64,000 bases of DNA, taken from positions 1-64,000 of the forward strand of contig NZ_NFJZ01000005.1 of NCBI RefSeq assembly GCF_002160135.1, given 5' to 3'. A program made the position numbers and the translations under genes. Below the pieces are notes generated by a model that had not been told where the DNA came from, searched no databases, and saw nothing but the letters and a program-made list of their open reading frames with translations. This document shows positions 1-64,000 of the stretch, in pieces. The DNA comes from Lachnoclostridium sp. An196. Lineage in GTDB: Bacteria > Bacillota > Clostridia > Lachnospirales > Lachnospiraceae. Within the stretch, counting starts at the first letter, position 1. Each line of letters starts with the position of its first letter.

Positions 1-132
1 TCTAGTCAATTCCATTATACCAAACGGAACAGGTTTATGCCTTTTTTATTGGCTGAAATATTGAATTTTCAAGGTTCAACACACCGTATCGGTGTGGGAA
101 GTTTTAGTAATCTGATTTATAAAGTAAAATGA
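1..132 (+). other. Left-edge stretch, possible 3' end of an upstream frame
   Basis: Frame 1 stays open from the window edge to a TGA at 130-132, about 43 codons, and that stop lies inside the stem of the terminator at 127-158. This could be the end of a truncated gene, but an open run of this length is not rare by chance and the residues match no family I recognise. A perfect 7-bp hairpin (CACACCG, TAT, CGGTGTG) sits at 80-96. Nothing else is seen here. Confidence 0.2.
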
Positions 133-158
133 CGGGAAACCCCGTCATTTTTATTTTT
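127..158 (+). terminator. Rho-independent terminator of an upstream transcript
   Basis: AAATGACGGG (127-136) pairs perfectly with CCCGTCATTT (141-150) over an AAAC loop, followed by a T-rich run to 158. It closes whatever is transcribed from beyond the left edge and insulates the HTH operon that starts just after it. Confidence 0.8.
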
Positions 159-234
159 GACAAAAAAAGTTGTCAAAACTATTGACAAATAAAGTTGTCA
201 ATGATATTTTGTATATGACAAGAAAAGTTGTCAA
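157..234 (+). promoter_or_regulatory. Promoter with three inverted-repeat operators (TTGACAA-N6-TTGTCAA)
   Basis: Copies at 157-176 and 182-201 are perfect inverted repeats of form TTGACAA-N6-TTGTCAA. A third at 215-234 differs in its first base. The start-to-start distances are 25 and 33 bp. The second copy supplies a -35 (TTGACA, 182-187) with a -10-like TATTTT at 205-210, spacing 17, so the second and third boxes flank and overlap the core promoter. This arrangement fits cooperative autorepression by the HTH protein encoded directly downstream; that role is inferred. Confidence 0.65.
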
Positions 235-272
235 AACGCATGCGGAAATCAATCATGAAAGGGAGTGATCAA

Positions 273-482
273 GTGCCGTTACTCAATCATTTAAAGGAAT
301 ACCGTTCAAAACTGGGAATCAACCAGACAGAACTCGGTAAACTGGCGGGGGTATCCAGACAGACCATCAGCCTGATCGAGCGCGGGGACTATTCCCCTTC
401 GGTCACACTTGCATTGAAACTGGCAAAGATCTGCCGGACTACTGTAGAAGATATATTTGTATATGAGGAGGATGAATCATGA
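273..482 (+). CDS. Small XRE/Cro-type HTH transcriptional regulator (YozG-like)
   Basis: A 69-residue DNA-binding protein made of little more than one helix-turn-helix: the core runs from LGINQTELGKLAGVSRQTIS to the recognition-helix end ERGDYSPS, followed by the usual LALKLAKICRTTVEDIF tail. I take GTG 273 as the start because AAAGGGAG lies 7 bases before it; the frame is open back to TTG 228, which has no ribosome-binding site and lies inside the third operator. Its stop overlaps the start of the next gene (ATGA), so the two are coupled. Small regulators of this type are commonly paired with an integral membrane protein. The triple operator upstream suggests autoregulation. The inducing signal cannot be read from sequence. 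Confidence 0.85.
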   Translation: MPLLNHLKEYRSKLGINQTELGKLAGVSRQTISLIERGDYSPSVTLALKLAKICRTTVEDIFVYEEDES

Positions 483-1270
483 AAACCAGGAAATCAAACA
501 GTTATTTCAGGATCATATTGATCATGCTGGCAGGCGCCATAGTGGGAGGCGTCTTCGGTATTGGCATGTATATTTTAACCGGACATTACGGGCAGGGAAT
601 CGGCCGCGCCGCCGCGCAGACATTCCGATTCCTCCAGCTGTCCATTCTGCCGATGCTGGTTGTTATCACCGTTCTCTCTGTCATCGCCGGTGAAAGTGTT
701 TTAAGGAAACTGAAGGGAATTATGAGCCGCCTTCTGAAAGCAGACGACGAGGAAGCCGACCGGCTGGATTATGAAGAAGAAAAATATGTGGCTCTGTCTA
801 CCAACATGAATATTATCTCCCAGACACTCTGCATCGTATTCCTCTCTCTGGGCTATTCATCTAACTACCTGAGCAGTTCCGATGCGGCCAGGGGAAACTT
901 TCTGTATGCCTGTATCATATTTATCATCTGCATGCTCTACGACAGTTTCTGGCAGGTACGTTATATCAAACTGATACAAAAAGCTTATCCCGAGCGGAAA
1001 GGAGATCCTGCATCCAAGAAGTTCCAGGAACAATGGCTGGAGAGCTGCGATGAAGCGGAACGGGAAGTCATCTATCGGAGCGCCTACCGGACATATATTA
1101 CCCTGGGGAAGCTGATCCCTGTACTTCTGCTGGTAACCATGCTCAGCAATCTGTTTTTCAATACAGGCATGCTGGCCGTGTTCATTGTGGCAGTTATCTG
1201 GCTGGTATCTACTTTATCCTACACACGTTCCTGTGTGGCGCTGAAAGAAGAAAAAGCACTGGTCAAGTAG
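479..1270 (+). CDS. DUF3169-family integral membrane protein
   Basis: A 263-residue polytopic membrane protein. Hydrophobic segments are visible near residues 10-33, 50-72, 110-130, 140-160, 208-228 and 230-248, with a charged cytoplasmic-looking stretch (KADDEEADRLDYEEEKY) after the second. The arrangement resembles DUF3169, a family of unknown function often encoded next to a YozG-type HTH repressor. The start overlaps the HTH stop and has GGAGG 7 bases upstream. By analogy with such pairs it may act in envelope stress or peptide immunity or sense a signal for the regulator, but nothing in the sequence proves it. Confidence 0.7.
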   Translation: MKTRKSNSYFRIILIMLAGAIVGGVFGIGMYILTGHYGQGIGRAAAQTFRFLQLSILPMLVVITVLSVIAGESVLRKLKGIMSRLLKADDEEADRLDYEEEKYVALSTNMNIISQTLCIVFLSLGYSSNYLSSSDAARGNFLYACIIFIICMLYDSFWQVRYIKLIQKAYPERKGDPASKKFQEQWLESCDEAEREVIYRSAYRTYITLGKLIPVLLLVTMLSNLFFNTGMLAVFIVAVIWLVSTLSYTRSCVALKEEKALVK

Positions 1271-1320
1271 TCTCCCAGGACGGAGAAACCCCTTTTCAAA
1301 ATTTTCCGACACTTTAGGCA

Positions 1321-1350
1321 TTGACAGCACTATTATCAGACTGATAATCT
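1321..1350 (+). promoter_or_regulatory. Promoter overlapped by a palindrome
   Basis: TTGACA at 1321-1326 and GATAAT at 1343-1348 are spaced by 16 bp. The perfect inverted repeat ATTATCAG-A-CTGATAAT (1332-1348) fills most of the spacer and the -10, so a repressor bound there would block transcription. It gives the next gene its own promoter, separate from the HTH-DUF3169 pair. Confidence 0.55.
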
Positions 1351-1396
1351 GAAGGCAGAAACAGATACCTGTTCGGTTTCCGGAAGGGGGATACTC

Positions 1397-2248
1397 ATGA
1401 AAAATATGAAGAAAAGGATTTGTATTTCGGCAGGCATCCTGACAATAGCGATTGTCTGTGCGGCGGTACTCTATCATTTCCGGGATGAAGAACCGGAGCC
1501 GGATCCTAGATGGGAAATACATTTTCGCCAAAGTTCCGATCTTTCGGATGCGATCCCGGGATCCTGCATACAGGATATCCGCCAGACGGCGGAACAGGAC
1601 GGTTTTTCAGCGACATTGCTGCAGACAATCATGTATGACCAGATCGTCGCTATCCTTATGGAATATACGGTTCCGGAAGAATATGCTTCGGAAGAAGATT
1701 TTCCGATTCCAAGATTTGAAATGTATGAGGGAACACCCGTCTGGACAGACGCCGGTCTGGAAGGAGAAAGCCTGCATATGGGAGGATTTGGAAGCAGCAG
1801 CGGCATGCATGATTATGAAACGGCCACCGGAAGTTATGCAGCGAGTAATTTCCGGGCCTATCCGGAATCAGTATTCCATCCCGATATGACGGTCAGCCTG
1901 GCTGTGACATTCACCTCGGGCAATACAAACAAAGAAGAACTTCTGTCCCGCCCCATAGTATTCACATGGAAAATTCAGAACGTCGGCACCTCTATGAGAA
2001 TGGATCTGGAGAGCGGCGATCTCGTCGGCAAGGTGCTGCTGAATCCTCTGGTTCTGGATCTGAAGCTTTACGGACTGCCGGGTCCCAGCGACACAGAGAT
2101 AGATGTGCAGCTTACAGACCAGGAAGGCGAGCCTCTGGAATACCCCTTTTATATGTATCTATACGGCGGAACAGACTGGTTGAATCCGCCCGTGGATGTC
2201 CGGGAAATAAGGGGAATCATGATAGAAGGACAGGAATTTCTTTTCTGA
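1397..2248 (+). CDS. Membrane-anchored extracellular protein, function unknown
   Basis: 283 residues. The N-terminus is a signal-anchor: positively charged MKNMKKR, then a hydrophobic run to about residue 27, with no lipobox cysteine at the end. The rest is soluble, acidic and rich in beta-type sequence (for example PDMTVSLAVTFTSGN and FTWKIQNVGTSMRMDL), suggesting an immunoglobulin-like extracellular fold. It faintly recalls the extracellular part of DUF4179/DUF5643-type proteins, without the cytoplasmic segment usual there; I do not assign it. ATG 1397 is preceded by AAGGGGG at good spacing. It may respond to the same cue as the upstream pair but has its own promoter. Confidence 0.6.
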   Translation: MKNMKKRICISAGILTIAIVCAAVLYHFRDEEPEPDPRWEIHFRQSSDLSDAIPGSCIQDIRQTAEQDGFSATLLQTIMYDQIVAILMEYTVPEEYASEEDFPIPRFEMYEGTPVWTDAGLEGESLHMGGFGSSSGMHDYETATGSYAASNFRAYPESVFHPDMTVSLAVTFTSGNTNKEELLSRPIVFTWKIQNVGTSMRMDLESGDLVGKVLLNPLVLDLKLYGLPGPSDTEIDVQLTDQEGEPLEYPFYMYLYGGTDWLNPPVDVREIRGIMIEGQEFLF

Positions 2249-2290
2249 AACTGAAGGAAGGGAATATCGGGAAACAGACAGATCTTAACA

Positions 2291-2327
2291 GAGGCCGGTG
2301 TGACTCATTGAAATCACAGCCGGCCTC
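2291..2327. terminator. Hairpin between convergent genes
   Basis: GAGGCCGG (2291-2298) pairs with CCGGCCTC (2320-2327), and the inner TGTGA/TCACA extends the stem past a one-base bulge. It lies between the convergent ends of the 1397 gene and nfnB. The T-tracts on both strands are weak, so it is a probable but not ideal bidirectional terminator. Confidence 0.5.
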
Positions 2328-2343
2328 CGGTTTATCACAGATA

Positions 2344-3732
2344 TTATTTCTGGCTCAGATACTCATGGATGCCTTTTGCGGCGGCTTTTCCCGCGCCCAT
2401 GGCAAGAATCACGGTAGCCGCTCCGGTCACCGCGTCTCCTCCGGCGTATACGCCTTCTTTGGAGGTAGCCCCGGTATCTTCCGAGGCAACGATACATTTT
2501 CTGCGATTGATCTCCAGTCCCTTGGTCGTAGAGGAGATCAGCGGATTCGGGGAGGTACCCAGCGCCATGATCACCGTATCGCAGTCGATGCGGAACTCAG
2601 ATCCAGGAATCTCTACCGGGCGGCGTCTTCCGGAGGCATCCGGCTCGCCCAGTTCCATGCGGATGCAGGTAATGCCGCTCACCCATCCGTTCTCATCTTC
2701 ATGGATCTCCACCGGATTCGTCAGCAGATTGAAAATAATGCCTTCTTCTTTTGCGTGGTGCACTTCTTCCACACGGGCCGGAAGCTCTTCCTCGCTTCTT
2801 CTGTATACAATATGAGTCTCCGCACCAAGACGCAGCGCCGTACGGGCAGCATCCATTGCCACATTGCCGCCTCCTACGACAACGACTTTCTTGCCGCGGA
2901 CAATCGGCGTATCATAATTCTCATCGAACGCTTTCATCAAGTTATTTCTGGTCAGGAATTCGTTGGCGGAGCATACTCCGTTCGCCTGTTCCCCCGGGAT
3001 TCCCATAAATTTCGGAAGACCCGCGCCGGAACCGATGAATACGGCATCGAACCCTTCATCCTCCAGAAGCTCATCCAGCTTCACAGTCTTGCCGATGATA
3101 ACGTCTGTCTCAATCTTTACGCCCAGGGACTTCACATTTTCCACTTCCGGTCCTACTACGCGGTCCTTCGGAAGACGAAACTCCGGAATGCCATATACCA
3201 GCACGCCGCCCGCTTTATGCAGCGCTTCGAAGATCGTCACATCGTAGCCCAGTTTGGCAAGATCACCGGCGCAGGTCAGACCTGCCGGGCCGGAACCGAT
3301 CACGGCTACCTTCTTGCCATTTTTTTCCGCCGGCGCTTCCGGTTTGATTCCGTTCTCTCTCGCCCAGTCGGCCACAAAGCGTTCCAGCTTTCCGATAGAC
3401 ACCGGATCTCCCTTGATGCCGCGGATACATTTCCCCTCACACTGACTTTCCTGAGGACATACACGGCCGCAGACCGCAGGCAGAGAAGAGGATTCACTGA
3501 TGACTTTAAAAGCCTCCTCGAATTTTTCTTCTTTCACTGCCTCGATAAACGCGGGGATATTGATAGATACCGGACATCCCTCCACACATTTGGGTTTTTT
3601 ACAGCCCAGGCAGCGCTGGGATTCTTCCACAGCTTCTTCTCTGTTATATCCATAGCATACTTCTTCAAAATTAGTCGCACGGACCTTCGGATCCTGCTCT
3701 CTTACCGGAACTTTCTTCAATACATCAGCCAT
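2344..3732 (-). CDS. nfnB: NfnB: large subunit of NADH-dependent ferredoxin:NADP+ oxidoreductase (GltA-like)
   Basis: 462 residues. With NfnA this subunit forms a cytoplasmic electron-bifurcating transhydrogenase coupling NADPH, NAD+ and ferredoxin. N-terminal cysteine motifs for two 4Fe-4S clusters are visible (CLGCKKPKC..C and CGRVCPQESQCEGKC), followed by an FAD-binding GSGPAGLTCAGDLAKLGYD and a second Rossmann motif VVVGGGNVAMDAARTALRLG for NADPH. The start overlaps the nfnA stop by one base (TAATG). The same fold serves as the small subunit of glutamate synthase, and pipelines often name it gltA. No glutamate synthase large subunit is nearby while a NfnA-type gene is directly upstream, so NfnB is preferred. 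Confidence 0.85.
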   Translation of the reverse strand: MADVLKKVPVREQDPKVRATNFEEVCYGYNREEAVEESQRCLGCKKPKCVEGCPVSINIPAFIEAVKEEKFEEAFKVISESSSLPAVCGRVCPQESQCEGKCIRGIKGDPVSIGKLERFVADWARENGIKPEAPAEKNGKKVAVIGSGPAGLTCAGDLAKLGYDVTIFEALHKAGGVLVYGIPEFRLPKDRVVGPEVENVKSLGVKIETDVIIGKTVKLDELLEDEGFDAVFIGSGAGLPKFMGIPGEQANGVCSANEFLTRNNLMKAFDENYDTPIVRGKKVVVVGGGNVAMDAARTALRLGAETHIVYRRSEEELPARVEEVHHAKEEGIIFNLLTNPVEIHEDENGWVSGITCIRMELGEPDASGRRRPVEIPGSEFRIDCDTVIMALGTSPNPLISSTTKGLEINRRKCIVASEDTGATSKEGVYAGGDAVTGAATVILAMGAGKAAAKGIHEYLSQK

Positions 3733-4616
3733 TATTTGTCACCTCCGCAATTTCCGCAGCCGCCGTGATGAGTTGCTCCTTCCTGGTATTTCAGAAGGCG
3801 TCTTCCTTCCTCGGTCTTATACATAGCCGCTCTCTTCATCGCCTGATCAAAATCGATCTTATGTCCGTCAAACTCCGGACCATCCACACAGGCAAATTTC
3901 ACTTCATCTCCCACCATAATACGGCAGGCTCCGCACATGCCTGTACCGTCTACCATGATCGGATTCATACTGACGATGGTAGGAATCCCCAGCTTCTTCG
4001 TGGTAAGACAGGCAAATTTCATCATGATCATAGGACCGATCGCCACGCAGAGATCAAAGTGCTTTCCTTCCTCCACCAGTTTCTCAAGCATGGCGGTTCC
4101 AACGCCTTTGAATCCGTAGCTTCCATCATCTGTACAGAGATGGAGGTTCCCCACCTTGCTCATCTCGTCTTCCAGGATCAGGAGGTCTTTAGTCCTGGCA
4201 CCTACAATAATATCACACTCGATTCCATGCTCATGGAGCCATTTGGCCTGCGGATATACCGGAGCCGTTCCAACTCCGCCGGCAATGAAAACAACCTTTT
4301 TCTTTTTTACTTCTTCGAAATCACCTGTTACCAGCTCGGACGGATGCCCCAGCGGACCCACAAAATCTGCAATCTCGTCGCCTGCTTTTAAAGCAACCAG
4401 TTTGTATGTAGACACACCGATAGGCTGAAACACAATCGTCACTGTCCCGGCCTCTCTGTCATAATCGCAGATCGTCAACGGAATCCTTTCACCGGTTTCA
4501 TCCACTCTTACAATGATAAACTGTCCCGGCTCACAAGATTTTGCTACTCTTGGAGCAAGGATCACCTGTTTGTAGACATTTGCAGAAAGCTGCTCTGCCT
4601 CTAAAATCTTAAACAT
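3732..4616 (-). CDS. nfnA: NfnA: small FAD/[2Fe-2S] subunit of NADH-dependent ferredoxin:NADP+ oxidoreductase
   Basis: 294 residues, related to the electron-transfer subunit of dihydroorotate dehydrogenase (PyrK type). An N-terminal FAD-binding barrel (PGQFIIVRVDETGERIPLTI) is followed by an NAD-binding domain (FIAGGVGTAPVYPQAKWL) and a C-terminal cysteine cluster DGTGMCGACR with a later FACVDGPEFDGH for the [2Fe-2S] centre. The last residues add a Gly/Cys tail (GGCGNCGG). The start at 4616 is chosen because AGGAGG lies 6 bases upstream; the frame continues further back but into non-homologous sequence. It is first of a two-gene operon with nfnB and has its own promoter. Confidence 0.85.
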   Translation of the reverse strand: MFKILEAEQLSANVYKQVILAPRVAKSCEPGQFIIVRVDETGERIPLTICDYDREAGTVTIVFQPIGVSTYKLVALKAGDEIADFVGPLGHPSELVTGDFEEVKKKKVVFIAGGVGTAPVYPQAKWLHEHGIECDIIVGARTKDLLILEDEMSKVGNLHLCTDDGSYGFKGVGTAMLEKLVEEGKHFDLCVAIGPMIMMKFACLTTKKLGIPTIVSMNPIMVDGTGMCGACRIMVGDEVKFACVDGPEFDGHKIDFDQAMKRAAMYKTEEGRRLLKYQEGATHHGGCGNCGGDK

Positions 4617-4671
4617 ATGTTTCCTCCTATCCTTCCTGCAATCCGTTTCCGGCTGCAAATCATCATTTTTT

Positions 4672-4700
4672 ATGATAATCCAAAATGCCAGGTATTTCAA
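4672..4700 (-). promoter_or_regulatory. Promoter of nfnAB
   Basis: Read on the - strand, TTGAAA (4700-4695) and TATCAT (4677-4672) are separated by 17 bp, about 55 bases upstream of the nfnA start in the gap after the zinc-ribbon gene. Confidence 0.5.
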
Positions 4701-4707
4701 CACAAAT

Positions 4708-5571
4708 TTATGAATTTGGCACATCCTCTGCCGGCATCGTATTCTGTACCGGATCCTCTGCCGGCACAATTTCCTGCACATTGTAGATTGCTTCTATTAT
4801 CCCGCTCATACCGCCTTCTTCATCTACCGACACCGCCCGCAGCACTGTCAGACCGGACGGTATAACAACAGGACTCCTGTATACAGCCGAGTTCTGATCA
4901 GGATCTGACCCGTCCATGGTATAATAGATAGTACAATCTGGTTCGGCTGTGATAATGACAGAAAAGCTCCCCTGGTATTCTCCGCTGTCCACGCTGAACA
5001 CAGGCTCTTCAGGATAATCAAACTCCACCTGATAAGTTCCGTCCGCCTCCTCACTCTGCATCCCATCGCTGCGAATGAAGACAGCTCTCACCACCGTTTT
5101 CCCTTCTCCTATTTTAATGGGGCCATTAAAGATCTGACTGTCTTCATTCGGCGTCGAACCGTCTGTCGTATAATAAATGACCCCTTCTTCTCTCTGTGAA
5201 TGACTGATCGTCAAAGTCGGCATGTAAGAATATGTTCCTGACGGAAGACTGAAAGTGGGTTTCTCCAAAAGAACCACAGCCTCTGTCTCCGTTTCCTGAA
5301 CCGGTTCCAGAATAATGCGATACGCGGTCCGGTAAATCAGTACGCCTAAAAAAGCGGCAAAAACGGCTGCCAGTATATACTTTCTTTTTCCGGAAGGCAA
5401 TGCCTCCGCAACCGTTTCCGTTACTTTTTCGGGAATCGGAACCTTTTTCTCTTCTCCGATCCGAATATCATCCACCGGATTGTAATCCGGCACCATCTGA
5501 ATAGGAGATCCGCATTTTTCACAGTATATTTTATTGTCTGGAATCTCTGCTCCGCATTTCTGGCATTTCAT
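4708..5571 (-). CDS. Zinc-ribbon membrane protein with two chitobiase-C-terminal-like domains
   Basis: 287 residues. Cys3, Cys6, Cys17 and Cys20 form a short zinc ribbon of the kind found at the N-terminus of many Firmicutes membrane proteins. A linker leads to one transmembrane segment at about residues 65-85. The outside part holds two tandem repeats (about 100-185 and 188-268), each with an IYYTTDGS or IYYTMDGS core followed by Y-x-x-P-I/V and TVLRAV. This is typical of the FN3-like CHB_HEX_C domain seen in cell-surface glycosidases. No enzyme domain is present, so it is more likely a surface or sensing protein than a hydrolase. It sits 26 bp after ftsK. Confidence 0.7.
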   Translation of the reverse strand: MKCQKCGAEIPDNKIYCEKCGSPIQMVPDYNPVDDIRIGEEKKVPIPEKVTETVAEALPSGKRKYILAAVFAAFLGVLIYRTAYRIILEPVQETETEAVVLLEKPTFSLPSGTYSYMPTLTISHSQREEGVIYYTTDGSTPNEDSQIFNGPIKIGEGKTVVRAVFIRSDGMQSEEADGTYQVEFDYPEEPVFSVDSGEYQGSFSVIITAEPDCTIYYTMDGSDPDQNSAVYRSPVVIPSGLTVLRAVSVDEEGGMSGIIEAIYNVQEIVPAEDPVQNTMPAEDVPNS

Positions 5572-5597
5572 GTCATATAATGCATCCTTTCCATACG

Positions 5598-8138
5598 TTA
5601 TACATACCCGTCCACGTACTGTTCAAATTCCTCCATGGACATCAGCACCTTTCTCGGTTTTGTGCCTTCTTCTTCTCCTACCACACCTGCTTCCGCCAGC
5701 TGATCCATGATCCTGGCCGCACGGTTGAATCCAATTTTAAACCATCTCTGCAGCATTCCGATGGAAGCCTTGTCTTTCTCGATGATAAATTTTCCCGCAT
5801 CCACAAAAAGCACATCCCTGTCATTGTTTCCGCCTCCTGACAGAGCCGCAGAGGCACTTTCAATGGATGCCTGCACCTGCTTCATCCTGTCCTCCACGTC
5901 AGTCTCCTGCGCCGGCAGCATACTGGTCTGATTTTTCAGAAATTCTACCACTGCGCCCACTTCCTGATCCGAGACAAACGCTCCCTGTACGCGCAGAGGC
6001 TTGGGCAGCCCATATGGAGAAAACAACATATCTCCTTTACCCAGCAGTTTTTCCGCACCGTTCATATCCAGAATCGTGCGGGAATCTACGCCTGAAGAAA
6101 CGGCAAAGGCAATTCTGGAAGGCATATTCGCTTTGATCAGGCCGGTAATCACATTGACAGAAGGTCTCTGTGTGGCAATAATCAAATGAATTCCTGCCGC
6201 TCTGGCAAGCTGAGCCAGACGGCAGATGGCGTCCTCCACTTCTCCGGGAGCGACCATCATCAGATCTGCCAGCTCGTCCACAATAATCACGATCTGCGGC
6301 ATTTTCTCCCGGTATTCCCCGCCTTCTATTTTGGCGATTGAATCAATTTTACTGTTATATCCTTCAATATTGCGCACATTCAATTCTGCAAATTTCTGAT
6401 ACCGGTCCATCATCTCCACCACTGCCCAGTTCAGTGCTCCTGAGGCTTTTTTCGGATCTGTTACCACGGGAATCAAAAGATGCGGAATTCCATTGTAAGC
6501 ACTTAGTTCTACTACTTTAGGATCAATCATGATCAGTTTTACTTCATCCGGCCTGGCTTTGTACAAAATGCTCATAATAAGAGTATTGATACAGACTGAT
6601 TTTCCTGAACCGGTAGCGCCTGCGATCAGAAGATGGGGCATCTTGGCTATATCTGAGACCATAATATTTCCTCCGATGTCTTTTCCAACCGCAAAAGCAA
6701 CCCTGGACGGATGGTTCCTAAATTCCGCAGACTCCAGAAGTTCTCTCAGCGGCACTACAGAATTCTCTTTATTGGGCACTTCAATCCCTACCGCCGCCTT
6801 TCCCGGAATCGGAGCTTCGATCCGAACATCTGGTACTGCCAGATTTAATTTGATATCATCGGCCAGAGCAATGATTTTATTCACCTTTACGCCATGGGCC
6901 GGCTGCACCTCATACCGTGTTACTGCCGGACCCTGACTCGCGTCGGTAACTGTCGCGTTGACTCCAAAATCTTCCAGAATCTGCTGGAGATGTCCTGCCG
7001 TCTCCTGCAGACGGGCGCCGGAATCTTTCTTTCTGGAATCTTTTTTTACTCCTTTCAGCAAAGAAAGCGGCGGGAACTGATATTCCGCGGATTCTTCCGC
7101 CTCTTTTTCCTGCTCCGGAGCACGGACATCATTCGCATTCTTTTTCTCACGCTGCTGTTCTCTGGCTTTTTCCTCCTCCAGTTCTCTTTTGCTAAGAGCA
7201 TTTTTCAAAAGATCTTCTTCGTTAAATTCAATCTCCCGGATACCCCCTGTCCCCAAAGATATTTCCTGAGGTTCTTCTTTCTTCACGGGCGAAGGTTTAT
7301 GAACCGGGAATGATAATTCCGGTACTACAGCATCCTCCGGCACAGGCATAGATACCTCTTCTTCCGGCATCTTTTCTGATATCTCTTCCCGCTCCTCCGG
7401 CTTTGGAATCGTCAGATCACGGGATACCCCGCTTATCTTTTTCTCCGTCCGCTGTTCTCGTCTCTGTTCCTCCCGCTGCTCCCGGCGTATCTTCGCGTCC
7501 TCCCTGCGGCGTTCCATGTCCTGTCGGGCCGTGTCGTATACCTTCCTGCTTCCTTTTGACATGCTGCTCACGAAAGAAAATCCCGTCACTATAACCGCGC
7601 AGATGATCAGGACGCCCAGAAGGATCAGGACCGCTCCGGCCGTGCCGAACGCGCCTTCCAGACCCGTGAAAATTCCTCCGCCTATCAGACCTCCGCCGGT
7701 TCTGTATTCTTTGCAATACTGGAATATCTGTCCCAGGCCTTCGATCTGCCTGTCCCCGGAAGAAAGCAGATGCAGCAGGGCGCAGATATCCACGCACCCC
7801 GCCAGGGTGCCTCCGATCTTTACAGAAGCTATCCAGTTTTCCCGATTGGCCAGAGAAAACAGGATTAAAAGCATCAGAACAATCGGGAACAGATAGGCGA
7901 ACAACCCAAAACAGCCAAACATCAGACCGCTTACCGCACTGCCCACAGCCCCTCCGGCTCCCAGATTACTCACGAATAAAAACACGGTAACCACCAGCAG
8001 AACCACCAGCAAAACTTCATCCCAAAGCCTGTTTTCCCGTTCTGTTGTCTTCCTGCTCTGCGTATCAGTTTTTCTTTTTGTATTTTTTCCGGTAGAAGCA
8101 GTTCTTTTCCTGCCTCCGGATGACTGGTTTCCACTCAT
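5598..8138 (-). CDS. ftsK: FtsK/SpoIIIE-family DNA translocase
   Basis: 846 residues. The protein pumps chromosomal DNA through the closing septum, or into the forespore if it serves as SpoIIIE. Transmembrane segments occupy about residues 40-190, then a charged Glu/Arg-rich linker to about 350. The motor domain has Walker A GATGSGKS at 507-514 and Walker B IVIIVDEL at 616-623, and a winged-helix gamma domain (about 780-846) reads polar DNA motifs. The ATG at 8138 is preferred over the longer frame because the upstream 53 codons run into the terminator of the HPr gene; AAGGAG lies about 15 bases before it, a slightly long spacing. Confidence 0.93.
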
Positions 8139-8191
8139 ATTATAATTCTGTCGCTCCTTTTCTGTCAGATCTCCTGTATAATTTCCTGTAA

Positions 8192-8220
8192 AAAGGACTC
8201 GTCCCAAGGACCAGTCCTTT
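8192..8220 (-). terminator. Terminator of the HPr-like gene
   Basis: On the - strand AAAGGACT pairs with AGTCCTTT (stem arms 8220-8213 and 8199-8192), and T's continue beyond the second arm. It lies 24 bases after the HPr-like stop and before ftsK. Confidence 0.65.
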
Positions 8221-8244
8221 ATTATTTTCCTATGAAATGCAGTC

Positions 8245-8502
8245 TTAAAGATTTTCTTCAAAGAAAGCCTGTATCTCTTCGGCTGCCGCATCTTCATCCG
8301 GACCGTCGACTGTCACCGTCACCGTATCCTGGTATCTGATATCCAGATTGATCAACGAAAGAAGATGCTTCAAATCTCCCTCCCTGCCCCTGTTGGTCAC
8401 GATGATATCACTTTTAAATTCCTTGGCAAGCTGGAGAATCAACCCAGCCGGACGCGCATGCATCCCCAGTTCCTCTCTGATGGTATACTGAAACGTCCTC
8501 AT
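8245..8502 (-). CDS. HPr-family phosphocarrier protein lacking the regulatory serine
   Basis: 85 residues, full HPr length. The active-site His15 is present in GMHARPAG, so phosphotransfer is possible. At position 46, where Firmicutes HPr carries the serine phosphorylated by HPr kinase (usually KSIMGVM), this protein has histidine (LKHLLSLI). It is thus the opposite of Crh, which keeps Ser46 and loses His15. It is likely a second, non-catabolite-repression HPr working with an unknown partner, not the main PTS carrier; no PTS genes are nearby. GGGAGG lies before the start, and an extended -10 promoter precedes it. Confidence 0.8.
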
Positions 8503-8528
8503 ACTCCCTTCCTCCCGGACTTTTTGAT

Positions 8529-8557
8529 ATTATAGCACAGGGCCCCCTGAAAGTAAA
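8529..8557 (-). promoter_or_regulatory. Promoter of the HPr-like gene
   Basis: On the - strand, TTTACT (8557-8552) and TATAAT (8534-8529) are spaced by 17 bp, with TG one base before the -10 (TGCTATAAT, extended -10). Confidence 0.6.
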
Positions 8558-8571
8558 TGAAAAGAGCTGCC

Positions 8572-9480
8572 TTACAGCCTTTCGAGCAGATTCCGAAAGT
8601 ATAGCGGCAAAGGTGCTTCCACCTCCAGATACTGTCCGGTCACCGGATGAACGAGTCCGAGAATCATGGCATGCAGTACCTGTCCATCCACGTTTTTGAC
8701 GCTTTTTCCTGCTCCATAAACCGTATCCCCCAAAAGCGGATGATGAACAGAGGCCATATGCACTCGGATCTGATGAGTTCTTCCCGTCTCCAGCCGGCAT
8801 TCAATATAGGTAAAATTCTCAAATCGCCGCAGCACGCGATAATGAGTCACTGCACGTTTGCCGTTTCTCTCATTGACCGCCATCCGTTTCCGATCTGTGG
8901 GATGTCTGCCTATCGGCGCATCTACCGTCCCTTCCTCTTCGCGGATCACTCCATGGACAATTGCACGATAGACACGTGTAATCGAATGCACTTTCAGCTG
9001 CTCTGCCACCGATCGATGCGCCTGATCCGTTTTGCAGACAACCAGGACTCCGGTCGTGTCTTTGTCAATGCGATGAACAATTCCCGGACGCAGTACGCCG
9101 TTGATCCCTGACAGTTCATCTCCGCAGTGATACATAACCGCATTTACCAGCGTACCGGTATAATGTCCCGGCGCAGGATGAACAACCATCCCTTTGGGTT
9201 TATTCACAAACAAAAGACTGTCATCCTCATACAAAATCTCCAACGGTATATTTTCCGGCAGAATCTCCGGATCTTTCAGTTCCGGGAGTTCGACCGTCAC
9301 CTCATCTGATTCGTCCAGCCTCATCCCGGGCTTGGCGTTTTTTCCATTTACCTGTATCTGCCCATCTTTGATCAATTTCTGCAGATAAGACCTGGACTGA
9401 TCCGGCAACACGACGCTCAAGTACTTGTCCAGGCGCTCTCCTGCCGTATCATTTTCCACTTCCAGACAAATCCTGCTCAT
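8572..9480 (-). CDS. RluD-family pseudouridine synthase
   Basis: 302 residues. It isomerises uridines in large-subunit rRNA (RluC/RluD/RluA branch). An S4 RNA-binding domain (RLDKYLSVVLPDQSRSYLQK to about residue 75) precedes the catalytic domain with the aspartate motif HRIDKDTTG. A C-terminal GRTHQIRVHMASVHHPLLGD block is also typical. The start overlaps the lspA stop by four bases, the lspA-rluD order common in Firmicutes. The exact rRNA position cannot be read from sequence. Confidence 0.9.
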   Translation of the reverse strand: MSRICLEVENDTAGERLDKYLSVVLPDQSRSYLQKLIKDGQIQVNGKNAKPGMRLDESDEVTVELPELKDPEILPENIPLEILYEDDSLLFVNKPKGMVVHPAPGHYTGTLVNAVMYHCGDELSGINGVLRPGIVHRIDKDTTGVLVVCKTDQAHRSVAEQLKVHSITRVYRAIVHGVIREEEGTVDAPIGRHPTDRKRMAVNERNGKRAVTHYRVLRRFENFTYIECRLETGRTHQIRVHMASVHHPLLGDTVYGAGKSVKNVDGQVLHAMILGLVHPVTGQYLEVEAPLPLYFRNLLERL

Positions 9481-9995
9481 TTTTCTTTCACCGGTTTCTT
9501 TTTCATCAATTCTTCCAGATCCGAATCCTTATAATAGAAAAGTATTAATACTGCCAGCGCTGCGGTTCCCACACTCACGTAAATGTCCGCTACATTAAAA
9601 ATCGGAAAATCAATCAGCTTAAAATAAAAAAAATCTACCACATACGCATATCTCAGACGGTCAATCATATTGCCCCACGCTCCCGCCAGGATACAGACCG
9701 CAATCAGACGTATAGGCCAGAAACGTGCATTCCGGGACATACGTGCAAAAAGATACAAGCATGCTATGAATACAATAACTCCTACTAACAGAAAATAAGT
9801 TCTCTGTCCCTGAAAAAGCCCGAAAGCCGCTCCCCGGTTTTCCAGATACCGCAGCTCAAATACTCCGTTCCAGATCACAAACGGTTCAGCTCCTTTCAGG
9901 AAACGCACCGCCAATGCCTTGGTCCACTGATCCAACCCGACCAGAACCAGCACCGACAAAATGATTCCCCATGGGCGGCATAAAAATCTATTCAT
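9477..9995 (-). CDS. lspA: Lipoprotein signal peptidase (signal peptidase II)
   Basis: 172 residues, four transmembrane segments. It cleaves the signal peptide of prolipoproteins in the membrane. The two aspartate motifs of this aspartyl protease are visible as GNMIDRL and FNVADIYVSVG, with NRGAAFG between. The start at 9995 has GAGGAG 7 bases upstream and overlaps the aroB 3' end by eight bases. An ATG at 10001 would leave only one base of spacing. Confidence 0.92.
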   Translation of the reverse strand: MNRFLCRPWGIILSVLVLVGLDQWTKALAVRFLKGAEPFVIWNGVFELRYLENRGAAFGLFQGQRTYFLLVGVIVFIACLYLFARMSRNARFWPIRLIAVCILAGAWGNMIDRLRYAYVVDFFYFKLIDFPIFNVADIYVSVGTAALAVLILFYYKDSDLEELMKKKPVKEK

Positions 9996-11085
9996 GCACA
10001 TTCTCCTCACATATATATCGAATAGCACCCAGAAGTTCCCGATCTTCCACATCTTTCGCCACAAAAGCCTCTCCGATCCTTTTCAGAAGCACAAACTTGA
10101 TTTTTCCTGCTTCCATCTTTTTGTCCAGCTTAGTGGCTTCCAGGATACGATCCGGTTCTAACCCCCCGACCCTCACAGGCAAATGGTAATTTTGAAATAC
10201 TTTCTCAATCTGCAGGAGTTCGTCTCCCGTAAGATATCCTCTTTCCCGGGAAATCCACGCCGCCGCCACACTTCCGATTGCCACACACTCTCCATGGCAC
10301 AGTGTAAATTCTTTCAGCTTCTCAACAGCATGCCCTATCGTATGACCAAAATTCAGCCAGGACCGGATCCCCTGTTCCGTGGGATCTTGTTCTACCACGT
10401 GTTTCTTAATCTGACAGCTTCCGGACACCATATAAAGAAGCGCATCGTATTCCCGGTCCGCAATCTCCTGCCCATGCTCTGTCAGCCACTGATAATAAGC
10501 GTTGTCCTGGATCAATCCATGCTTGATGATCTCTCCCATTCCGGAAGCGAACTGTCTCTCAGGGAGACTCTTTAAGGTCTCCAGATTCATATACACCAGA
10601 CTTGGCATATGGAACGCCCCTACCATATTCTTGTAGGCATCAAAATCCACGCCCGTCTTTCCGCCGATGCTGGAATCAACCTGGGACAAAAGGGTGGTGG
10701 GGACCTGAACAAAACGAATTCCCCTCAGATAAGTAGCGGCAGCAAATCCGGTCAGATCTCCCACCACGCCGCCCCCCAGCGCCATCAAAAGATCCTTGCG
10801 GTCATATTTTTCCAGAATCAGATGCTCGTACAGATCTTTGACGGTATCCAGCGTCTTATGCTTTTCTCCGGCCTGAAAGACAAATTGGGATATCTGCCTG
10901 CAGCAGCCTTCCAGAGATTCTTTCAACGGCTGCAGATACAGTCCGGCCGTGATACTGTCGGCCACGATACAGATCTTTCTTTCTTTCGTCTCCAAAGGCT
11001 CCAGAGCTTTTTTAAGATTTTCAAAATCCGGCTCCAGACATATGCTGTACTCTGTACTCTTTCCTTTGTTTACTTTTATTTTCAT
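9988..11085 (-). CDS. aroB: 3-Dehydroquinate synthase
   Basis: 365 residues. It converts DAHP to 3-dehydroquinate, the second step of the shikimate pathway, using NAD and a divalent metal. The NAD-binding GGGVVGDLTGFAAATYLRG and the metal-ligand blocks (SGMGEIIKHGLI and NFGHTIGHAVEK) are clear. The ATG at 11085 gives normal length, but its ribosome-binding site is weak (AAAGCGA); an in-frame TTG at 11115 exists inside the preceding terminator. No other aro gene is adjacent. Its position between sepF and lspA is unusual compared with the standard division cluster. Confidence 0.92.
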   Translation of the reverse strand: MKIKVNKGKSTEYSICLEPDFENLKKALEPLETKERKICIVADSITAGLYLQPLKESLEGCCRQISQFVFQAGEKHKTLDTVKDLYEHLILEKYDRKDLLMALGGGVVGDLTGFAAATYLRGIRFVQVPTTLLSQVDSSIGGKTGVDFDAYKNMVGAFHMPSLVYMNLETLKSLPERQFASGMGEIIKHGLIQDNAYYQWLTEHGQEIADREYDALLYMVSGSCQIKKHVVEQDPTEQGIRSWLNFGHTIGHAVEKLKEFTLCHGECVAIGSVAAAWISRERGYLTGDELLQIEKVFQNYHLPVRVGGLEPDRILEATKLDKKMEAGKIKFVLLKRIGEAFVAKDVEDRELLGAIRYICEENVHE

Positions 11086-11106
11086 ATTCGCTTTAAAAAC
11101 AAAATT

Positions 11107-11149
11107 CTGCCGCAAAAATCCATGTTGACAGCCTGAATTTTTGCGGCAG
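11107..11149 (-). terminator. Strong terminator after sepF
   Basis: A perfect 13-bp stem, CTGCCGCAAAAAT (11107-11119) with ATTTTTGCGGCAG (11137-11149). On the - strand it is followed by a run rich in T. It ends the yggS-sepF transcript just before aroB. Confidence 0.8.
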
Positions 11150-11168
11150 CCCTTTGCCTCTTTCCTCT

Positions 11169-11696
11169 CTAAATGGTCGGGATATCAAACGCGCCTGATA
11201 GGATATCCTGAAAATCTCCTGAAATATCCACCGTCTTCGGCGTTACAATAAATATGTAATTTGAAACCTTCTGAAGATTTCCACCGATAGCATAGCAGGA
11301 ACCTGATGTAAAATCGATGATTCTCTGTGCCACTTCCACATCCAGCCCTTCAAAATTCAATACCACGGTACAGTTGTTCAGCAATGTATCGGTAATCTCT
11401 CTGGCCTCTTCAAACTGTGTAGGTTTGAACACACACACTTCCATTCCATTCCCGCCTTTCCTGGACCGCATAGGCTTGATCTTTGCCTGCTGCTTCACCG
11501 GCTTTACTTTGTTGGATTCCTCTACCAGATCGTCTTCCAGATCATAGTCAAAATCCTTTTCTTTCTTTTTAAAGACACTCCTCTTCCTTGGCCGTTCCTC
11601 TTCAAAGTCGTCATCATCGAAATCATCGTCGTAATCATCGTAATCGTCGTCACTGCCAATATGCATCGTATCTATCAGCTTATCAAAAATACTCAT
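11169..11696 (-). CDS. sepF: Cell division protein SepF
   Basis: 175 residues. SepF binds membranes through its N-terminal helix (MSIFDKLIDTMHIG) and bundles FtsZ filaments through its C-terminal domain. A very acidic Asp-rich linker (residues about 15-35) is followed by a basic segment and the conserved domain starting near VCVFKPTQFEEAREITDTLL, with RIIDFTSGSCYAIGG as its hallmark. It lies 12 bp after yggS. Canonical neighbours ylmG, ylmH and divIVA are absent here. Confidence 0.93.
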   Translation of the reverse strand: MSIFDKLIDTMHIGSDDDYDDYDDDFDDDDFEEERPRKRSVFKKKEKDFDYDLEDDLVEESNKVKPVKQQAKIKPMRSRKGGNGMEVCVFKPTQFEEAREITDTLLNNCTVVLNFEGLDVEVAQRIIDFTSGSCYAIGGNLQKVSNYIFIVTPKTVDISGDFQDILSGAFDIPTI

Positions 11697-11708
11697 ACGG
11701 ACACTCCT

Positions 11709-12401
11709 TTACACCGAATAATTGCGCTCCCCGAAGATTCCGGTACCGACTCTCACCATCGTTGCTCCCTCTTCGATGGCAACCTGATAATCACCTGTCA
11801 TACCCATGGAAAGCACATCCATTCTTACATTATCAATGTTTTTCATTTTGATGTCAACTGCCAATTTCTTTAAAGTACGGAATACCGGCCGATTTTCTTC
11901 AGGATCTGACACATTCGGAGCAATTGTCATCAATCCAAGCACATGTATGCGGGGAAGTTTTGCGATTTCCCTCACAAGTTCTTCCGTTTCATCCACGCTT
12001 ACGCCAAATTTGCTCTCTTCCTGCGCTACATTCACTTCTATCAGAACCTTCACATCCGTCTGTTTCTTTTCCGCCTCTTTGCTGATCTCTTCCGCCAGAC
12101 GCATAGAATCTACAGAATGTATCAGATCGACCTTATCTACGATATATTTTACTTTATTTCTCTGAAGATGACCGATCAGATGCCAGTGAAGTGTTTTCGG
12201 AAGCTGCTCATATTTATCGCACAGCTCCTGTACTTTATTCTCGCCGAACACATCCGCTCCCGCATCCATAGCTTCCCTGATCAACTCTACCGGCTTTGTT
12301 TTGCTCACTGCAATCAGAGTAACTTCTTGCCGGTTTCTTCCGTTCCTCGCGCAGGCTTCGCCCACTCTGCGGTCCACCTCTCTGTAATTATCTGCAACCA
12401 T
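11709..12401 (-). CDS. yggS: YggS-family PLP homeostasis protein
   Basis: 230 residues, a single-domain PLP-binding barrel related to the N-terminal domain of alanine racemase. It has no known catalysis and is involved in vitamin B6 and amino acid balance. The PLP lysine lies in IAVSKTKP, with the ending SMGMTGDYQVAIEEGATMVRVGTGIFG binding phosphate. It is located in the usual division-cluster position just before sepF. Confidence 0.92.
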   Translation of the reverse strand: MVADNYREVDRRVGEACARNGRNRQEVTLIAVSKTKPVELIREAMDAGADVFGENKVQELCDKYEQLPKTLHWHLIGHLQRNKVKYIVDKVDLIHSVDSMRLAEEISKEAEKKQTDVKVLIEVNVAQEESKFGVSVDETEELVREIAKLPRIHVLGLMTIAPNVSDPEENRPVFRTLKKLAVDIKMKNIDNVRMDVLSMGMTGDYQVAIEEGATMVRVGTGIFGERNYSV

Positions 12402-12412
12402 TTTATCAACTC

Positions 12413-13819
12413 CTAATATATAATTTCATCTTCATCCACAGTCTCTCCGTTCAGCACAATATGATCATATACTGTCAGACCATAACTGGTGCCTTCTTCC
12501 ACCAGTGTATACTCTTCATTCTGGCTCAGAATCTTGATCTGACGGAACTGCGTATATCCTTTGTTAATATTGTAAACTCCCTGCAGCGTTCCTGTCATCC
12601 CTACCTGGAACCGTTCCTGCGAATCTGTCAGAATCAGATAACTCCCAATCGGCAATTTTTCCTCTCCCGTAACAGAATCCGTCTCTCTGGGATCAACATA
12701 ATAATACTCTTCATCCTCTGAATAAAGCGTCATATTCACAAATTCTGCCGACGCCTGTCCGTTTTCGTCATAAACCTCTCTTAAAAATCCCTGCTCATCA
12801 CCCTCTTCCACCAGAAAAGCTTTCGGAATCAGGTAAAAATCTTTTTCAACAATCGCCGTATTGGGAATCTTAAGACCGGCCTCATCATCCACCATAAATT
12901 CAACTTCTATATAACGCAGATCTGCAAAACGAACCATGGAATTATTGAAGTCCATTCTTGCACAGGTCGTGCTCCCCACTTGTATCAGAGAAAAATCCGC
13001 CCATGCAGTTGTATGGTCTCTGGTGAATTCCACTTCCATGTATTCCGTTCCTTCCTCCTGATACTCTGCCGCTTCTTCCTCTGTAAGGGGAACAATCAAA
13101 GACCATTTTTCTGATGTTGACAGTTTATATACCGGTTCTCCCGCCTGAACGATATCTTTTTTCAGATCCTGCCTCTCATAAGTGTCTTCGTCCAGCATAT
13201 CTTCCGTCAGAGTATCCACGGTAATACCTTCATAGCCATCCATATAATACTCCAGAATACCTATACCTCCCGCATAGACTCTGGAAAACATTGCGTCCTC
13301 TCCTGCTTCTTCCAGACTCTCTAACATACTCTGATTCTGCAGGTCCATGACAGAACTCTCTACGGATGTCTGGAATGCGTACACATCCGAAAAATTCAGA
13401 TCGCTGTATTCTTCCGTATAACTTCTGATCTCACTCCGTATGGCGGAATAATCTTCATCTGACAGATCTGCTTCCTGAGCGTTCTGCTGAATCAGTTCGT
13501 TTGTCTCCCCTCTTTCATCGATTGTATATATCAAGGATGCGCCCGATACACGCTCCCCTGCCCGTGCATAATAACTCACATATCCGGAAGTATCTGCATA
13601 ATAAACCGTTTCCGGCCTCACCGCAAATCCTGTGTAAGTATGATTCTCCGTCAGCGTCCCTGCTTCGACCTCATACCCCGCAATATGCTCGGAAGTAAGC
13701 CCCATATAACAGACTACGCAGATATACACCGCTACTGCGCCGAAAAACACTTTATCAATATTGATCGGCCTGCGGCTTCTGACGTTGATTACTTTTTTTC
13801 TTTTCTGATTAGCCGCCAC
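12413..13819 (-). CDS. HlyD-like single-pass membrane protein of the division cluster
   Basis: About 468 residues. A basic N-terminus (QKRKKVINVRSRRP) precedes one transmembrane segment, then an extracellular region with an HlyD/biotinyl-lipoyl-like start (YTGFAVRPETVYYADTSGYVSYYARAGERV), an acidic helical insert (about 115-200) and a C-terminal beta-barrel-like part. No ABC or RND partner is adjacent; the neighbours are yggS and sepF. Homologues in this position are known in Clostridia, but their role is not established. I choose GTG 13819: GGAAGGAGGAG lies about 10 bases before it and would otherwise be translated as the first codons from ATG 13840. Confidence 0.7.
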   Translation of the reverse strand: MAANQKRKKVINVRSRRPINIDKVFFGAVAVYICVVCYMGLTSEHIAGYEVEAGTLTENHTYTGFAVRPETVYYADTSGYVSYYARAGERVSGASLIYTIDERGETNELIQQNAQEADLSDEDYSAIRSEIRSYTEEYSDLNFSDVYAFQTSVESSVMDLQNQSMLESLEEAGEDAMFSRVYAGGIGILEYYMDGYEGITVDTLTEDMLDEDTYERQDLKKDIVQAGEPVYKLSTSEKWSLIVPLTEEEAAEYQEEGTEYMEVEFTRDHTTAWADFSLIQVGSTTCARMDFNNSMVRFADLRYIEVEFMVDDEAGLKIPNTAIVEKDFYLIPKAFLVEEGDEQGFLREVYDENGQASAEFVNMTLYSEDEEYYYVDPRETDSVTGEEKLPIGSYLILTDSQERFQVGMTGTLQGVYNINKGYTQFRQIKILSQNEEYTLVEEGTSYGLTVYDHIVLNGETVDEDEIIY

Positions 13820-13858
13820 GTATGTGACTCCTCCTTCCATCCGGGCTTTCTGACTTGA

Positions 13859-13884
13859 AAAGCCCCACCGGAAGGTGGGGCTTT
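13859..13884. terminator. Strong terminator after the P-loop gene
   Basis: AAAGCCCCACC (13859-13869) pairs perfectly with GGTGGGGCTTT (13874-13884) around GGAA. T's follow on the - strand. It ends the long radC-mre-min-rodA transcript. Confidence 0.85.
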
Positions 13885-13909
13885 ATTCTCTATGTAATCT
13901 TATATCTGT

Positions 13910-14320
13910 TTAGATGACCTGAGATTTGGCAGACTCGGGAAGAGCATCCCGGCTCATGGAAATACTCAGTACCATCTTCACCTTGAACTGCTCGCTGATA
14001 TGGTTCAACTGATCAAGAACGGGAGCAATGTCCTCTCCTTCCAATTTTGCAATCTTTAAAAATCCGTCCAGATACATCTCCTCCAGATCATAATCCTGGG
14101 AACAGATTCCGCATACAAAACCAATAAACTGGTCTGAATTCCTGATCGGATATTCTGAAACATTAATAAGACGGACTTTATTGTCCAGTTCATGTATATT
14201 CTGTACGGATTTGTCTAAATATACAATATTGCCTTTTGCTGTCTGCACTGCATTATGTGCATGATCCAGCATCCGTTTTGTCTTGCCCTCGCCCTTTACT
14301 CCTGCAATAATTTGTACCAT
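13910..14320 (-). CDS. Small P-loop protein of unknown function
   Basis: 136 residues. The N-terminus is a Walker A motif (GVKGEGKTKRM) after a single beta strand, and a later hydrophobic strand VKMVLSISMS could be a Walker B region without the usual acidic pair. No membrane segment. AAGGAGG lies before ATG 14320. Similar proteins in Clostridia are sometimes labelled as PilT-like, but there is no pilus gene here and the length is far too short for a PilT ATPase. It is the last gene of the cell-shape transcript, so a role linked to division or the envelope is possible but not shown. Confidence 0.6.
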   Translation of the reverse strand: MVQIIAGVKGEGKTKRMLDHAHNAVQTAKGNIVYLDKSVQNIHELDNKVRLINVSEYPIRNSDQFIGFVCGICSQDYDLEEMYLDGFLKIAKLEGEDIAPVLDQLNHISEQFKVKMVLSISMSRDALPESAKSQVI

Positions 14321-14389
14321 ATCGATGCCCTCCTTAGGTTCCTGTCTTGTTAGTAAGATTATACCATTCAGGGGGGCAGAATACAAGGT

Positions 14390-15376
14390 TTAATTGTTCA
14401 AAGAAGACAAAAAGGTCTGCATTTCCTGATAGAGAATCGCTCTTTCACTGCATCCCAGAATAATTCCCACATACTGTGCGCCCTCCGCATCTTCAAACAA
14501 CTGTACCAGACAGGACATAGCCGCCGTTGTCGTGCCGGTTTTTCCTCCCACCGCCGTCACACCTTCCGGAACAGTTACTTCTCCCTTTGTAAACAGATCG
14601 GAACTGCTCCATTCTGCTTCTACCGAAGAACCGTCCGCAGCCAGATATGTCGTCGCATAAGAGGGCGTTTTCAGTATCTCCAGGAATTCCTCATACTTCA
14701 TGGCCTCCTGGAAAATCAGATACAAATCGTAGGCCGTCGTATAATGTTCTTCATCATGTAACCCGTTGGGATTCACAAAATGTGTATTCGTAGCGCCGAT
14801 GCTTGCGGCTTTTTCGTTCATCATCTCCACAAAGCCTTCATTGCTTCCGCCAATCTGCTCAGCGATCACGTTGGCAGCATCATTGGCAGACGGAAGCAGC
14901 AGAGCGTACAGCAGCTGTCTGAGAGTAAGCATATCTCCCGTCTTCAGGCCTGCGGTTGTCACACCGCTTTCGTTAAATGTCACAGCCGCTTCACTGACTG
15001 TGGCCTGCGCGTCCAGGTCTCCGTGCTCCAGCGCTACCAGAGCCGTCATGACCTTCGTGGTGCTGGCAGGATACATACGCTCATGCACGTTTTTAGCATA
15101 CAGAACCTCTTTAGTATCCAGATCAAAAAAGCATGCAGCCAGCGCTTCGGATGTATCCGCTTCGATTGCCTCCACATTTTCATCTACCACGCATAAATCT
15201 TCTGCAAAATAAGAAATACTGCCGCTTTCATTAGAACCGGACACACCCAGACCGGGACGGTCCGCCTGAAAAGCGTCTTCAAGTTCCACTGCTCCGGAAC
15301 AGCCTGCTGCAGATATGATTAAAACCGCCGATATCAGAGCGGTCAATATCCGGCCGATATCATTTGTACATTTCAC
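14390..15376 (-). CDS. D-alanyl-D-alanine carboxypeptidase, lipoprotein type
   Basis: 328 residues. A low-molecular-weight penicillin-binding protein that trims the terminal D-Ala of peptidoglycan stem peptides outside the cell. The signal peptide ends in a lipobox (ISAAGC, Cys26), so it is probably lipid-anchored. Catalytic motifs are S105-T-T-K108 in YPASTTKV, SAN in LPSANDAANV, and KTG in GGKTGTT. The C-terminal membrane-anchor domain of classical DacA is missing, consistent with the lipid anchor. Its start overlaps mgsA by 17 bases. Confidence 0.88.
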   Translation of the reverse strand: MKCTNDIGRILTALISAVLIISAAGCSGAVELEDAFQADRPGLGVSGSNESGSISYFAEDLCVVDENVEAIEADTSEALAACFFDLDTKEVLYAKNVHERMYPASTTKVMTALVALEHGDLDAQATVSEAAVTFNESGVTTAGLKTGDMLTLRQLLYALLLPSANDAANVIAEQIGGSNEGFVEMMNEKAASIGATNTHFVNPNGLHDEEHYTTAYDLYLIFQEAMKYEEFLEILKTPSYATTYLAADGSSVEAEWSSSDLFTKGEVTVPEGVTAVGGKTGTTTAAMSCLVQLFEDAEGAQYVGIILGCSERAILYQEMQTFLSSLNN

Positions 15377-15755
15377 GCCACTCCAGATCTCCTCTTTCCA
15401 GTGATTTTATCAGGAGTTCCGCAGTCGCCAGATTCGTGGCAATAGGAATATTATGCATATCGCACAGCGTTACCATATTATACGCGTCCGGCTCATGTTT
15501 TTTGGGCTGAAGCGGATCTCTCAGAAAAATCACAAGATCCATCTGATTGTGTTCAATCTGCGCGCCCATCTGCTGCTCTCCTCCCAGATGTCCTGCTAAG
15601 AATTTATGCACATTCAGGTTAGCTACTTCTTCAATAAGACGGCCTGTTGTTCCCGTCGCATAAAGCTCATGCCTGCAGAGAATTCCTCTGTAAGCAATGC
15701 AGAAATTCTGCATCAATACCTTTTTTGCATCATGTGCAACCAATCCAATGTTCAT
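15360..15755 (-). CDS. mgsA: Methylglyoxal synthase
   Basis: 131 residues. It converts dihydroxyacetone phosphate to methylglyoxal and phosphate, a bypass when phosphorylated sugars accumulate. The phosphate-binding TGTTG, the catalytic aspartate region GHLGGEQQMGAQI and the DLVIFLRDP motif are present. mgsA following rodA is a common clostridial order. Confidence 0.94.
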   Translation of the reverse strand: MNIGLVAHDAKKVLMQNFCIAYRGILCRHELYATGTTGRLIEEVANLNVHKFLAGHLGGEQQMGAQIEHNQMDLVIFLRDPLQPKKHEPDAYNMVTLCDMHNIPIATNLATAELLIKSLERGDLEWREMYK

Positions 15756-15772
15756 ACGTGTTTAACCCCCTG

Positions 15773-16873
15773 TTAATATTTTTTGGGCTGAAGCCCAACA
15801 TTCAGTACTATCCCTATCCCCATATATAGCACAACTAAAGATGTAAGTCCATAGCTGACAAACGGCAGCGTCACTCCTGTATTCGGCAGAAGCCCGGTAG
15901 CCACACAAATATTGACCATACTCTGGCACGCGATCAATCCCCCAAAACCGCAGCAGAGAATCATGCCTTCCCGGTCTCTTGCATTTTTGCCGATCATCAG
16001 ACATTCTATAACAATCAATGTCAATAAAAGGATGATTGTCGCGCATCCGATAAAGCCCAGCTCTTCACCCGCAACCGCAAAAATAAAATCTGTTTGCGGC
16101 TCTATTATATAATTGCCGTTTTTCACCGATGACGGGTCTGTATTGTACAATCCTTTGCCATAAAGCTGTCCGGAACCCACCGCGATGATGGAATTCAGCT
16201 GCTGGTACGCAATGTCCGGATACGCTTCCGGATTCAGCCACGCCATAATCCTCTCCAGCTGATAACCTCTTAGGATCGTTTGCCCTTCTTGCATGATCAG
16301 TGTGAAAAAGATCAGCACGGAAGGAACAAGCACCACAAGAATACCGCCGACAATTTTATAGCTGAGTCCCCCCGCGAAGATCAGTATGCAGAAGACCATC
16401 GCGATCATCAGTGTTGTGGAAAGATTGGGCTGTTCATACACCAGGAAAAGCGGCGCTCCCACCAGAATCAACGATATCAATATCATCTTCCAGCTGTTAA
16501 GTTCCTCACGATATTTAGTGAAAAAATGTGCAAAGAATAAGATCAGCGCCAGCTTGGTCAGCTCCGACGGCTGAAAGCGGATTCCCAGATCCAGCCAACG
16601 TTTTGCGCCTCCTGATGAATCTCCAAAGAAATGCACTGCCAGCAGCAGCACCAGGTTCACCGCATAAATCACCCAGTATAAATTCATCCATATCCGATAG
16701 TCGATCAGGGCCAGTACCAGCATGGCGCCGGTGCCCAGGACCATTCCCAAAATCTGCTGATTCTGATATTCTGCATCGGCGCTCCCCACCAGCAGAATCC
16801 CAAGAATCGTGATGGCGAACACATAAATCACCAAACGCAGTCTGAAATCCCTCAGATGATATTGTTTAAGCAT
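15773..16873 (-). CDS. rodA: RodA peptidoglycan glycosyltransferase
   Basis: 366 residues with about ten transmembrane segments. A SEDS-family enzyme that polymerises lipid II during cell elongation in partnership with PBP2, encoded a few genes upstream. Characteristic stretches include GGAKRWLDLG, FQPSELTKLALILFFAHF, the loop with GSGQLYGKG, and GLLPNTGVTLPFVSYG near the end. The last motif and the mre/min context favour RodA over FtsW. Confidence 0.93.
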   Translation of the reverse strand: MLKQYHLRDFRLRLVIYVFAITILGILLVGSADAEYQNQQILGMVLGTGAMLVLALIDYRIWMNLYWVIYAVNLVLLLAVHFFGDSSGGAKRWLDLGIRFQPSELTKLALILFFAHFFTKYREELNSWKMILISLILVGAPLFLVYEQPNLSTTLMIAMVFCILIFAGGLSYKIVGGILVVLVPSVLIFFTLIMQEGQTILRGYQLERIMAWLNPEAYPDIAYQQLNSIIAVGSGQLYGKGLYNTDPSSVKNGNYIIEPQTDFIFAVAGEELGFIGCATIILLLTLIVIECLMIGKNARDREGMILCCGFGGLIACQSMVNICVATGLLPNTGVTLPFVSYGLTSLVVLYMGIGIVLNVGLQPKKY

Positions 16874-16887
16874 ATTTCACCTGATTT

Positions 16888-17160
16888 CTAAGTTCTTTTT
16901 TTCATATCCTTAACCGGTATATTTGCACAGAGCACCGGCACAGTTCCGTTTTTCCCTTCGGATTCTGTCTGTGTAATCTGGATATCCAGTCCCTCACTGT
17001 CTATCTCCATATATTTCGTGATTACTTTGATAATATCATTTTTGATCGCCTCCATTATCTCCGGCGAACAGTTCGCCCGGTCGGAAATCAGGAGCAGTTT
17101 CAAGCGGTCTTTTGCCACTTCACCAGAATTTTTTCTGCGGAAGAAATCTGCAAATCCCAT
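16888..17160 (-). CDS. minE: Cell division topological specificity factor MinE
   Basis: 90 residues. It stimulates the MinD ATPase and restricts the MinCD inhibitor to the poles. The N-terminal half (AKDRLKLLLISDRANCSPEI) is the MinD-contacting and membrane-binding part, and the C-terminal half (VITKYMEIDSEGLDIQI) is the dimerisation domain. A MinCDE system rather than DivIVA/MinJ is typical of Clostridia. Spacing to minD is 16 bp. Confidence 0.93.
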   Translation of the reverse strand: MGFADFFRRKNSGEVAKDRLKLLLISDRANCSPEIMEAIKNDIIKVITKYMEIDSEGLDIQITQTESEGKNGTVPVLCANIPVKDMKKRT

Positions 17161-17176
17161 AATTCTTCCCCCTTCT

Positions 17177-17962
17177 TTAACTGAACAGTTTTTTCAGTTT
17201 TCCAAAAAAACCGCTCTTAATCTTCAGATCCAAAAACGGAACTTCCTCGCCCATGACACGGCGGCAAATATTCATAAAAGCTTTTCCGGCCAAAGAGTCG
17301 TCCCCTACACAAGGTTCTCCCTGGTTGGTGGAAATAACGATATTTTCGTCATCCGGCACGGCGCCGATCAGATCGATCGCCAGGATCTCCACCACATCGT
17401 CCATAGACATCATATTGCCGCTCTCCACCATATCCATACGGATACGGTTCACGATCAGTTCTGTTTTCTTGATCTCATTTGCCTCAAGAAGTCCGATGAT
17501 CCGGTCCGCGTCACGGATTGCCGACACCTCCGGTGTCGTAACAATCAGAGCCCGGTCTGCGGCTGCGATTGCATTTTTGAACCCCTGTTCAATCCCTGCA
17601 GGGCAGTCAAGCAGTATGTAATCAAATTCTCCTTTCAGCTCATCAATCAGCTTTATCATCTGTTCCGGATTAACTGCCGTCTTATCCCTTGTCTGTGCGG
17701 AGGGAAGAAGATACAGGTTCGGATACCGCTTGTCCTTGATCAGCGCCTGCTTGATTCTGCAGTTTCCTTCTACCACATCCACCAGATTATAAACGATGCG
17801 GTTCTCCAGGCCCATTACCACGTCCAGGTTCCGAAGGCCGATATCTGTATCGATCAGAACCACTTTCTGATTCAGTTTTGCCAGCCCGGTTCCTACATTG
17901 GCGGTAGTCGTCGTCTTTCCGACGCCTCCCTTTCCAGATGTAATCACAATTACTTCACTCAT
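17177..17962 (-). CDS. minD: Septum-site determining ATPase MinD
   Basis: 261 residues. It binds the membrane when ATP-bound and recruits MinC. A deviant Walker A (SGKGGVGKTTTTANVG) with the signature lysine starts the protein, LIDTDIGLRNLDVVMGLENR follows, and the C-terminus is a short amphipathic helix (FFGKLKKLFS) for membrane targeting. Confidence 0.96.
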   Translation of the reverse strand: MSEVIVITSGKGGVGKTTTTANVGTGLAKLNQKVVLIDTDIGLRNLDVVMGLENRIVYNLVDVVEGNCRIKQALIKDKRYPNLYLLPSAQTRDKTAVNPEQMIKLIDELKGEFDYILLDCPAGIEQGFKNAIAAADRALIVTTPEVSAIRDADRIIGLLEANEIKKTELIVNRIRMDMVESGNMMSMDDVVEILAIDLIGAVPDDENIVISTNQGEPCVGDDSLAGKAFMNICRRVMGEEVPFLDLKIKSGFFGKLKKLFS

Positions 17963-18013
17963 TTTACTTCCTCCAATTTTCTAAGTATCCGTCTTTCCGG
18001 ATGAATTCCGGCA

Positions 18014-18688
18014 TCAGTCCACTCGAATATCGTTAATCACTTCTTTCGTAATCGGTTCCATGTAAATGTTGCCTTCTTCCGTATAGGCGATCATAGGACC
18101 TGTCCCATTTTCTTTCGGAACTGCCGGCCCGTCAGCCGAGCGGGCAATCGCATCCGCGATGCGGATCTGCATAGGACTCATATTCAAGGCAGCTACAAAC
18201 GCATGCTCATTTCCGGCCGCGCCTGCATGAACGGTTCCTTTCAGGGTTCCCAACACGACCACATTTCCTTTGGACACCACTGTCGCTCCGGGATTTACAT
18301 CTCCCAGCACAATAATACTTGTCTCCGACTCCAGTACTTGTCCGGAACGGAGCGTTCCTTTATAAAACCGTCCGTCCTCGGAAGAAGTCTTCTCCCTTTC
18401 TTCCAGAGCTTTTTTCATATAAGCTTCTTTCAATGAATCCTGTTCCAGTACGCAGACAATCTCCACATCTGAATTATCCTGGATCGTACGGATCAGTTCC
18501 ATCTGCTCCTCCCTGCTCAGGAAACGTCCCTCAAAAGCCAGAGCCATCTTCGCGTTTTTGAAAAAACCGGACGAAGCCTTAAATTTCTCCGCCACATCTT
18601 CAGTCAATTCTCGAAAGGAAACATTTTTGTCCAGGAACAGCGTAATCCCGTATTTATTGCTCTTTATCACAACTGTCTGTTGTTTCAT
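18014..18688 (-). CDS. minC: Septum-site determining protein MinC
   Basis: 224 residues. It inhibits FtsZ assembly away from midcell. A moderately conserved N-terminal domain is followed by a C-terminal right-handed beta-helix (SGQVLESETSIIVLGDVNPG and VVVLGTLKGTVHAGAAGN) that binds MinD. The start at 18688 is chosen because AGGGAG lies 6-7 bases upstream; it overlaps the end of the PBP2 region without sharing its stop codon usage. Confidence 0.92.
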   Translation of the reverse strand: MKQQTVVIKSNKYGITLFLDKNVSFRELTEDVAEKFKASSGFFKNAKMALAFEGRFLSREEQMELIRTIQDNSDVEIVCVLEQDSLKEAYMKKALEEREKTSSEDGRFYKGTLRSGQVLESETSIIVLGDVNPGATVVSKGNVVVLGTLKGTVHAGAAGNEHAFVAALNMSPMQIRIADAIARSADGPAVPKENGTGPMIAYTEEGNIYMEPITKEVINDIRVD

Positions 18689-18698
18689 AACTTTCTCC

Positions 18699-21542
18699 CT
18701 AGTCATTGATCACTTCTGTCGTCGCCTCTGACGCTGTGCCCGTCAGGATCTCGTCTTCCTCCGCCAGGCCGAAGTAGTACTTGAAAATATCCGCCGCCAT
18801 AGTTGCCGCGTTTGCTGAAGTGTATCCGTTGGCAATACGGATAGTAATAGCTATCTCCGGATTTTCATACGGCGCGTATCCCATAAAAAGCGCGTGGTTC
18901 GGATGGCTGGTAGACTGCTGCGCCGTACCCGTCTTTCCAGCAATACTTAAATTCAGATCAGCAAAAGCGTCTGTATCCAGCGCCACCTCATGCATACCCT
19001 CCTGGATCACATTCCAGGTCGAATCTGCAATATCCATTTCATTATATACTGACGCGGAATATTCTTCAATAGTGTTTCCCTCTGAATCTGTCAATTTATC
19101 CAGAAGTGTCAGATTATAAGCAGTTCCCCGGTTGGCAATAGTTGCCGCGTATCTGGTCAGCTGGGAGACGCTGAACAGATGCGTGCCCTGGCCGATAGAA
19201 GACCGGATACCGTCTGTATCAGACAGATGAGGATCATTTTCAGGAATCTCGATTCCAGTAGTAGCATCCAGCCCGAACTCTGCGGCATACTCTGCGAGAA
19301 TGGCAAGCGCCCGTTCCGAGGAATATCCAGTGGTCCTTCCGCCCCCAAGCCGGAATCCCATTTCATAAAAATAATAGTTGCAGGACACCCGGATCGCATC
19401 CACCATATTGATATTACCATGGCTTCCATGATACTGATTGTAAATCCAGCAGGTAGGTGAACCATATGCTTCTGTGAACACACCGGTGGCATGAATAATT
19501 TCCGATGAGGAAACTACTCCCTCTTCCAGCGCCGCAGCTGCCACTACGGGTTTGAACGTAGACCCCGGAGCCGTCTGCTCCTGTGTCGCCCGGCTGTACA
19601 GCGGAGACGCATTATCCTGATTCAGTTCCGCGTAATACGCGGAATCCATGGTATTGGTGAGACGATTATTGTCATATCCCGGATAACTTACATTAGCCAG
19701 CACATCTCCTGTATTCGGATCCACAATCACGCACCCGGCGCTGCAGGGTTCCAACGCCAGCTGAGCCGGAGTAATCTCCAGACTGCTGATCTTGTCGATC
19801 ATAAAATTATAAGCAGTGTAAGTATTATTTTCAAGTCTCCGGATCGTTTCCTCATCATACTCCAGAACTCCCTGTTCGTACAAGAGCAAACATATCTCTT
19901 TTCCCGACACCACATCATCCAGAAGAAGATATTTATACAGCATATTCTGGAAATCGACATCATTTGAAAGTTCTGTCGAAATATAATCCAGTACTACATT
20001 GTAAATCTCATCAGAGCTCAGATAAGAAGACCCGGCATCCAGTCCGGAGACATCCACCCAGTTCATAGATATGGCATATTCCAGATATTCTTTCAGGCTG
20101 ATCACTTCATCCCTGGTCCACGCCAGATAAGTCGGATCTTCCCGGTCAATAGCGCTGCTCACAAGAATATTGGCGTCTCCCATCAACACATCCGACACGA
20201 TATAACTCATGTAGTTCTTCATTTCCCGGCTCAGGTCCTGATATGCCGTCGGATTATCTGACCGGAGTTCCGACATGATCTGTCCGATCATCGTTTCCAG
20301 CCGGGACTGCATCCGCTGATACACAGACTGTTCCAGCTCTGAAGCATCTGCAGCCGAAAAATCAGCGGCATCAATTACATGGTTATCAATCAGCGCATAG
20401 TAAACATCATAAATCGGGATCACAATATCGGAAGCCGAGCTGTTCGGACCCGCAGTATATTCTTTCATATTGCGGATTTTGGACACCAGGATGCCCGCCA
20501 GTCTCTGCTCGATGATATCATAGACCGCGATCTGCAGATCCTTGTCTATCGTGAGGTAGACGTCGCTGCCGGACTCAGGCTGCACTTCCTCTTCTACTTC
20601 CAGCACGTTGCCCATACTGTCCACGTAGATAATCTGATATCCCCTCGTTCCCTGCAGTTCTTTTTCCATGTACTGTTCAATGCCGGCTTTTCCTACGATA
20701 TCGTTGAGCTCATAATCACCGCCGTCCTCATTTAAGGTTTCCAGTTCTTCCTGGGATGCCCTGCCGATATATCCGATTATACTTGCAAAATACTCGGCAT
20801 CTGAATATACCCTCAATGTACTCTGAGAGATATTCACCCCCTGCAAACTGTCCAGATTCTCCGTGATCTCGGCAACGGTCTCATCACTCACATTCTCCGC
20901 GATCGTAGTGGCCACATACCTCTGATAGTTATTCTGGGACATGGCATAACGAACCGTGACCAGCTTCAGCCGTTCTTCCGGCGTATAGTCTTCCGAGATA
21001 TTATATCTTTCATCGCTGCAGAGATATGTCATCATCTCTTCCGCTGTGGAGGTGTGTTCCTCCGGACTCATCTCGTCGATCGTCGCATATCCGTACACAT
21101 CTGCTTTGAACCGGTTCAGCGCTGTGCCGCTCTGACTGTAGACATACTCTCCATTTTCATAGAGGATGCCAAAATCGCTGACTACGCTGTCTCCATGAGA
21201 TTCCACAATCTCTATAACTTGCGCAATCGTATTATTCAAAGTCTCCTGTCTCTGCTGGGAAGTCTGATAAGTACCATTGTCTTCAATTGTCACAGAATAA
21301 GAGAGAACATTATCTGCCAACACCTCTCCGTTCCGGTCGTATATCCTTCCTCTGGTACTGGGAATATTGACTTCCTTGCGGATCTGCATGGTAAAGTCTT
21401 CCGCATACTCTTCTCCTCTGATAATCTGAAGATAGAAAATCCTGGCCAGCAGAATGCCGGAAAAAGTCAGAAATATAAGCAGCAAAACAAATACTCTTGA
21501 TGTCACAAAATTTAAAAAAGATTCTTTCAGGTCGTCAAACAA
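18699..21542 (-). CDS. mrdA: Penicillin-binding protein 2 (elongation transpeptidase) with a large insert
   Basis: 947 residues, longer than the 600-700 usual for class B PBPs. It cross-links peptidoglycan during elongation with RodA. One transmembrane segment (about 14-40) is followed by the dimerisation domain (RGRIYDRNGEVLADN). The transpeptidase motifs are S661-T-F-K664, S720-C-N722 and K870-T-G872. The extra length is mostly an acidic, alpha-helical segment at about 352-595 inserted between the linker and the catalytic domain. Enlarged PBP2s of this type are known in Clostridia. mreD follows the usual order upstream. Confidence 0.92.
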   Translation of the reverse strand: MFDDLKESFLNFVTSRVFVLLLIFLTFSGILLARIFYLQIIRGEEYAEDFTMQIRKEVNIPSTRGRIYDRNGEVLADNVLSYSVTIEDNGTYQTSQQRQETLNNTIAQVIEIVESHGDSVVSDFGILYENGEYVYSQSGTALNRFKADVYGYATIDEMSPEEHTSTAEEMMTYLCSDERYNISEDYTPEERLKLVTVRYAMSQNNYQRYVATTIAENVSDETVAEITENLDSLQGVNISQSTLRVYSDAEYFASIIGYIGRASQEELETLNEDGGDYELNDIVGKAGIEQYMEKELQGTRGYQIIYVDSMGNVLEVEEEVQPESGSDVYLTIDKDLQIAVYDIIEQRLAGILVSKIRNMKEYTAGPNSSASDIVIPIYDVYYALIDNHVIDAADFSAADASELEQSVYQRMQSRLETMIGQIMSELRSDNPTAYQDLSREMKNYMSYIVSDVLMGDANILVSSAIDREDPTYLAWTRDEVISLKEYLEYAISMNWVDVSGLDAGSSYLSSDEIYNVVLDYISTELSNDVDFQNMLYKYLLLDDVVSGKEICLLLYEQGVLEYDEETIRRLENNTYTAYNFMIDKISSLEITPAQLALEPCSAGCVIVDPNTGDVLANVSYPGYDNNRLTNTMDSAYYAELNQDNASPLYSRATQEQTAPGSTFKPVVAAAALEEGVVSSSEIIHATGVFTEAYGSPTCWIYNQYHGSHGNINMVDAIRVSCNYYFYEMGFRLGGGRTTGYSSERALAILAEYAAEFGLDATTGIEIPENDPHLSDTDGIRSSIGQGTHLFSVSQLTRYAATIANRGTAYNLTLLDKLTDSEGNTIEEYSASVYNEMDIADSTWNVIQEGMHEVALDTDAFADLNLSIAGKTGTAQQSTSHPNHALFMGYAPYENPEIAITIRIANGYTSANAATMAADIFKYYFGLAEEDEILTGTASEATTEVIND

Positions 21543-21555
21543 ATTATCCGCTCCT

Positions 21556-22053
21556 TCAGGTGCTGTTCTTCTCCAGGTTCCGGTTTACCGAATAAATGAT
21601 GCGATAAAACACCAGCGTCAGGATCACTGTATAAACCAGTTCCGGTAAAATGATCCTTGTCAGATAGTAGAAGAACGCAAAACGGCTCCTCATGAGGAAC
21701 ATCACCACATAAGTGCCAAGTCCATATGCCAGTTCACTGACTGAGATCAGAAAAATAGGAAGTTTAATATCTTCGCCATAGAAAATACGGTTAAAATACC
21801 CGTTCACATACCCTATGTACATGTACATGACCGCATGCATTCCCAAAAGCCTTCCATAAAAAATATCCTCCAGAAGACCGCAGAAAAATCCTACCCAGAG
21901 TCCCTCTTTCTTTCCTCTCATAAAACCAAAGGAAGATGTCAGAACCACAAGCAGGTTCGGGCTGATGGAACCGATCGCCAGCGCTTTGAACACTGTGCTC
22001 TGCAGGAGAAAACTGATCAGAATCATCAGAGCAACAATAATTTTCCGCTTCAT
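21556..22053 (-). CDS. mreD: Rod shape-determining protein MreD
   Basis: 165 residues, about five transmembrane segments and little soluble sequence. MreD is the membrane partner of MreC in the elongasome. Sequence similarity in this family is weak; the call rests on size, topology, the conserved FFCGLLEDIFYG-type segment and the position between mreC and PBP2. Confidence 0.88.
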   Translation of the reverse strand: MKRKIIVALMILISFLLQSTVFKALAIGSISPNLLVVLTSSFGFMRGKKEGLWVGFFCGLLEDIFYGRLLGMHAVMYMYIGYVNGYFNRIFYGEDIKLPIFLISVSELAYGLGTYVVMFLMRSRFAFFYYLTRIILPELVYTVILTLVFYRIIYSVNRNLEKNST

Positions 22054-22077
22054 ACTATCTGTTCCTTCCCTTCTGTC

Positions 22078-22950
22078 TTATTCTGATTCTGTCGCCTCCG
22101 CATCCACCTGCTGCTTCAGATCCGTAATAACCAGAACCGTAGTCAGATGCTCAAAATCCACCGCAGGCGTCAGGCTGCCCGACTTTGTCAGATTATTGGC
22201 ATCCATCGATATTTCATTCACATACCCGATCAGTATTCCTTCGTGGAACTTCGCGCTGGTGTGGGAGGTAACTACCTTGTCTCCGTGTTCCACTTCATTA
22301 TCCTCGTCCCGCAGCTGGTTCAACTGAAGCGTGCCCTCCGTCATCATTTCCAGGTCGCCGCGGACATAACAAAGATCTGAGTTTTTCAGAATCATAGCGC
22401 TTACATTGCTCATGTCGTCAATGATGGACCGGACCTGAGCCCAATCAGGCCCGACCTTGGTCACGATTCCCACCAGACCGCCGTCCGCGATTACATTCAT
22501 ATCTACCTGAATCCCGTCATTGGTCCCCTTGTCTATAATGAACATATTGAACCAGTTTCCACTGTCTTTGCCAATCACGTTGGCGGCCATCGTATTCAGT
22601 TCCGAATACTCTTCCTCCAGATCAAGCAACTCCCTCAAGTCTTCCAGCTCGTATCTTTCCTGCAGCAGCGCGTTATTCTCCAATGTCAGCTCCGCCACCT
22701 GGGCACGCAGTTCTTCGTTTTCACTTCTGACTGCCCGCAGGTCGTCCAGGTCGTCTACCCGGCTCCTGACCCAGCTTCCCGCCGCATTGATTCCCTTCTG
22801 CACCGGTATCAGGATATAATTGGAAACTGTATTAAGCGGTCCCCCGTCAAAATCTGTCAGGAATGACAGAAACATCGCCCCGATACACAGAAATGTCAGC
22901 ACCGCCAACACATACTTACTGGGAATATTAAACCGGTCTCTTCGTCTCAT
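22078..22950 (-). CDS. mreC: Rod shape-determining protein MreC
   Basis: 290 residues. A single N-terminal transmembrane segment, a coiled coil (about 66-105, LRAVRSENEELRAQVAELTL) and a C-terminal beta domain with GNWFNMFIIDKGTNDGI and GLVGIV motifs. It sits outside the membrane and activates PBP2-RodA. In the mreB-mreC-mreD order. Confidence 0.93.
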   Translation of the reverse strand: MRRRDRFNIPSKYVLAVLTFLCIGAMFLSFLTDFDGGPLNTVSNYILIPVQKGINAAGSWVRSRVDDLDDLRAVRSENEELRAQVAELTLENNALLQERYELEDLRELLDLEEEYSELNTMAANVIGKDSGNWFNMFIIDKGTNDGIQVDMNVIADGGLVGIVTKVGPDWAQVRSIIDDMSNVSAMILKNSDLCYVRGDLEMMTEGTLQLNQLRDEDNEVEHGDKVVTSHTSAKFHEGILIGYVNEISMDANNLTKSGSLTPAVDFEHLTTVLVITDLKQQVDAEATESE

Positions 22951-22968
22951 ATCTCACAGCTCCCGCCG

Positions 22969-23976
22969 TTATTCATATTTCTGTTCTTTGGTAACAAACG
23001 CCAGCGAACGAAACTCCTTGTCATTAATCACTCTCGCCAGACCTTTTGCCACACTCAGTTCCGGTTCATTATCTACGGTCACCCGGATACCGGAACGTTC
23101 CTGTATCAGTTGATCCAGCTTTCTGATCCTGGCTGATCCTCCGGTCAGATAGATACCGTTTCGGATAATATCCACCCCCAGTTCCGGCGGCGTTCTCTCC
23201 AGAATCGATTTTACCGCATCCATGATTACATTCAGCTGTTCTTTGATGGCTTCATATACAAATGCAGTGGTAATCTCCAGCATCTGCGGAAGACCAATCA
23301 CCATATTGCGCCCGCAGATCTGCATGCTCCCCTCTTCCGGTTCCACCGCGTAAGCCAGCTCTTTCTTGATATTCTCCGCCGTCTTATTCCCGATATAGAA
23401 ATTATATTCCTTCCGGATCGCGGCCTGGATTGCGTCATCTATAGAACGACCTCCGGTCTGGATCAGACGGCTGATCACAGTGCCGCCCAGAGATAAGACA
23501 GAGATTTCGGTGGTCTCCGCTCCTATATCGATGACCATCACTCCCTGCGCCTCTTTAACATTAATATCAAGCCCCAGCCCGGCTGCCACAGGCTTATCTA
23601 TCAGATACACCGCCTTCGGCTTCATATTAGAGTCCTGAATCAGCATGGTAAAGCTGCGCTCCTGCATATCCGTAGGAAGCGCCACGAAAAATTCAGATCC
23701 CCGAAGCTGTCCCTTGGTGTTTTTCTCCAGCAGACTCTTTAAAAACGCCTGCATATAGCTGATGCTCGCCAGATTGCCGTAAGACATGGGGCTGGATACT
23801 TGAATATTGGCGGGCGCTTTTTCAAACATGGCATACGCCTCGTCTCCATAAGCCAGCATCGTCTTCTTGTCCTGTACAGCCACCATGTTGTGCTGCATCA
23901 GATAACTGTCCGCATCCTTATGATAGATTTTCAGATGATAAGATCCGAAATCACAGCCAAAGCAATGATTGTTCAT
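22969..23976 (-). CDS. mreB: MreB/Mbl-family actin-like protein
   Basis: 335 residues. An actin-like filament that guides wall synthesis. The second phosphate motif (VIDIGAETTEISVLSLGG) and the adenosine motif (YLTGGSARIRKLD) are typical, but the first phosphate motif is unusual (CDFGSYHLKIYHK in place of DLGTANTLVY). The protein is therefore a divergent member. ATG 23976 is used, with AGAGGGA upstream; the longer frame adds eight non-homologous codons. Confidence 0.9.
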   Translation of the reverse strand: MNNHCFGCDFGSYHLKIYHKDADSYLMQHNMVAVQDKKTMLAYGDEAYAMFEKAPANIQVSSPMSYGNLASISYMQAFLKSLLEKNTKGQLRGSEFFVALPTDMQERSFTMLIQDSNMKPKAVYLIDKPVAAGLGLDINVKEAQGVMVIDIGAETTEISVLSLGGTVISRLIQTGGRSIDDAIQAAIRKEYNFYIGNKTAENIKKELAYAVEPEEGSMQICGRNMVIGLPQMLEITTAFVYEAIKEQLNVIMDAVKSILERTPPELGVDIIRNGIYLTGGSARIRKLDQLIQERSGIRVTVDNEPELSVAKGLARVINDKEFRSLAFVTKEQKYE

Positions 23977-24003
23977 GGTATTTTCCCTCTTTCTCTGCAA
24001 CGA

Positions 24004-24693
24004 CTACAGGTAATTTTTTTCCCGGAGACTCACATAAGCATGCTCTCCGATGATAATATGGTCTGTCAAATGAATTCCCAGCAATTCTCCCGCTTCCTGA
24101 ATTCTTTTTGTTACATTCAAATCTTCTCTGCTGGGCCTGGCATCTCCGCTGGGATGATTATGCAGCAGGATAATCTGCACCGCTCTGGCGGCCAACGCTT
24201 CAAGAAAGATCTCACGGGGAGAGACAATAGAAGCATTGACAGTTCCCCTGAACACATATTTTTCTTTCAGGAGACGTCCCTTCTGATTCAGCATCAGGAG
24301 CAGCAGGACTTCCTGCTCTTCATGGCGCAGATCCTCCATATAATAATCCGCCACTTCATCCGGAGTTCGAAAAAAAGTGCCTTCTCCCGCTTCTTCCCTC
24401 GCCATCCGGCGCGCGATCTCCAGTACGCATTTCAGCTGGATCGCCTTGACTCTTCCGATTCCTCTGACTGAGGAAAGCTCGCCAAGGCTCATCCGGCGGA
24501 TGCCGGTAAATCCTTCTTTCTCCGGCGCTGTCTTAAGGAGTTCTCCGGCCAGTTCCAGAACGCTCCGTCCTCTGGCCCCAGTTCTCAGGATGACAGCCAG
24601 GAGTTCCCGGTTCGTCAGCGCCTGCACCCCGTATCTCTCACATTTTTCATATGGACGGTCTTCCTCAGGAAGACTGTTCCACTGTTCATTCAT
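24004..24693 (-). CDS. radC: RadC family JAB-domain protein
   Basis: 229 residues. Helix-hairpin-helix motifs (LGELSSVRGIGRVKAIQL) are followed by a JAMM metalloprotease-like domain with HNHPSGD and a later aspartate. Despite its old name, a repair role is not established. radC beside mreB is a widespread order in Firmicutes. ATG 24693 has CGGAGG 9 bases upstream; the alternative ATG 24744 sits directly on its Shine-Dalgarno. Confidence 0.9.
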   Translation of the reverse strand: MNEQWNSLPEEDRPYEKCERYGVQALTNRELLAVILRTGARGRSVLELAGELLKTAPEKEGFTGIRRMSLGELSSVRGIGRVKAIQLKCVLEIARRMAREEAGEGTFFRTPDEVADYYMEDLRHEEQEVLLLLMLNQKGRLLKEKYVFRGTVNASIVSPREIFLEALAARAVQIILLHNHPSGDARPSREDLNVTKRIQEAGELLGIHLTDHIIIGEHAYVSLREKNYL

Positions 24694-24771
24694 AATCGGC
24701 AACCTCCGTTCCTGTCCTCCAGACACCCCGGCGGTTATCCGCATCTCCTTTAGTATTTGCTTTTTCCTGTC

Positions 24772-25026
24772 CTATATCCAGCGATAGACCAGAATTGCCA
24801 GTACAATCCCGACAATACTCGCGATCGTGATCCGGATTGTCATTCCAAACGTAATCATCAGGATACCCAGATCCAGAATAATCGGTGTTTCAACGCCAAA
24901 CGCCTGTCCATAGTTCAGCCAGCTAAGCCCTGAGATTCCTTCCGTCAGACTTCCGATAAATCCGCCAAGCACAACGCCGGCCAGCACAAGCAAAAGAAGC
25001 GTCCAGCCATTTTTTGTACTTCTCAT
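24772..25026 (-). CDS. DUF4321 small membrane protein
   Basis: 84 residues with two or three hydrophobic segments (LLLLVLAGVVLGGFIGSL at the N-terminal side and IASIVGIVLAILVYRW at the end). It matches the DUF4321 type, found upstream of radC-mreB in many Clostridia, with unknown function. GGAGG lies upstream of ATG 25026; an in-frame TTG further up overlaps that site and is not used. Confidence 0.75.
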   Translation of the reverse strand: MRSTKNGWTLLLLVLAGVVLGGFIGSLTEGISGLSWLNYGQAFGVETPIILDLGILMITFGMTIRITIASIVGIVLAILVYRWI

Positions 25027-25055
25027 ATGTAGGTTTACCTCCAAAAGCGATTCAT

Positions 25056-26660
25056 TTAATCATACCATGGAGCATATCTTTTTGCAATCGCTTCTGCTAT
25101 TTTTAATCCATCCATAGCCGCGGACGTGATCCCGCCCGCATACCCCGCGCCCTCTCCGCAGGGGTAGAGCCCTCTGATTCCGCTCTCCATATTCTCGCCG
25201 CGCAGAATCCTCACAGGGGAAGAGGTCCGGCTCTCCACACCGGACAGAACCGCGTCCGGGCGGTCAAATCCTCGGATCAGCGACCCGCAGCCCCGGATAC
25301 CTTCTTCCAGCGCCGCGGACAGCTCCGAGGGAAAGATTTCTCTTACGCTGGAAAGCCGGTAGTCTCCTTTCATGCACGGCTCTACTTCTCCCAGGACGGA
25401 TGTGGGCTGATCCTTACAGAAATCTCCGAACAGCTGTACCGGGATCTTTCCCTCTCCCGTCCGGAACGCGGCTGATTCCAGTCTGCGCTGAAATTCCACG
25501 CCCGCGAGCACGCCTCCTTCTCCGAAATCTTCCGGCGTCACCGTAACGATCATGGCGCTGTTGGCGTTTCTGCCGCTCCTGGCATGATAGCTCATCCCGT
25601 TCACAGCCAGATGTCCCGGTTCTGAAGAGGCGTTGACCACATATCCTCCCGGGCACATACAGAAAGAATAAACTCCCCGTCCGCTTTCCGTTTTCCGCGT
25701 CACCTTGTAGGAAGCAGCCGGCAGACATTCCGGATAATGTTCACCGTACCGGCTCTTATTCACCAGTTCCTGCGGATGCTCCATACGGACACCCACCGCA
25801 AAGGACTTGGCCTCCATAGGCACGCCCAGGTCATGGAGCATCTGAAAAGTATCCCTGGCGCTGTGTCCTATGGCCAGTACCACCTGTTCCGCTTCCAGAT
25901 ACTCTTCTTTCTTCGCATCCCCGCGGCGGATCCGTACTCCTTTAATCCGACCGCCTTCCAGCTCCAGTCCCGTCGCCTGTGTTTCAAAATACACTTCTCC
26001 TCCGAGGTTCAAAATTTCTTTCCGTATATGCGTCACAATGTCTCTGAGCAGGTCTGTTCCCAGATGCGGCTTCTGCACATACAGAATCTCCTCCGGAGCC
26101 CCTGCTTCCACGAAAATCTCCAGCACCTTCCGATTTCTTCCGGACGTATCCTTGACCAAAGTGTTTAGTTTTCCGTCAGAAAAAGTACCGGCGCCCCCTT
26201 CACCAAACTGGACATTTGACTGAGGATCCAGCAACCCCAGTTTCCAGAATGTCTCCACCGTCCGGGCGCGGGATTCCGCGTCCTGTCCCCGTTCGAGGAG
26301 GATCGGCGCGTATCCGGCGCGGGCAAGCGCAAGGCCGCAGAACAATCCCGCCGGCCCTGTCCCTATGATGACCGGACGGTGAGCCAGCCGCTCTGTTCCG
26401 GATTTCGGAAACTGATAGCGGATATGCTGCGCTTTTCCCACCTGTTTTGGGTGTTTTCTCAGTATGGCCGCTTCTTTCTTCACTTCCGCATCTACTATAT
26501 AGACGTATTTTAATTCATCCCCTCTGGCGTCCAGCGACTGCCTCACGATCTCGTACCGGAGCAGATCATCCGGACGAATTCTCAGCGTTCTCAGGATCTT
26601 CTCCCGAAGCTCCTGTTCTGTATGGGGGATCTTCATTTTCAACTGTTGGATTCTCAGCAT
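25056..26660 (-). CDS. FAD-dependent dehydrogenase of unknown substrate (COG2509 type)
   Basis: 534 residues. An FAD-binding GTGPAGLFCGLALARAGY follows about 95 N-terminal residues that resemble a small ferredoxin-like fold. A second block (FGEGGAGTFSDGKLNTLVKD) and the ending LYPCGEGAGYAGGITSAAMDGLKIAEAI are hallmarks of this uncharacterised oxidoreductase family. The start at 26660 overlaps the previous gene by seven bases and has an AGGA site. The natural substrate is unknown. Confidence 0.82.
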   Translation of the reverse strand: MLRIQQLKMKIPHTEQELREKILRTLRIRPDDLLRYEIVRQSLDARGDELKYVYIVDAEVKKEAAILRKHPKQVGKAQHIRYQFPKSGTERLAHRPVIIGTGPAGLFCGLALARAGYAPILLERGQDAESRARTVETFWKLGLLDPQSNVQFGEGGAGTFSDGKLNTLVKDTSGRNRKVLEIFVEAGAPEEILYVQKPHLGTDLLRDIVTHIRKEILNLGGEVYFETQATGLELEGGRIKGVRIRRGDAKKEEYLEAEQVVLAIGHSARDTFQMLHDLGVPMEAKSFAVGVRMEHPQELVNKSRYGEHYPECLPAASYKVTRKTESGRGVYSFCMCPGGYVVNASSEPGHLAVNGMSYHARSGRNANSAMIVTVTPEDFGEGGVLAGVEFQRRLESAAFRTGEGKIPVQLFGDFCKDQPTSVLGEVEPCMKGDYRLSSVREIFPSELSAALEEGIRGCGSLIRGFDRPDAVLSGVESRTSSPVRILRGENMESGIRGLYPCGEGAGYAGGITSAAMDGLKIAEAIAKRYAPWYD

Positions 26661-27901
26661 AATATTCCTGTTCCTTCCGCCGCGGCGCTGCCTGCCAGAT
26701 ATCCGCTGGTCCACGCCCACTGAAGATTATATCCTCCGCACGCGCCGTCCACATCCAGCAGTTCTCCTGCCAGATAGAGTCCGGGCATACAGGCAGATTC
26801 CATGGTGATTCCTTTCAGCTCTGTAAGCGGGACGCCCCCCGTACAGACCTGCGCCTGCTCAAAACCGCGGCAGCGGACCACGGAAAAACGCATTTCTTCC
26901 GCCTGTCTGATAAGGCGGTTTTCTTCTTCCTGTGTCCATTGATTCCGCTTCTTTTTCCGGCTGATTCCCGCCCGTTCCAGAAGCACGCCGGATAATTTCT
27001 CCGGAAAGACGCCCAGAAGCGTGTCCGTGCCGGACCGTTCCCCGGTATACTCCCTGCTTTCTTCAAATACCCTTCTGGTCTGTCCGCTTCCCCGTCCTTC
27101 CCACAGATTCAGGAGGATCTCGCAGCGTCTCCCTTTCTCCAGCGCCCGGGATACATACCTGCTCACCTGAAAGACAGGAATACCGGACAATCCATAGGAA
27201 GTAAACTGCACCTCTCCGGTCTCTTCTATACATTCCTTTCCGTCGATCAGGAGAACCACCTTCGCCTCCTGACGGATGCCGGCCAGTTTCGCGCAGTCCT
27301 TTTCTGCCGCATACAGCCCGGTAAGCGCGGGCAGAGGCGGAACCACTGTATGCCCGAAGCCTTCCGCCAGCTGGTAACCGTCGCCGGAGGCCCCTGTACC
27401 CGGAGCCGCCGGGGAACCGCATGTCAGGATCAGAGCGTCGCCTTCATACTGCCATCCGGCTGTTTTGACCTGGAAACTGCTTCCTATGTATTCTGCGGAA
27501 AGGATCTCGGTATTGCAGCCGATCCGGACCTTCAGGCGCTCTGCCTCCAGCCGGAGCGCCGACGCCACCGACGAAGCCTGGCCGTCCGCCGGGTAGAGAT
27601 ATCCGTCCCTGTCCCTGGCCGGAATCCCCAGATCTTCAAAAAACTTCACCGCATCCTCCATGGAAAACTCTCTCAGTGCCTGTTCCACAAAAGCCGGACA
27701 CCCGCTTCGGTAATTTTTCATATCCTGGTTGCGGTTGGTAAAATTACAGCGGCCGTTTCCCGTGACTAGCAGCTTTTTCCCTGTCTGTTTGTTTTTTTCC
27801 AGCAGCGTCACTTTCGCGCCCCGCCGCGCGGCCGTTATGGCCGCCATGAGTCCGGAAGCACCGCCTCCGGCCACAAGTATCTGTTTCCTGCTTTGCTTCA
27901 T
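26654..27901 (-). CDS. HI0933/YhiN-family flavoprotein
   Basis: 415 residues. N-terminal FAD-binding GGGASGLMAAITAARRGAKV, the family-specific GKKLLVTGNGRCNFTN, and a C-terminal GGVPLTELKGITMESACMPGLYLAGELLDVDG block identify the HI0933 group (some members, BaiN, reduce bile-acid intermediates; most are unassigned). It is translationally coupled at both ends, by ATGA with the PLP gene and by overlap with the next flavoprotein. The reaction cannot be predicted from sequence. Confidence 0.85.
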   Translation of the reverse strand: MKQSRKQILVAGGGASGLMAAITAARRGAKVTLLEKNKQTGKKLLVTGNGRCNFTNRNQDMKNYRSGCPAFVEQALREFSMEDAVKFFEDLGIPARDRDGYLYPADGQASSVASALRLEAERLKVRIGCNTEILSAEYIGSSFQVKTAGWQYEGDALILTCGSPAAPGTGASGDGYQLAEGFGHTVVPPLPALTGLYAAEKDCAKLAGIRQEAKVVLLIDGKECIEETGEVQFTSYGLSGIPVFQVSRYVSRALEKGRRCEILLNLWEGRGSGQTRRVFEESREYTGERSGTDTLLGVFPEKLSGVLLERAGISRKKKRNQWTQEEENRLIRQAEEMRFSVVRCRGFEQAQVCTGGVPLTELKGITMESACMPGLYLAGELLDVDGACGGYNLQWAWTSGYLAGSAAAEGTGILC

Positions 27902-29178
27902 AATTTCGCGATCCCCGCATCCACCAGCTTCTGCAGGGATTTCAAAATACCGAATTTTGCGTGCTCCCAGGTCAGTCCGCCCTGGAAATAGACTGCATAA
28001 GGCGGTTTAATCGGACCGTCTGCAGACAGCTCTATGGACGATCCCTGGACAAAAGCGCCCGCCGCCATGATCACATCGCTGTCATATCCCGGCATGGCCC
28101 AGGGCTCCGGCTCCACATAACTGTCCACCGGGGCTGCCGCCTGGATTCCCTTGCAGAACTCGATCACGCCTTCCGGCGTCCCAAAGGTAATGGACTGAAT
28201 AATATCATGCCTGTCTTCGCTGCCGTCCGGCAGTACGGAAAAGCCAAGTCTCTCGTAGACATTGGCAGCGAAAATGGCTCCTTTGAGCGCCCCCGCCGTC
28301 ACTGTAGGAGCCAGGAAAAATCCCTGATAGAAGGACTGCATGACGCCCAGCGTCGCGCCCACTTCCTTCCCCAGCCCCGGTGATGTCAGCCGGTAGGCAC
28401 AGTTTTCTACATATTCCTCTTTTCCTACGATATAACCGCCTATGGGAGCCAGGCCGCCGCCCGGATTCTTGATCAGGGAGCCTACGCACAGGTCGGCTCC
28501 CACGTCTGTCGGCTCGATCCGCTCCACAAATTCCCCGTAGCAGTTATCCACCATGCAGATCAGATCGGGTCGGATAGATTTTATGAACCTGATCATGTCT
28601 CCGATTTCAGACACCGATAAAGTTTTCCTGGTCTGATATCCCTTCGATCTCTGGATATGAATCATTTTTGTATGTTCACCGATCGCCGCCCGGATGCCTT
28701 CCAGGTCAAAGCTGCTGTCCGGCAGCAGATCCACCTGCCGGTATGTGATACCATACTCTGCCAGACTTCCTTTGGAGGGCCGGATACCAATGACTTCTTC
28801 CAGAGTATCGTATGGCTTTCCGGAAACTGCCAGCAGCTCGTCGCCCGGACGCAGATTTGCCGCCAGAGCAACTGCCAGCGCATGGGTTCCGCAGGTGATC
28901 TGGGGACGCACCAGCGCAGACTCCGCGTGAAAAGCGGCCGCGTACACTTCCTCCAGCGTATCTCTGCCCAGGTCATTGTAGCCGTAGCCGCTGGTGGCGG
29001 CAAAATGGATGTCGCTGACCCGGCAGCGCTGCATGGCACCCAGCACCTTCAGCTGATTATATTCCGCCGTCTCATCGATGGCGGCAAACCTTTCTTTCAG
29101 GCTTTCTTCAATCTTCTGTCCGTAGGACCAGGCCTCGCGGCTGATATCCAGGCTTTCATACATTTCTTCCAGATTCAT
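27898..29178 (-). CDS. Methionine gamma-lyase family PLP protein (YnbB-type)
   Basis: 426 residues. A fold-type I PLP enzyme of the family once called aluminium-resistance proteins. The PLP lysine lies in IHIQRSKGYQTRKTLSV, with a preceding MVDNCYGEFVE aspartate motif. The gene is next to miaA, a conserved neighbourhood in Firmicutes, with overlapping ATG/TGA codons at 29175-29178. The physiological substrate is not established. Confidence 0.86.
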   Translation of the reverse strand: MNLEEMYESLDISREAWSYGQKIEESLKERFAAIDETAEYNQLKVLGAMQRCRVSDIHFAATSGYGYNDLGRDTLEEVYAAAFHAESALVRPQITCGTHALAVALAANLRPGDELLAVSGKPYDTLEEVIGIRPSKGSLAEYGITYRQVDLLPDSSFDLEGIRAAIGEHTKMIHIQRSKGYQTRKTLSVSEIGDMIRFIKSIRPDLICMVDNCYGEFVERIEPTDVGADLCVGSLIKNPGGGLAPIGGYIVGKEEYVENCAYRLTSPGLGKEVGATLGVMQSFYQGFFLAPTVTAGALKGAIFAANVYERLGFSVLPDGSEDRHDIIQSITFGTPEGVIEFCKGIQAAAPVDSYVEPEPWAMPGYDSDVIMAAGAFVQGSSIELSADGPIKPPYAVYFQGGLTWEHAKFGILKSLQKLVDAGIAKL

Positions 29179-30122
29179 CGGATCATCTTCCTCTCTCGCA
29201 ATATTTCCAGCATGTGGGCGAGAATCGCCTCTTCCTCACACGCGTAATCTTCTTTGTTCAGCCAGATCACATCCCGTTCTCTGCGGAACCAGGTGAGCTG
29301 GCGCTTGGCAAAATGGCGCGTATCTCTTTTCAGAATTTCCACCGCTTCCGGTAAAGTATATTCTCCGTCCAGGTACGCCAGAATCTCCTTGTAGCCCAGC
29401 CCCTGCATGGATACCATCCCCCGCCGGCAGCCCATCTCTTTCAGGCGCATCACCTCATCCACCAGGCCGTCCTCAAGCATCTTGTCAATTCTTTTTTCAA
29501 TCCTGTCGTACAGGACGGTCCGATCTTCATTCAACACAAAATAAGCAGACCGGTACGGGGACTCCTTCTCCCTCTGCTCTTCATTGTGTTCTGAGATCTT
29601 CTTCCCAGTCAGCCGGTAAAATTCCAGCGCGCGGATGACCCTCTTCACATTATGTTCATGGATCGCCTCCGCAGATTCCGGATCCACTTTTTTCAGTTCC
29701 TCATGGAGCCAGGAAGCTCCCCGGCTCTGCGCCAGCGCCTCAAGTTCCTGTCGGTACGGACTTGCCTCGTTTTCGGTAAAATCGATGTCATAAAGGATTG
29801 CCTGGATATAAAATCCGGTACCTCCCACCAAAATGGGAATATGTCCATGACTCCGGATCTGCTCCATGGCGCTTTTCGCCATCTGCTGGAACCGGACTAC
29901 ATGAAATTCTTCCCATGGCTCCAGTTCATCCACCAGATAGTGACGCACGCCCTGCATCTCTTCCGGTCGGATTTTCGCGGAACCGATATCCATATGTTTA
30001 TAAACCTGCATAGAATCCGCGGATATGATCTCTCCGCCCACTGCTTTGGCCAGAGCGATGGACAGCTTTGTCTTTCCCGCCGCCGTCGGGCCGGTCAGGA
30101 TAATAAGCGGCTCTTTTTCCAT
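29175..30122 (-). CDS. miaA: tRNA dimethylallyltransferase
   Basis: 315 residues. It prenylates A37 of tRNAs that read UNN codons. The P-loop GPTAAGKTKLSIALA starts the protein, followed by DSMQVYKHMDIGSAK and the active-site VGGTGFYIQAIL. It is three bases after mutL, the classic mutS-mutL-miaA order. Confidence 0.95.
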   Translation of the reverse strand: MEKEPLIILTGPTAAGKTKLSIALAKAVGGEIISADSMQVYKHMDIGSAKIRPEEMQGVRHYLVDELEPWEEFHVVRFQQMAKSAMEQIRSHGHIPILVGGTGFYIQAILYDIDFTENEASPYRQELEALAQSRGASWLHEELKKVDPESAEAIHEHNVKRVIRALEFYRLTGKKISEHNEEQREKESPYRSAYFVLNEDRTVLYDRIEKRIDKMLEDGLVDEVMRLKEMGCRRGMVSMQGLGYKEILAYLDGEYTLPEAVEILKRDTRHFAKRQLTWFRRERDVIWLNKEDYACEEEAILAHMLEILRERKMIR

Positions 30123-30125
30123 TCT

Positions 30126-32081
30126 TTATACAATCCTTTTAAATTTCTTTTCCAGTTCGTATTTGGTCATGGAGATAATCGTCGGTCTGCCATGAGGGCA
30201 GTTATACGGATTCTCCAGTGTCAGAAGTTCATCAATCAGTGCCTTCGCCTCCGCGGCGGACATGCGGTGATTCCCTTTCACCGCCGCCTTGCAGGACATG
30301 GTCGCCACACGATCCATGAGAGACTCCGAGCTGACATTTCCGGTAATGTCTGACAGGCTGTCCAGAAATTCCATCAGGATCTCATTCTGCGCCATACCTG
30401 GCAGATCCGCCGGAACTGCCCGCACCGCGTACGCCCGGTCCCCAAATTCTTCAATCTCGAATCCCATATCCGCAAAACAACTCCGATACCGCAGAAAAAG
30501 TTCCTCTTCCTGCATGCTCAGATTCAGAATGATCGGAGGCGAAAGAATCTGCTGCTGAAACGCGCGCTCTTTCAGGTTCTTCATCAGGCGCTCATAAAGC
30601 ACTTTCTCATGAGCCGCGTGCTGGTCAATGATATATAATTTATCCGCATACTGCACCAGCCAATAGGTATCGAATACTTGGCCGATGATTTCATGGCGCA
30701 CCGCCGCTTCCTTTGAGAGCATTTTTCCGTCGAACAGCGTCATCTGCTCTGGCGCCGTTTTCACCGGCGCCGGCTCCGGTGAAACAGTCTTTTCCCAAAC
30801 CGGCGTTTCCGGAACAGGCATTTTCGGCGCGGGGCTTTCCTGCACGGAGGCCCCGTATCCATTCTCTTCCTGCACCATATGACGCTCTTCCACTCTTTTG
30901 CGCATCTGAGCCATGAAATATTCCAGATTTTTTTCCTGAGGAGTCACCGGCTCTTTCACAGGTTCCGGAGTCTTCCACATCTTTTCCAGCGGGACTTTTC
31001 TCTCTTCTTTTTTCTGGGATTCCGGCGTCCAGGGCCGCGCGGCACTTTCCTGTCTCTTCGGCTCTTCGGCAAGTTTCACTTCCGGGATCAGCTCTTTTCC
31101 CGACAGAGTGTCCTTCACCGTTCTTTGCAGAAGGTCATAAACCAGGTTTTGGTTGCTGAAACGGATCTCCATTTTGGACGGATGCACATTCACATCCAGA
31201 AGCCGCCCGTCCACCTGCAGATCCAGGCACACAAACGGGTAGCGGTGCTGCATCATAAAAGTTTTATAGCCGTCCTCGATCCCCTTTGCCACAATCTTGC
31301 TTCGGACAAATCTTCCATTGACAAAATAATTTTCATAATTACGGTTTCCCCTGGATAATTCCGGCTTTCCGATAAAACCTCTGATTCTGAGCGGTCCCTC
31401 CGCGCGATCAACCTCAATCAGGCGCAGCGCCACATCTCTTCCATATACATGGTAGATCACGTCTTCCAGTTTCCCATTGCCCGGTGTCTGCAGTTTCATC
31501 TGCCCGCCGACGATCACCCTGAAAGAAATCTCCGGATGCGACAGAGCCAGATGTGTCATCATCTCATAAACAGCTCCCGCTTCTGCCATGTCTGATTTCA
31601 GGAATTTTTTTCTGGCCGGAGTATTATAAAAAAGGTTCCGTACAATAAAAGTAGTTCCGTCCGGAGCCCCGATCTCTTCCAGACTCTTCTGAACTCCGCC
31701 TTCAATCACGCACCGGCTTCCCATCGTCTGCTCCCTGGTTTTTGTGATCAGTTCCACCATGGCAACTGCGGAAATACTGGAAAGAGCCTCCCCCCGGAAT
31801 CCCAGGGACCGTACTCCCTGCAGATCCTCAGCGCTTCGGATCTTACTTGTAGAGTGACGCAGAAAAGCCAACGGGATGTCGTCCTTCTCCATTCCACTTC
31901 CGTTGTCTGTGATCCGGATCATGCCAACTCCGCCGTCACGGATTTCCACCGTCACCTGGGACGCTCCCGCATCCACCGCATTTTCCACCAGTTCTTTTAC
32001 CACCGAAGCCGGACGTTCTACCACCTCGCCCGCCGCGATCTTGTCAATTGTCTGTTGATCCAGTACTGCGATCTTACCCAT
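30126..32081 (-). CDS. mutL: DNA mismatch repair protein MutL
   Basis: 651 residues. N-terminal GHKL ATPase motifs (ELVENAVDAGA and DNGSGM, then GFRGEALSSIS), a Pro/Glu-rich linker around 335-450, and a C-terminal dimerisation domain. That domain contains the endonuclease signature DQHA(X)2E(X)4E (DQHAAHEKVLYE), so this MutL should nick DNA itself, as in bacteria without MutH. It is 14 bp after mutS. Confidence 0.95.
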   Translation of the reverse strand: MGKIAVLDQQTIDKIAAGEVVERPASVVKELVENAVDAGASQVTVEIRDGGVGMIRITDNGSGMEKDDIPLAFLRHSTSKIRSAEDLQGVRSLGFRGEALSSISAVAMVELITKTREQTMGSRCVIEGGVQKSLEEIGAPDGTTFIVRNLFYNTPARKKFLKSDMAEAGAVYEMMTHLALSHPEISFRVIVGGQMKLQTPGNGKLEDVIYHVYGRDVALRLIEVDRAEGPLRIRGFIGKPELSRGNRNYENYFVNGRFVRSKIVAKGIEDGYKTFMMQHRYPFVCLDLQVDGRLLDVNVHPSKMEIRFSNQNLVYDLLQRTVKDTLSGKELIPEVKLAEEPKRQESAARPWTPESQKKEERKVPLEKMWKTPEPVKEPVTPQEKNLEYFMAQMRKRVEERHMVQEENGYGASVQESPAPKMPVPETPVWEKTVSPEPAPVKTAPEQMTLFDGKMLSKEAAVRHEIIGQVFDTYWLVQYADKLYIIDQHAAHEKVLYERLMKNLKERAFQQQILSPPIILNLSMQEEELFLRYRSCFADMGFEIEEFGDRAYAVRAVPADLPGMAQNEILMEFLDSLSDITGNVSSESLMDRVATMSCKAAVKGNHRMSAAEAKALIDELLTLENPYNCPHGRPTIISMTKYELEKKFKRIV

Positions 32082-32095
32082 CTGCTTTTAAAGTC

Positions 32096-34750
32096 TCACC
32101 ACCTGTTCTTCAGTTTATTCTGTAACCGGTAAAGTGTATTCAGAGCGTCCATTGGAGTCATATTGGAAATATCCAGCTCCTGAAGTTCCTTTACCACGTC
32201 GTCGTCTTTCACCGTATCAAATAGGGAAATCTGTTCCAGATCCACCTCATCATATCTCTTCGGTTTATTTTTCTGCTTCGTTTTCGCCCGGTTCTCCAAG
32301 GCAATATCCTTAGCTCTGGCAGAAATATCTGCCTGGCTTAATTCATCCACCAGTTCCTTTGCCCTCGCGATCACGCTGTCCGGAACGCCGGCCAGCTTTG
32401 CCACCTGAATACCATAAGACTTGTCTGCTCCCCCTTTGACAATCTTGCGCAGAAATACAATGTCGTCGCCTTTCTCCTTGACGGCAATACAATAATTGTT
32501 GACTCCGTCCATGGTGCCTTCCAGCTCTGTCAGCTCGTGGTAGTGGGTGGCAAACAGAGTCTTGGCTCCCAGGATCCGTTTGTCCGCAATATGTTCGATC
32601 ACCGCCCAGGCGATGGCAAGTCCGTCAAAAGTGCTCGTGCCGCGTCCGATCTCATCCAGAATCAAAAGACTTTTCGGCGTAGCATTCCGGAGAATATTGG
32701 ACACTTCGTTCATCTCCACCATGAAGGTGCTCTGCCCGCTTGCCAGATCGTCCGACGCGCCCACGCGGGTAAAGATACGGTCTACAATACCGATATCCGC
32801 ACTGTCCGCCGGTACGAAACTTCCCACCTGAGCCAGCAGCACGATCAGCGCAGTCTGTCTCATATAGGTGGATTTTCCGGCCATATTGGGGCCGGTGATC
32901 ACGGCGATCCGGTTGGCGCCGTTGTCCAGATAGGTATCGTTGGAGATAAACATCTGTCCCGGAAGCATCTGCTCTACCACCGGATGGCGTCCGCCTCGGA
33001 TATCGATCACGCCCCGTTCGTTAATCTTCGGCTTCACATAGTGATTCCGGTTCGCCACATAAGCCAGGGAAGCGAACACATCCAGTTTCGCCACCGCCTT
33101 GGCGGTCTTCTGGATCCGGACCACTTCGGACGCGATCCGGTCCCTGATCCCCGTGAACAACTCATACTCCAGAGCGGTCAGTTTTTCTTCCGCTCCGAGG
33201 ATCGTGTCCTCCAGTTCTTTCAGTTCCGGCGTAATATACCTTTCCGCATTGGTCAATGTCTGCTTGCGTATATAATCCTCAGGAACCAGATCCTTATAAG
33301 AATTAGTCACTTCCAGATAATAGCCGAATACCTTGTTGTATTTGATGCGCAGGTTCTTGATCCCCGTCCGCTCCCGTTCTTTCGTCTCGATCTGGGCCAG
33401 CCAGGATTTACCCTCTGTTTTCGCCTTCCGGAACTTGTCCACATCTTCATTGTAGCTGTCTTTCAAAATATTTCCGTCCCGCACGGACACCGGAGGATCC
33501 TCCTGAATAGACCGTTCCAGAAGGTCCTGCAGATCTTCCAGCGTATCCAGTTCTCCGCAGATCTCCCGCATCAGCGGCGTCTTAAGTTCCTGAAGCAGCA
33601 GACGGATCGGCGGCAGCATCTGAAGAGACGTCTTGAACGCGATCAGATCTCTGGGATTCGCAGTCTGGTAACTGATCCTGCCGATCAGTCTCTCCAGGTC
33701 GTAGATAGGGCTTAAATATTCCCGAAGCTCTTCCCTGGTGATCATCTGACTGTTCAGTTCTTCGATGGCGTTCAGCCGTCTCTCGATCTCCTCCCGGTCG
33801 ATCAGCGGCTGCTCCAGATACCCTCTGAGTGTCCGGGCCCCCATGGCTGTCCTGGTCTTGTCAAGCACCCAGAGAAGAGACCCTCTCTTCTGTTTCTCCC
33901 TCAAGGTCTCCACCAGTTCCAGATTTCTGCGGCTGGAACTGTCGATAACCATATAGTTTCCGGATACATAGGGGATCAGCTTTGACAGGTGCTCCAGCGA
34001 TGTCTTCTGAGTTTCGGTCAGATACCTCAGAAGCGCCCCGGCCGCTATGATCCCGCAGCCGAAATCGGAAACGCCCAGCCCTTCCAGAGATTTTACATGG
34101 AAATGATCCAGAAGTCCCTGTCTGCAGAGATCGTCGTCAAAATACCAGTTTTCCAGAGAATACATGGTGAATCCAAGACGGTCCTTCATGTCCTGGAAGT
34201 CAATGCCGCTCATCATCAGAGCTTCGTTGCACACTACTTCTCTGGGAGAGAATTTATACATCTCGTCCATCAGTTTCCGCGCCGAATCCACTTCCGTGAC
34301 AAAATAATCGCCGGTCGTTACATCCGCAAAAGAAATACCGAACCGGTCGCTGACATAGACGATACTCATAATATAATTATTTCTGCTTTCATCCAGAGAT
34401 TGTTCGCAGATATTAGTCCCCGGCGTCACGATACGCACCACTTCCCGGCGTACCAGTCCTTTTGCCAGGGCAGGATCCTCCATCTGCTCACAAATTGCCA
34501 CCTTATATCCTTTGGATACCAGACGGCTCAAATACCCTTCCACCGCGTGATAGGGAATTCCGCACATGGGAGCCCGCTCTTCCAGACCGCAGTTTTTTCC
34601 GGTCAGCGTCAATTCCAGCTCTTTTGAAGCGATCTTCGCATCGTCGAAAAACATCTCATAAAAATCGCCCAGGCGATAAAATAAAATGCAGTCCTTGTAC
34701 TCTTCTTTTGTTTTCATGTACTGCTGCATCATTGGTGTAAGTTCTGCCAC
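32096..34750 (-). CDS. mutS: DNA mismatch repair protein MutS
   Basis: 884 residues. It recognises mismatches and recruits MutL. The N-terminus contains the mismatch-reading FYRLGDFYEMFFDDA with its Phe-x-Glu, and the C-terminus carries Walker A GPNMAGKSTYMRQ and the ABC-type DEIGRGTSTFDG. I take GTG 34750, which gives VAELTPMMQQYM, the usual beginning of the family, with AGAGG 7-8 bases upstream. Its promoter overlaps the preceding terminator. Confidence 0.95.
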   Translation of the reverse strand: MAELTPMMQQYMKTKEEYKDCILFYRLGDFYEMFFDDAKIASKELELTLTGKNCGLEERAPMCGIPYHAVEGYLSRLVSKGYKVAICEQMEDPALAKGLVRREVVRIVTPGTNICEQSLDESRNNYIMSIVYVSDRFGISFADVTTGDYFVTEVDSARKLMDEMYKFSPREVVCNEALMMSGIDFQDMKDRLGFTMYSLENWYFDDDLCRQGLLDHFHVKSLEGLGVSDFGCGIIAAGALLRYLTETQKTSLEHLSKLIPYVSGNYMVIDSSSRRNLELVETLREKQKRGSLLWVLDKTRTAMGARTLRGYLEQPLIDREEIERRLNAIEELNSQMITREELREYLSPIYDLERLIGRISYQTANPRDLIAFKTSLQMLPPIRLLLQELKTPLMREICGELDTLEDLQDLLERSIQEDPPVSVRDGNILKDSYNEDVDKFRKAKTEGKSWLAQIETKERERTGIKNLRIKYNKVFGYYLEVTNSYKDLVPEDYIRKQTLTNAERYITPELKELEDTILGAEEKLTALEYELFTGIRDRIASEVVRIQKTAKAVAKLDVFASLAYVANRNHYVKPKINERGVIDIRGGRHPVVEQMLPGQMFISNDTYLDNGANRIAVITGPNMAGKSTYMRQTALIVLLAQVGSFVPADSADIGIVDRIFTRVGASDDLASGQSTFMVEMNEVSNILRNATPKSLLILDEIGRGTSTFDGLAIAWAVIEHIADKRILGAKTLFATHYHELTELEGTMDGVNNYCIAVKEKGDDIVFLRKIVKGGADKSYGIQVAKLAGVPDSVIARAKELVDELSQADISARAKDIALENRAKTKQKNKPKRYDEVDLEQISLFDTVKDDDVVKELQELDISNMTPMDALNTLYRLQNKLKNRW

Positions 34751-34842
34751 AAATTTACCTCTCTTTACCATACCGGCAGGGTTTATCCCCGCAGTGCGCG
34801 CCTTTGTTCCCGTCTGACGCACTGCTTATTGTTTTCCCGGAC

Positions 34843-34871
34843 ATTATAGCACAAGGGAAAAATCCGGTAAA
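34843..34871 (-). promoter_or_regulatory. Promoter of mutS
   Basis: On the - strand TTTACC (34871-34866) and TATAAT (34848-34843) are spaced by 17 bp, with a TGC extended -10. The -35 lies inside the descending arm of the terminator hairpin at 34864-34884. Confidence 0.65.
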
Positions 34872-34884
34872 GAAATTTTACCGG
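34864..34884 (-). terminator. Terminator of the first export operon
   Basis: CCGGTAAA (34864-34871) pairs with TTTACCGG (34877-34884) over a five-base loop, and on the - strand ATTTTTCCC follows. The ascending arm contains the stop codon of the HlyD gene, so the stem starts within the coding region. Confidence 0.75.
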
Positions 34885-36290
34885 TCTTCTTTATAGGATT
34901 TTCCCGTTGTTTCATCGCCATAATCATAAGATGCAGGGACGACCGCTTTTCCATCGGACACTTCTGCTTCATATGGATTGACAATCACCTGGTCTCCTTC
35001 AGACAGTCCGCCGGTCACTTCTGTCTTTCCGCCGCACTGCAGGCCGGTCTCGATTCCACAGTATACGGCTTTTCTTCCCCGTACCACATAAACGCCCACT
35101 TGTCCATCCTCATCCGGCATAACAGCGGAGACCGTAACCTGCAGAACGTGTTCTTTTCTCACAGCCTCAAATTCCACCGCGATTTCCTGACCGGCGCCGA
35201 CTCCTTCCGGAAGATCCGCCTCCAGAATCACCTCGCACCGGCTCTCTTCGATTCCCAGCGCAGACAGTTCCTGTGTGGCGATCTCAGACACGAAAGAAAC
35301 ACTTCCTTCCAGCACAGTTCCATCTGCCAGGGTGAGCGTGGCCTGATCTCCCTCTTCCAAAAGCGATGCCTGCGTGTCCAGAAGGTCCGCGGACACTTCC
35401 ATATTCCCGGTCTCATAGATCCGGTACAGCGGCTGGTTTACCTGTACGTAGTCGCCCTCTTCTACCAGAACCTCCCACACCGTTCCTGCATAAGGAGCCT
35501 CTATTCCATCTTTATCCAGTCTGTTTCTGATCTGTTCCATCTGAATGTCCAGCTGATCTGCCGCCGCCTCTGTACCGGCAGACACCGCGCTTCCGTTTCC
35601 ATCCAGAATCCCCAGCTGGCTCTCATAAGAGGCAATCGTATCCTCATAATATGTTCTTGTACTCTCCATCTGAACATTTTCAGCATCTGCCAGTGCCTGT
35701 TCCGCAGACGCTCTTGCTGCTGCCAGAGAACTCAGCTGCGCATTCTCAGAAGGATCGTGAGAATCTGCATATTCATCATACGCCCTCCAATAGGCAATAT
35801 TTGCTCTGGTAAAATTTTCCTGTGCAGCAGCCAGCAGCTCTGCAGCGTTACCATTTTCTCCATAAAGCTGCTCATACTCCAGCTTCAGTTTCTCCAGTTC
35901 GTTCTCCAGCTGCTGTCTGTTCATCACAATCTCTGCCCTTGCTGCGCTGCCGTCTTTCAGCACACCGGTCTTCTGAAGCTCCAGAGACGCAAGCTGATCC
36001 TCCAACTCACCTCTGGCCTCCGAATCATCCAGCTGAATCACATTTTCTCCTGCCTCCGCACGAGCTCCGCTGCGCAGTTTTATCCCTGTCACCTGACCGG
36101 CCAGAGGAGCGCATATATAACTGCTCCGGGCCGGTGTGGCCGTTCCCGATACCGTAAAAGTCTCCGTCAGGTCTCCTACTTTTGCCGGCTCTGTCTCCAC
36201 CCGGACCGGGCGGAACAGATACCACAGACCTGCAGACAAAATACACACAGTCATTACCGATGCCAGCACGATTTTTACTTTCTTTTTCAT
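34878..36290 (-). CDS. HlyD/MacA-type efflux adaptor subunit
   Basis: 470 residues. One transmembrane anchor (about 5-25) is followed by a split biotinyl-lipoyl domain (SYICAPLAGQVTGIKLRSG, and later IEAPYAGTVWEVLVEEGDYV), a long coiled-coil hairpin (about 100-255) and a beta-barrel C-terminal part. It probably links the adjacent FtsX-type permease to the outside face of the membrane. It is last of the ATPase-permease-adaptor operon. The cargo is unknown. Confidence 0.85.
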   Translation of the reverse strand: MKKKVKIVLASVMTVCILSAGLWYLFRPVRVETEPAKVGDLTETFTVSGTATPARSSYICAPLAGQVTGIKLRSGARAEAGENVIQLDDSEARGELEDQLASLELQKTGVLKDGSAARAEIVMNRQQLENELEKLKLEYEQLYGENGNAAELLAAAQENFTRANIAYWRAYDEYADSHDPSENAQLSSLAAARASAEQALADAENVQMESTRTYYEDTIASYESQLGILDGNGSAVSAGTEAAADQLDIQMEQIRNRLDKDGIEAPYAGTVWEVLVEEGDYVQVNQPLYRIYETGNMEVSADLLDTQASLLEEGDQATLTLADGTVLEGSVSFVSEIATQELSALGIEESRCEVILEADLPEGVGAGQEIAVEFEAVRKEHVLQVTVSAVMPDEDGQVGVYVVRGRKAVYCGIETGLQCGGKTEVTGGLSEGDQVIVNPYEAEVSDGKAVVPASYDYGDETTGKSYKEDR

Positions 36291-36303
36291 ATCCGTATCT
36301 CCT

Positions 36304-38658
36304 TTACTCCCGTTCCGTTAAAAGCTCCACCGGAGAAATCCTTCTCAGCTTCCCCAACATCAGCCTGGAACTGACAAACACAGCCCCGAACATCAGGACC
36401 GCCGACACTGCCAGGGCATCCACGCTCGCAAAATCCGGAATGCTGTACATTTCTGTAGTCATCGTAAGCGATATTGCCCTGCTTGCCGCGAAAGTCAGCG
36501 GTATTCCTATGATAATTCCCCCCGCAGTCAGAATCCACTGTCCTACGCTCAGGACTTCCAGACACTGTCCTGGACGGAGCCCCAGCATCATCATCGTAGA
36601 CAATTCCCTTTTCAATTCCTCAAAACTGATCAGCGCACTGGTATGCAGCACAGAAAGTCCGATCAGAATCCCTAAAAAAACCATGCACCCGATCATCAGT
36701 TCAAAACTTTGCATCATGGTATCCCATTTCTGCAGACGGATCTGCCGGCTCTGCACTCCGGCCACCACCGGCGATTCTTCAAACAGCTCCCGCACCTCTT
36801 CTTCTGCTCCCTGCGCAGTTTTCAAAAACAAACCGGTGCATACATCCCGGTATTCGCTGATCTTCCCAAGCCCTTCACAGGACATATAGACAGTCGTTCC
36901 CAGATACTGTTCCAGGATTCCTGTCACCGCTGCGCTGGAAATACGTTCCTGAGGATATGCGATCTTTACATCAATCTGATCCCCCACCTTTACGTCAAGA
37001 GTTCTTGCCATATGAACAGATATTACCACTCCCTCGGAAGCTACGTGAAGAGTTCTTCCCTGTTCATCATACAGATGACAGAGCTCTGAATCCCGGGGAA
37101 TCGCCTGTACAGTCACATCCATCTCCGCCTCATCTCCCATCAAAACAGCGGGCACTTCCGCAAAAGGCTCCGCCCTCTCGATCAGGCTGCTCTGTACAGA
37201 CCCGGTCACACGGGACGTTTTCAAAGGTTCTTCAAAATATACCGTATAATCTTGCTTTTGTAATTTCTGCAGATAATCCAGCAGATACACATCCAGCAGA
37301 GAATTCATGGAGACCAGCGTAGCGGTGATCATAAACGCGCAGGCAATTCCAATCAGTGAAAGAACACTTCTTTTTTTATTTCTTCCAATACCCCGGACCG
37401 CCATAATTCCCGGAACTGTAAACAGATTCAAAAATCCGGGAATCCGTTCCGCCGCCGTGGCCTTTGCGCTCTTCGGCGCAGGAGGGCGCATGGCTTCTGC
37501 CGGGGCTGACGCCGCCACCCGACGGGATGCCTGAAAGCTCACCAGCGCGCAGAAACTTCCGGCCAGCAAAATTCCAAAAAGCAGATACTTCATCGATATG
37601 GGGGCTGACGCCTCCGGAAGATTGAAATAAGTCCGGTAATACTCTACTAAAGGGCGGGCGCATACATTCCCCAGCAGACCGCCCGCTGCGCCTCCCAGCA
37701 CCCCGATGAATGCTCCGTATCCCAGATAATGAATCCCTATGATTTTCCGCGGAATTCCCATAGCACGCATGGTACCGATCTGAATCCTCTGCTGATCCAT
37801 CATTCTGTGCATGGTAATATACAGAATGATGGCGGCTACCGCCAGAAAAAGCACCGGAACCACCGCCGCCATAGCGTCCAGCTGCTCCAGTTCTGATTCC
37901 ATAATAGAAGCCGAAGTCTGATCCTTTCTTCCATAAACTCGATAGCATCCATAAGGATCCAGAAGCGTTTCCACCTCTTCTTTCACATCTTCCACCGTAT
38001 ATCCCGGTAACAGAATAAAATCAAAATTATTGGCCAGATTTTCCATCCCGAACAGCTCCGCCATCGTATCGTAAGGTATGAACGCCGCGTCATAAGTCTC
38101 CGGATCCGGAATCATTTCCGCGATATTTCTTACAATATAAATATTCTCCGGAGATATGCCTCCCCCTGTAATCTCCAGTTCCACTTCCTTTCCGGAAATC
38201 AAAATCCGAAGCTTGTCCCCCGGTTCTAATCCTCTGGCATTTAAAAAAGCATTCCCTACTACCGCCTGCCGTTTCCCCTGAAGCGCGTCCGCCCCCTGAA
38301 ACAACATGGGCACATCCAGTCCTCCCGGTTCATAGGAGATCAGCAGCAGATATGCTTCTTCATCTCCGGTATCCGCCAGCCGGACTTCTTTCACGATTCT
38401 CCCGCCAGCCTGTCCGATCCCCGGTATCTGTTCCAGTCGGCGGCTCATGGCTGCGGGGGCTTCATGGACCTCCGCAAATCCGTCCGCAAAAGCGCTGGAC
38501 TCGTACAGCGCCTTCTGAGACGCCGTCAGATGATCTGCCGCCACGGAAAGCACACAGTATCCGCAGAATCCCACACCTACCACAAGAATACAGATCAAAT
38601 AGGCCGCAAGGCTTTTTCTCATATCCCGTACCATTTTAAGATACAACAGTTTTACCAT
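36304..38658 (-). CDS. FtsX-type ABC transporter permease (two-domain)
   Basis: 784 residues with one N-terminal transmembrane segment, a large extracytoplasmic region, a three-helix FtsX domain (about 265-385), a second N-terminal-type segment near 420 and another extracellular and FtsX unit to the end. The duplicated layout resembles permeases that export peptides or lipoproteins, or that sense antimicrobial peptides. ATG 38658 has GGAGG 7 bases upstream and overlaps the ATPase stop. Confidence 0.85.
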   Translation of the reverse strand: MVKLLYLKMVRDMRKSLAAYLICILVVGVGFCGYCVLSVAADHLTASQKALYESSAFADGFAEVHEAPAAMSRRLEQIPGIGQAGGRIVKEVRLADTGDEEAYLLLISYEPGGLDVPMLFQGADALQGKRQAVVGNAFLNARGLEPGDKLRILISGKEVELEITGGGISPENIYIVRNIAEMIPDPETYDAAFIPYDTMAELFGMENLANNFDFILLPGYTVEDVKEEVETLLDPYGCYRVYGRKDQTSASIMESELEQLDAMAAVVPVLFLAVAAIILYITMHRMMDQQRIQIGTMRAMGIPRKIIGIHYLGYGAFIGVLGGAAGGLLGNVCARPLVEYYRTYFNLPEASAPISMKYLLFGILLAGSFCALVSFQASRRVAASAPAEAMRPPAPKSAKATAAERIPGFLNLFTVPGIMAVRGIGRNKKRSVLSLIGIACAFMITATLVSMNSLLDVYLLDYLQKLQKQDYTVYFEEPLKTSRVTGSVQSSLIERAEPFAEVPAVLMGDEAEMDVTVQAIPRDSELCHLYDEQGRTLHVASEGVVISVHMARTLDVKVGDQIDVKIAYPQERISSAAVTGILEQYLGTTVYMSCEGLGKISEYRDVCTGLFLKTAQGAEEEVRELFEESPVVAGVQSRQIRLQKWDTMMQSFELMIGCMVFLGILIGLSVLHTSALISFEELKRELSTMMMLGLRPGQCLEVLSVGQWILTAGGIIIGIPLTFAASRAISLTMTTEMYSIPDFASVDALAVSAVLMFGAVFVSSRLMLGKLRRISPVELLTERE

Positions 38659-39359
38659 TGCAGTTCCTCCGCAGCAACCGGACAACGATTCGTTTCCACA
38701 CGTACGATTTTTCCATCTTTCATATGAAAGACCCGATCCGCTACTCTTGCCATCTCCGCATTATGAGTAATAGTGACGACAGGGCATCCCAGCCGCTCCC
38801 TTACTTCCAGCAAAAGCTTCACTACTGCAATACTGTTTCTGGAATCTAAAGCTCCTGTAGGTTCATCACAGAGCAGAATCTCCGGATTTTTGACAATCGC
38901 CCTGGCTATAGAGACTCTCTGTTGTTCGCCGCCCGACATCTGGGAAGGAAAATGTTTCATCCGGTCTGAAAGCCCTACCAGTTCCAACACCTCCCCAGCA
39001 CTGCGGGCCCCTTTCGTAATACTAGCCGCCAGTTCTACATTTTCTTTCGCAGTCAGAGTCGGAATCAGATGAAAGAACTGAAACACAAATCCTACCGCAT
39101 CCTTTCGGTAATCCGAAAGCTGTTCCGACGTAAAATCCGATATCTTCTGTTCTCTGTAATACAATTCTCCTTCACTTGGACGGTCCATCCCGCCCATCAG
39201 ATTCAGCATGGTGCTTTTCCCCGAGCCGGAAGGTCCCAGCACTACAATAAATTCTCCCGGCAGGATTTCAAAAGAAACCTGATCCAAAGCTCTCACGGTC
39301 ACACCGTCTCCCTCGTACCATCTGCTCAGATCTTTCCCTTTCAGTACCCATCCGTTCAT
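38652..39359 (-). CDS. ABC transporter ATP-binding protein (MacB/LolD type)
   Basis: 235 residues. Walker A GPSGSGKST, signature SGGEQQRVSIARA and Walker B LLCDEPTGALDS are complete. The GALDSRNS D-loop and the short size fit the MacB/LolD/SalX group. First of three genes; its promoter is divergent from csoR. Confidence 0.92.
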   Translation of the reverse strand: MNGWVLKGKDLSRWYEGDGVTVRALDQVSFEILPGEFIVVLGPSGSGKSTMLNLMGGMDRPSEGELYYREQKISDFTSEQLSDYRKDAVGFVFQFFHLIPTLTAKENVELAASITKGARSAGEVLELVGLSDRMKHFPSQMSGGEQQRVSIARAIVKNPEILLCDEPTGALDSRNSIAVVKLLLEVRERLGCPVVTITHNAEMARVADRVFHMKDGKIVRVETNRCPVAAEELQW

Positions 39360-39397
39360 TTATATATCCTCCTGAACGTACTGTTTCATTCTCACTC

Positions 39398-39426
39398 ACT
39401 ATCGCATGGTTTCCTCTTTCTGTCAA
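39398..39426 (-). promoter_or_regulatory. Promoter of the first export operon
   Basis: On the - strand TTGACA (39426-39421) and GATAGT (39403-39398) are spaced by 17 bp, about 40 bases before the ATPase start. A repeated GTGAGTGAGAATGA-like stretch lies just downstream and could bind a regulator. Confidence 0.55.
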
Positions 39427-39466
39427 CACAGGCGCAGGTGATCTTCCGTGAAAAAATATCTCATTC

Positions 39467-39522
39467 TTGACAAAGGAAAAAAATTAAAAGATAATGATTA
39501 ATACAAATACCCCCAAGGGTAT
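39467..39522 (+). promoter_or_regulatory. csoR promoter with CsoR-type operator
   Basis: TTGACA (39467-39472) and GATAAT (39490-39495) are spaced by 17 bp. Just downstream, at the expected transcription start, lies ATACCCCCAAGGGTAT (39507-39522), the C-tract/G-tract inverted repeat typical of CsoR/RcnR family operators. This placement would let the repressor silence its own gene. Confidence 0.75.
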
Positions 39523-39540
39523 GCACAGGAGGTGGAAGAT

Positions 39541-39816
39541 ATGAAACAATGCATGGATGCCGACAATCTTCACCGGCGTCTGAAAAAGATCATCGGCCAG
39601 GTACAGGCCATCGACCGCATGATTGATGAAGATATTCCCTGTGAAGATATCCTTTCACAGATAAATGCCGCAAAATCCGCGCTTCACAGAGCAGGCCAGA
39701 TCGTCCTGGAAGGACATATCAAGCACTGCGTCCGGGATGGTATCGAGCATGGTGACGCCGATAAGACCATCGCCAGTTTCACAAAGGCAGTGGAACGGTT
39801 TGCAAATATGAATTAG
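39541..39816 (+). CDS. csoR: CsoR/FrmR-family metal-sensing repressor
   Basis: 91 residues, all-helical DUF156 fold. The Cu(I)-ligand set of CsoR is conserved as Cys34, His59 and Cys63 (IPCEDIL and EGHIKHC), rather than the Cys-only pair of persulfide sensor CstR. Repression would be lifted by copper binding. The start is ATG 39541 with AGGAGG 7 bases upstream; a GTG at 39532 overlaps that site. No copper ATPase or chaperone gene follows, so its targets besides itself are probably elsewhere or include the divergent export operon. Confidence 0.85.
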   Translation: MKQCMDADNLHRRLKKIIGQVQAIDRMIDEDIPCEDILSQINAAKSALHRAGQIVLEGHIKHCVRDGIEHGDADKTIASFTKAVERFANMN

Positions 39817-39822
39817 GCCCCA

Positions 39823-39865
39823 AAAAGGGATCTGTCCGACTTTCCTGCCGGGACAGATCCCTTTT
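39823..39865. terminator. Bidirectional terminator between csoR and the second export operon
   Basis: A perfect 15-bp stem AAAAGGGATCTGTCC (39823-39837) and GGACAGATCCCTTTT (39851-39865), flanked by A/T on both sides. It serves csoR on the + strand and the MacB-type permease on the - strand. Confidence 0.88.
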
Positions 39866-39878
39866 CCGTACACTTTAT

Positions 39879-41087
39879 TTAATTCATTCTCAACGCCTCA
39901 ATAGGATTCATCCGGGCCGCCTTTTTAGCCGGATAGATTCCAAAAAAGATGCCTACCGCCGATGAGAAGAGCGTCGCTCCCACGATAGCGCTCACACTGA
40001 CGGCAGGGGCGAACCCTACCATAGGAATCGAGCATATTCCGTACGCTCCGGCAATTCCCAGGGTAATTCCTATCAGGCCGCCGATACAGGTAATAATCGC
40101 CGATTCCGCCAGAAACTGTATCAGAATCGACTTTGTTCTGGCCCCAAGTGCTTTGCGGATACCGATCTCACGGGTACGCTCCGTCACTGACACCAACATG
40201 ATATTCATGACTCCAATGCCGCCTACCAGCAGAGAAATCGCAGCCACCAGCATAATAAAGATCGTGATCATGTCCAGCACCTGAGACACAGCCGCCATCT
40301 GGCTGTCAAAGTCTTCCATCAGAAACGCATCCTGTCCCACCATATCATGACGGCTTTCCAGCAGCCGGATCGCTTCTTCCGCAACCTGAGTCGTATACCC
40401 GGTCTCTCCAAATATATACACGGAATCCGTATCATTGTACGTCGCCCAGTAAGAATCGGAAGTTAAGGGAACCGAGATGTCCAGATAGCTTCCGGTTCCG
40501 GTTGAGACAAAGGTCCCTTCCAATGCCTGTTTGACGCCAACAATCCGCATATCTTTGATCTCGCTTCCATCGTCCATCTCAAACGTCATGCCTACCACAT
40601 CCGCGGTGCCGAACATCTGAATCGCAGATTCCTCCGCGATCACAGCCACATCCTGACCTGCGTCATAGTCGTCCCAGGAAAACCATGAACCATAGAGCAT
40701 GGTAGGATTCGTGGCATTCCGGTAATCCGGATTGGCATAGTCCACCAGAGCTTCAAAATTTCCTTTGGGTGTCTCAACTGCATTCAGCATACTGTAGACG
40801 GAGCTGGCCCCCTTTACATGATCCAGTCCGCGCAATGCCTCCCGGTCCTCCTCTGTGATCACCGGAATCTCGCCTTCCAGATTGCTGTTGGCATAAATAT
40901 AAATCTGTCCTCCGGCAACAGAAGACAGTTCATCTTCCATCGCCGTCTTGGCTCCATTCCCGATGGACATGATCAGGATCACCGAAGAAACGCCGATGAT
41001 GATACCCAGCATGGTGAGAAACGATCTTCCCCGGTTCATCCGGATGTCACTGACCGCCATCTTCAAATATTCCCAAAGCTGTCCCAT
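39879..41087 (-). CDS. MacB-type ABC transporter permease
   Basis: 402 residues. An N-terminal transmembrane segment (MNRGRSFLTMLGIIIGVSSV), an extracytoplasmic MacB periplasmic-core domain, and three C-terminal transmembrane helices with the FtsX signature ERTREIGIRKALGA. With the ATPase and adaptor upstream it forms a tripartite exporter. It ends at the bidirectional terminator. Confidence 0.9.
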   Translation of the reverse strand: MGQLWEYLKMAVSDIRMNRGRSFLTMLGIIIGVSSVILIMSIGNGAKTAMEDELSSVAGGQIYIYANSNLEGEIPVITEEDREALRGLDHVKGASSVYSMLNAVETPKGNFEALVDYANPDYRNATNPTMLYGSWFSWDDYDAGQDVAVIAEESAIQMFGTADVVGMTFEMDDGSEIKDMRIVGVKQALEGTFVSTGTGSYLDISVPLTSDSYWATYNDTDSVYIFGETGYTTQVAEEAIRLLESRHDMVGQDAFLMEDFDSQMAAVSQVLDMITIFIMLVAAISLLVGGIGVMNIMLVSVTERTREIGIRKALGARTKSILIQFLAESAIITCIGGLIGITLGIAGAYGICSIPMVGFAPAVSVSAIVGATLFSSAVGIFFGIYPAKKAARMNPIEALRMN

Positions 41088-41090
41088 GCG

Positions 41091-42554
41091 TCAGCCCTCC
41101 ACCGCCGTGACCTGGGCTCCTTCTTCCAGACCGGTTCCGATACTTAAGACAACCTGTTCCGTCCCGTCCAGGCCGCTCCTGATCTCTACCAGTTCTGAAG
41201 AAGAGATACCTGTCTCCACGGTTCTGGTCTCCAGAACTCCGTCGTTGACCACATAGACAAAGCTTCCATCCTTGCCCACATTCACCGCTTCTATCGGTAC
41301 TGCAATCACATTTTCCGCCTTATTGCCTTCGATCGTCACTTTCGCGTCCACTCCCAGGAAGATATCCGCGTCCGGATTGTCGATATGTATTTCTCCTTCC
41401 ACTACGGAAGCTCCTTTATCATTTTTTGTGGCAGATTTACTGATCCTGGTCACAGTGCCCTCATACTCTTTGTCTACCACAGTGACCGTTGCTTTCTGTC
41501 CTTCTTTTACCTTCTCCAAGTCGCTCTTATTCAAAGAAATAATCACACAGACGTCTTCATTGCTCTCCACAGTCAGAAGCTCTCCGTTTTCTTCCGTAAC
41601 ACCGCCTTCTACAGCCTTGATATCTGTGACCACACCGCCGAATTCTGCCTTCAGGCCGTCTTTTACATCCTCTACGGCACTTTCTACTTTTTCCGCCTGC
41701 AGCGCTGCCAGATCTTTCGTCGCCGTCACCTGTTTCCTTGCGCTGTCCGTGAGCACCGCATCCTCGGAAGCCGACTGGATGGATTTCTGCTCTGCCAGAT
41801 CGCTCTCGAACTCTGCCAGCTCTTCCTGTTTCTGCGTCAGATCGTTGTTCGCCTGATCTATCATGGACTGCAGTTCCACGGAACGATTCTCATGACCTTC
41901 TTTCTGGGCGTCTCTCAGATGGCACCCGAGATCCGTCACATACTGTCTCAAGGCGCTTACGCTGGCTTTCCAGTCTGCCACCTGCTGCTCCAGAATCTCC
42001 ACATCATGGCTGGAACGGCTGTACTCCGCCGCTTCCGCAGCGCTCTTGTTCACCGTATCCTGATAGCTGTAATAAGCCTCATCATTCTGCAGCGACGCTT
42101 CCTGCCTGCGTTCCTCCAGATCCGCGGCATCGTATGTCAGCAATACATCGCCTGCTGCCACAGTATCTCCCACATCCACCTGGCATTCTCCCACTTTCGC
42201 GCTGAGCGGGGAGAAATAGGTCTTTTTCACTTCCGTCTGCACTGTGCCGCTGGTGTCCACCGTCTGTTCAATAGTCGCCGTTTCCGCGCCGCGTACCGTC
42301 ACCACCGGAAGCGGAGCCGGAGTAAGCATCCTGCTGACGATAAAAAGCGCCAGGCAGGCCGCAGCTGCTCCCATAATGATCTTTTTTCTTCTTTTCTTTT
42401 TCTGCGCCGGTGTCAGAACTGCTTTCTCCCTTTTCTTTCGTCCCTTATTCAGCGCAGGTGACGTAGTATTATCCAGAGAAACCAGTTCCAGTCCATCCTG
42501 GTTCTCGATGATTTCTGTCTCTTCTTTTTTATGATTTTTCAAGAACTTTTTCAT
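41091..42554 (-). CDS. MacA/HlyD-type efflux adaptor subunit
   Basis: About 487 residues. A charged cytoplasmic N-terminus, one transmembrane segment (about 62-80), a lipoyl half (FSPLSAKVGECQVDVGDTVAAG), a long coiled coil (about 125-260), the second lipoyl half (LKAEFGGVVTDIKAVEGG), then barrel domains. It lies between its ATPase and permease. The long charged N-terminus is unusual for MacA. The start at 42554 overlaps the ATPase 3' end, with AAGGAG upstream; a further ATG at 42575 lacks a ribosome site. Confidence 0.85.
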   Translation of the reverse strand: MKKFLKNHKKEETEIIENQDGLELVSLDNTTSPALNKGRKKREKAVLTPAQKKKRRKKIIMGAAAACLALFIVSRMLTPAPLPVVTVRGAETATIEQTVDTSGTVQTEVKKTYFSPLSAKVGECQVDVGDTVAAGDVLLTYDAADLEERRQEASLQNDEAYYSYQDTVNKSAAEAAEYSRSSHDVEILEQQVADWKASVSALRQYVTDLGCHLRDAQKEGHENRSVELQSMIDQANNDLTQKQEELAEFESDLAEQKSIQSASEDAVLTDSARKQVTATKDLAALQAEKVESAVEDVKDGLKAEFGGVVTDIKAVEGGVTEENGELLTVESNEDVCVIISLNKSDLEKVKEGQKATVTVVDKEYEGTVTRISKSATKNDKGASVVEGEIHIDNPDADIFLGVDAKVTIEGNKAENVIAVPIEAVNVGKDGSFVYVVNDGVLETRTVETGISSSELVEIRSGLDGTEQVVLSIGTGLEEGAQVTAVEG

Positions 42555-43254
42555 ACCCTTCTGTTTCTCCTTCATTCATATAGTCTGCTTCAACTCTTCC
42601 ATCTTTGATCCGGATCACTCTTTTTACCTGTGCGGCGATATCATTATCATGCGTGATCAGAATCACTGTCCTTCCGCTTTTATGCAGATCTTTCAAAACG
42701 CTCATAATATCCTGGGTGGAATGAGAATCCAGATTTCCTGTAGGCTCATCCGCCAGGATTACCGGCGGTCTGGCCGCGATTGCCCGGGCGATCGCCACCC
42801 TCTGCTGCTGTCCTCCGGACATCTCATTAGGCTTATGGTCGATTCGATGAGAAAGCCCTACAGTCTCCAGCGCGTCCAGCGCCAGCGCCTCCCTTTCTTT
42901 CCTCCCGACTCCCCGGTAGATCAGCGGCAGTTCCACATTTTCCCTGGCCGTCAGATTCGGGATCAGATTAAATCCCTGAAAAATAAAACCAATCTCCAGG
43001 TTCCGGATATCAGACAATTCATCATCCGTCAGATGGGAAACATCTTTTCCGTTCAGGTAATAGCTTCCGGATGTGGGAACATCCAGGCATCCCAGCATAT
43101 TCATCAATGTGGACTTTCCGGAACCTGAATGACCGATGATCGCCACAAATTCTCCGCGGCTGATTTTCAGATTCACATGATCCAGAGCACGCACCTCATT
43201 CTCGCCGGGATTGTATATCTTACACATGTCCCGTACTTCCACCAGCGTCTCCAA
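42529..43254 (-). CDS. ABC transporter ATP-binding protein (MacB type)
   Basis: About 241 residues. Walker [16 protein letters not shown], signature [14 protein letters not shown] and Walker [13 protein letters not shown] are complete. The likely start is TTG 43254, with GAGAGGAG about 11 bases before it; a GTG at 43266 touches that site and cannot be used well. First gene of the second exporter operon. Confidence 0.9.
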
Positions 43255-43300
43255 AGCGCCATACACTCCTCTCTCCGCTCATTCTTATTTGTATCAATAC

Positions 43301-43351
43301 ATTATTGTTTTAATCATCTAATACAATAATATATTTTCATCCGTCTGTCAA
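43301..43351 (-). promoter_or_regulatory. Promoter of the second export operon with a 30-bp interrupted palindrome
   Basis: On the - strand TTGACA (43351-43346) and TATTGT (43328-43323) are spaced by 17 bp. The inverted repeat ATTATTGT-N14-ACAATAAT (43301-43330) includes the -10 and would cover the transcription start. It looks like the site of a dimeric repressor such as a MarR or TetR protein, but no such gene is adjacent. Confidence 0.55.
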
Positions 43352-43551
43352 GACGACTCCTTCGGACTTTTTATAAGATAACACACTTTTTTTCAAAAAT
43401 GCGGATCTTTGGAAATTCTTAAGAAAACTTCACCTTTCTTTATCTGTATAAAAAATGAATTGTATCTTTCCCCCTCCCATCCTTTTTGATATAATAATAA
43501 CGAACTGGCAAATTATAAAAATATCACTAAGAAAAACGGAGGTTTCTTTCT
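43352..43551. other. Intergenic region before fprA
   Basis: The region from here to the start of the flavodiiron gene has no open reading frame of note. A TATAAT at 43490-43495 fits a -10 for fprA, but no good -35 stands 16-18 bp upstream. AACGGAGG before ATG 43552 supplies the ribosome-binding site. Confidence 0.4.
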
Positions 43552-45345
43552 ATGCCAAACATTACAGAAAGCATCCGCTATGTGGGTGTCAACGACCATC
43601 AGGTAGACTTGTTTGAAGGACAGTATGTGGTTCCGAACGGCATGTCTTATAATTCCTATGTGATCCTGGACGAGAAGGTCGCTGTCATGGACACGGTGGA
43701 TATCAATTTTACCCATGAATGGCTGGACAACGTGGCCAATGTGCTGAATGGACGCAAACCGGACTATCTGGTCGTACAGCATATGGAGCCGGATCACGCG
43801 GCGAATATCCAGAATTTCGTAAATACTTATCCGGATACAGTCGTGGTATCCACGGAAAAAGCATTTGCCATGATGGATAATTTCTTCGATATGGATATCG
43901 AAAACCGCAAACTGATCGCAGAGAACGGCGGTTCCCTTTCTCTGGGCAAGCATGTGCTCAACTTTGTTTACGCGCCTATGGTACACTGGCCGGAAGTCAT
44001 GGTCACTTATGAAAGCACAGAAAAAGTTCTGTTCTCCGCAGACGGCTTCGGCAAATTCGGCGCCCTGGATGTGGAGGAGGACTGGGACGATGAATCCCGC
44101 CGTTACTTCATCGGTATCGTAGGAAAATACGGCGCTCAGGTACAGGCGCTCTTAAAAGCGGCTTCCGGGCTGGACATCTCCATCATCTGCCCGCTGCACG
44201 GACCGATCCTCACCGAGAATCTGGGCCATTATCTGGAGAAGTACAATATCTGGTCCTCTTATGCGGTAGAGGAAGAAGGCATCATGATTGCCTACACTTC
44301 TGTATACGGACACACGAAAAAAGCGGTGGAAATCCTGGCAGAAAAACTGAAAACCAAAGGATGTCCGAAGGTAGTGGTCTATGATCTGGCAAGAGACGAC
44401 ATGTCCAAAGCCGTCGCAGACGCATTCCGCTACGGCAAGCTGGTACTTGCCACCACCACTTACAATGCAGGCATCTTCCCGTTCATGAGAGATTTCATCG
44501 ACCATCTGACGGAGCGCAACTTCCAGAACCGCACCATCGGTCTGATCGAGAACGGCTCCTGGTCTCCGCTGGCTGCAAAAGTGATGAGAAGCATGTTTGC
44601 CGACAGCAAAAAGATCACTTGGCTGAACAACAACGTCCGCATCATGTCCGCAGTCAAAAGCGAAACCAAAGACCAGCTGGAAGCCATGGCGGACGAGCTT
44701 TGCCGCGAATATATCGCACAGTCTCCGGAGGCAGCCAACAAGAACGACCTGACCGCCCTGTTCCGGATCGGCTACGGTCTCTACGTAGTCACCTGCAATG
44801 ACGGCAAAAAAGACAACGGCCTGATCGTCAACACTGTGACTCAGGTAACTGATACGCCCAACCGTGTGGCGGTGAATATCAATAAAGCAAACTACTCCCA
44901 TCATGTTATCAAACAGACAGGCGTACTGAACGTGAACTGCCTTTCTGTGGAAGCTCCGTTCTCCGTCTTCCAGAATTTCGGATTCCAGAGCGGACGCGCG
45001 GCGGACAAGTTTGCAGGATGGACCGAAGTACGTTCGGATAACGGCCTTAGAATTCTTCCCAAATATATTAATGCCGTACTCTCCCTCAAAGTAGAGCAGT
45101 ACGTAGATCTGGGAACTCACGGTATGTTCATCTGCTCTGTGACCGAAGCGCGCGTTATGAGCGACAAGGATACCATGACCTATACCTACTATCAGAACAA
45201 TGTAAAACCGAAACCCCAGACAGAAGGCAAGAAAGGATTTGTCTGCAAAGTATGCGGATATATCTACGAAGGCGACGTACTTCCGGAGGATTTCATCTGT
45301 CCGCTTTGCAAACATGGAGCGGTTGATTTTGAACCGATCCAGTAA
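43552..45345 (+). CDS. fprA: Class F flavodiiron protein with rubredoxin domain
   Basis: 597 residues. It reduces O2 to water, or NO, protecting an anaerobe from oxygen. Domains in order: metallo-beta-lactamase-like diiron domain (1-240), with ligands H77, E79, D81, H145, D164 and H216; flavodoxin domain (about 243-390, AYTSVYGHTKKAVE); flavin-reductase-like domain (about 400-545); and a C-terminal rubredoxin (C565, C568, C583, C586). The reductase and rubredoxin domains let one polypeptide take electrons from NAD(P)H, as in class F proteins of Clostridia. A terminator follows at 45397. Confidence 0.92.
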   Translation: MPNITESIRYVGVNDHQVDLFEGQYVVPNGMSYNSYVILDEKVAVMDTVDINFTHEWLDNVANVLNGRKPDYLVVQHMEPDHAANIQNFVNTYPDTVVVSTEKAFAMMDNFFDMDIENRKLIAENGGSLSLGKHVLNFVYAPMVHWPEVMVTYESTEKVLFSADGFGKFGALDVEEDWDDESRRYFIGIVGKYGAQVQALLKAASGLDISIICPLHGPILTENLGHYLEKYNIWSSYAVEEEGIMIAYTSVYGHTKKAVEILAEKLKTKGCPKVVVYDLARDDMSKAVADAFRYGKLVLATTTYNAGIFPFMRDFIDHLTERNFQNRTIGLIENGSWSPLAAKVMRSMFADSKKITWLNNNVRIMSAVKSETKDQLEAMADELCREYIAQSPEAANKNDLTALFRIGYGLYVVTCNDGKKDNGLIVNTVTQVTDTPNRVAVNINKANYSHHVIKQTGVLNVNCLSVEAPFSVFQNFGFQSGRAADKFAGWTEVRSDNGLRILPKYINAVLSLKVEQYVDLGTHGMFICSVTEARVMSDKDTMTYTYYQNNVKPKPQTEGKKGFVCKVCGYIYEGDVLPEDFICPLCKHGAVDFEPIQ

Positions 45346-45396
45346 ATACAGCGCTTCGTGCGGAATCCGGAGACAAATTATGATCCAATAGATTGA

Positions 45397-45430
45397 CGGA
45401 CATCAGTGTTTTGCTGATGTCCGCTTTTCT
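45397..45430 (+). terminator. Terminator of fprA
   Basis: CGGACATCAG (45397-45406) pairs with CTGATGTCCG (45414-45423), followed by CTTTTCT. It lies about 50 bases after the fprA stop. Confidence 0.8.
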
Positions 45431-45604
45431 ATGTATGATGAAAAAAATCGCACAATAATGTTGTATTTTCCTGATCTCTATGTTAAACTGGATGACATAG
45501 AGGATATCTCTGCTGGCAGATATTACACTCTATTGAAAGTCTTTGGACTGACTATTTCAGATGAGTTCTCATCCTATTTCCCGTTTCAATTTTTATCCGC
45601 ATAG
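45431..45604 (+). CDS. Doubtful 57-codon open frame
   Basis: A frame from ATG 45431 to TAG 45604 encodes 57 residues (beginning MYDEKNRTIMLYFPDLYVKL), starting immediately after the fprA terminator. It has no ribosome-binding site and no recognised family. It fills much of the 313-base gap between fprA and the broken nuclease gene; no promoter was recognised there. It may be debris of an older gene. Confidence 0.2.
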   Translation: MYDEKNRTIMLYFPDLYVKLDDIEDISAGRYYTLLKVFGLTISDEFSSYFPFQFLSA

Positions 45605-45658
45605 GGAGATTTGCGCTCTTTTTTCCAATGTGGAAACCCAACTGCAAGGAGGCTGCCT

Positions 45659-46497
45659 ATGAACCAATCAAAAAGCAAATTACTGCAAACTTCCGCATCA
45701 CACACCTATACCATATGGAAGGATCCTCCCGATTCCAGAGAATTCACAGAATCATATCTGGAAAATGATCCCGTGTTATATATCTCCTATCGGCATCTGA
45801 CCTCGCCGTACCGGGAACGGCTCCTGGATTTTCTCTGGGGAGCCAAAACCCTTCCTCTGACTTACGATCCGTTTTTCAAGATAGTCTTCGATCCGGTCCT
45901 TCATCCGGAGCGTCTCTCCGGGGCAAAGATTTTTCCTATCGGGATATGCGGAAGGTCTATACGATTATCCTTTTCGAGAACAGCGCCCATATCTTCCACC
46001 AGGATCCGGACCAATATATTCACCACGGAAAAACCACTTTCGACACCGGTCTTCAGATGAATCTTCTGCAGGAATACTGTCTGGTAGCCCTTGACGTATT
46101 CCGAAAAAAAACTTATTCTGAAGATAGAAGTGAACAGACTGCATGGCTATCCCTTCTGATCACAGAAACCATAGAAGACGCGGAAAAACTGATAACTGAG
46201 TATCCGTGGCCGGAGGATATCTACAAAGAGATCGCCATGCTCCGCCAGAGACCGGAGGAGGTGCTGCATATGTTTTCGGAAGCCTTAAAGATTATGGACC
46301 GGAATACGGTGCATTATATGATTGAAGAACAGCAGAAAGAGTTGGAAGAGCAACAGAGATTGCTTTCTGTGAAAGATCAGGAGATCCATGCAAAGAATAA
46401 AACGATTCAAGCAATGAATCAAAAACTGGATATACAACAGCAGGAAATCGAGGCTCTGAAGAAAGAGTTGGCAGCTCTTCAGGCGCAGAAAATCTAG
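45659..46497 (+). pseudogene. Broken Rpn/PD-(D/E)XK nuclease-transposase family gene
   Basis: The 5' part (from ATG 45659, AAGGAGG upstream) reads in one frame to about 45920 and shows the family start LPLTYDPFFKIVFDPVLHPERLS. The 3' part continues in another frame to TAG 46497 with SYRDMRKVYTIILFENSAHIFHQ, MNLLQEYCLVALDVFR, LDRNTVxYMI-like (MDRNTVHYMIEEQQKEL) and a C-terminal coiled coil. The frames meet near 45918-45930, where the segment that should hold the catalytic D and E-x-Q residues is missing. It is thus a deletion plus frameshift and not functional as a nuclease. The 3' frame alone could still be translated as a coiled-coil protein. Confidence 0.75.
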
Positions 46498-46583
46498 AAT
46501 TTCAGATACACGAAAATACAATTTCCCTATCGATTTTTCAGGGTGCAGACCAAATCATCATCAGGCAAACACTAATATTTCAC

Positions 46584-46619
46584 AGGGCTGATATGACTCA
46601 AATGAATCATACCAGCCCT
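46584..46619. terminator. Hairpin between the broken nuclease gene and the MBL gene
   Basis: AGGGCTG (46584-46590) pairs with CAGCCCT (46613-46619), and the inner ATATGA/TCATAC lengthens the stem with one mismatch. TTGTTT follows on the + strand. It separates the convergent nuclease remnant and MBL operon; U-tracts are weak. Confidence 0.45.
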
Positions 46620-46657
46620 TGTTTGATACTATCTATTTCACGACAGCCCTTTATTAT

Positions 46658-47509
46658 TTATTTTGCTTCAAAATGACTGTCAGCTTCTTCTTCCAGTTTT
46701 ATGGCATATTGTACCCGGTCATCAAGGAACCTTGCCCAGCCATCTCTATCAATAAACGGATTTTTGTCACCATCAGCCGCCTGCTCTCTTTTTTCAAACA
46801 ACGGGGCATGTGCCGGATGACTTGGCAGGCAGATGTCTACCGATATATCTTTCAGATCATGGCAATCTTTAATAAAGCGTTTTCTTAATTCCCGAGAAAG
46901 CCCCGCTCTGTCTAAAGATTCATCACTCATAGTAAGCACGCCTACTCCTCCATGGATAGCTGAAACAATCCGCCCGCATTTTTTATCATCAGTGTAAATA
47001 AAGAAAGAAGTAACACCCGGTGTATGTCCGGGAGTCAACCGAGTCCTAATCTCCACGTTTCCAAGTAAAATAGGCGTAGAATCATCATAATACCGATCCG
47101 TTTCAAAACTGTATTCCCGGAAGGGCACGAAAAGTCCTCCTGATTCTGCTGCTCCATCAGTCTTGCGAAACTCTTCATCCTCTCTGGATAACCAGATCTC
47201 AGCCCCTGATAATTCCTTCAAGAAACGTGCCGCACCATAATGATCCACATGTGCATGGCTTAATAAAATCATCTTTATTTCTTCAGGACGATACCCAAGC
47301 TTATATATACTGTTCAATAAAAGGTATGCTGTTTCTGCCGTGGTAGTATCCAAAAGGATTAACCCGTCGCCTGTGTCAATCAAATATGCTCCTACCCACT
47401 TGTTTCCAACATAGAATATTTGATCTGTCACTGCAAAAGGTTCTATCTGTACCTCCCAAGGTTCATAGCAGGTACTTTCAATAATATTCAACGAACTCAC
47501 TGCTGTCAT
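46658..47509 (-). CDS. Metallo-beta-lactamase-fold hydrolase
   Basis: 283 residues, no signal peptide, so cytoplasmic. The zinc motif HAHVDHYGA (HxHxDH), a further histidine in LTPGHTPG, and a late SHPAHA histidine resemble the subclass B3-like branch. The aspartate bridge typical of glyoxalases is not evident. It is the last of four genes, 17 bp after a carboxylate transporter, so it most likely hydrolyses an ester, lactone or thioester intermediate of that pathway rather than a drug. ATG 47509 is chosen, with GGAGGGAG upstream; the longer frame runs into the transporter. Confidence 0.75.
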   Translation of the reverse strand: MTAVSSLNIIESTCYEPWEVQIEPFAVTDQIFYVGNKWVGAYLIDTGDGLILLDTTTAETAYLLLNSIYKLGYRPEEIKMILLSHAHVDHYGAARFLKELSGAEIWLSREDEEFRKTDGAAESGGLFVPFREYSFETDRYYDDSTPILLGNVEIRTRLTPGHTPGVTSFFIYTDDKKCGRIVSAIHGGVGVLTMSDESLDRAGLSRELRKRFIKDCHDLKDISVDICLPSHPAHAPLFEKREQAADGDKNPFIDRDGWARFLDDRVQYAIKLEEEADSHFEAK

Positions 47510-47526
47510 TATTATATCTCCCTCCT

Positions 47527-48807
47527 TTAAAATACTGCACCGGTTATGCACATAGCCGCCATCAGGATGACACTGCAGATCCAACATCTCCATGCAGAAA
47601 ATTTCATATGGTCAATGACATTAATTTCAGCCAGTTCGGCTCCCAGATTTGTCGCCGCTACCAACGGTGAGCATGCAGTTCCGTACTGTAACACAAACGG
47701 AAGCATGATTGAAACAGCTGGAATACCCATGGATGCTCCGATACCTGTAAGAATCGGATAAATAGGCAGCATAACCTGATATGGTAATACAAGATAGATC
47801 GGTACAAGCAGAATTCCGAAAATTACATGTGTATATCTTGCCAATCCTGCGGGAATTGCATCCAGGACAACGCCAATCACTGCTTCTACCATCCCGGTTC
47901 CTGTCATAATTCCTACCATTACTCCAATACACATAAACAAAATTGCCGGGGCAAGCATGGTGGCAGAATATTTGCGGATAAGCGCATTTTGAGTTTTAAC
48001 ATCATAATTGATTACCAGAACAACTGCGGTAAATATCATAAACAAAATATAGATCTGAATATGTACAAAAAACAGGCAAATGATAGATACCACAAACACA
48101 ATGAAATTTATCCAGAATTTTTCCGGACGGGCATTTGGATTATCCGAAACGTCTTCTTTTTCTCCCGCGGTCTCCATAACTGCAGCTCCAATTCCCTGCC
48201 TTTTATAGGACACAGTAAAAATCCCGATCCATACAAACGCCATAACTAATGCGAGAATTGCAAACGGCAAAGCTCTGGTAGAAATGTCTATTGCCTCTAC
48301 TCCTGCAAATGGCGTCAATTGAACTACACCAGCGCCCCAAGGGACTACGCACATTGCTGTCGCTCCCATTACGGTCAGAAACATCAGTATCCGGCTGTCG
48401 ATCTTTAACCGTTTGTAGATAGGAAGCAGCGTAGGAATCGTAATCAGATATGTGGTATTATAGGCACCATCTAAATGTCCGATCAAAGCAATTAACACCG
48501 TAGCGATCATTACAACCGTTACATTATTTCCAGTTACTCTGGTGATCTTTCCTACTATAACATCAAACATTCCGGTCTCTGAGAGGACACAAAAATATGC
48601 CACAGAGAATAAAATCAACATTACAGCATTATTTGTAGAGGAAACACCGCTGACTACATACTCGCTGATTTCATTCAATGATGCTCCGGAAAGTGCTGCA
48701 AACACAATAGGAACTACAATAAATGGAACGATCATATGTACGCGTTTGGACAGCACCAGCGCAAAACAGACTACAATCATCAATATTCCCAATATTGCCA
48801 GACTCAT
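47527..48807 (-). CDS. CitMHS-type carboxylate transporter
   Basis: 426 residues, about 11-12 transmembrane segments. The pattern fits the CitMHS/IT superfamily of citrate:metal and related carboxylate symporters (HLDGAYNTTYLITIPTLLPIY in the first half and QYGTACSPLVAATNLGAELAEI in the second are conserved-looking loops). The substrate is probably a di- or tricarboxylate that the adjacent aldolase and dehydrogenase then use. AGGAGG precedes the start. Confidence 0.78.
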   Translation of the reverse strand: MSLAILGILMIVVCFALVLSKRVHMIVPFIVVPIVFAALSGASLNEISEYVVSGVSSTNNAVMLILFSVAYFCVLSETGMFDVIVGKITRVTGNNVTVVMIATVLIALIGHLDGAYNTTYLITIPTLLPIYKRLKIDSRILMFLTVMGATAMCVVPWGAGVVQLTPFAGVEAIDISTRALPFAILALVMAFVWIGIFTVSYKRQGIGAAVMETAGEKEDVSDNPNARPEKFWINFIVFVVSIICLFFVHIQIYILFMIFTAVVLVINYDVKTQNALIRKYSATMLAPAILFMCIGVMVGIMTGTGMVEAVIGVVLDAIPAGLARYTHVIFGILLVPIYLVLPYQVMLPIYPILTGIGASMGIPAVSIMLPFVLQYGTACSPLVAATNLGAELAEINVIDHMKFSAWRCWICSVILMAAMCITGAVF

Positions 48808-48834
48808 AAAAACCCTCCTTAACCCTTCATATCC

Positions 48835-49515
48835 TCAGATAATCTCACAGCCAATTTCATTCAGCTTTTCATCTACCCAAGGACGAACATATTTTTTTTC
48901 TTCCAGTATACCTTTCATGATATTCGCTTCTTTTTCTTCTACCCTTTTTGCCGCCTCCGCCAGACTGACGGCTTCATTTGGATTAACAAACAGCAATCCG
49001 TCCTCGTCTCCGACTACAATATCTCCCGGATGAACAATTTTGCCTCCAACTACTACCGGAACGTTAATCTCTCCAGGACCGTTTTTATAAGGTCCATTGG
49101 GGCTGAAACTCCGTGCATAAACATGAAATTCCTCCAATTCCGCAAGGCCTTTGCAATCGCGGACCGCTCCGTCGCAGATAATTCCTTTTATACCGCGCAT
49201 TTTACAATATGTAGCCATCAATTCTCCAAAAATTGCGCGGTTTTTATATCCTCCCGCATCAATTACAATTACATCTCCCGGCTCAGCCAGATCCATCGCC
49301 GCGTGAAGCATAAGATTATCGCCCTGCGGTACATGAACCGTAAACGCCGTCCCCAAAAGCTGTCCTTTCATCCCCACTGGTTTAATATCCGCGTCCACCG
49401 CGCCCATACGTTCCATATTGTCGTCTATATTCGCCACTGGAATTCCTTTGAAACAATTCACCAGTTCCATAGACGGTCTTTGAATATTTCTGATTATTCT
49501 ACATCCGTTTTTCAT
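48835..49515 (-). CDS. RraA-like aldolase (HMG/CHA aldolase type)
   Basis: 226 residues. The family includes 4-hydroxy-4-methyl-2-oxoglutarate and 4-carboxy-4-hydroxy-2-oxoadipate aldolases, which release pyruvate, and the RNase E regulator RraA. Family motifs GDVIVIDAGG and IICDGAVRD, with the Arg119-Asp120 pair 20 residues after Glu98, support the fold and a metal-dependent aldolase site. The operon context, with an acid transporter, favours an aldolase over an RNase regulator. Its start overlaps the dehydrogenase stop (TAATG), with AGGAGG upstream. Confidence 0.78.
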   Translation of the reverse strand: MKNGCRIIRNIQRPSMELVNCFKGIPVANIDDNMERMGAVDADIKPVGMKGQLLGTAFTVHVPQGDNLMLHAAMDLAEPGDVIVIDAGGYKNRAIFGELMATYCKMRGIKGIICDGAVRDCKGLAELEEFHVYARSFSPNGPYKNGPGEINVPVVVGGKIVHPGDIVVGDEDGLLFVNPNEAVSLAEAAKRVEEKEANIMKGILEEKKYVRPWVDEKLNEIGCEII

Positions 49516-50543
49516 TATACAGCCTCCTGTACAAATTTATATCCAGTTTCCATTTCGAGGATTCCTTTGTTTGCCACATTGCGCACCGGAATCTCTCCTG
49601 TGCTGATCGCTGTCGGAATCAATTCACAAACTGTTTTGATCTGGATTTTTTTTGCGCCTTCCCCATAAGACCCACAATGAGGACTCAATATAACATTATC
49701 CATCTTTAATAATGGATCATCCGGCTCTATCGGCTCCTTCTCTACAGTGTCCAATCCTGCGTAACGAATTTCTCCTTGTTCAAGAGCCCATGTCAAGGCT
49801 TCCTGGTCAATAATGCCTCCCCTTGCCGTGTTTATAATCATTGCAGTTTTTTTCATTTTCTTAAATACATCGCGGCTGAAGATATGCTTCGTCTCTGCAG
49901 ACAAACCTACATGAATAGATATGATATCACTGCGTACAATCATCTCATCAAAAGATACAAAATCCACATATGCATATTTTGCCTTTACTTTCTCCGGCAA
50001 ATATGGATCATAGGCAATTACCTTTGTGCCAAATCCGTTGTGAAAGATATTCCCCAGCTGTTGTCCTGCTGCTCCAAATCCGTACAATCCCAATGTCAGA
50101 GTGCGTACATCAGGCGGAAGAAAATAGCTGCATTTGGGCCAATTCCCTTTTCTTGTTTCCCGATCATAATACACTGTATTGCGGATCAATCCCATGATCA
50201 TCGCCGTAGCAAGATCGGCCAGTTCCTTGGCACAAAATCCTGGTATATTTAACACAATCTTCCCAAGTTTGGTCGCCGCATCCAGATCAATAGAATTCAC
50301 TCCTACTCCAAAACGTTGGATGAGTTTTAACTCTGGAAGTGCTTCAAGAACTTTTCTGGTAATTGGAGGATTTCCTGTGCCCAGAACAGCTACTGCACCC
50401 TTACATCCCTCGATAATCTCTTCTTCTGACGTATAGTGTCTGAATTCGAGATCGATTCCACTTAATGCATACGCATTCTTTATCTCTTCCAATTCCCTTT
50501 CTGTTACAGAGCCATAATCTTTATCCAATACTATCGCCTTCAT
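49515..50543 (-). CDS. D-isomer-specific 2-hydroxyacid dehydrogenase
   Basis: 342 residues. NAD-binding motif GLYGFGAAGQQLG (around 152-164) and the catalytic triad Arg241 (NTARGG), Glu270 (VEKEP) and His289 (SPHCGS). The substrate class is a 2-hydroxy or 2-keto acid; with the aldolase next door it could reduce or oxidise a pyruvate- or oxaloacetate-type product. First gene of the four-gene operon, transcribed divergently from the LysR gene. Confidence 0.82.
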   Translation of the reverse strand: MKAIVLDKDYGSVTERELEEIKNAYALSGIDLEFRHYTSEEEIIEGCKGAVAVLGTGNPPITRKVLEALPELKLIQRFGVGVNSIDLDAATKLGKIVLNIPGFCAKELADLATAMIMGLIRNTVYYDRETRKGNWPKCSYFLPPDVRTLTLGLYGFGAAGQQLGNIFHNGFGTKVIAYDPYLPEKVKAKYAYVDFVSFDEMIVRSDIISIHVGLSAETKHIFSRDVFKKMKKTAMIINTARGGIIDQEALTWALEQGEIRYAGLDTVEKEPIEPDDPLLKMDNVILSPHCGSYGEGAKKIQIKTVCELIPTAISTGEIPVRNVANKGILEMETGYKFVQEAV

Positions 50544-50717
50544 TTTACAGTCTCCCTAACCTATTGTATTTTTCCCAAAATATGGTAATCGTGCACTTTA
50601 CCTTTACATTTTAAATATACTGAATATTTCCCCTTTTCGTCCAAGTCTTTTAGATTTATAATTACTATAACATTAACATTATAATTATATTTGTACCAAT
50701 ATCTAAGGAGGATAAAA
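50544..50717. promoter_or_regulatory. Divergent control region between the dehydrogenase and LysR genes
   Basis: A 174-base A+T-rich region. An inverted repeat TATAATTA (50657-50664) and TAATTATA (50682-50689) with a 17-base spacer, plus several T-N11-A-like pairs, suit a LysR-type protein binding here. TATAAT-like elements occur on both strands but no clear -35 was found, so exact promoters are not assigned. Confidence 0.45.
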
Positions 50718-51647
50718 TTGAATATTCAAAATTTGGATTATTTTCTGACCATTGTAGAAACAGGGAACCTGACAAAAGCAGCTGAAAAACTATTTGTTTC
50801 TCAGCCGTCTTTAAGCCAATATTTAAAAAGATTAGAAAAGAATCTCGGTGTAGAATTATTTGACCGCTCTATTCTGCCTATGCGCCTCACCTATTCCGGC
50901 GAACGATATTACCAATATGCAATTCAGGCAAAAAAGCTGGATGAGAATATTCGCAGAGAACTTGCAGATATCGAATCCTCTCAAAGCGGACTGCTTCGTC
51001 TGGGCGTCGCTCTATGGAGGGGCGCTGTTCTGCTTCCGGATATCTACCCTTCGTTTCATTCCAAATATCCCGGAATCCGTATCGAATTATTTGAAGGGAG
51101 ATCAAACCAGCTTCAAAATGCATTGCTCAATGACAATATCGACTTGGCTGTGATGAACCTTCCCCGCAGTATAAATTATAAGAACCTTTCATATGAAATT
51201 TTTCATGAAGAGAAAATATTGTTGGCCGCACCCGCTCATCATCCGGCAATACAAGCAAGTTTAAAAGAGCCATCTTCCAATATTGGTAAACGTCCAAGAA
51301 TTTCGCTTGAAATTCTGGAACATATTCCTCTAATTATGCTTAAACCAGGTCAAAACCTTACTTATGAAGTTAACCGTATTCTGGAACTGAACCATGCAAA
51401 ATATGATGTTCTCATGGATACAGGCAACCTGACCACTGCTATCAATCTGGTATCTCAGCAGGTTGCCTGTACATTTGTTCCCGAAGAAGGCGCGAACATA
51501 TGTCTGCATCCGGATACTGTCATATATTTTGAAATCGAAAGTACAATAGAATGTGTATGGGATCTTGCCGTAGTATACCGTAAAGACAGCTATTTAAATC
51601 AGATATGCCGTCTTTTTATTTCTGAACTGAAAAATATAAATTTTTGA
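50718..51647 (+). CDS. LysR-family transcriptional regulator
   Basis: 309 residues. An N-terminal winged HTH (FLTIVETGNLTKAAEKLFVS, then QPSLSQYLKRLEKNLG) and a C-terminal effector-binding domain with two lobes. It is divergent from the four-gene operon and probably activates it when a pathway acid binds. TTG 50718 is used, with AAGGAGG 6 bases upstream; the frame is open further back but the longer starts overlap this ribosome site. It ends only 11 bases from convergent pepD. Confidence 0.85.
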   Translation: MNIQNLDYFLTIVETGNLTKAAEKLFVSQPSLSQYLKRLEKNLGVELFDRSILPMRLTYSGERYYQYAIQAKKLDENIRRELADIESSQSGLLRLGVALWRGAVLLPDIYPSFHSKYPGIRIELFEGRSNQLQNALLNDNIDLAVMNLPRSINYKNLSYEIFHEEKILLAAPAHHPAIQASLKEPSSNIGKRPRISLEILEHIPLIMLKPGQNLTYEVNRILELNHAKYDVLMDTGNLTTAINLVSQQVACTFVPEEGANICLHPDTVIYFEIESTIECVWDLAVVYRKDSYLNQICRLFISELKNINF

Positions 51648-51658
51648 CGGTATCTGGA

Positions 51659-53107
51659 TTACCTTTTCGTCTTCACAATCTCCAGTATATACTCCCACAT
51701 CCGCGCCACGGAGGAAATGCTCATACGTTCCTCCGTCGTATGGATGTCCCGGATCTCGGGACCCATGGATACGCAGTCCAGATTCGGGATCTTGGCGGCC
51801 AGGATTCCGCACTCCAGACCGGCGTGGATCACCTGAATCTCCGGTTTCTTCCCGAACATTTTTTCATAGATGCGCACCATATCTTCCCTCAGCCCGGAGT
51901 CCCTGCGATACTCCCAGGCAGGATATATGCCGCCTGTTTCCGCAATGCCTCCCATGTATTCCGTCAGGATCTTAATTTTCCCTGTAAGGTGCTTCTTTTC
52001 TGCCTCCACGGAACTACGGAGCGCATAAGATAGGGCCAATCCCTTTTCGTCAGTCCGCATAATTCCCAGATTCAAGGAAGTCTCCACCAGTCCCGGGATA
52101 TCCTTGCTCATGGCCTGTACCCCGTTCGGCAGCGCCAGAAGAAGTGCAAGGGATGTTTCCGTGCTTTTCTCATCAAAAGCGTCCCCTCCCGTTTCGTTAC
52201 CGTACTGAAACTGCACTTGGAGCTCCGGATCCGTAAGAGCATACTCTTTTTTCAGTTCTTCCCCGCATACGGCGCAGATCTCTTCCAGTTTATACGTTTT
52301 CTCAAATGGAACCAGCAGCTCTGCCCTGCTCCATGTGGGGATCGCATTATCTTTCTCTCCGCCTTCCAGGGATACGATCCGATAATGCACTTCCCCCTGC
52401 AGAGCGCTGAGCACTCTGGCGAGCAGTATATTGGCGTTTCCCCGTCCCTTGTCGATCTCTGTGCCGGAATGCCCGCCCTGCAGTCCGGTCAGTGTCAGCA
52501 CTGCTCTTTTCCCTTCTGTATACTGCCGTTTCACAGGCAGCCGTATCTCCATGCGGCTGCCGCCCGCGCAGCCCGCAAGCAGGATCCCTTCTTCTTCTGA
52601 ATCCAGATTCAGCACCCTATGTCCTTTCAGCATGGATACATCCAGCGCCGAAGCTCCTTCCATACCCACTTCTTCGCAGGTAGTAAAGACTGCTTCCAGT
52701 CTGGGATGGGGGATACAGTTGTCGTCCAGAAGGGCCAGCGCGTACGCCACGGCGATGCCGTCGTCGCCGCCCAGCGTGGTTCCTTCCGCATATACCCAGT
52801 CCCCGGACACTCTCAGATCCAGGCCGTCTTTTTCAAAGTCAACGGGACACTCCTCTTTCTTGACACAGACCATGTCCAGATGACCCTGGATAATCAAGGG
52901 TTCCGCATCTTCATACCCGGCGGAAGCCTCTTTGATGATCACCACATTCCAGGCTTCGTCCTGATATACCGTAAGTCCTCTCTCTTTCGCGAAGCGGACA
53001 CAGTAATCGCTGACCGCCTTTTCGTTGTGCGAGCCGTGAGGAATTCCGCACAGTTCTTCAAAATAATGCCATACGCCTTCCGGCGCAAGTCCCTGCAGTA
53101 TGCTCAT
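51659..53107 (-). CDS. pepD: Aminoacyl-histidine dipeptidase (M20 family PepD)
   Basis: 482 residues. A zinc metallopeptidase that cleaves Xaa-His and other dipeptides. Metal ligands are visible in IQGHLDMVCVKK, LGGDDGIAVAYAL, TCEEVGMEGASALD and the closing HAGLECGILAAKIP. GGGGAGG precedes the start. It is convergent with the LysR gene and follows tepA by 50 bp. Confidence 0.92.
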   Translation of the reverse strand: MSILQGLAPEGVWHYFEELCGIPHGSHNEKAVSDYCVRFAKERGLTVYQDEAWNVVIIKEASAGYEDAEPLIIQGHLDMVCVKKEECPVDFEKDGLDLRVSGDWVYAEGTTLGGDDGIAVAYALALLDDNCIPHPRLEAVFTTCEEVGMEGASALDVSMLKGHRVLNLDSEEEGILLAGCAGGSRMEIRLPVKRQYTEGKRAVLTLTGLQGGHSGTEIDKGRGNANILLARVLSALQGEVHYRIVSLEGGEKDNAIPTWSRAELLVPFEKTYKLEEICAVCGEELKKEYALTDPELQVQFQYGNETGGDAFDEKSTETSLALLLALPNGVQAMSKDIPGLVETSLNLGIMRTDEKGLALSYALRSSVEAEKKHLTGKIKILTEYMGGIAETGGIYPAWEYRRDSGLREDMVRIYEKMFGKKPEIQVIHAGLECGILAAKIPNLDCVSMGPEIRDIHTTEERMSISSVARMWEYILEIVKTKR

Positions 53108-53157
53108 ATGTCTTTTCCTCCCCTTACTGATCCGCGCTGCAGAAGAAATCCTTTCCT

Positions 53158-53814
53158 TCAGCGCTCCGCAATCATCTGACGCAGCATCCGGAAGGCTTCC
53201 CGGATACCGCCCACTTCATCTATGATTCCCTCCTGGACCGCCTGTTTTCCTACCAGCACGCTTCCCACATCCTTGGTCAGTTCTCCGGTCTCCAGCATCA
53301 GTTTCATCAGCCGATCCATCCGCACGCGGCTGTGCTCAACGATAAAACTGCAGATCCGGTCCTGTATCTTCTGAAAATAATCAAATGTCTGCGCCACACC
53401 GATGATCAGCCCTGTCATCCTGACCGGATGAATCATCATCGTTCCCGTGGGCACGATAAAAGAATAATCCGTAGACACCGCCAGCGGCACTCCGATGGAA
53501 TGACTTCCTCCGAGCACCAGCGACACAGTGGGTTTACTCAGAGACGCGATCATCTCCGCAATGGCCAGCCCGCTCTCCACATCGCCGCCCACCGTATTGA
53601 TCAGTACCAGAAGCCCGTGGATCTGCGGATTTTCTTCCACCGCTGCCAACATGGGAATCACATGTTCATATTTTGTCGTCTTACTGTTCGCAGCCAGGCA
53701 TTCATGCCCTTCGATCTCTCCGATCACCGTCAGAATCTGTATCTGCGATTTTTCCGGATCCGGCAGTAATTCTTCCGGCTGTCCGTATTTTTCCAGCGTG
53801 TCCTGTTCTGCCAT
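53158..53814 (-). CDS. tepA: TepA: ClpP-fold serine protease
   Basis: 218 residues. A ClpP/SppA-type fold: the oxyanion region INTVGGDVESGLAIA, the catalytic-serine area GGSHSIGVP and the histidine in MMIHPVR are readable. TepA-type proteins associate with the membrane and are linked to protein export or spore formation. In many Firmicutes it lies next to ftsK; here it is far from ftsK. Its ribosome site AAAGGCTGG lies inside the metY terminator hairpin. Confidence 0.82.
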   Translation of the reverse strand: MAEQDTLEKYGQPEELLPDPEKSQIQILTVIGEIEGHECLAANSKTTKYEHVIPMLAAVEENPQIHGLLVLINTVGGDVESGLAIAEMIASLSKPTVSLVLGGSHSIGVPLAVSTDYSFIVPTGTMMIHPVRMTGLIIGVAQTFDYFQKIQDRICSFIVEHSRVRMDRLMKLMLETGELTKDVGSVLVGKQAVQEGIIDEVGGIREAFRMLRQMIAER

Positions 53815-53821
53815 AAAAAAA

Positions 53822-53868
53822 CCAGCCTTTCTTCCATACTGCTATCAGTATGGGCAAAAGGCCGGCTG
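53822..53868 (-). terminator. Terminator of metY that overlaps the tepA ribosome-binding site
   Basis: On the - strand CAGCC..CCTTT pairs with AAAGG..CTG, and the inner CCATACTG and CAGTATGG add a second stem; a T7 run follows and ends directly at the tepA ATG. The descending arm contains GAAAGGCTGG, the only plausible Shine-Dalgarno of tepA. Confidence 0.75.
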
Positions 53869-53914
53869 TTTATTCCCGCGAGCAGCAAGCCAGGCGGACA
53901 TGCTTTTGACTCCC

Positions 53915-55198
53915 TTACACCTGCTCCAAGGCCTGCTCCAAGTCATCAATAATGTCCTGCGGATTCTCAATCCCCACGGACAGGCGAATCATACCCGGAG
54001 TTACTCCCGCCTCCCGGAGCTGTTCATCATTCATCTGCCTGTGCGTATGACTTGCCGGATGCAGCACACAGGTCCGCGCATCCGCCACGTGGGTGACGAT
54101 CGCGCAAAGTTTCAAACTGTCCATAAACCGAACCGCGTCCTCTTTCGTGCCTTTCAGACCGAAAGAAAGCACACCGCAGGTGCCGTTCGGCATATACTTC
54201 TGAGCCAGCTCATAGTACTGATCCCCTTCGAGCATCGCGCAGTTGACAAATTCCACTTTGGGATGATTTTTCAGGAACTCTGCCACCTTCTTCGCGTTGC
54301 TGCAATGTTTTTCCACCCGAAGAGGAAGCGTCTCCAGCCCTACATTTAAAAGGAAAGAATTCATCGGAGACGGGATGCTTCCCAGATCTCTCATCAGCTG
54401 TGCCGTCGCCTTCGTGATAAATGCCTTCTTCCCGAACTGTTTCGTATAGATGACTCCATGGTAGGTTTCATCCGGCGTGGTCAGGCCCGGGAACTTCTCC
54501 GCGTGGGCGTCCCAGTCAAAATTGCCGCTGTCCACAATACAGCCGCCTACCGCCATCGCGTGCCCGTCCATGTATTTTGTCGTGGAATGAGTCACGATAT
54601 CCGCGCCATATTCGAACGGACGGCAGTTAACCGGCGTGGCAAAGGTATTGTCCACGATCAGCGGCACGCCGTGAGCATGGGCAAGATCCGCAAATTTCTG
54701 AATATCCAGCACCACCAGCGCCGGATTGGCGATGGTCTCTCCCACTACTGCTTTGGTATTGGGACGAAAGGCTTTCTCGATCTCTTCCGCGGGTGCGTCC
54801 GGATCTACAAAGGTGCATTCGATGCCCATCTTGTGAATCGTCGCAGCATACAGGTTGAACGTCCCTCCATATACTTTGGCGGAGCATACGATATGGTCGC
54901 CTGCCTGGCACAGGTTGGCGATGGTATAAAAATTTGCAGCCTGACCGGAAGAGGTCAGCATCGCTGCCACGCCCCCTTCCAACTCGGCAATCTTCGCCGC
55001 AACCGCGTCATTGGTAGGGTTCTGCAGACGGGTATAAAAATATCCCTCTGCAGCCAGATCAAACAGAGCGCCCATCTCTTCCGAGGTATCATATTTGAAT
55101 GTGGTGCTCTGATAGATCGGAAGCACTCTGGGTTCTCCGTTTTTCGGTTTCCATCCGCCCTGTACGCAGATAGTGTCCGGTCTGAATGTTTTCTTCAT
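53915..55198 (-). CDS. metY: O-acetylhomoserine sulfhydrylase (aminocarboxypropyltransferase)
   Basis: 427 residues. It makes homocysteine from O-acetylhomoserine and sulfide using PLP, or methionine from methanethiol. The PLP lysine lies in HSTTKYMDGHAMAVGG, with YTRLQNPTNDAVAAKIAELEGG near the N-terminus. ATG 55198 follows AAGGGA at good spacing; the frame stays open upstream but into the CFI-box gene region. Confidence 0.92.
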   Translation of the reverse strand: MKKTFRPDTICVQGGWKPKNGEPRVLPIYQSTTFKYDTSEEMGALFDLAAEGYFYTRLQNPTNDAVAAKIAELEGGVAAMLTSSGQAANFYTIANLCQAGDHIVCSAKVYGGTFNLYAATIHKMGIECTFVDPDAPAEEIEKAFRPNTKAVVGETIANPALVVLDIQKFADLAHAHGVPLIVDNTFATPVNCRPFEYGADIVTHSTTKYMDGHAMAVGGCIVDSGNFDWDAHAEKFPGLTTPDETYHGVIYTKQFGKKAFITKATAQLMRDLGSIPSPMNSFLLNVGLETLPLRVEKHCSNAKKVAEFLKNHPKVEFVNCAMLEGDQYYELAQKYMPNGTCGVLSFGLKGTKEDAVRFMDSLKLCAIVTHVADARTCVLHPASHTHRQMNDEQLREAGVTPGMIRLSVGIENPQDIIDDLEQALEQV

Positions 55199-55251
55199 AT
55201 GTATGTCCCTTCTTTCTGCAGTTTTGTCTGGATCAGCCTCTGACGGCGCTT

Positions 55252-56175
55252 TTAGTTCTGATGCATATACCGGTTCTTCAGTTCCAGAACCATTTCCTGA
55301 TAAGTATCCCGGCATGCTTCATACTGCCCGTCCTGGATCAAATGAATGCATGGAACCAGATAGTCTTCATACAGTTCCTGATAAACTTTCCGGCTGTCCG
55401 CGTCTTTCTCGATCCGTTTTACGATCGTCGGTGCGATATCATAGTATTCGTCCACCATGGCCCGCCCTTCCGGCGTCGCTTCCATATACTGGTCCCGGTA
55501 TGCCTTCAGCAGTTCCAGCTCCGCGCAGTCACTTCCTTTATCAAGTCCTTCACATACAGCCGTGGTGATATAGCAGAGCTTTCTGCGGAAACCTTTATTG
55601 ATATCATCATAAGTAGCCTTTCCAAGACTGGTCTGGAAGGTACGGTTCCACTGCTTGATCAGACAGTCCGCAAACGGTTCTGAAAACTCAGCCGGATACT
55701 TCATCATAGACGGCACCAGATAAACGCTGATCAGGAAATTATAATCCAGCTGCCGCTGCGTGCGGCGGCCTTTGAATCTGATCTCCTGAAGTTCATCCTG
55801 AGCAGTCTGTATCAGATGTTCCACAAGTTTCTGCAGGCTTTCCTCCGGATTCTCATCATTCCGGTATACCTGGTCCAGCGCTTCGAACAACGCCCTGCGC
55901 CCTGCATAATACGCTTCAAATTCACCTTCGTAGAGATTTTTCTTAAAATTCTCCATCGGATTGTAGCAGGTAAGAATCACCTGCTCCAGCTCGTTCCTGG
56001 CTATGTCAAAATATTCCTGATAGGCCTCCCGGTCTATCTCCTTCACCTCTTCTTTGGCTCCCAATGCCTCATCCACACGGATCTCTTCTCCGCAATACAT
56101 GCAGATTACTTTTTCCCTGTCGTCGGGAACCTGGATCACCTGATGGCATTTGGGACATGTTCCTTCTCTAAACAT
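55252..56175 (-). CDS. CFI-box-CTERM protein with an N-terminal zinc ribbon
   Basis: 307 residues. Cys7, Cys10, Cys25 and Cys28 form a zinc ribbon. A helical middle leads to the CFI-box region at about 201-260, beginning CYITTAVCEG and including Cys201, Cys208 and Cys217. The family is defined by this C-terminal box; its role is unknown. It lies six bases after yebC and 53 bases before metY on the same strand, so may be co-transcribed. No membrane segment. Confidence 0.75.
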   Translation of the reverse strand: MFREGTCPKCHQVIQVPDDREKVICMYCGEEIRVDEALGAKEEVKEIDREAYQEYFDIARNELEQVILTCYNPMENFKKNLYEGEFEAYYAGRRALFEALDQVYRNDENPEESLQKLVEHLIQTAQDELQEIRFKGRRTQRQLDYNFLISVYLVPSMMKYPAEFSEPFADCLIKQWNRTFQTSLGKATYDDINKGFRRKLCYITTAVCEGLDKGSDCAELELLKAYRDQYMEATPEGRAMVDEYYDIAPTIVKRIEKDADSRKVYQELYEDYLVPCIHLIQDGQYEACRDTYQEMVLELKNRYMHQN

Positions 56176-56181
56176 CTTCTT

Positions 56182-56910
56182 TTACTCATCCCAGTTATGA
56201 TAGACCGCCTGGACGTCGTCATCATCGTCCAGAAGATCCAGTGTACGGTTCAAAAACTTAATATCATTCTCATCCGATAATGCCACATAGTTCTGCGGAA
56301 TCATCTTGATCTCCGCTTCCGCCATGGGAATTCCCTGGGTCTCCAGTGCCTCGCGCACTGCCGAAAAGTCTTCCGGGGAAGTCAGGATCTCAAAGCTGTC
56401 CTCTTCTTCCGAAAAATCCTCTGCTCCCGCGTCCAGAGCCGTCATCATCAGATCGTCTGCATCCATGTCGCATTCTTCCCTGTCAATGATGATCTGCCCC
56501 TTCTGGTCAAACATATAGGAAACGCATCCCGTAGTGCCCAGACTGCCGTTGCCTTTGGTAAATGCATTGCGCACATTGGAAGCGGTACGGTTCTTATTGT
56601 CGGTCAGCGCTTCCACAATGATCGCGATGCCCCCCGGACCGTATCCTTCATATGTAACACGCTCATAGTTTACGGATCCGGCATCTCCCGCTGCTCTTTT
56701 AATCCCTCTCTCAATCGTATCGTTGGGCATATTGTTGGCCTTTGCCTTTGCGATCACATCGCGCAGCCGGCTGTTGTTGTTCGGGTCCGGACCGCCTTCT
56801 TTCACTGCCACCGCAATCTCGCGTCCGATAATAGTAAAAATCTTTCCTTTCGCTGCATCATTTTTCTCTTTTTTATGCTTTATATTTGCGAATTTGGAAT
56901 GTCCTGACAT
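56182..56910 (-). CDS. yebC: YebC/PmpR-family regulator
   Basis: 242 residues. [23 protein letters not shown] is the family start, followed by [19 protein letters not shown]-like sequence. Members act as DNA-binding regulators, or assist ribosomes at polyproline stretches. A promoter-like TTGCCA-N18-TATATT precedes it. Confidence 0.93.
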
Positions 56911-56944
56911 AAATTCACTCCTTTTCCTTCTTTCGTTCTTTTGT

Positions 56945-56974
56945 AATATAACACGCTGAATCAGGGTTTGGCAA
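56945..56974 (-). promoter_or_regulatory. Possible yebC promoter
   Basis: On the - strand TTGCCA (56974-56969) and TATATT (56950-56945) are 18 bp apart, in the short gap after the mazF stop. Confidence 0.4.
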
Positions 56975-56976
56975 GC

Positions 56977-57324
56977 CTATGTATCCAATTCCAGACTGAT
57001 TTTCAAAGCGTAGTCGATTTTTTCAAGCGTGGATGCGTCCAGGTGGCATACCTTGTCTTTCAGTCTTTTTTTGTCTATGGTGCGCAGCTGTTCCAGCAGA
57101 ATCACAGAATCTTTCACCATATGATGAGACGCCGCGTCCAGCTCCACATGCGTAGGCAGCTTCGCCTTATTCATCCTGGAAGTGATAGCGGCACAGATTA
57201 CGGTCGGGCTGTGCCGGTTGCCCACGTCGTTCTGTATAATCAGAACCGGACGTATGCCTCCTTGTTCCGAGCCGATCACCGGTCTTAAATCCGCATAATA
57301 CACGTCTCCGCGTCTGATAATCAT
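56977..57324 (-). CDS. mazF: MazF/PemK-family toxin (EndoA type), no antitoxin beside it
   Basis: 115 residues. An mRNA interferase that cleaves single-stranded RNA in the cytoplasm. The N-terminal [20 protein letters not shown] with the conserved Arg, then [12 protein letters not shown] and [16 protein letters not shown] are typical of MazF/NdoA. In Bacilli an antitoxin gene lies between alr and mazF, but here only 47 bases separate the alr stop from this start. The cell must supply an antitoxin from elsewhere, or the protein is tolerated. ATG 57324 has GGAG 8 bases upstream. Confidence 0.85.
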
Positions 57325-57371
57325 CTTGTTCACTCCGATCTGTTAGCCTTTTCAGTCAGAGTATTTCCACA

Positions 57372-58559
57372 CTAATTGGGTTCTATTCCGGTTACTTCAA
57401 AATAGTCCTGAGTCGCTGTTATCTTTCCGTTTCTCCAGAACCTTCTGGGCACTCTTTTTCCGATATCGCAGGCAAGCTCGTAGTTAAAGCGTCCGGAAAG
57501 TTCTCCCAGCGATTCCATTGTAATCTCATGACCTCCTTCAGAACCTATCAGGGTCACCATATCGCCTTCCCTGACATCCGGAATGTCTGTCACATCTACC
57601 ATAAACTGATCCATACAGACTCTGCCGGTAATCGGAGCGCGTTTGCCCCGGATCAATACCCACCCTTTGTTGGACAAAGATCTGGGATAGCCGTCTCCGT
57701 AACCGGCCGGTATGGTGGCGATCCTCATCTTTTTGTCCGCCACAAAAGTACCGCCATAGCTGATGGGCGTGCCGGGCTCCACCTCTTTGATAAACGCCAC
57801 ATGGCTCTTCAGCGACATTACCGGAGTGATGGACACAGCAAATTTATTGACCTCATCGGAAGGATAAAGTCCATAAATAGAGATGCCTGCGCGTACCGCA
57901 TCCAGATTGGCCTCCTTGAGGTCAAAGATCCCGGCCGTATTGGAACAGTGGTGAAGAGGGATTTCGATCTTCCTCTCTTCCAGCATCCGGGAAAACCGAA
58001 GATAACGGTCCAGCTGCCGGCGCGCAGCTTCCTTATCCCTTTCATCAGCCCGTGCGAAATGGGTAAACAGTCCCTCGATCTGCACGCCCGGCAGGAGACT
58101 GATCTCTTTTACGATATCCGCGCTGGTCTCGTCATCCGGAAAACCGATCCGCCCCATCCCCGTATCCACTTTAATATGCAGATATGCCGTTTTCCCCTGT
58201 CGGAGAGCCTCTTCTGACAGCTGTTTCGCCATAGTAAGCTTGAATACGGCCAGCCGGATATCATAGCGCACCGCGTCTTCGTACCCGTCCGGAAAAACAA
58301 ATCCCAGTACCAGGACCGGCTTTTCAATACCGGCTTTCCTAAGCTGCACCGCTTCCTCTATAGTCGCCACCGCAAATCCCCAGATATAATCCAGTTCTTC
58401 CGCCATGTGAGCTATGGGCACTGCCCCATGTCCGTATCCGTCCGTCTTCACCACCGCAATAATTTTCGTCTCCGGCTCCAGGTTCTTTTTCATGTTTCTT
58501 AAATTATATGCCGCGGCATCCAGATTGATCTCCGCGCACACACGTAAATACAGCTTCAT
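57372..58559 (-). CDS. alr: Alanine racemase
   Basis: 395 residues. It interconverts L- and D-alanine for peptidoglycan. The PLP lysine is Lys38 in AVVKTDGYGHGA, and the second catalytic tyrosine lies in PISYGGTF. The start overlaps the nnrD stop by four bases (ATGA). It lies between nnrD and mazF. Confidence 0.94.
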   Translation of the reverse strand: MKLYLRVCAEINLDAAAYNLRNMKKNLEPETKIIAVVKTDGYGHGAVPIAHMAEELDYIWGFAVATIEEAVQLRKAGIEKPVLVLGFVFPDGYEDAVRYDIRLAVFKLTMAKQLSEEALRQGKTAYLHIKVDTGMGRIGFPDDETSADIVKEISLLPGVQIEGLFTHFARADERDKEAARRQLDRYLRFSRMLEERKIEIPLHHCSNTAGIFDLKEANLDAVRAGISIYGLYPSDEVNKFAVSITPVMSLKSHVAFIKEVEPGTPISYGGTFVADKKMRIATIPAGYGDGYPRSLSNKGWVLIRGKRAPITGRVCMDQFMVDVTDIPDVREGDMVTLIGSEGGHEITMESLGELSGRFNYELACDIGKRVPRRFWRNGKITATQDYFEVTGIEPN

Positions 58560-59413
58560 ACTCTGCTTTCTCCTTTATCCTGCATGGCCTGAGGCAGACA
58601 TCCAAGCAGGTGCCTCGCCATCATTCCATAGGTTCCTTCTGTCTGTACCGCGATATCTCCGGCTCTTCCATGCAGCCATACGCCCAGAAGCGCCGCTTCC
58701 AGAGGCGCTGTTCCCTGTCCCAGAAGCCCCGCGATGATCCCGGTCAGCACATCACCGCTGCCGCCGGTAGACATTCCGTTATTCCCGGTCGTATTGACCC
58801 AGGTTCTTCCATCAGGAGCCGCCACCGCGGACGGGGCGCCTTTCAACACACAGATGCATCCCCTAGATACTGCAAATTCCGCCGCCGCGTCCGGAAGTTT
58901 TCCGGCAAATTCTCCGATGGGCAGACCCGTCAGACGTGAGAATTCTCCCGCATGGGGAGTCACGATCACCGGCCCTTCATGGGATGCCAGGAGCTCCGGT
59001 CTTGCTGCCAGATGATTCAGTCCGTCCGCATCCACCACCAGAGGCTTGTGATATTCTTTCATCATCTTCTCCACCAGTGCCGCTGCCCAGGATTCCCGGC
59101 CCAATCCCGGTCCTATGGCCGCCGCATCTGCCCATTCAAAAGATTCTCCGAACATCCGGTCATCCGGATGCCCGGTATCGAACGTGGTCAGCACAGCCTC
59201 TGGAATCAGCTGCTGTAAAATCACACGGTTATCTTCCGGTGTCAGGACGCGCACCAACCCCGCGCCTGTACGATATGCCGCGCAGGAACTTAAGTATGCC
59301 GCCCCGGCCATATTTTTGCTGCCCGCCGCACAGAGCACCTTTCCGTAAGTCCCCTTATGAGAATTTGTTCTCCGTGCCGGCAGGTATTTCAGAATACTCC
59401 GATCCAGTACCAT
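58556..59413 (-). CDS. nnrD: ADP-dependent NAD(P)H-hydrate dehydratase (stand-alone)
   Basis: 285 residues. It repairs hydrated NAD(P)H. The ribokinase-like motif GGSGDVLTGIIAGLL with the catalytic aspartate, and IGPGLG, are clear. It lacks the N-terminal epimerase (NnrE) domain that is fused in many homologues, so that activity must be separate or absent. ATG 59413 has TGGAGG 7 bases upstream. Confidence 0.88.
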   Translation of the reverse strand: MVLDRSILKYLPARRTNSHKGTYGKVLCAAGSKNMAGAAYLSSCAAYRTGAGLVRVLTPEDNRVILQQLIPEAVLTTFDTGHPDDRMFGESFEWADAAAIGPGLGRESWAAALVEKMMKEYHKPLVVDADGLNHLAARPELLASHEGPVIVTPHAGEFSRLTGLPIGEFAGKLPDAAAEFAVSRGCICVLKGAPSAVAAPDGRTWVNTTGNNGMSTGGSGDVLTGIIAGLLGQGTAPLEAALLGVWLHGRAGDIAVQTEGTYGMMARHLLGCLPQAMQDKGESRV

Positions 59414-59436
59414 TTCGTTCCTCCATACGCCTGAAA

Positions 59437-59456
59437 GGGGCTGCCGCAGCAGCCCC
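59437..59456 (-). terminator. Hairpin directly after rex
   Basis: A perfect 8-bp G+C-rich stem GGGGCTGC and GCAGCCCC over CGCA (59437-59456) begins at the first base past the rex stop. Only a short TTT follows on the - strand, so it is more likely an attenuator or mRNA-processing/stability element than a full terminator for nnrD-alr-mazF. Confidence 0.5.
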
Positions 59457-60098
59457 TCACTTCTCTTTTTTCTCATAACTGGTAATCCGGTATGACAACT
59501 GCATCAGGCTGTCCACCAGATGCACGTTCTCCACTACCACATCATCCGGCACATCCAGATCCAGATGCGCGAAATTCCACAAGGCCTTGATCCCGCAGGC
59601 AATCAACTGATTCGCTACCTCTTTCACCTTACTCTTGGGAAGGGTAAGAACCGCGATCTCAACATCCACTTTTTTCAGATACGATTCCAACTCGTCCATC
59701 ATCAGCACCGGTATTCCGCGCACTGATGTACCGATCATATCCTCTCTGACATCAAAAATTGCCTTGATCACAAAACCATTCTTTTCAAAATCCGCATAAT
59801 TAGCCAGCGCATGCCCGAAGTTACCGCCTCCGATAACGATCATGGGGTGCACCTGATTTACGCCCAGAATTTTTCCGATCTCATCGTACAGGTATTTGAC
59901 ATTATACCCGTATCCCTGCTGGCCAAATCCTCCGAAATTATTCAAATCCTGACGGATCTGGGATGCGGTTACCTGCATCTTGCTGCTGAGCTCTCCGGAG
60001 GAGATACGTTCTACTCCGCTATTCAGGATTTCACCCAGATACCGGTAATATCGGGGAAGCCGCTTAATCACTGCCTTTGAAATCTGACGCTCTTCCAT
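59457..60098 (-). CDS. rex: Redox-sensing transcriptional repressor Rex
   Basis: 213 residues. It binds NADH or NAD+ and represses fermentation genes when NAD+ is high. The N-terminal winged helix (AVIKRLPRYYRYLGEIL, then TASQIRQDLNNFGGFGQQGYGY) is followed by a Rossmann domain (VIGGGNFGHALANY). ATG 60098 with AGGGGA upstream is used. It heads the rex-nnrD-alr-mazF set and has a near-consensus promoter. Confidence 0.94.
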   Translation of the reverse strand: MEERQISKAVIKRLPRYYRYLGEILNSGVERISSGELSSKMQVTASQIRQDLNNFGGFGQQGYGYNVKYLYDEIGKILGVNQVHPMIVIGGGNFGHALANYADFEKNGFVIKAIFDVREDMIGTSVRGIPVLMMDELESYLKKVDVEIAVLTLPKSKVKEVANQLIACGIKALWNFAHLDLDVPDDVVVENVHLVDSLMQLSYRITSYEKKEK

Positions 60099-60128
60099 AA
60101 CAAGTCCCCTACATAATTTATCGTACCT

Positions 60129-60157
60129 ATTATAATTCTCTGTCATTTTTTTGTCAA
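60129..60157 (-). promoter_or_regulatory. Promoter of rex
   Basis: On the - strand TTGACA (60157-60152) and TATAAT (60134-60129) are separated by 17 bp, a full consensus match. No clear Rex box was seen around it. Confidence 0.75.
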
Positions 60158-60164
60158 ACAAATA

Positions 60165-60193
60165 TTGCCTTTTTCACAGATTCCTGTTAGCAT
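60165..60193 (+). promoter_or_regulatory. Possible promoter of the ABC-F gene
   Basis: TTGCCT (60165-60170) and TAGCAT (60188-60193) are spaced by 17 bp, about 30 bases before the start codon; AAAGGAG precedes ATG 60225. Confidence 0.35.
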
Positions 60194-60224
60194 CAGATAG
60201 GATAGATAGAAAAGGAGATATCAC

Positions 60225-62141
60225 ATGATACTGACATGTCAGAATATTAATAAGGCGTTCGGGGATCACCAGGTGCTGAAGAACGCCTCTTTTCATGTAG
60301 AAGAATATGAGAAAACAGCCGTCATCGGCATCAACGGGGCCGGCAAATCCACGCTGCTGAAGATCATCATGGGCGATCTGCCTGCCGACAGCGGACAGGT
60401 CATCATCGCCAAAGGGAAGACCATAGGTTATCTGGCACAGCACCAGGATATGGCCAGCAGCCATACGATCTTTGACGAACTTCTGACCGTCAAACAGGGC
60501 ATCCTGGACCTGGAAGCCCGTATGCGGCAGGCTGAACGCGATATGAAACAGGCCGGCGGGGAAAAGCTTCAGGAATTGATGGACAGCTACGCGCGCATGA
60601 GTCATGAATTTGAGCAGCAGAACGGCTATGCCTGGAAAAGTGAGATTACCGGCGTACTGAAAGGACTCGGATTCACAGAAGAAGAATTCGGCAAACAGGT
60701 GGACACATTATCCGGAGGGCAGAAAACCCGCGTCGCACTGGGAAAACTCCTTTTGTCACGTCCTGATATTATCCTTCTGGACGAGCCTACCAACCATCTG
60801 GATATGGATTCCATCACCTGGCTGGAAACATTCCTGATGAATTATCAGGGCGCCGTCGTCATCGTTTCCCATGACCGATATTTTCTGAATCGGGTGGTAA
60901 CCAAAATCATTGAGATCGATCAGGGTGAAGTCACCACGTTTACGGGCAACTACACGGATTATGCGCAGAAGAAGGCGCAGCTTAGGGAAGCCCGCATGCA
61001 GGCATGGTTAAACCAGCAGAAAGAGATCCGTCATCAGGAAGAAGTGATCGCAAAACTCAAATCTTTTAACCGGGAAAAATCCATCCGGCGGGCTGAGAGC
61101 AGGGAAAAAATGCTGGAAAAGATGGATGTTCTGGAAAAACCCACGGAGGCGAAGGCAGACATGCGCATCGAACTGGAGCCGCAGACCATCAGCGGAAACG
61201 ACGTACTGACTGTCCGGGGGCTTTCCAAGGCATTTCCTGCCCAGGATCTTTTCTCCGGGCTGGACTTCGATATCAAGAGGGGAGAACGGGTGGCTCTCAT
61301 CGGCAGCAACGGGACCGGCAAAACCACGATTCTGAAAATCATTAACGGAGTAATCCCTGCCGACGCCGGAGAGATCCGTCTGGGATCCCGGGTGCATGTG
61401 GGATACTACGACCAGGAGCATCATGTGCTCCATATGGAAAAAACCATCTTTGAAGAGATTTCCGATGATTATCCCTCGCTGAACAATACCGCCATCCGCA
61501 ATGTGCTCGCCGCCTTTCTGTTCACCGGAGACGACGTGTTCAAACGGATCGGGGATCTATCCGGCGGAGAGCGCGGACGCGTCTCACTGGCCAAGCTGAT
61601 GCTTTCCGAAGCAAACTTCCTGATCCTGGACGAGCCTACCAACCACCTGGACATCGTCTCCAAAGAGATCCTGGAACAGGCGCTGAACCGTTACACAGGC
61701 ACAGTGCTGTTTGTTTCCCATGACCGGTATTTTATCAATGCCGCGGCTACCCGTATCCTGGATCTTTCAGGCCGCAGGCTGACCAACTATGTAGGAAATT
61801 ATGATTACTATCTGGAAAAGAAAGAAGAGCTGGAAGCGGCAGGAACGCTTGCTTCTGCTTCCGCCGAAATCTCCGCCGCTTCTGACGCCAAACTGGACTG
61901 GCAGCAGCAGAAGGAACAGCAGGCAAGGCTCCGCAAACTCCAGAATGACCTGAAACGCACAGAAAACCGGATCGAAGAACTGGAGACACGCGATAAAGAG
62001 ATCGACGCCTCTCTGGAAAAGGAAGAAATCTTCACTGACGTGGCGGAAGTAACAAAGCTTTCAAAAGAAAAAGAAACTATCCGGGAAGAGCTGGATACCT
62101 TATACGAACAATGGGAGAAACTGCAGGAAAACCTTCTGTAA
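60225..62141 (+). CDS. ABC-F family ATPase (Uup/YdiF type)
   Basis: 638 residues. A soluble protein with two ABC domains: first Walker A GINGAGKSTLLK and signature LSGGQKTRVALGKLLLS; second Walker A GSNGTGKTTILK and signature LSGGERGRVSLAKLMLS. Both are followed by LDEPTNHLD. A P-site linker separates them and a C-terminal coiled coil (about 545-635) is present. No membrane domain. It acts on ribosomes; the length and coiled-coil tail fit a housekeeping translation factor rather than a drug-resistance member, but that cannot be settled here. Confidence 0.9.
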   Translation: MILTCQNINKAFGDHQVLKNASFHVEEYEKTAVIGINGAGKSTLLKIIMGDLPADSGQVIIAKGKTIGYLAQHQDMASSHTIFDELLTVKQGILDLEARMRQAERDMKQAGGEKLQELMDSYARMSHEFEQQNGYAWKSEITGVLKGLGFTEEEFGKQVDTLSGGQKTRVALGKLLLSRPDIILLDEPTNHLDMDSITWLETFLMNYQGAVVIVSHDRYFLNRVVTKIIEIDQGEVTTFTGNYTDYAQKKAQLREARMQAWLNQQKEIRHQEEVIAKLKSFNREKSIRRAESREKMLEKMDVLEKPTEAKADMRIELEPQTISGNDVLTVRGLSKAFPAQDLFSGLDFDIKRGERVALIGSNGTGKTTILKIINGVIPADAGEIRLGSRVHVGYYDQEHHVLHMEKTIFEEISDDYPSLNNTAIRNVLAAFLFTGDDVFKRIGDLSGGERGRVSLAKLMLSEANFLILDEPTNHLDIVSKEILEQALNRYTGTVLFVSHDRYFINAAATRILDLSGRRLTNYVGNYDYYLEKKEELEAAGTLASASAEISAASDAKLDWQQQKEQQARLRKLQNDLKRTENRIEELETRDKEIDASLEKEEIFTDVAEVTKLSKEKETIREELDTLYEQWEKLQENLL

Positions 62142-62145
62142 CCTG

Positions 62146-62178
62146 CGGGCAGGGCGCCGGCACGCGCGCTCTGCCCCG
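62146..62178. terminator. Hairpin between convergent ABC-F and PucR genes
   Basis: An imperfect G+C-rich stem: CGGGCAG and GGCGC pair with GCGCG and CTGCCCCG, followed on the + strand by CGTTTATT. It lies between the two stops. Confidence 0.5.
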
Positions 62179-62179
62179 T

Positions 62180-63694
62180 TTATTCCTGATGATCCATATT
62201 TTCCAGAAGTTTATAGGTAAGGAGCAGATACAGGAGCTGATCCGGATCTTCCAGATCCAGCGAGACCAGTTCCCGGATATGTGACATCCGGTATAAAAAC
62301 GTACTGCGGTGAATAAACAACGCTTTCGCGGCTCTGACCGCGTTCATCTGGTTGGAAATATACACTTTCAGTGTTTCAAAATATTCTGTTTTGTGTTCCT
62401 CGTCATATTTACGCAGTTCCAGCACCGCCCGGCTGCACACTGCCGCCGGTCCCAGCTTCTCTGTACATTTTCCCAGCAGATAATCCAGTGCAATATCCTC
62501 AAAACGGTTGACCCAGCGCAGGGGATATCTTTTCATACCCTCTTCCAAAGCGATCTTTGCCTGAAGGTAATACTGTTTCAAAGAACTCAGGCCTTCAAAT
62601 TCATAGCTGATTCCTGCTTTCAGATAACTGCTCCGCAGAAAACCTGTAATCAGATTTACCGCCTCTTCCATAGGTCTGCCAAAATGCGCCAGATTTGTAT
62701 AGACTGCGATACTCCCTTCCAGGAAAAAAGCACAGCTTCCTTTGATCAGGCTTTCAATCCGGTTACAGATAAAACGAAGCACCGTGAGATTCTGCCTGTC
62801 AACCATGGACATATAGATATTCATGCAAAAATATGTGTGCTCCTTCTTCCAGTCAAAACTCTCGAAACGGGGTTCCAGGGGCACATGCTCCATTCCTTCA
62901 TCCGTGAGAATATTGGAAAGCAGACGGTCCAGAGTATAACTGATGTCAGATTGTACCACCGTATATTTTTCCAGCATCTGATGGACATATTTTGCCAGGT
63001 GAAGAAGCAGATATTCATCGTAAAACTTCAGTTTCCGGGACGCCTCCACAATGATAATCCTATATACATGCCGGTTCATATCGCAGATATCCACGAACAA
63101 ATTATTCTTTTTTGTGACCGGATCAAAATAATGCTGTACATAAGGAACCCCGTCTCCGAGACCCTTCCCGGGATATACCGTAACCTGATTATGACGCAGA
63201 ATCTCCTGGAACTCCGGCATCATATCCATCAGACTGCTGTAATCAATCACAAATCCGTCCATAGTACAGACCATGATCGGATTATGAAAAATCCGGTGTG
63301 AGCCGTCCAGCAGCGTTTTCAGAGTACGTTCCGTCATCGCCAGACTCTGCATCTTTTCGTCCCATGCATCATATGTATCAAAAATACGCTGCACCGTATT
63401 AAAGAGTACCTCTGAATGGATCTCATCCGGAAAAAAACAGACTCCTGGAATCCGGTTTTCTTCCGGGCAATATCGCATACCTACTATCAGGAGCAGATTA
63501 TCTCCGTGCTCATCCAACAGCATTTCAGTAATATCCGCTTCTCTGGCCACATAGACTTTATTTTTTTTAAATTCCATACCGCTCTGGTACAGAAGCGGTC
63601 TTTTCAGATTCATCTCGTCCGCCATTTTCCCCGCGGAAAAGTCCGGATAATTCTGATGCAGCCGGTCGGCCAATATCTGCATGCTGATCCTCAT
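62180..63694 (-). CDS. PucR-type transcriptional regulator
   Basis: 504 residues. A PucR C-terminal HTH (SNQMNAVRAAKALFIHRSTF, then LYRMSHIRELV) follows a GGDEF-like/CdaR-type middle region. The N-terminal part is a sensory domain of unknown ligand. Family members control purine, amino-acid or sugar-acid use. AGGTG lies before ATG 63694. Its promoter is overlapped by an inverted repeat. The target genes are not evident; folD is upstream on the same strand. Confidence 0.8.
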   Translation of the reverse strand: MRISMQILADRLHQNYPDFSAGKMADEMNLKRPLLYQSGMEFKKNKVYVAREADITEMLLDEHGDNLLLIVGMRYCPEENRIPGVCFFPDEIHSEVLFNTVQRIFDTYDAWDEKMQSLAMTERTLKTLLDGSHRIFHNPIMVCTMDGFVIDYSSLMDMMPEFQEILRHNQVTVYPGKGLGDGVPYVQHYFDPVTKKNNLFVDICDMNRHVYRIIIVEASRKLKFYDEYLLLHLAKYVHQMLEKYTVVQSDISYTLDRLLSNILTDEGMEHVPLEPRFESFDWKKEHTYFCMNIYMSMVDRQNLTVLRFICNRIESLIKGSCAFFLEGSIAVYTNLAHFGRPMEEAVNLITGFLRSSYLKAGISYEFEGLSSLKQYYLQAKIALEEGMKRYPLRWVNRFEDIALDYLLGKCTEKLGPAAVCSRAVLELRKYDEEHKTEYFETLKVYISNQMNAVRAAKALFIHRSTFLYRMSHIRELVSLDLEDPDQLLYLLLTYKLLENMDHQE

Positions 63695-63720
63695 TTGTTC
63701 ACCTCATTATTTGTTCTCAT

Positions 63721-63756
63721 GATACAAATTGTACGAAAAATTTTTGTATCTGTCAA
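63721..63756 (-). promoter_or_regulatory. PucR-gene promoter with an operator spanning spacer and -10
   Basis: On the - strand TTGACA (63756-63751) and TACAAT (63733-63728) have 17 bp spacing. The inverted repeat GATACAAA and TTTGTATC (63721-63728 and 63743-63750, 14-base spacer) fills the region between -35 and the transcription start, as expected for a repressor or autoregulated site. Confidence 0.7.
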
Positions 63757-63774
63757 TCGGCTGCAATACCCAAA

Positions 63775-63812
63775 GAGGTTCGCCGACTGTTTTATAAACA
63801 GCCGCGAACCTC
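63775..63812 (-). terminator. Terminator-like hairpin after folD
   Basis: GAGGTTCGC (63775-63783) pairs with GCGAACCTC (63804-63812), with an inner CTGTTT/AAACAG stem at 63787-63801. The T-tract after it on the - strand is short (TTT). Confidence 0.6.
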
Positions 63813-63849
63813 ATGCAAGATCTTATATAGTTTATTTCTCTGCAGCTAA

Positions 63850-64000
63850 TCAGCCGAACTTTCTCATAGCCGCTTCCACTACATGTCCCACCAGAACGGA
63901 AGTGGTCACGCTGCCGACTCCGCCCGGCACCGGGGTAATCGCGTCTACGATCGGTTCCACTGCCGCGTAATCCACGTCTCCGCACAGCTTGCCTTCTTCG
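63850..64000 (-). CDS. folD: FolD (3' end only)
   Basis: Only the last 49 or so codons are in the window; the rest lies beyond the right edge. The residues [20 protein letters not shown], then [18 protein letters not shown], match the C-terminus of the bifunctional methylenetetrahydrofolate dehydrogenase/cyclohydrolase, an enzyme of one-carbon metabolism. The stop TGA is at 63852-63850. Confidence 0.9.

Follow-up and report, generated by a model that had tools for sequence, protein, structure and literature searches.

An HPr paralog with His15 and without Ser46 in Lachnoclostridium sp. An196, and a possible division of labor between HPr and Crh-like proteins in Lachnospiraceae

The window, a stretch of 64,000 nucleotides from contig NZ_NFJZ01000005.1 of Lachnoclostridium sp. 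An196, carries on its minus strand a gene for an HPr paralog of 85 amino acids (8245-8502, ATG start), as indicated by profile matches, alignment, and an AlphaFold2 model. The protein scored above the cut-offs of both PF00381 (85.9 bits, cut-off 23) and TIGR01003 (77.1 bits, cut-off 47.9), and its predicted structure (mean pLDDT 94) has the HPr fold, with the HPr chain 1ptf as best PDB match (TM 0.94). Residues 5-73 could be aligned without gaps to solved HPr chains, such as 1ptf, which places the phosphocarrier histidine of the H-x-R-P motif at position 15 (GMHARP; codon at 8458-8460, minus strand) and a further histidine (codon CAT, 8365-8367, minus strand) under Ser46, the serine targeted by HPr kinase (HPrK). 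Since the numbering of the ORF itself likewise yields H15 and H46, position 46 is not misaligned. Helix B comprises residues 47-51 in the predicted model, with residue 46 immediately before it, at the helix start.

With its fold, His15 motif, length of about 85 amino acids, and membership of both the Pfam and TIGR01003 families, the protein resembles Firmicute HPr (PtsH), from which it differs in lacking the Ser46 of HPrK-regulated forms (KHLLS versus the KSIMG of 1ptf-type HPr) and in being encoded outside any pts operon. Bacillus Crh is also an HPr-fold paralog encoded outside the pts operon, but it is characterized by the opposite pattern, namely Ser46 without His15. An HPr with His15 and without Ser46 is already known from engineered ptsH1 (HPr-S46A) laboratory mutants, in which position 46 is described as no longer phosphorylated (PMC9631020, PMC4634974), whereas the state described here is natural, lineage-wide, and mostly due to a basic residue rather than alanine.

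Upstream of the gene we identified a putative extended -10 promoter (TTTACT-17-TATAAT, with TG before the -10 element; 8529-8557, minus strand) matching the consensus at 10 of 12 positions. Although the consensus match alone is weak, given that 14 sites were found in the 7-kb region versus 8.8 ± 2.9 in shuffles, the promoter was kept in both relatives aligned (G006, and G007 with one changed -10 base), a comparison that took in three of the eight genomes with an ortholog of the gene. A putative intrinsic terminator, consisting of a hairpin followed by a U run (8192-8220, minus strand), has a folding energy of -18.4 kcal/mol for a 62-nt stretch (z = -3.0), and 1 of 200 shuffles was equally good; the hairpin at 8220-8192 was absent from the output of a simpler terminator scan of the region. 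Based on these sequence signals, the gene likely has a promoter and a terminator of its own. Its upstream neighbor, which lies outside the system, encodes an RluD-type pseudouridine synthase (8572-9480, minus strand; Pfam), and its downstream neighbor is ftsK/spoIIIE (5598-8138, minus strand; Pfam), listed as an ORF of 5598-8297, the start of which was placed at MSGNQ from comparison with a relative (L066). No PTS genes were found by a Pfam scan of the ten ORFs between 3732 and 14386, which were of DHODB, zinc ribbon/Fn3, FtsK, RluD, LspA, AroB, SepF, alanine-racemase, and HlyD types, with one ORF lacking a match. The initial annotation had described the gene as keeping the phosphocarrier histidine while the HPr-kinase target is replaced, and as having its own extended -10 promoter and terminator and no PTS neighbors, a description that agrees with the results above, including the placement of position 46, which it had named as a possible source of error.

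Among 17 genomes of the genus, some of them incomplete, eight encode an ftsK-linked ortholog (hereafter the window clade), while none was found in the other nine. The ftsK gene adjoins the HPr gene in all eight, and the gene upstream changes: it is of rluD type in four genomes and of CstA type in G005 (Pfam), of CstA type by look in G010, and, judged solely by motifs in the ORFs, codes for a ROK kinase in G002 and for a thioredoxin in G015. A single-gene unit located before ftsK and without a transporter would fit a regulatory carrier, that is, a dedicated NPr-like phosphocarrier receiving phosphate from enzyme I and serving a regulator or a non-sugar target. The likely stand-alone transcription of the gene and the constancy of ftsK beside a changing upstream gene are in keeping with such a role; however, the score with the NPr (PTS-Ntr) model was 40.1 bits, below the cut-off of 119, An196 yielded no second full enzyme I (the other PF05524 match is partial, with 25.3 bits versus a cut-off of 24.4), and the position beside ftsK may merely be the landing site of a duplicate. 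We consider an NPr-like role unlikely on balance.

Members of the window clade are 74%-91% identical to the window protein, His15 is invariant among them (8/8), and they are under purifying selection, with dN/dS between 0.03 and 0.15 wherever dS was computable (12 of 28 pairs; it was not for the other 16). These values, together with the retention of His15 and of the promoter where compared, speak against a redundant duplicate that lacks a distinct function and is being lost, for which the nine genomes without a detected ortholog, some incomplete, could be cited; we regard this explanation as very improbable. Position 46 is occupied by His in G000 and G006, Arg in G007, G013, G010, and G002, and Lys in G005 and G015; the clade conserves basic character at this position rather than histidine. 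A function of His46 itself, be it as a metal ligand or as a further phosphohistidine next to His15, could draw on its presence in both G000 and G006 and on its location at the start of helix B in the model, but the remaining six members have Arg or Lys, among them G007, the next closest after G006. We dropped a second role of His46 as the main reading for this reason, and give it hardly any credence. Ser49 (codon at 8356-8358, minus strand) is invariant in the clade (8/8), and could be a substitute phosphorylation site.

The distribution of the window clade was compared with that of EIIA domains matching PF00359, of which An196 has three. Of the 12 genus genomes with such a domain, 8 carry the clade, as opposed to 0 of the 5 without (Fisher p = 0.029, ignoring kinship); conversely, the domain is present in all eight carriers versus four of nine non-carriers. 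The link between the clade and EIIA content suggested by these counts is weak; in gene trees, six of the nine genomes lacking the clade group together.

Six HPr-type matches, five of them above the Pfam cut-off, were detected in the An196 genome (3.25 Mb, 97% complete). The HPr linked to enzyme I, encoded approximately 70 bp after ptsI, is H15/R46 (L007, 7619-7876). A Crh-like protein with E15/S46 (L008, 7287-7544) is encoded after murB, rapZ, and whiA, and an H15/S46 paralog (L009, 8049-8330) beside a sugar-type ABC transporter; the gene beside HPrs of the latter type encodes a protein without a Pfam match. Ser46 HPrs are thus present in An196, yet none of them adjoins enzyme I. The genome encodes one full-length enzyme I and one HPrK, with hprK and whiA on different contigs (C11 and C1). 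Two further HPr-like proteins of 77 amino acids (L005, 1486-1719; L006, 1450-1683) have KSIMG or KSILG and no His15 region, and partial HPr-like matches of this kind were listed for many relatives.

Across the genus, the enzyme-I-linked HPr is H15/R46 in all 17 genomes, and a Crh-like S46 protein was found in 16 (E15, or D15 in two), with whiA upstream in 15; it was not found in G009, a genome that is 77% complete. The initial annotation had envisaged the window protein as carrying phosphate for a branch free of catabolite control. A single freed branch beside a main PTS that stays under such control is not supported, since the enzyme-I-linked HPr itself has Arg46, and the annotation's emphasis on histidine at position 46 was misplaced given that six of eight orthologs have Arg or Lys. 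Its comparison of the protein to a mirror image of Crh is accurate in the literal sense, and An196 also encodes a Crh-like protein; as for the second, Ser46-containing HPr that it had suggested looking for, the L009 paralog does exist, although it is not the enzyme-I-adjacent copy. HPrs of the L009 type are present in all 17 genomes; 11 of them have His15 and 6 have Cys15, and the latter may constitute a second drift toward a Crh-like state. The six Cys15 paralogs (L049, L072, L081, L083, L088, and L096) occur in genomes with 0 or 1 PF00359 EIIA.

Trees were built after duplicates of one locus had been left out. The main tree comprised 176 HPr-type proteins with columns 15 and 46 removed, and excluded L064, L079, L097, the long-ORF matches L219 and L220, any match of fewer than 70 residues, and those rows of G000, G019, and G023 that were already present. 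The window clade (8 rows, SH-aLRT 99) was nested in a clade of 59 rows (SH-aLRT 89), of which 54 have a basic residue at position 46, and the basic-46 label requires 6 changes on the tree versus a mean of 47.7 when shuffled. The Crh-like rows fell in a separate group of 59 rows (SH-aLRT 96), which includes four divergent H15/S46 rows. A smaller tree (114 rows, all columns) was in agreement with the 176-row tree, and the inner forks of these trees are weakly supported owing to the 80 columns available. The simplest reading of the topology is that Ser46 would have been lost before the duplication that gave rise to the window gene.

Enzyme I was searched in 120 Lachnospiraceae genomes, one per genus, and the 30 best-scoring loci from these genomes were used, including that of An196 and leaving 29 other genera; because the best-scoring loci were selected, the survey is biased toward enzyme I types resembling that of An196. 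An HPr with His15 was found in the enzyme I flank of 20 of the 29 genera, with Arg or Lys at position 46 in 17, Thr in one, Ala in two, and Ser in none. Longer stretches around the remaining nine enzyme I loci contained no HPr either, and their HPr therefore lies elsewhere. In G068, the enzyme I flank also encodes another HPr-like protein, which has Ser46 but no His15. Adding G017, G018, G021, G024, and G177 to the 20, Ser46 was missing from 22 of 25 enzyme-I-adjacent HPrs of other family genera, and was kept in G017, G018, and G177. By comparison, an HPr-like protein encoded adjacent to whiA was found in 26 of the 29 genera, with Ser46 in all 26 and His15 in none, and in 17 of the 29, hprK was located on the same strand as whiA and no more than 10 kb away. 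No HPr-like gene was found near whiA in four family genomes (G053, G079, G088, and G017), longer stretches included. HPrs with H15/S46 that were not seen beside enzyme I were present in five of seven other family genomes (G017, G019, G021, G023, and G024).

Within the class but outside Lachnospiraceae, the enzyme-I-adjacent HPr has Ser46 in 14 of 20 loci and a basic residue in 6, this count leaving out 8 of 28 loci (six without a flanking HPr and two with long-ORF matches only). HPrK was detected in all six of these basic-46 genomes versus 8 of the 14 Ser46 genomes. An HPr-like gene beside whiA was found in none of the 19 out-of-family genomes having a whiA match, and longer stretches from five of the six basic-46 genomes (G178, G212, G203, G157, and G289) gave none either. 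The six genomes that combine a Ser46 enzyme-I-adjacent HPr with the lack of an HPrK match are G246, G259, G173, G284, G231, and G293, with enzyme I loci L225, L228, L230, L231, L232, and L240.

Two simple explanations for the loss of Ser46 were rejected on the basis of these surveys. Loss of HPrK does not explain it, as HPrK was detected in each of the 51 family genomes tested (among them the 17 of the genus) as well as in the six out-of-family genomes with basic-46 HPrs. A strict rule whereby the presence of Crh entails the loss of Ser46 from HPr also fails, since G018 and G177 have a Crh besides their Ser46 enzyme-I-adjacent HPr, and the six out-of-family basic-46 HPrs occur without a whiA-adjacent HPr-like gene. 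Accordingly, the split between HPr and Crh is not strict in the family.

In HPr, His15 serves PTS transfer and Ser46 serves HPrK (PMC12445079, PMC9631020). HPr phosphorylated on Ser46 is a poor substrate of enzyme I (PMC12445079), HPrK failed to phosphorylate the S46A variant of Thermoanaerobacterium aotearoense HPr (PMC4634974), and S46D HPr is called impaired in the title of PDB entry 1sph. From these known roles, an HPr with His15 only would be expected to carry PTS phosphate and to be insensitive to HPrK. We consider it probable that the window gene encodes a working, HPrK-blind carrier that originated as a duplicate in a Ser46-less lineage, with the kinase/CcpA signal residing on other proteins, above all the Crh-like one. 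The protein would be phosphorylated on His15 by the one full-length enzyme I of An196 and would donate this phosphate to at least one EIIA domain, while HPrK would be unable to switch it at position 46, where a basic residue at the start of helix B (His here, Arg or Lys elsewhere) replaces the kinase serine. Such a residue would have a charge state opposite to that of phosphorylated Ser46, and might be expected to favor interaction with enzyme I. The duplication presumably took place inside an old Ser46-less lineage to which the enzyme-I-linked HPr of the genus also belongs, and the kinase/CcpA signal would be borne chiefly by the E15/S46 protein. In this reading, the sequence features, copy numbers, gene contexts, tree position, and purifying selection are observed, and phosphate transfer, insensitivity to the kinase, the EII partners, and a role of Crh as principal HPrK substrate are inferred.

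In the usual account of carbon control in Firmicutes, one HPr carries both phosphates, and sugar uptake and gene repression are consequently coupled on one molecule. It is conceivable, and we propose this tentatively, that the two jobs of the main HPr are split in much of Lachnospiraceae, with Ser46-less enzyme-I-linked HPrs carrying PTS phosphate and the kinase signal passing through Crh-like proteins unable to do so. If this were true, the main PTS flux would not be throttled by HPr-Ser-P, the third HPr type, with both sites retained, would form a side branch, and the coupling would be gone or shifted to that branch in a large family of gut fermenters. Crh, a back-up to HPr in B. subtilis (PMC9631020), would then be a main co-repressor, and sugar-preference models derived from Bacillus would not transfer. 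The family would also provide a natural test of why both sites usually sit together. Taken by itself, the window gene is a modest find; of more interest is the possible division of labor between Crh and the main HPr across much of the family.

Homologs of HPr, HPrK, Crh, and CcpA have been reported in T. saccharolyticum (PMC3526391), and a Crh-like protein with apparently no HPr ortholog in C. cellulolyticum (PMC3656788). The evolution of HPr has been treated previously, with no Ser46-less Firmicute lineage in the available parts of that work (PMC2405797), and among the matches listed from the open-licence literature we found no description of a Ser46-less HPr as the rule in Lachnospiraceae.

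Other variants at position 46 and other gene neighborhoods were encountered among the relatives. HPr paralogs with H15/D46, in which aspartate is a natural mimic of phosphoserine, were found in L054 (4069-4338), L059 (4029-4301), L078, L094, and L074, and one with N46 in L063. The gene for the H15/D46 HPr of L054 comes last in a mannitol PTS operon comprising an EIIC/IIB/EIIA protein and mannitol dehydrogenase (Pfam), and the gene order in L059 matches it by look. Very divergent HPr-like proteins with Glu46 are encoded in L064 (4084-4344), beside a glucitol-type EIIA and a PRD regulator, and in L079 (3903-4286). Finally, a CstA-type transporter of 574 amino acids is encoded directly before the window-clade HPr in L062 (2202-3926) and L077 (2224-3948), with Pfam confirmation in L062 only.
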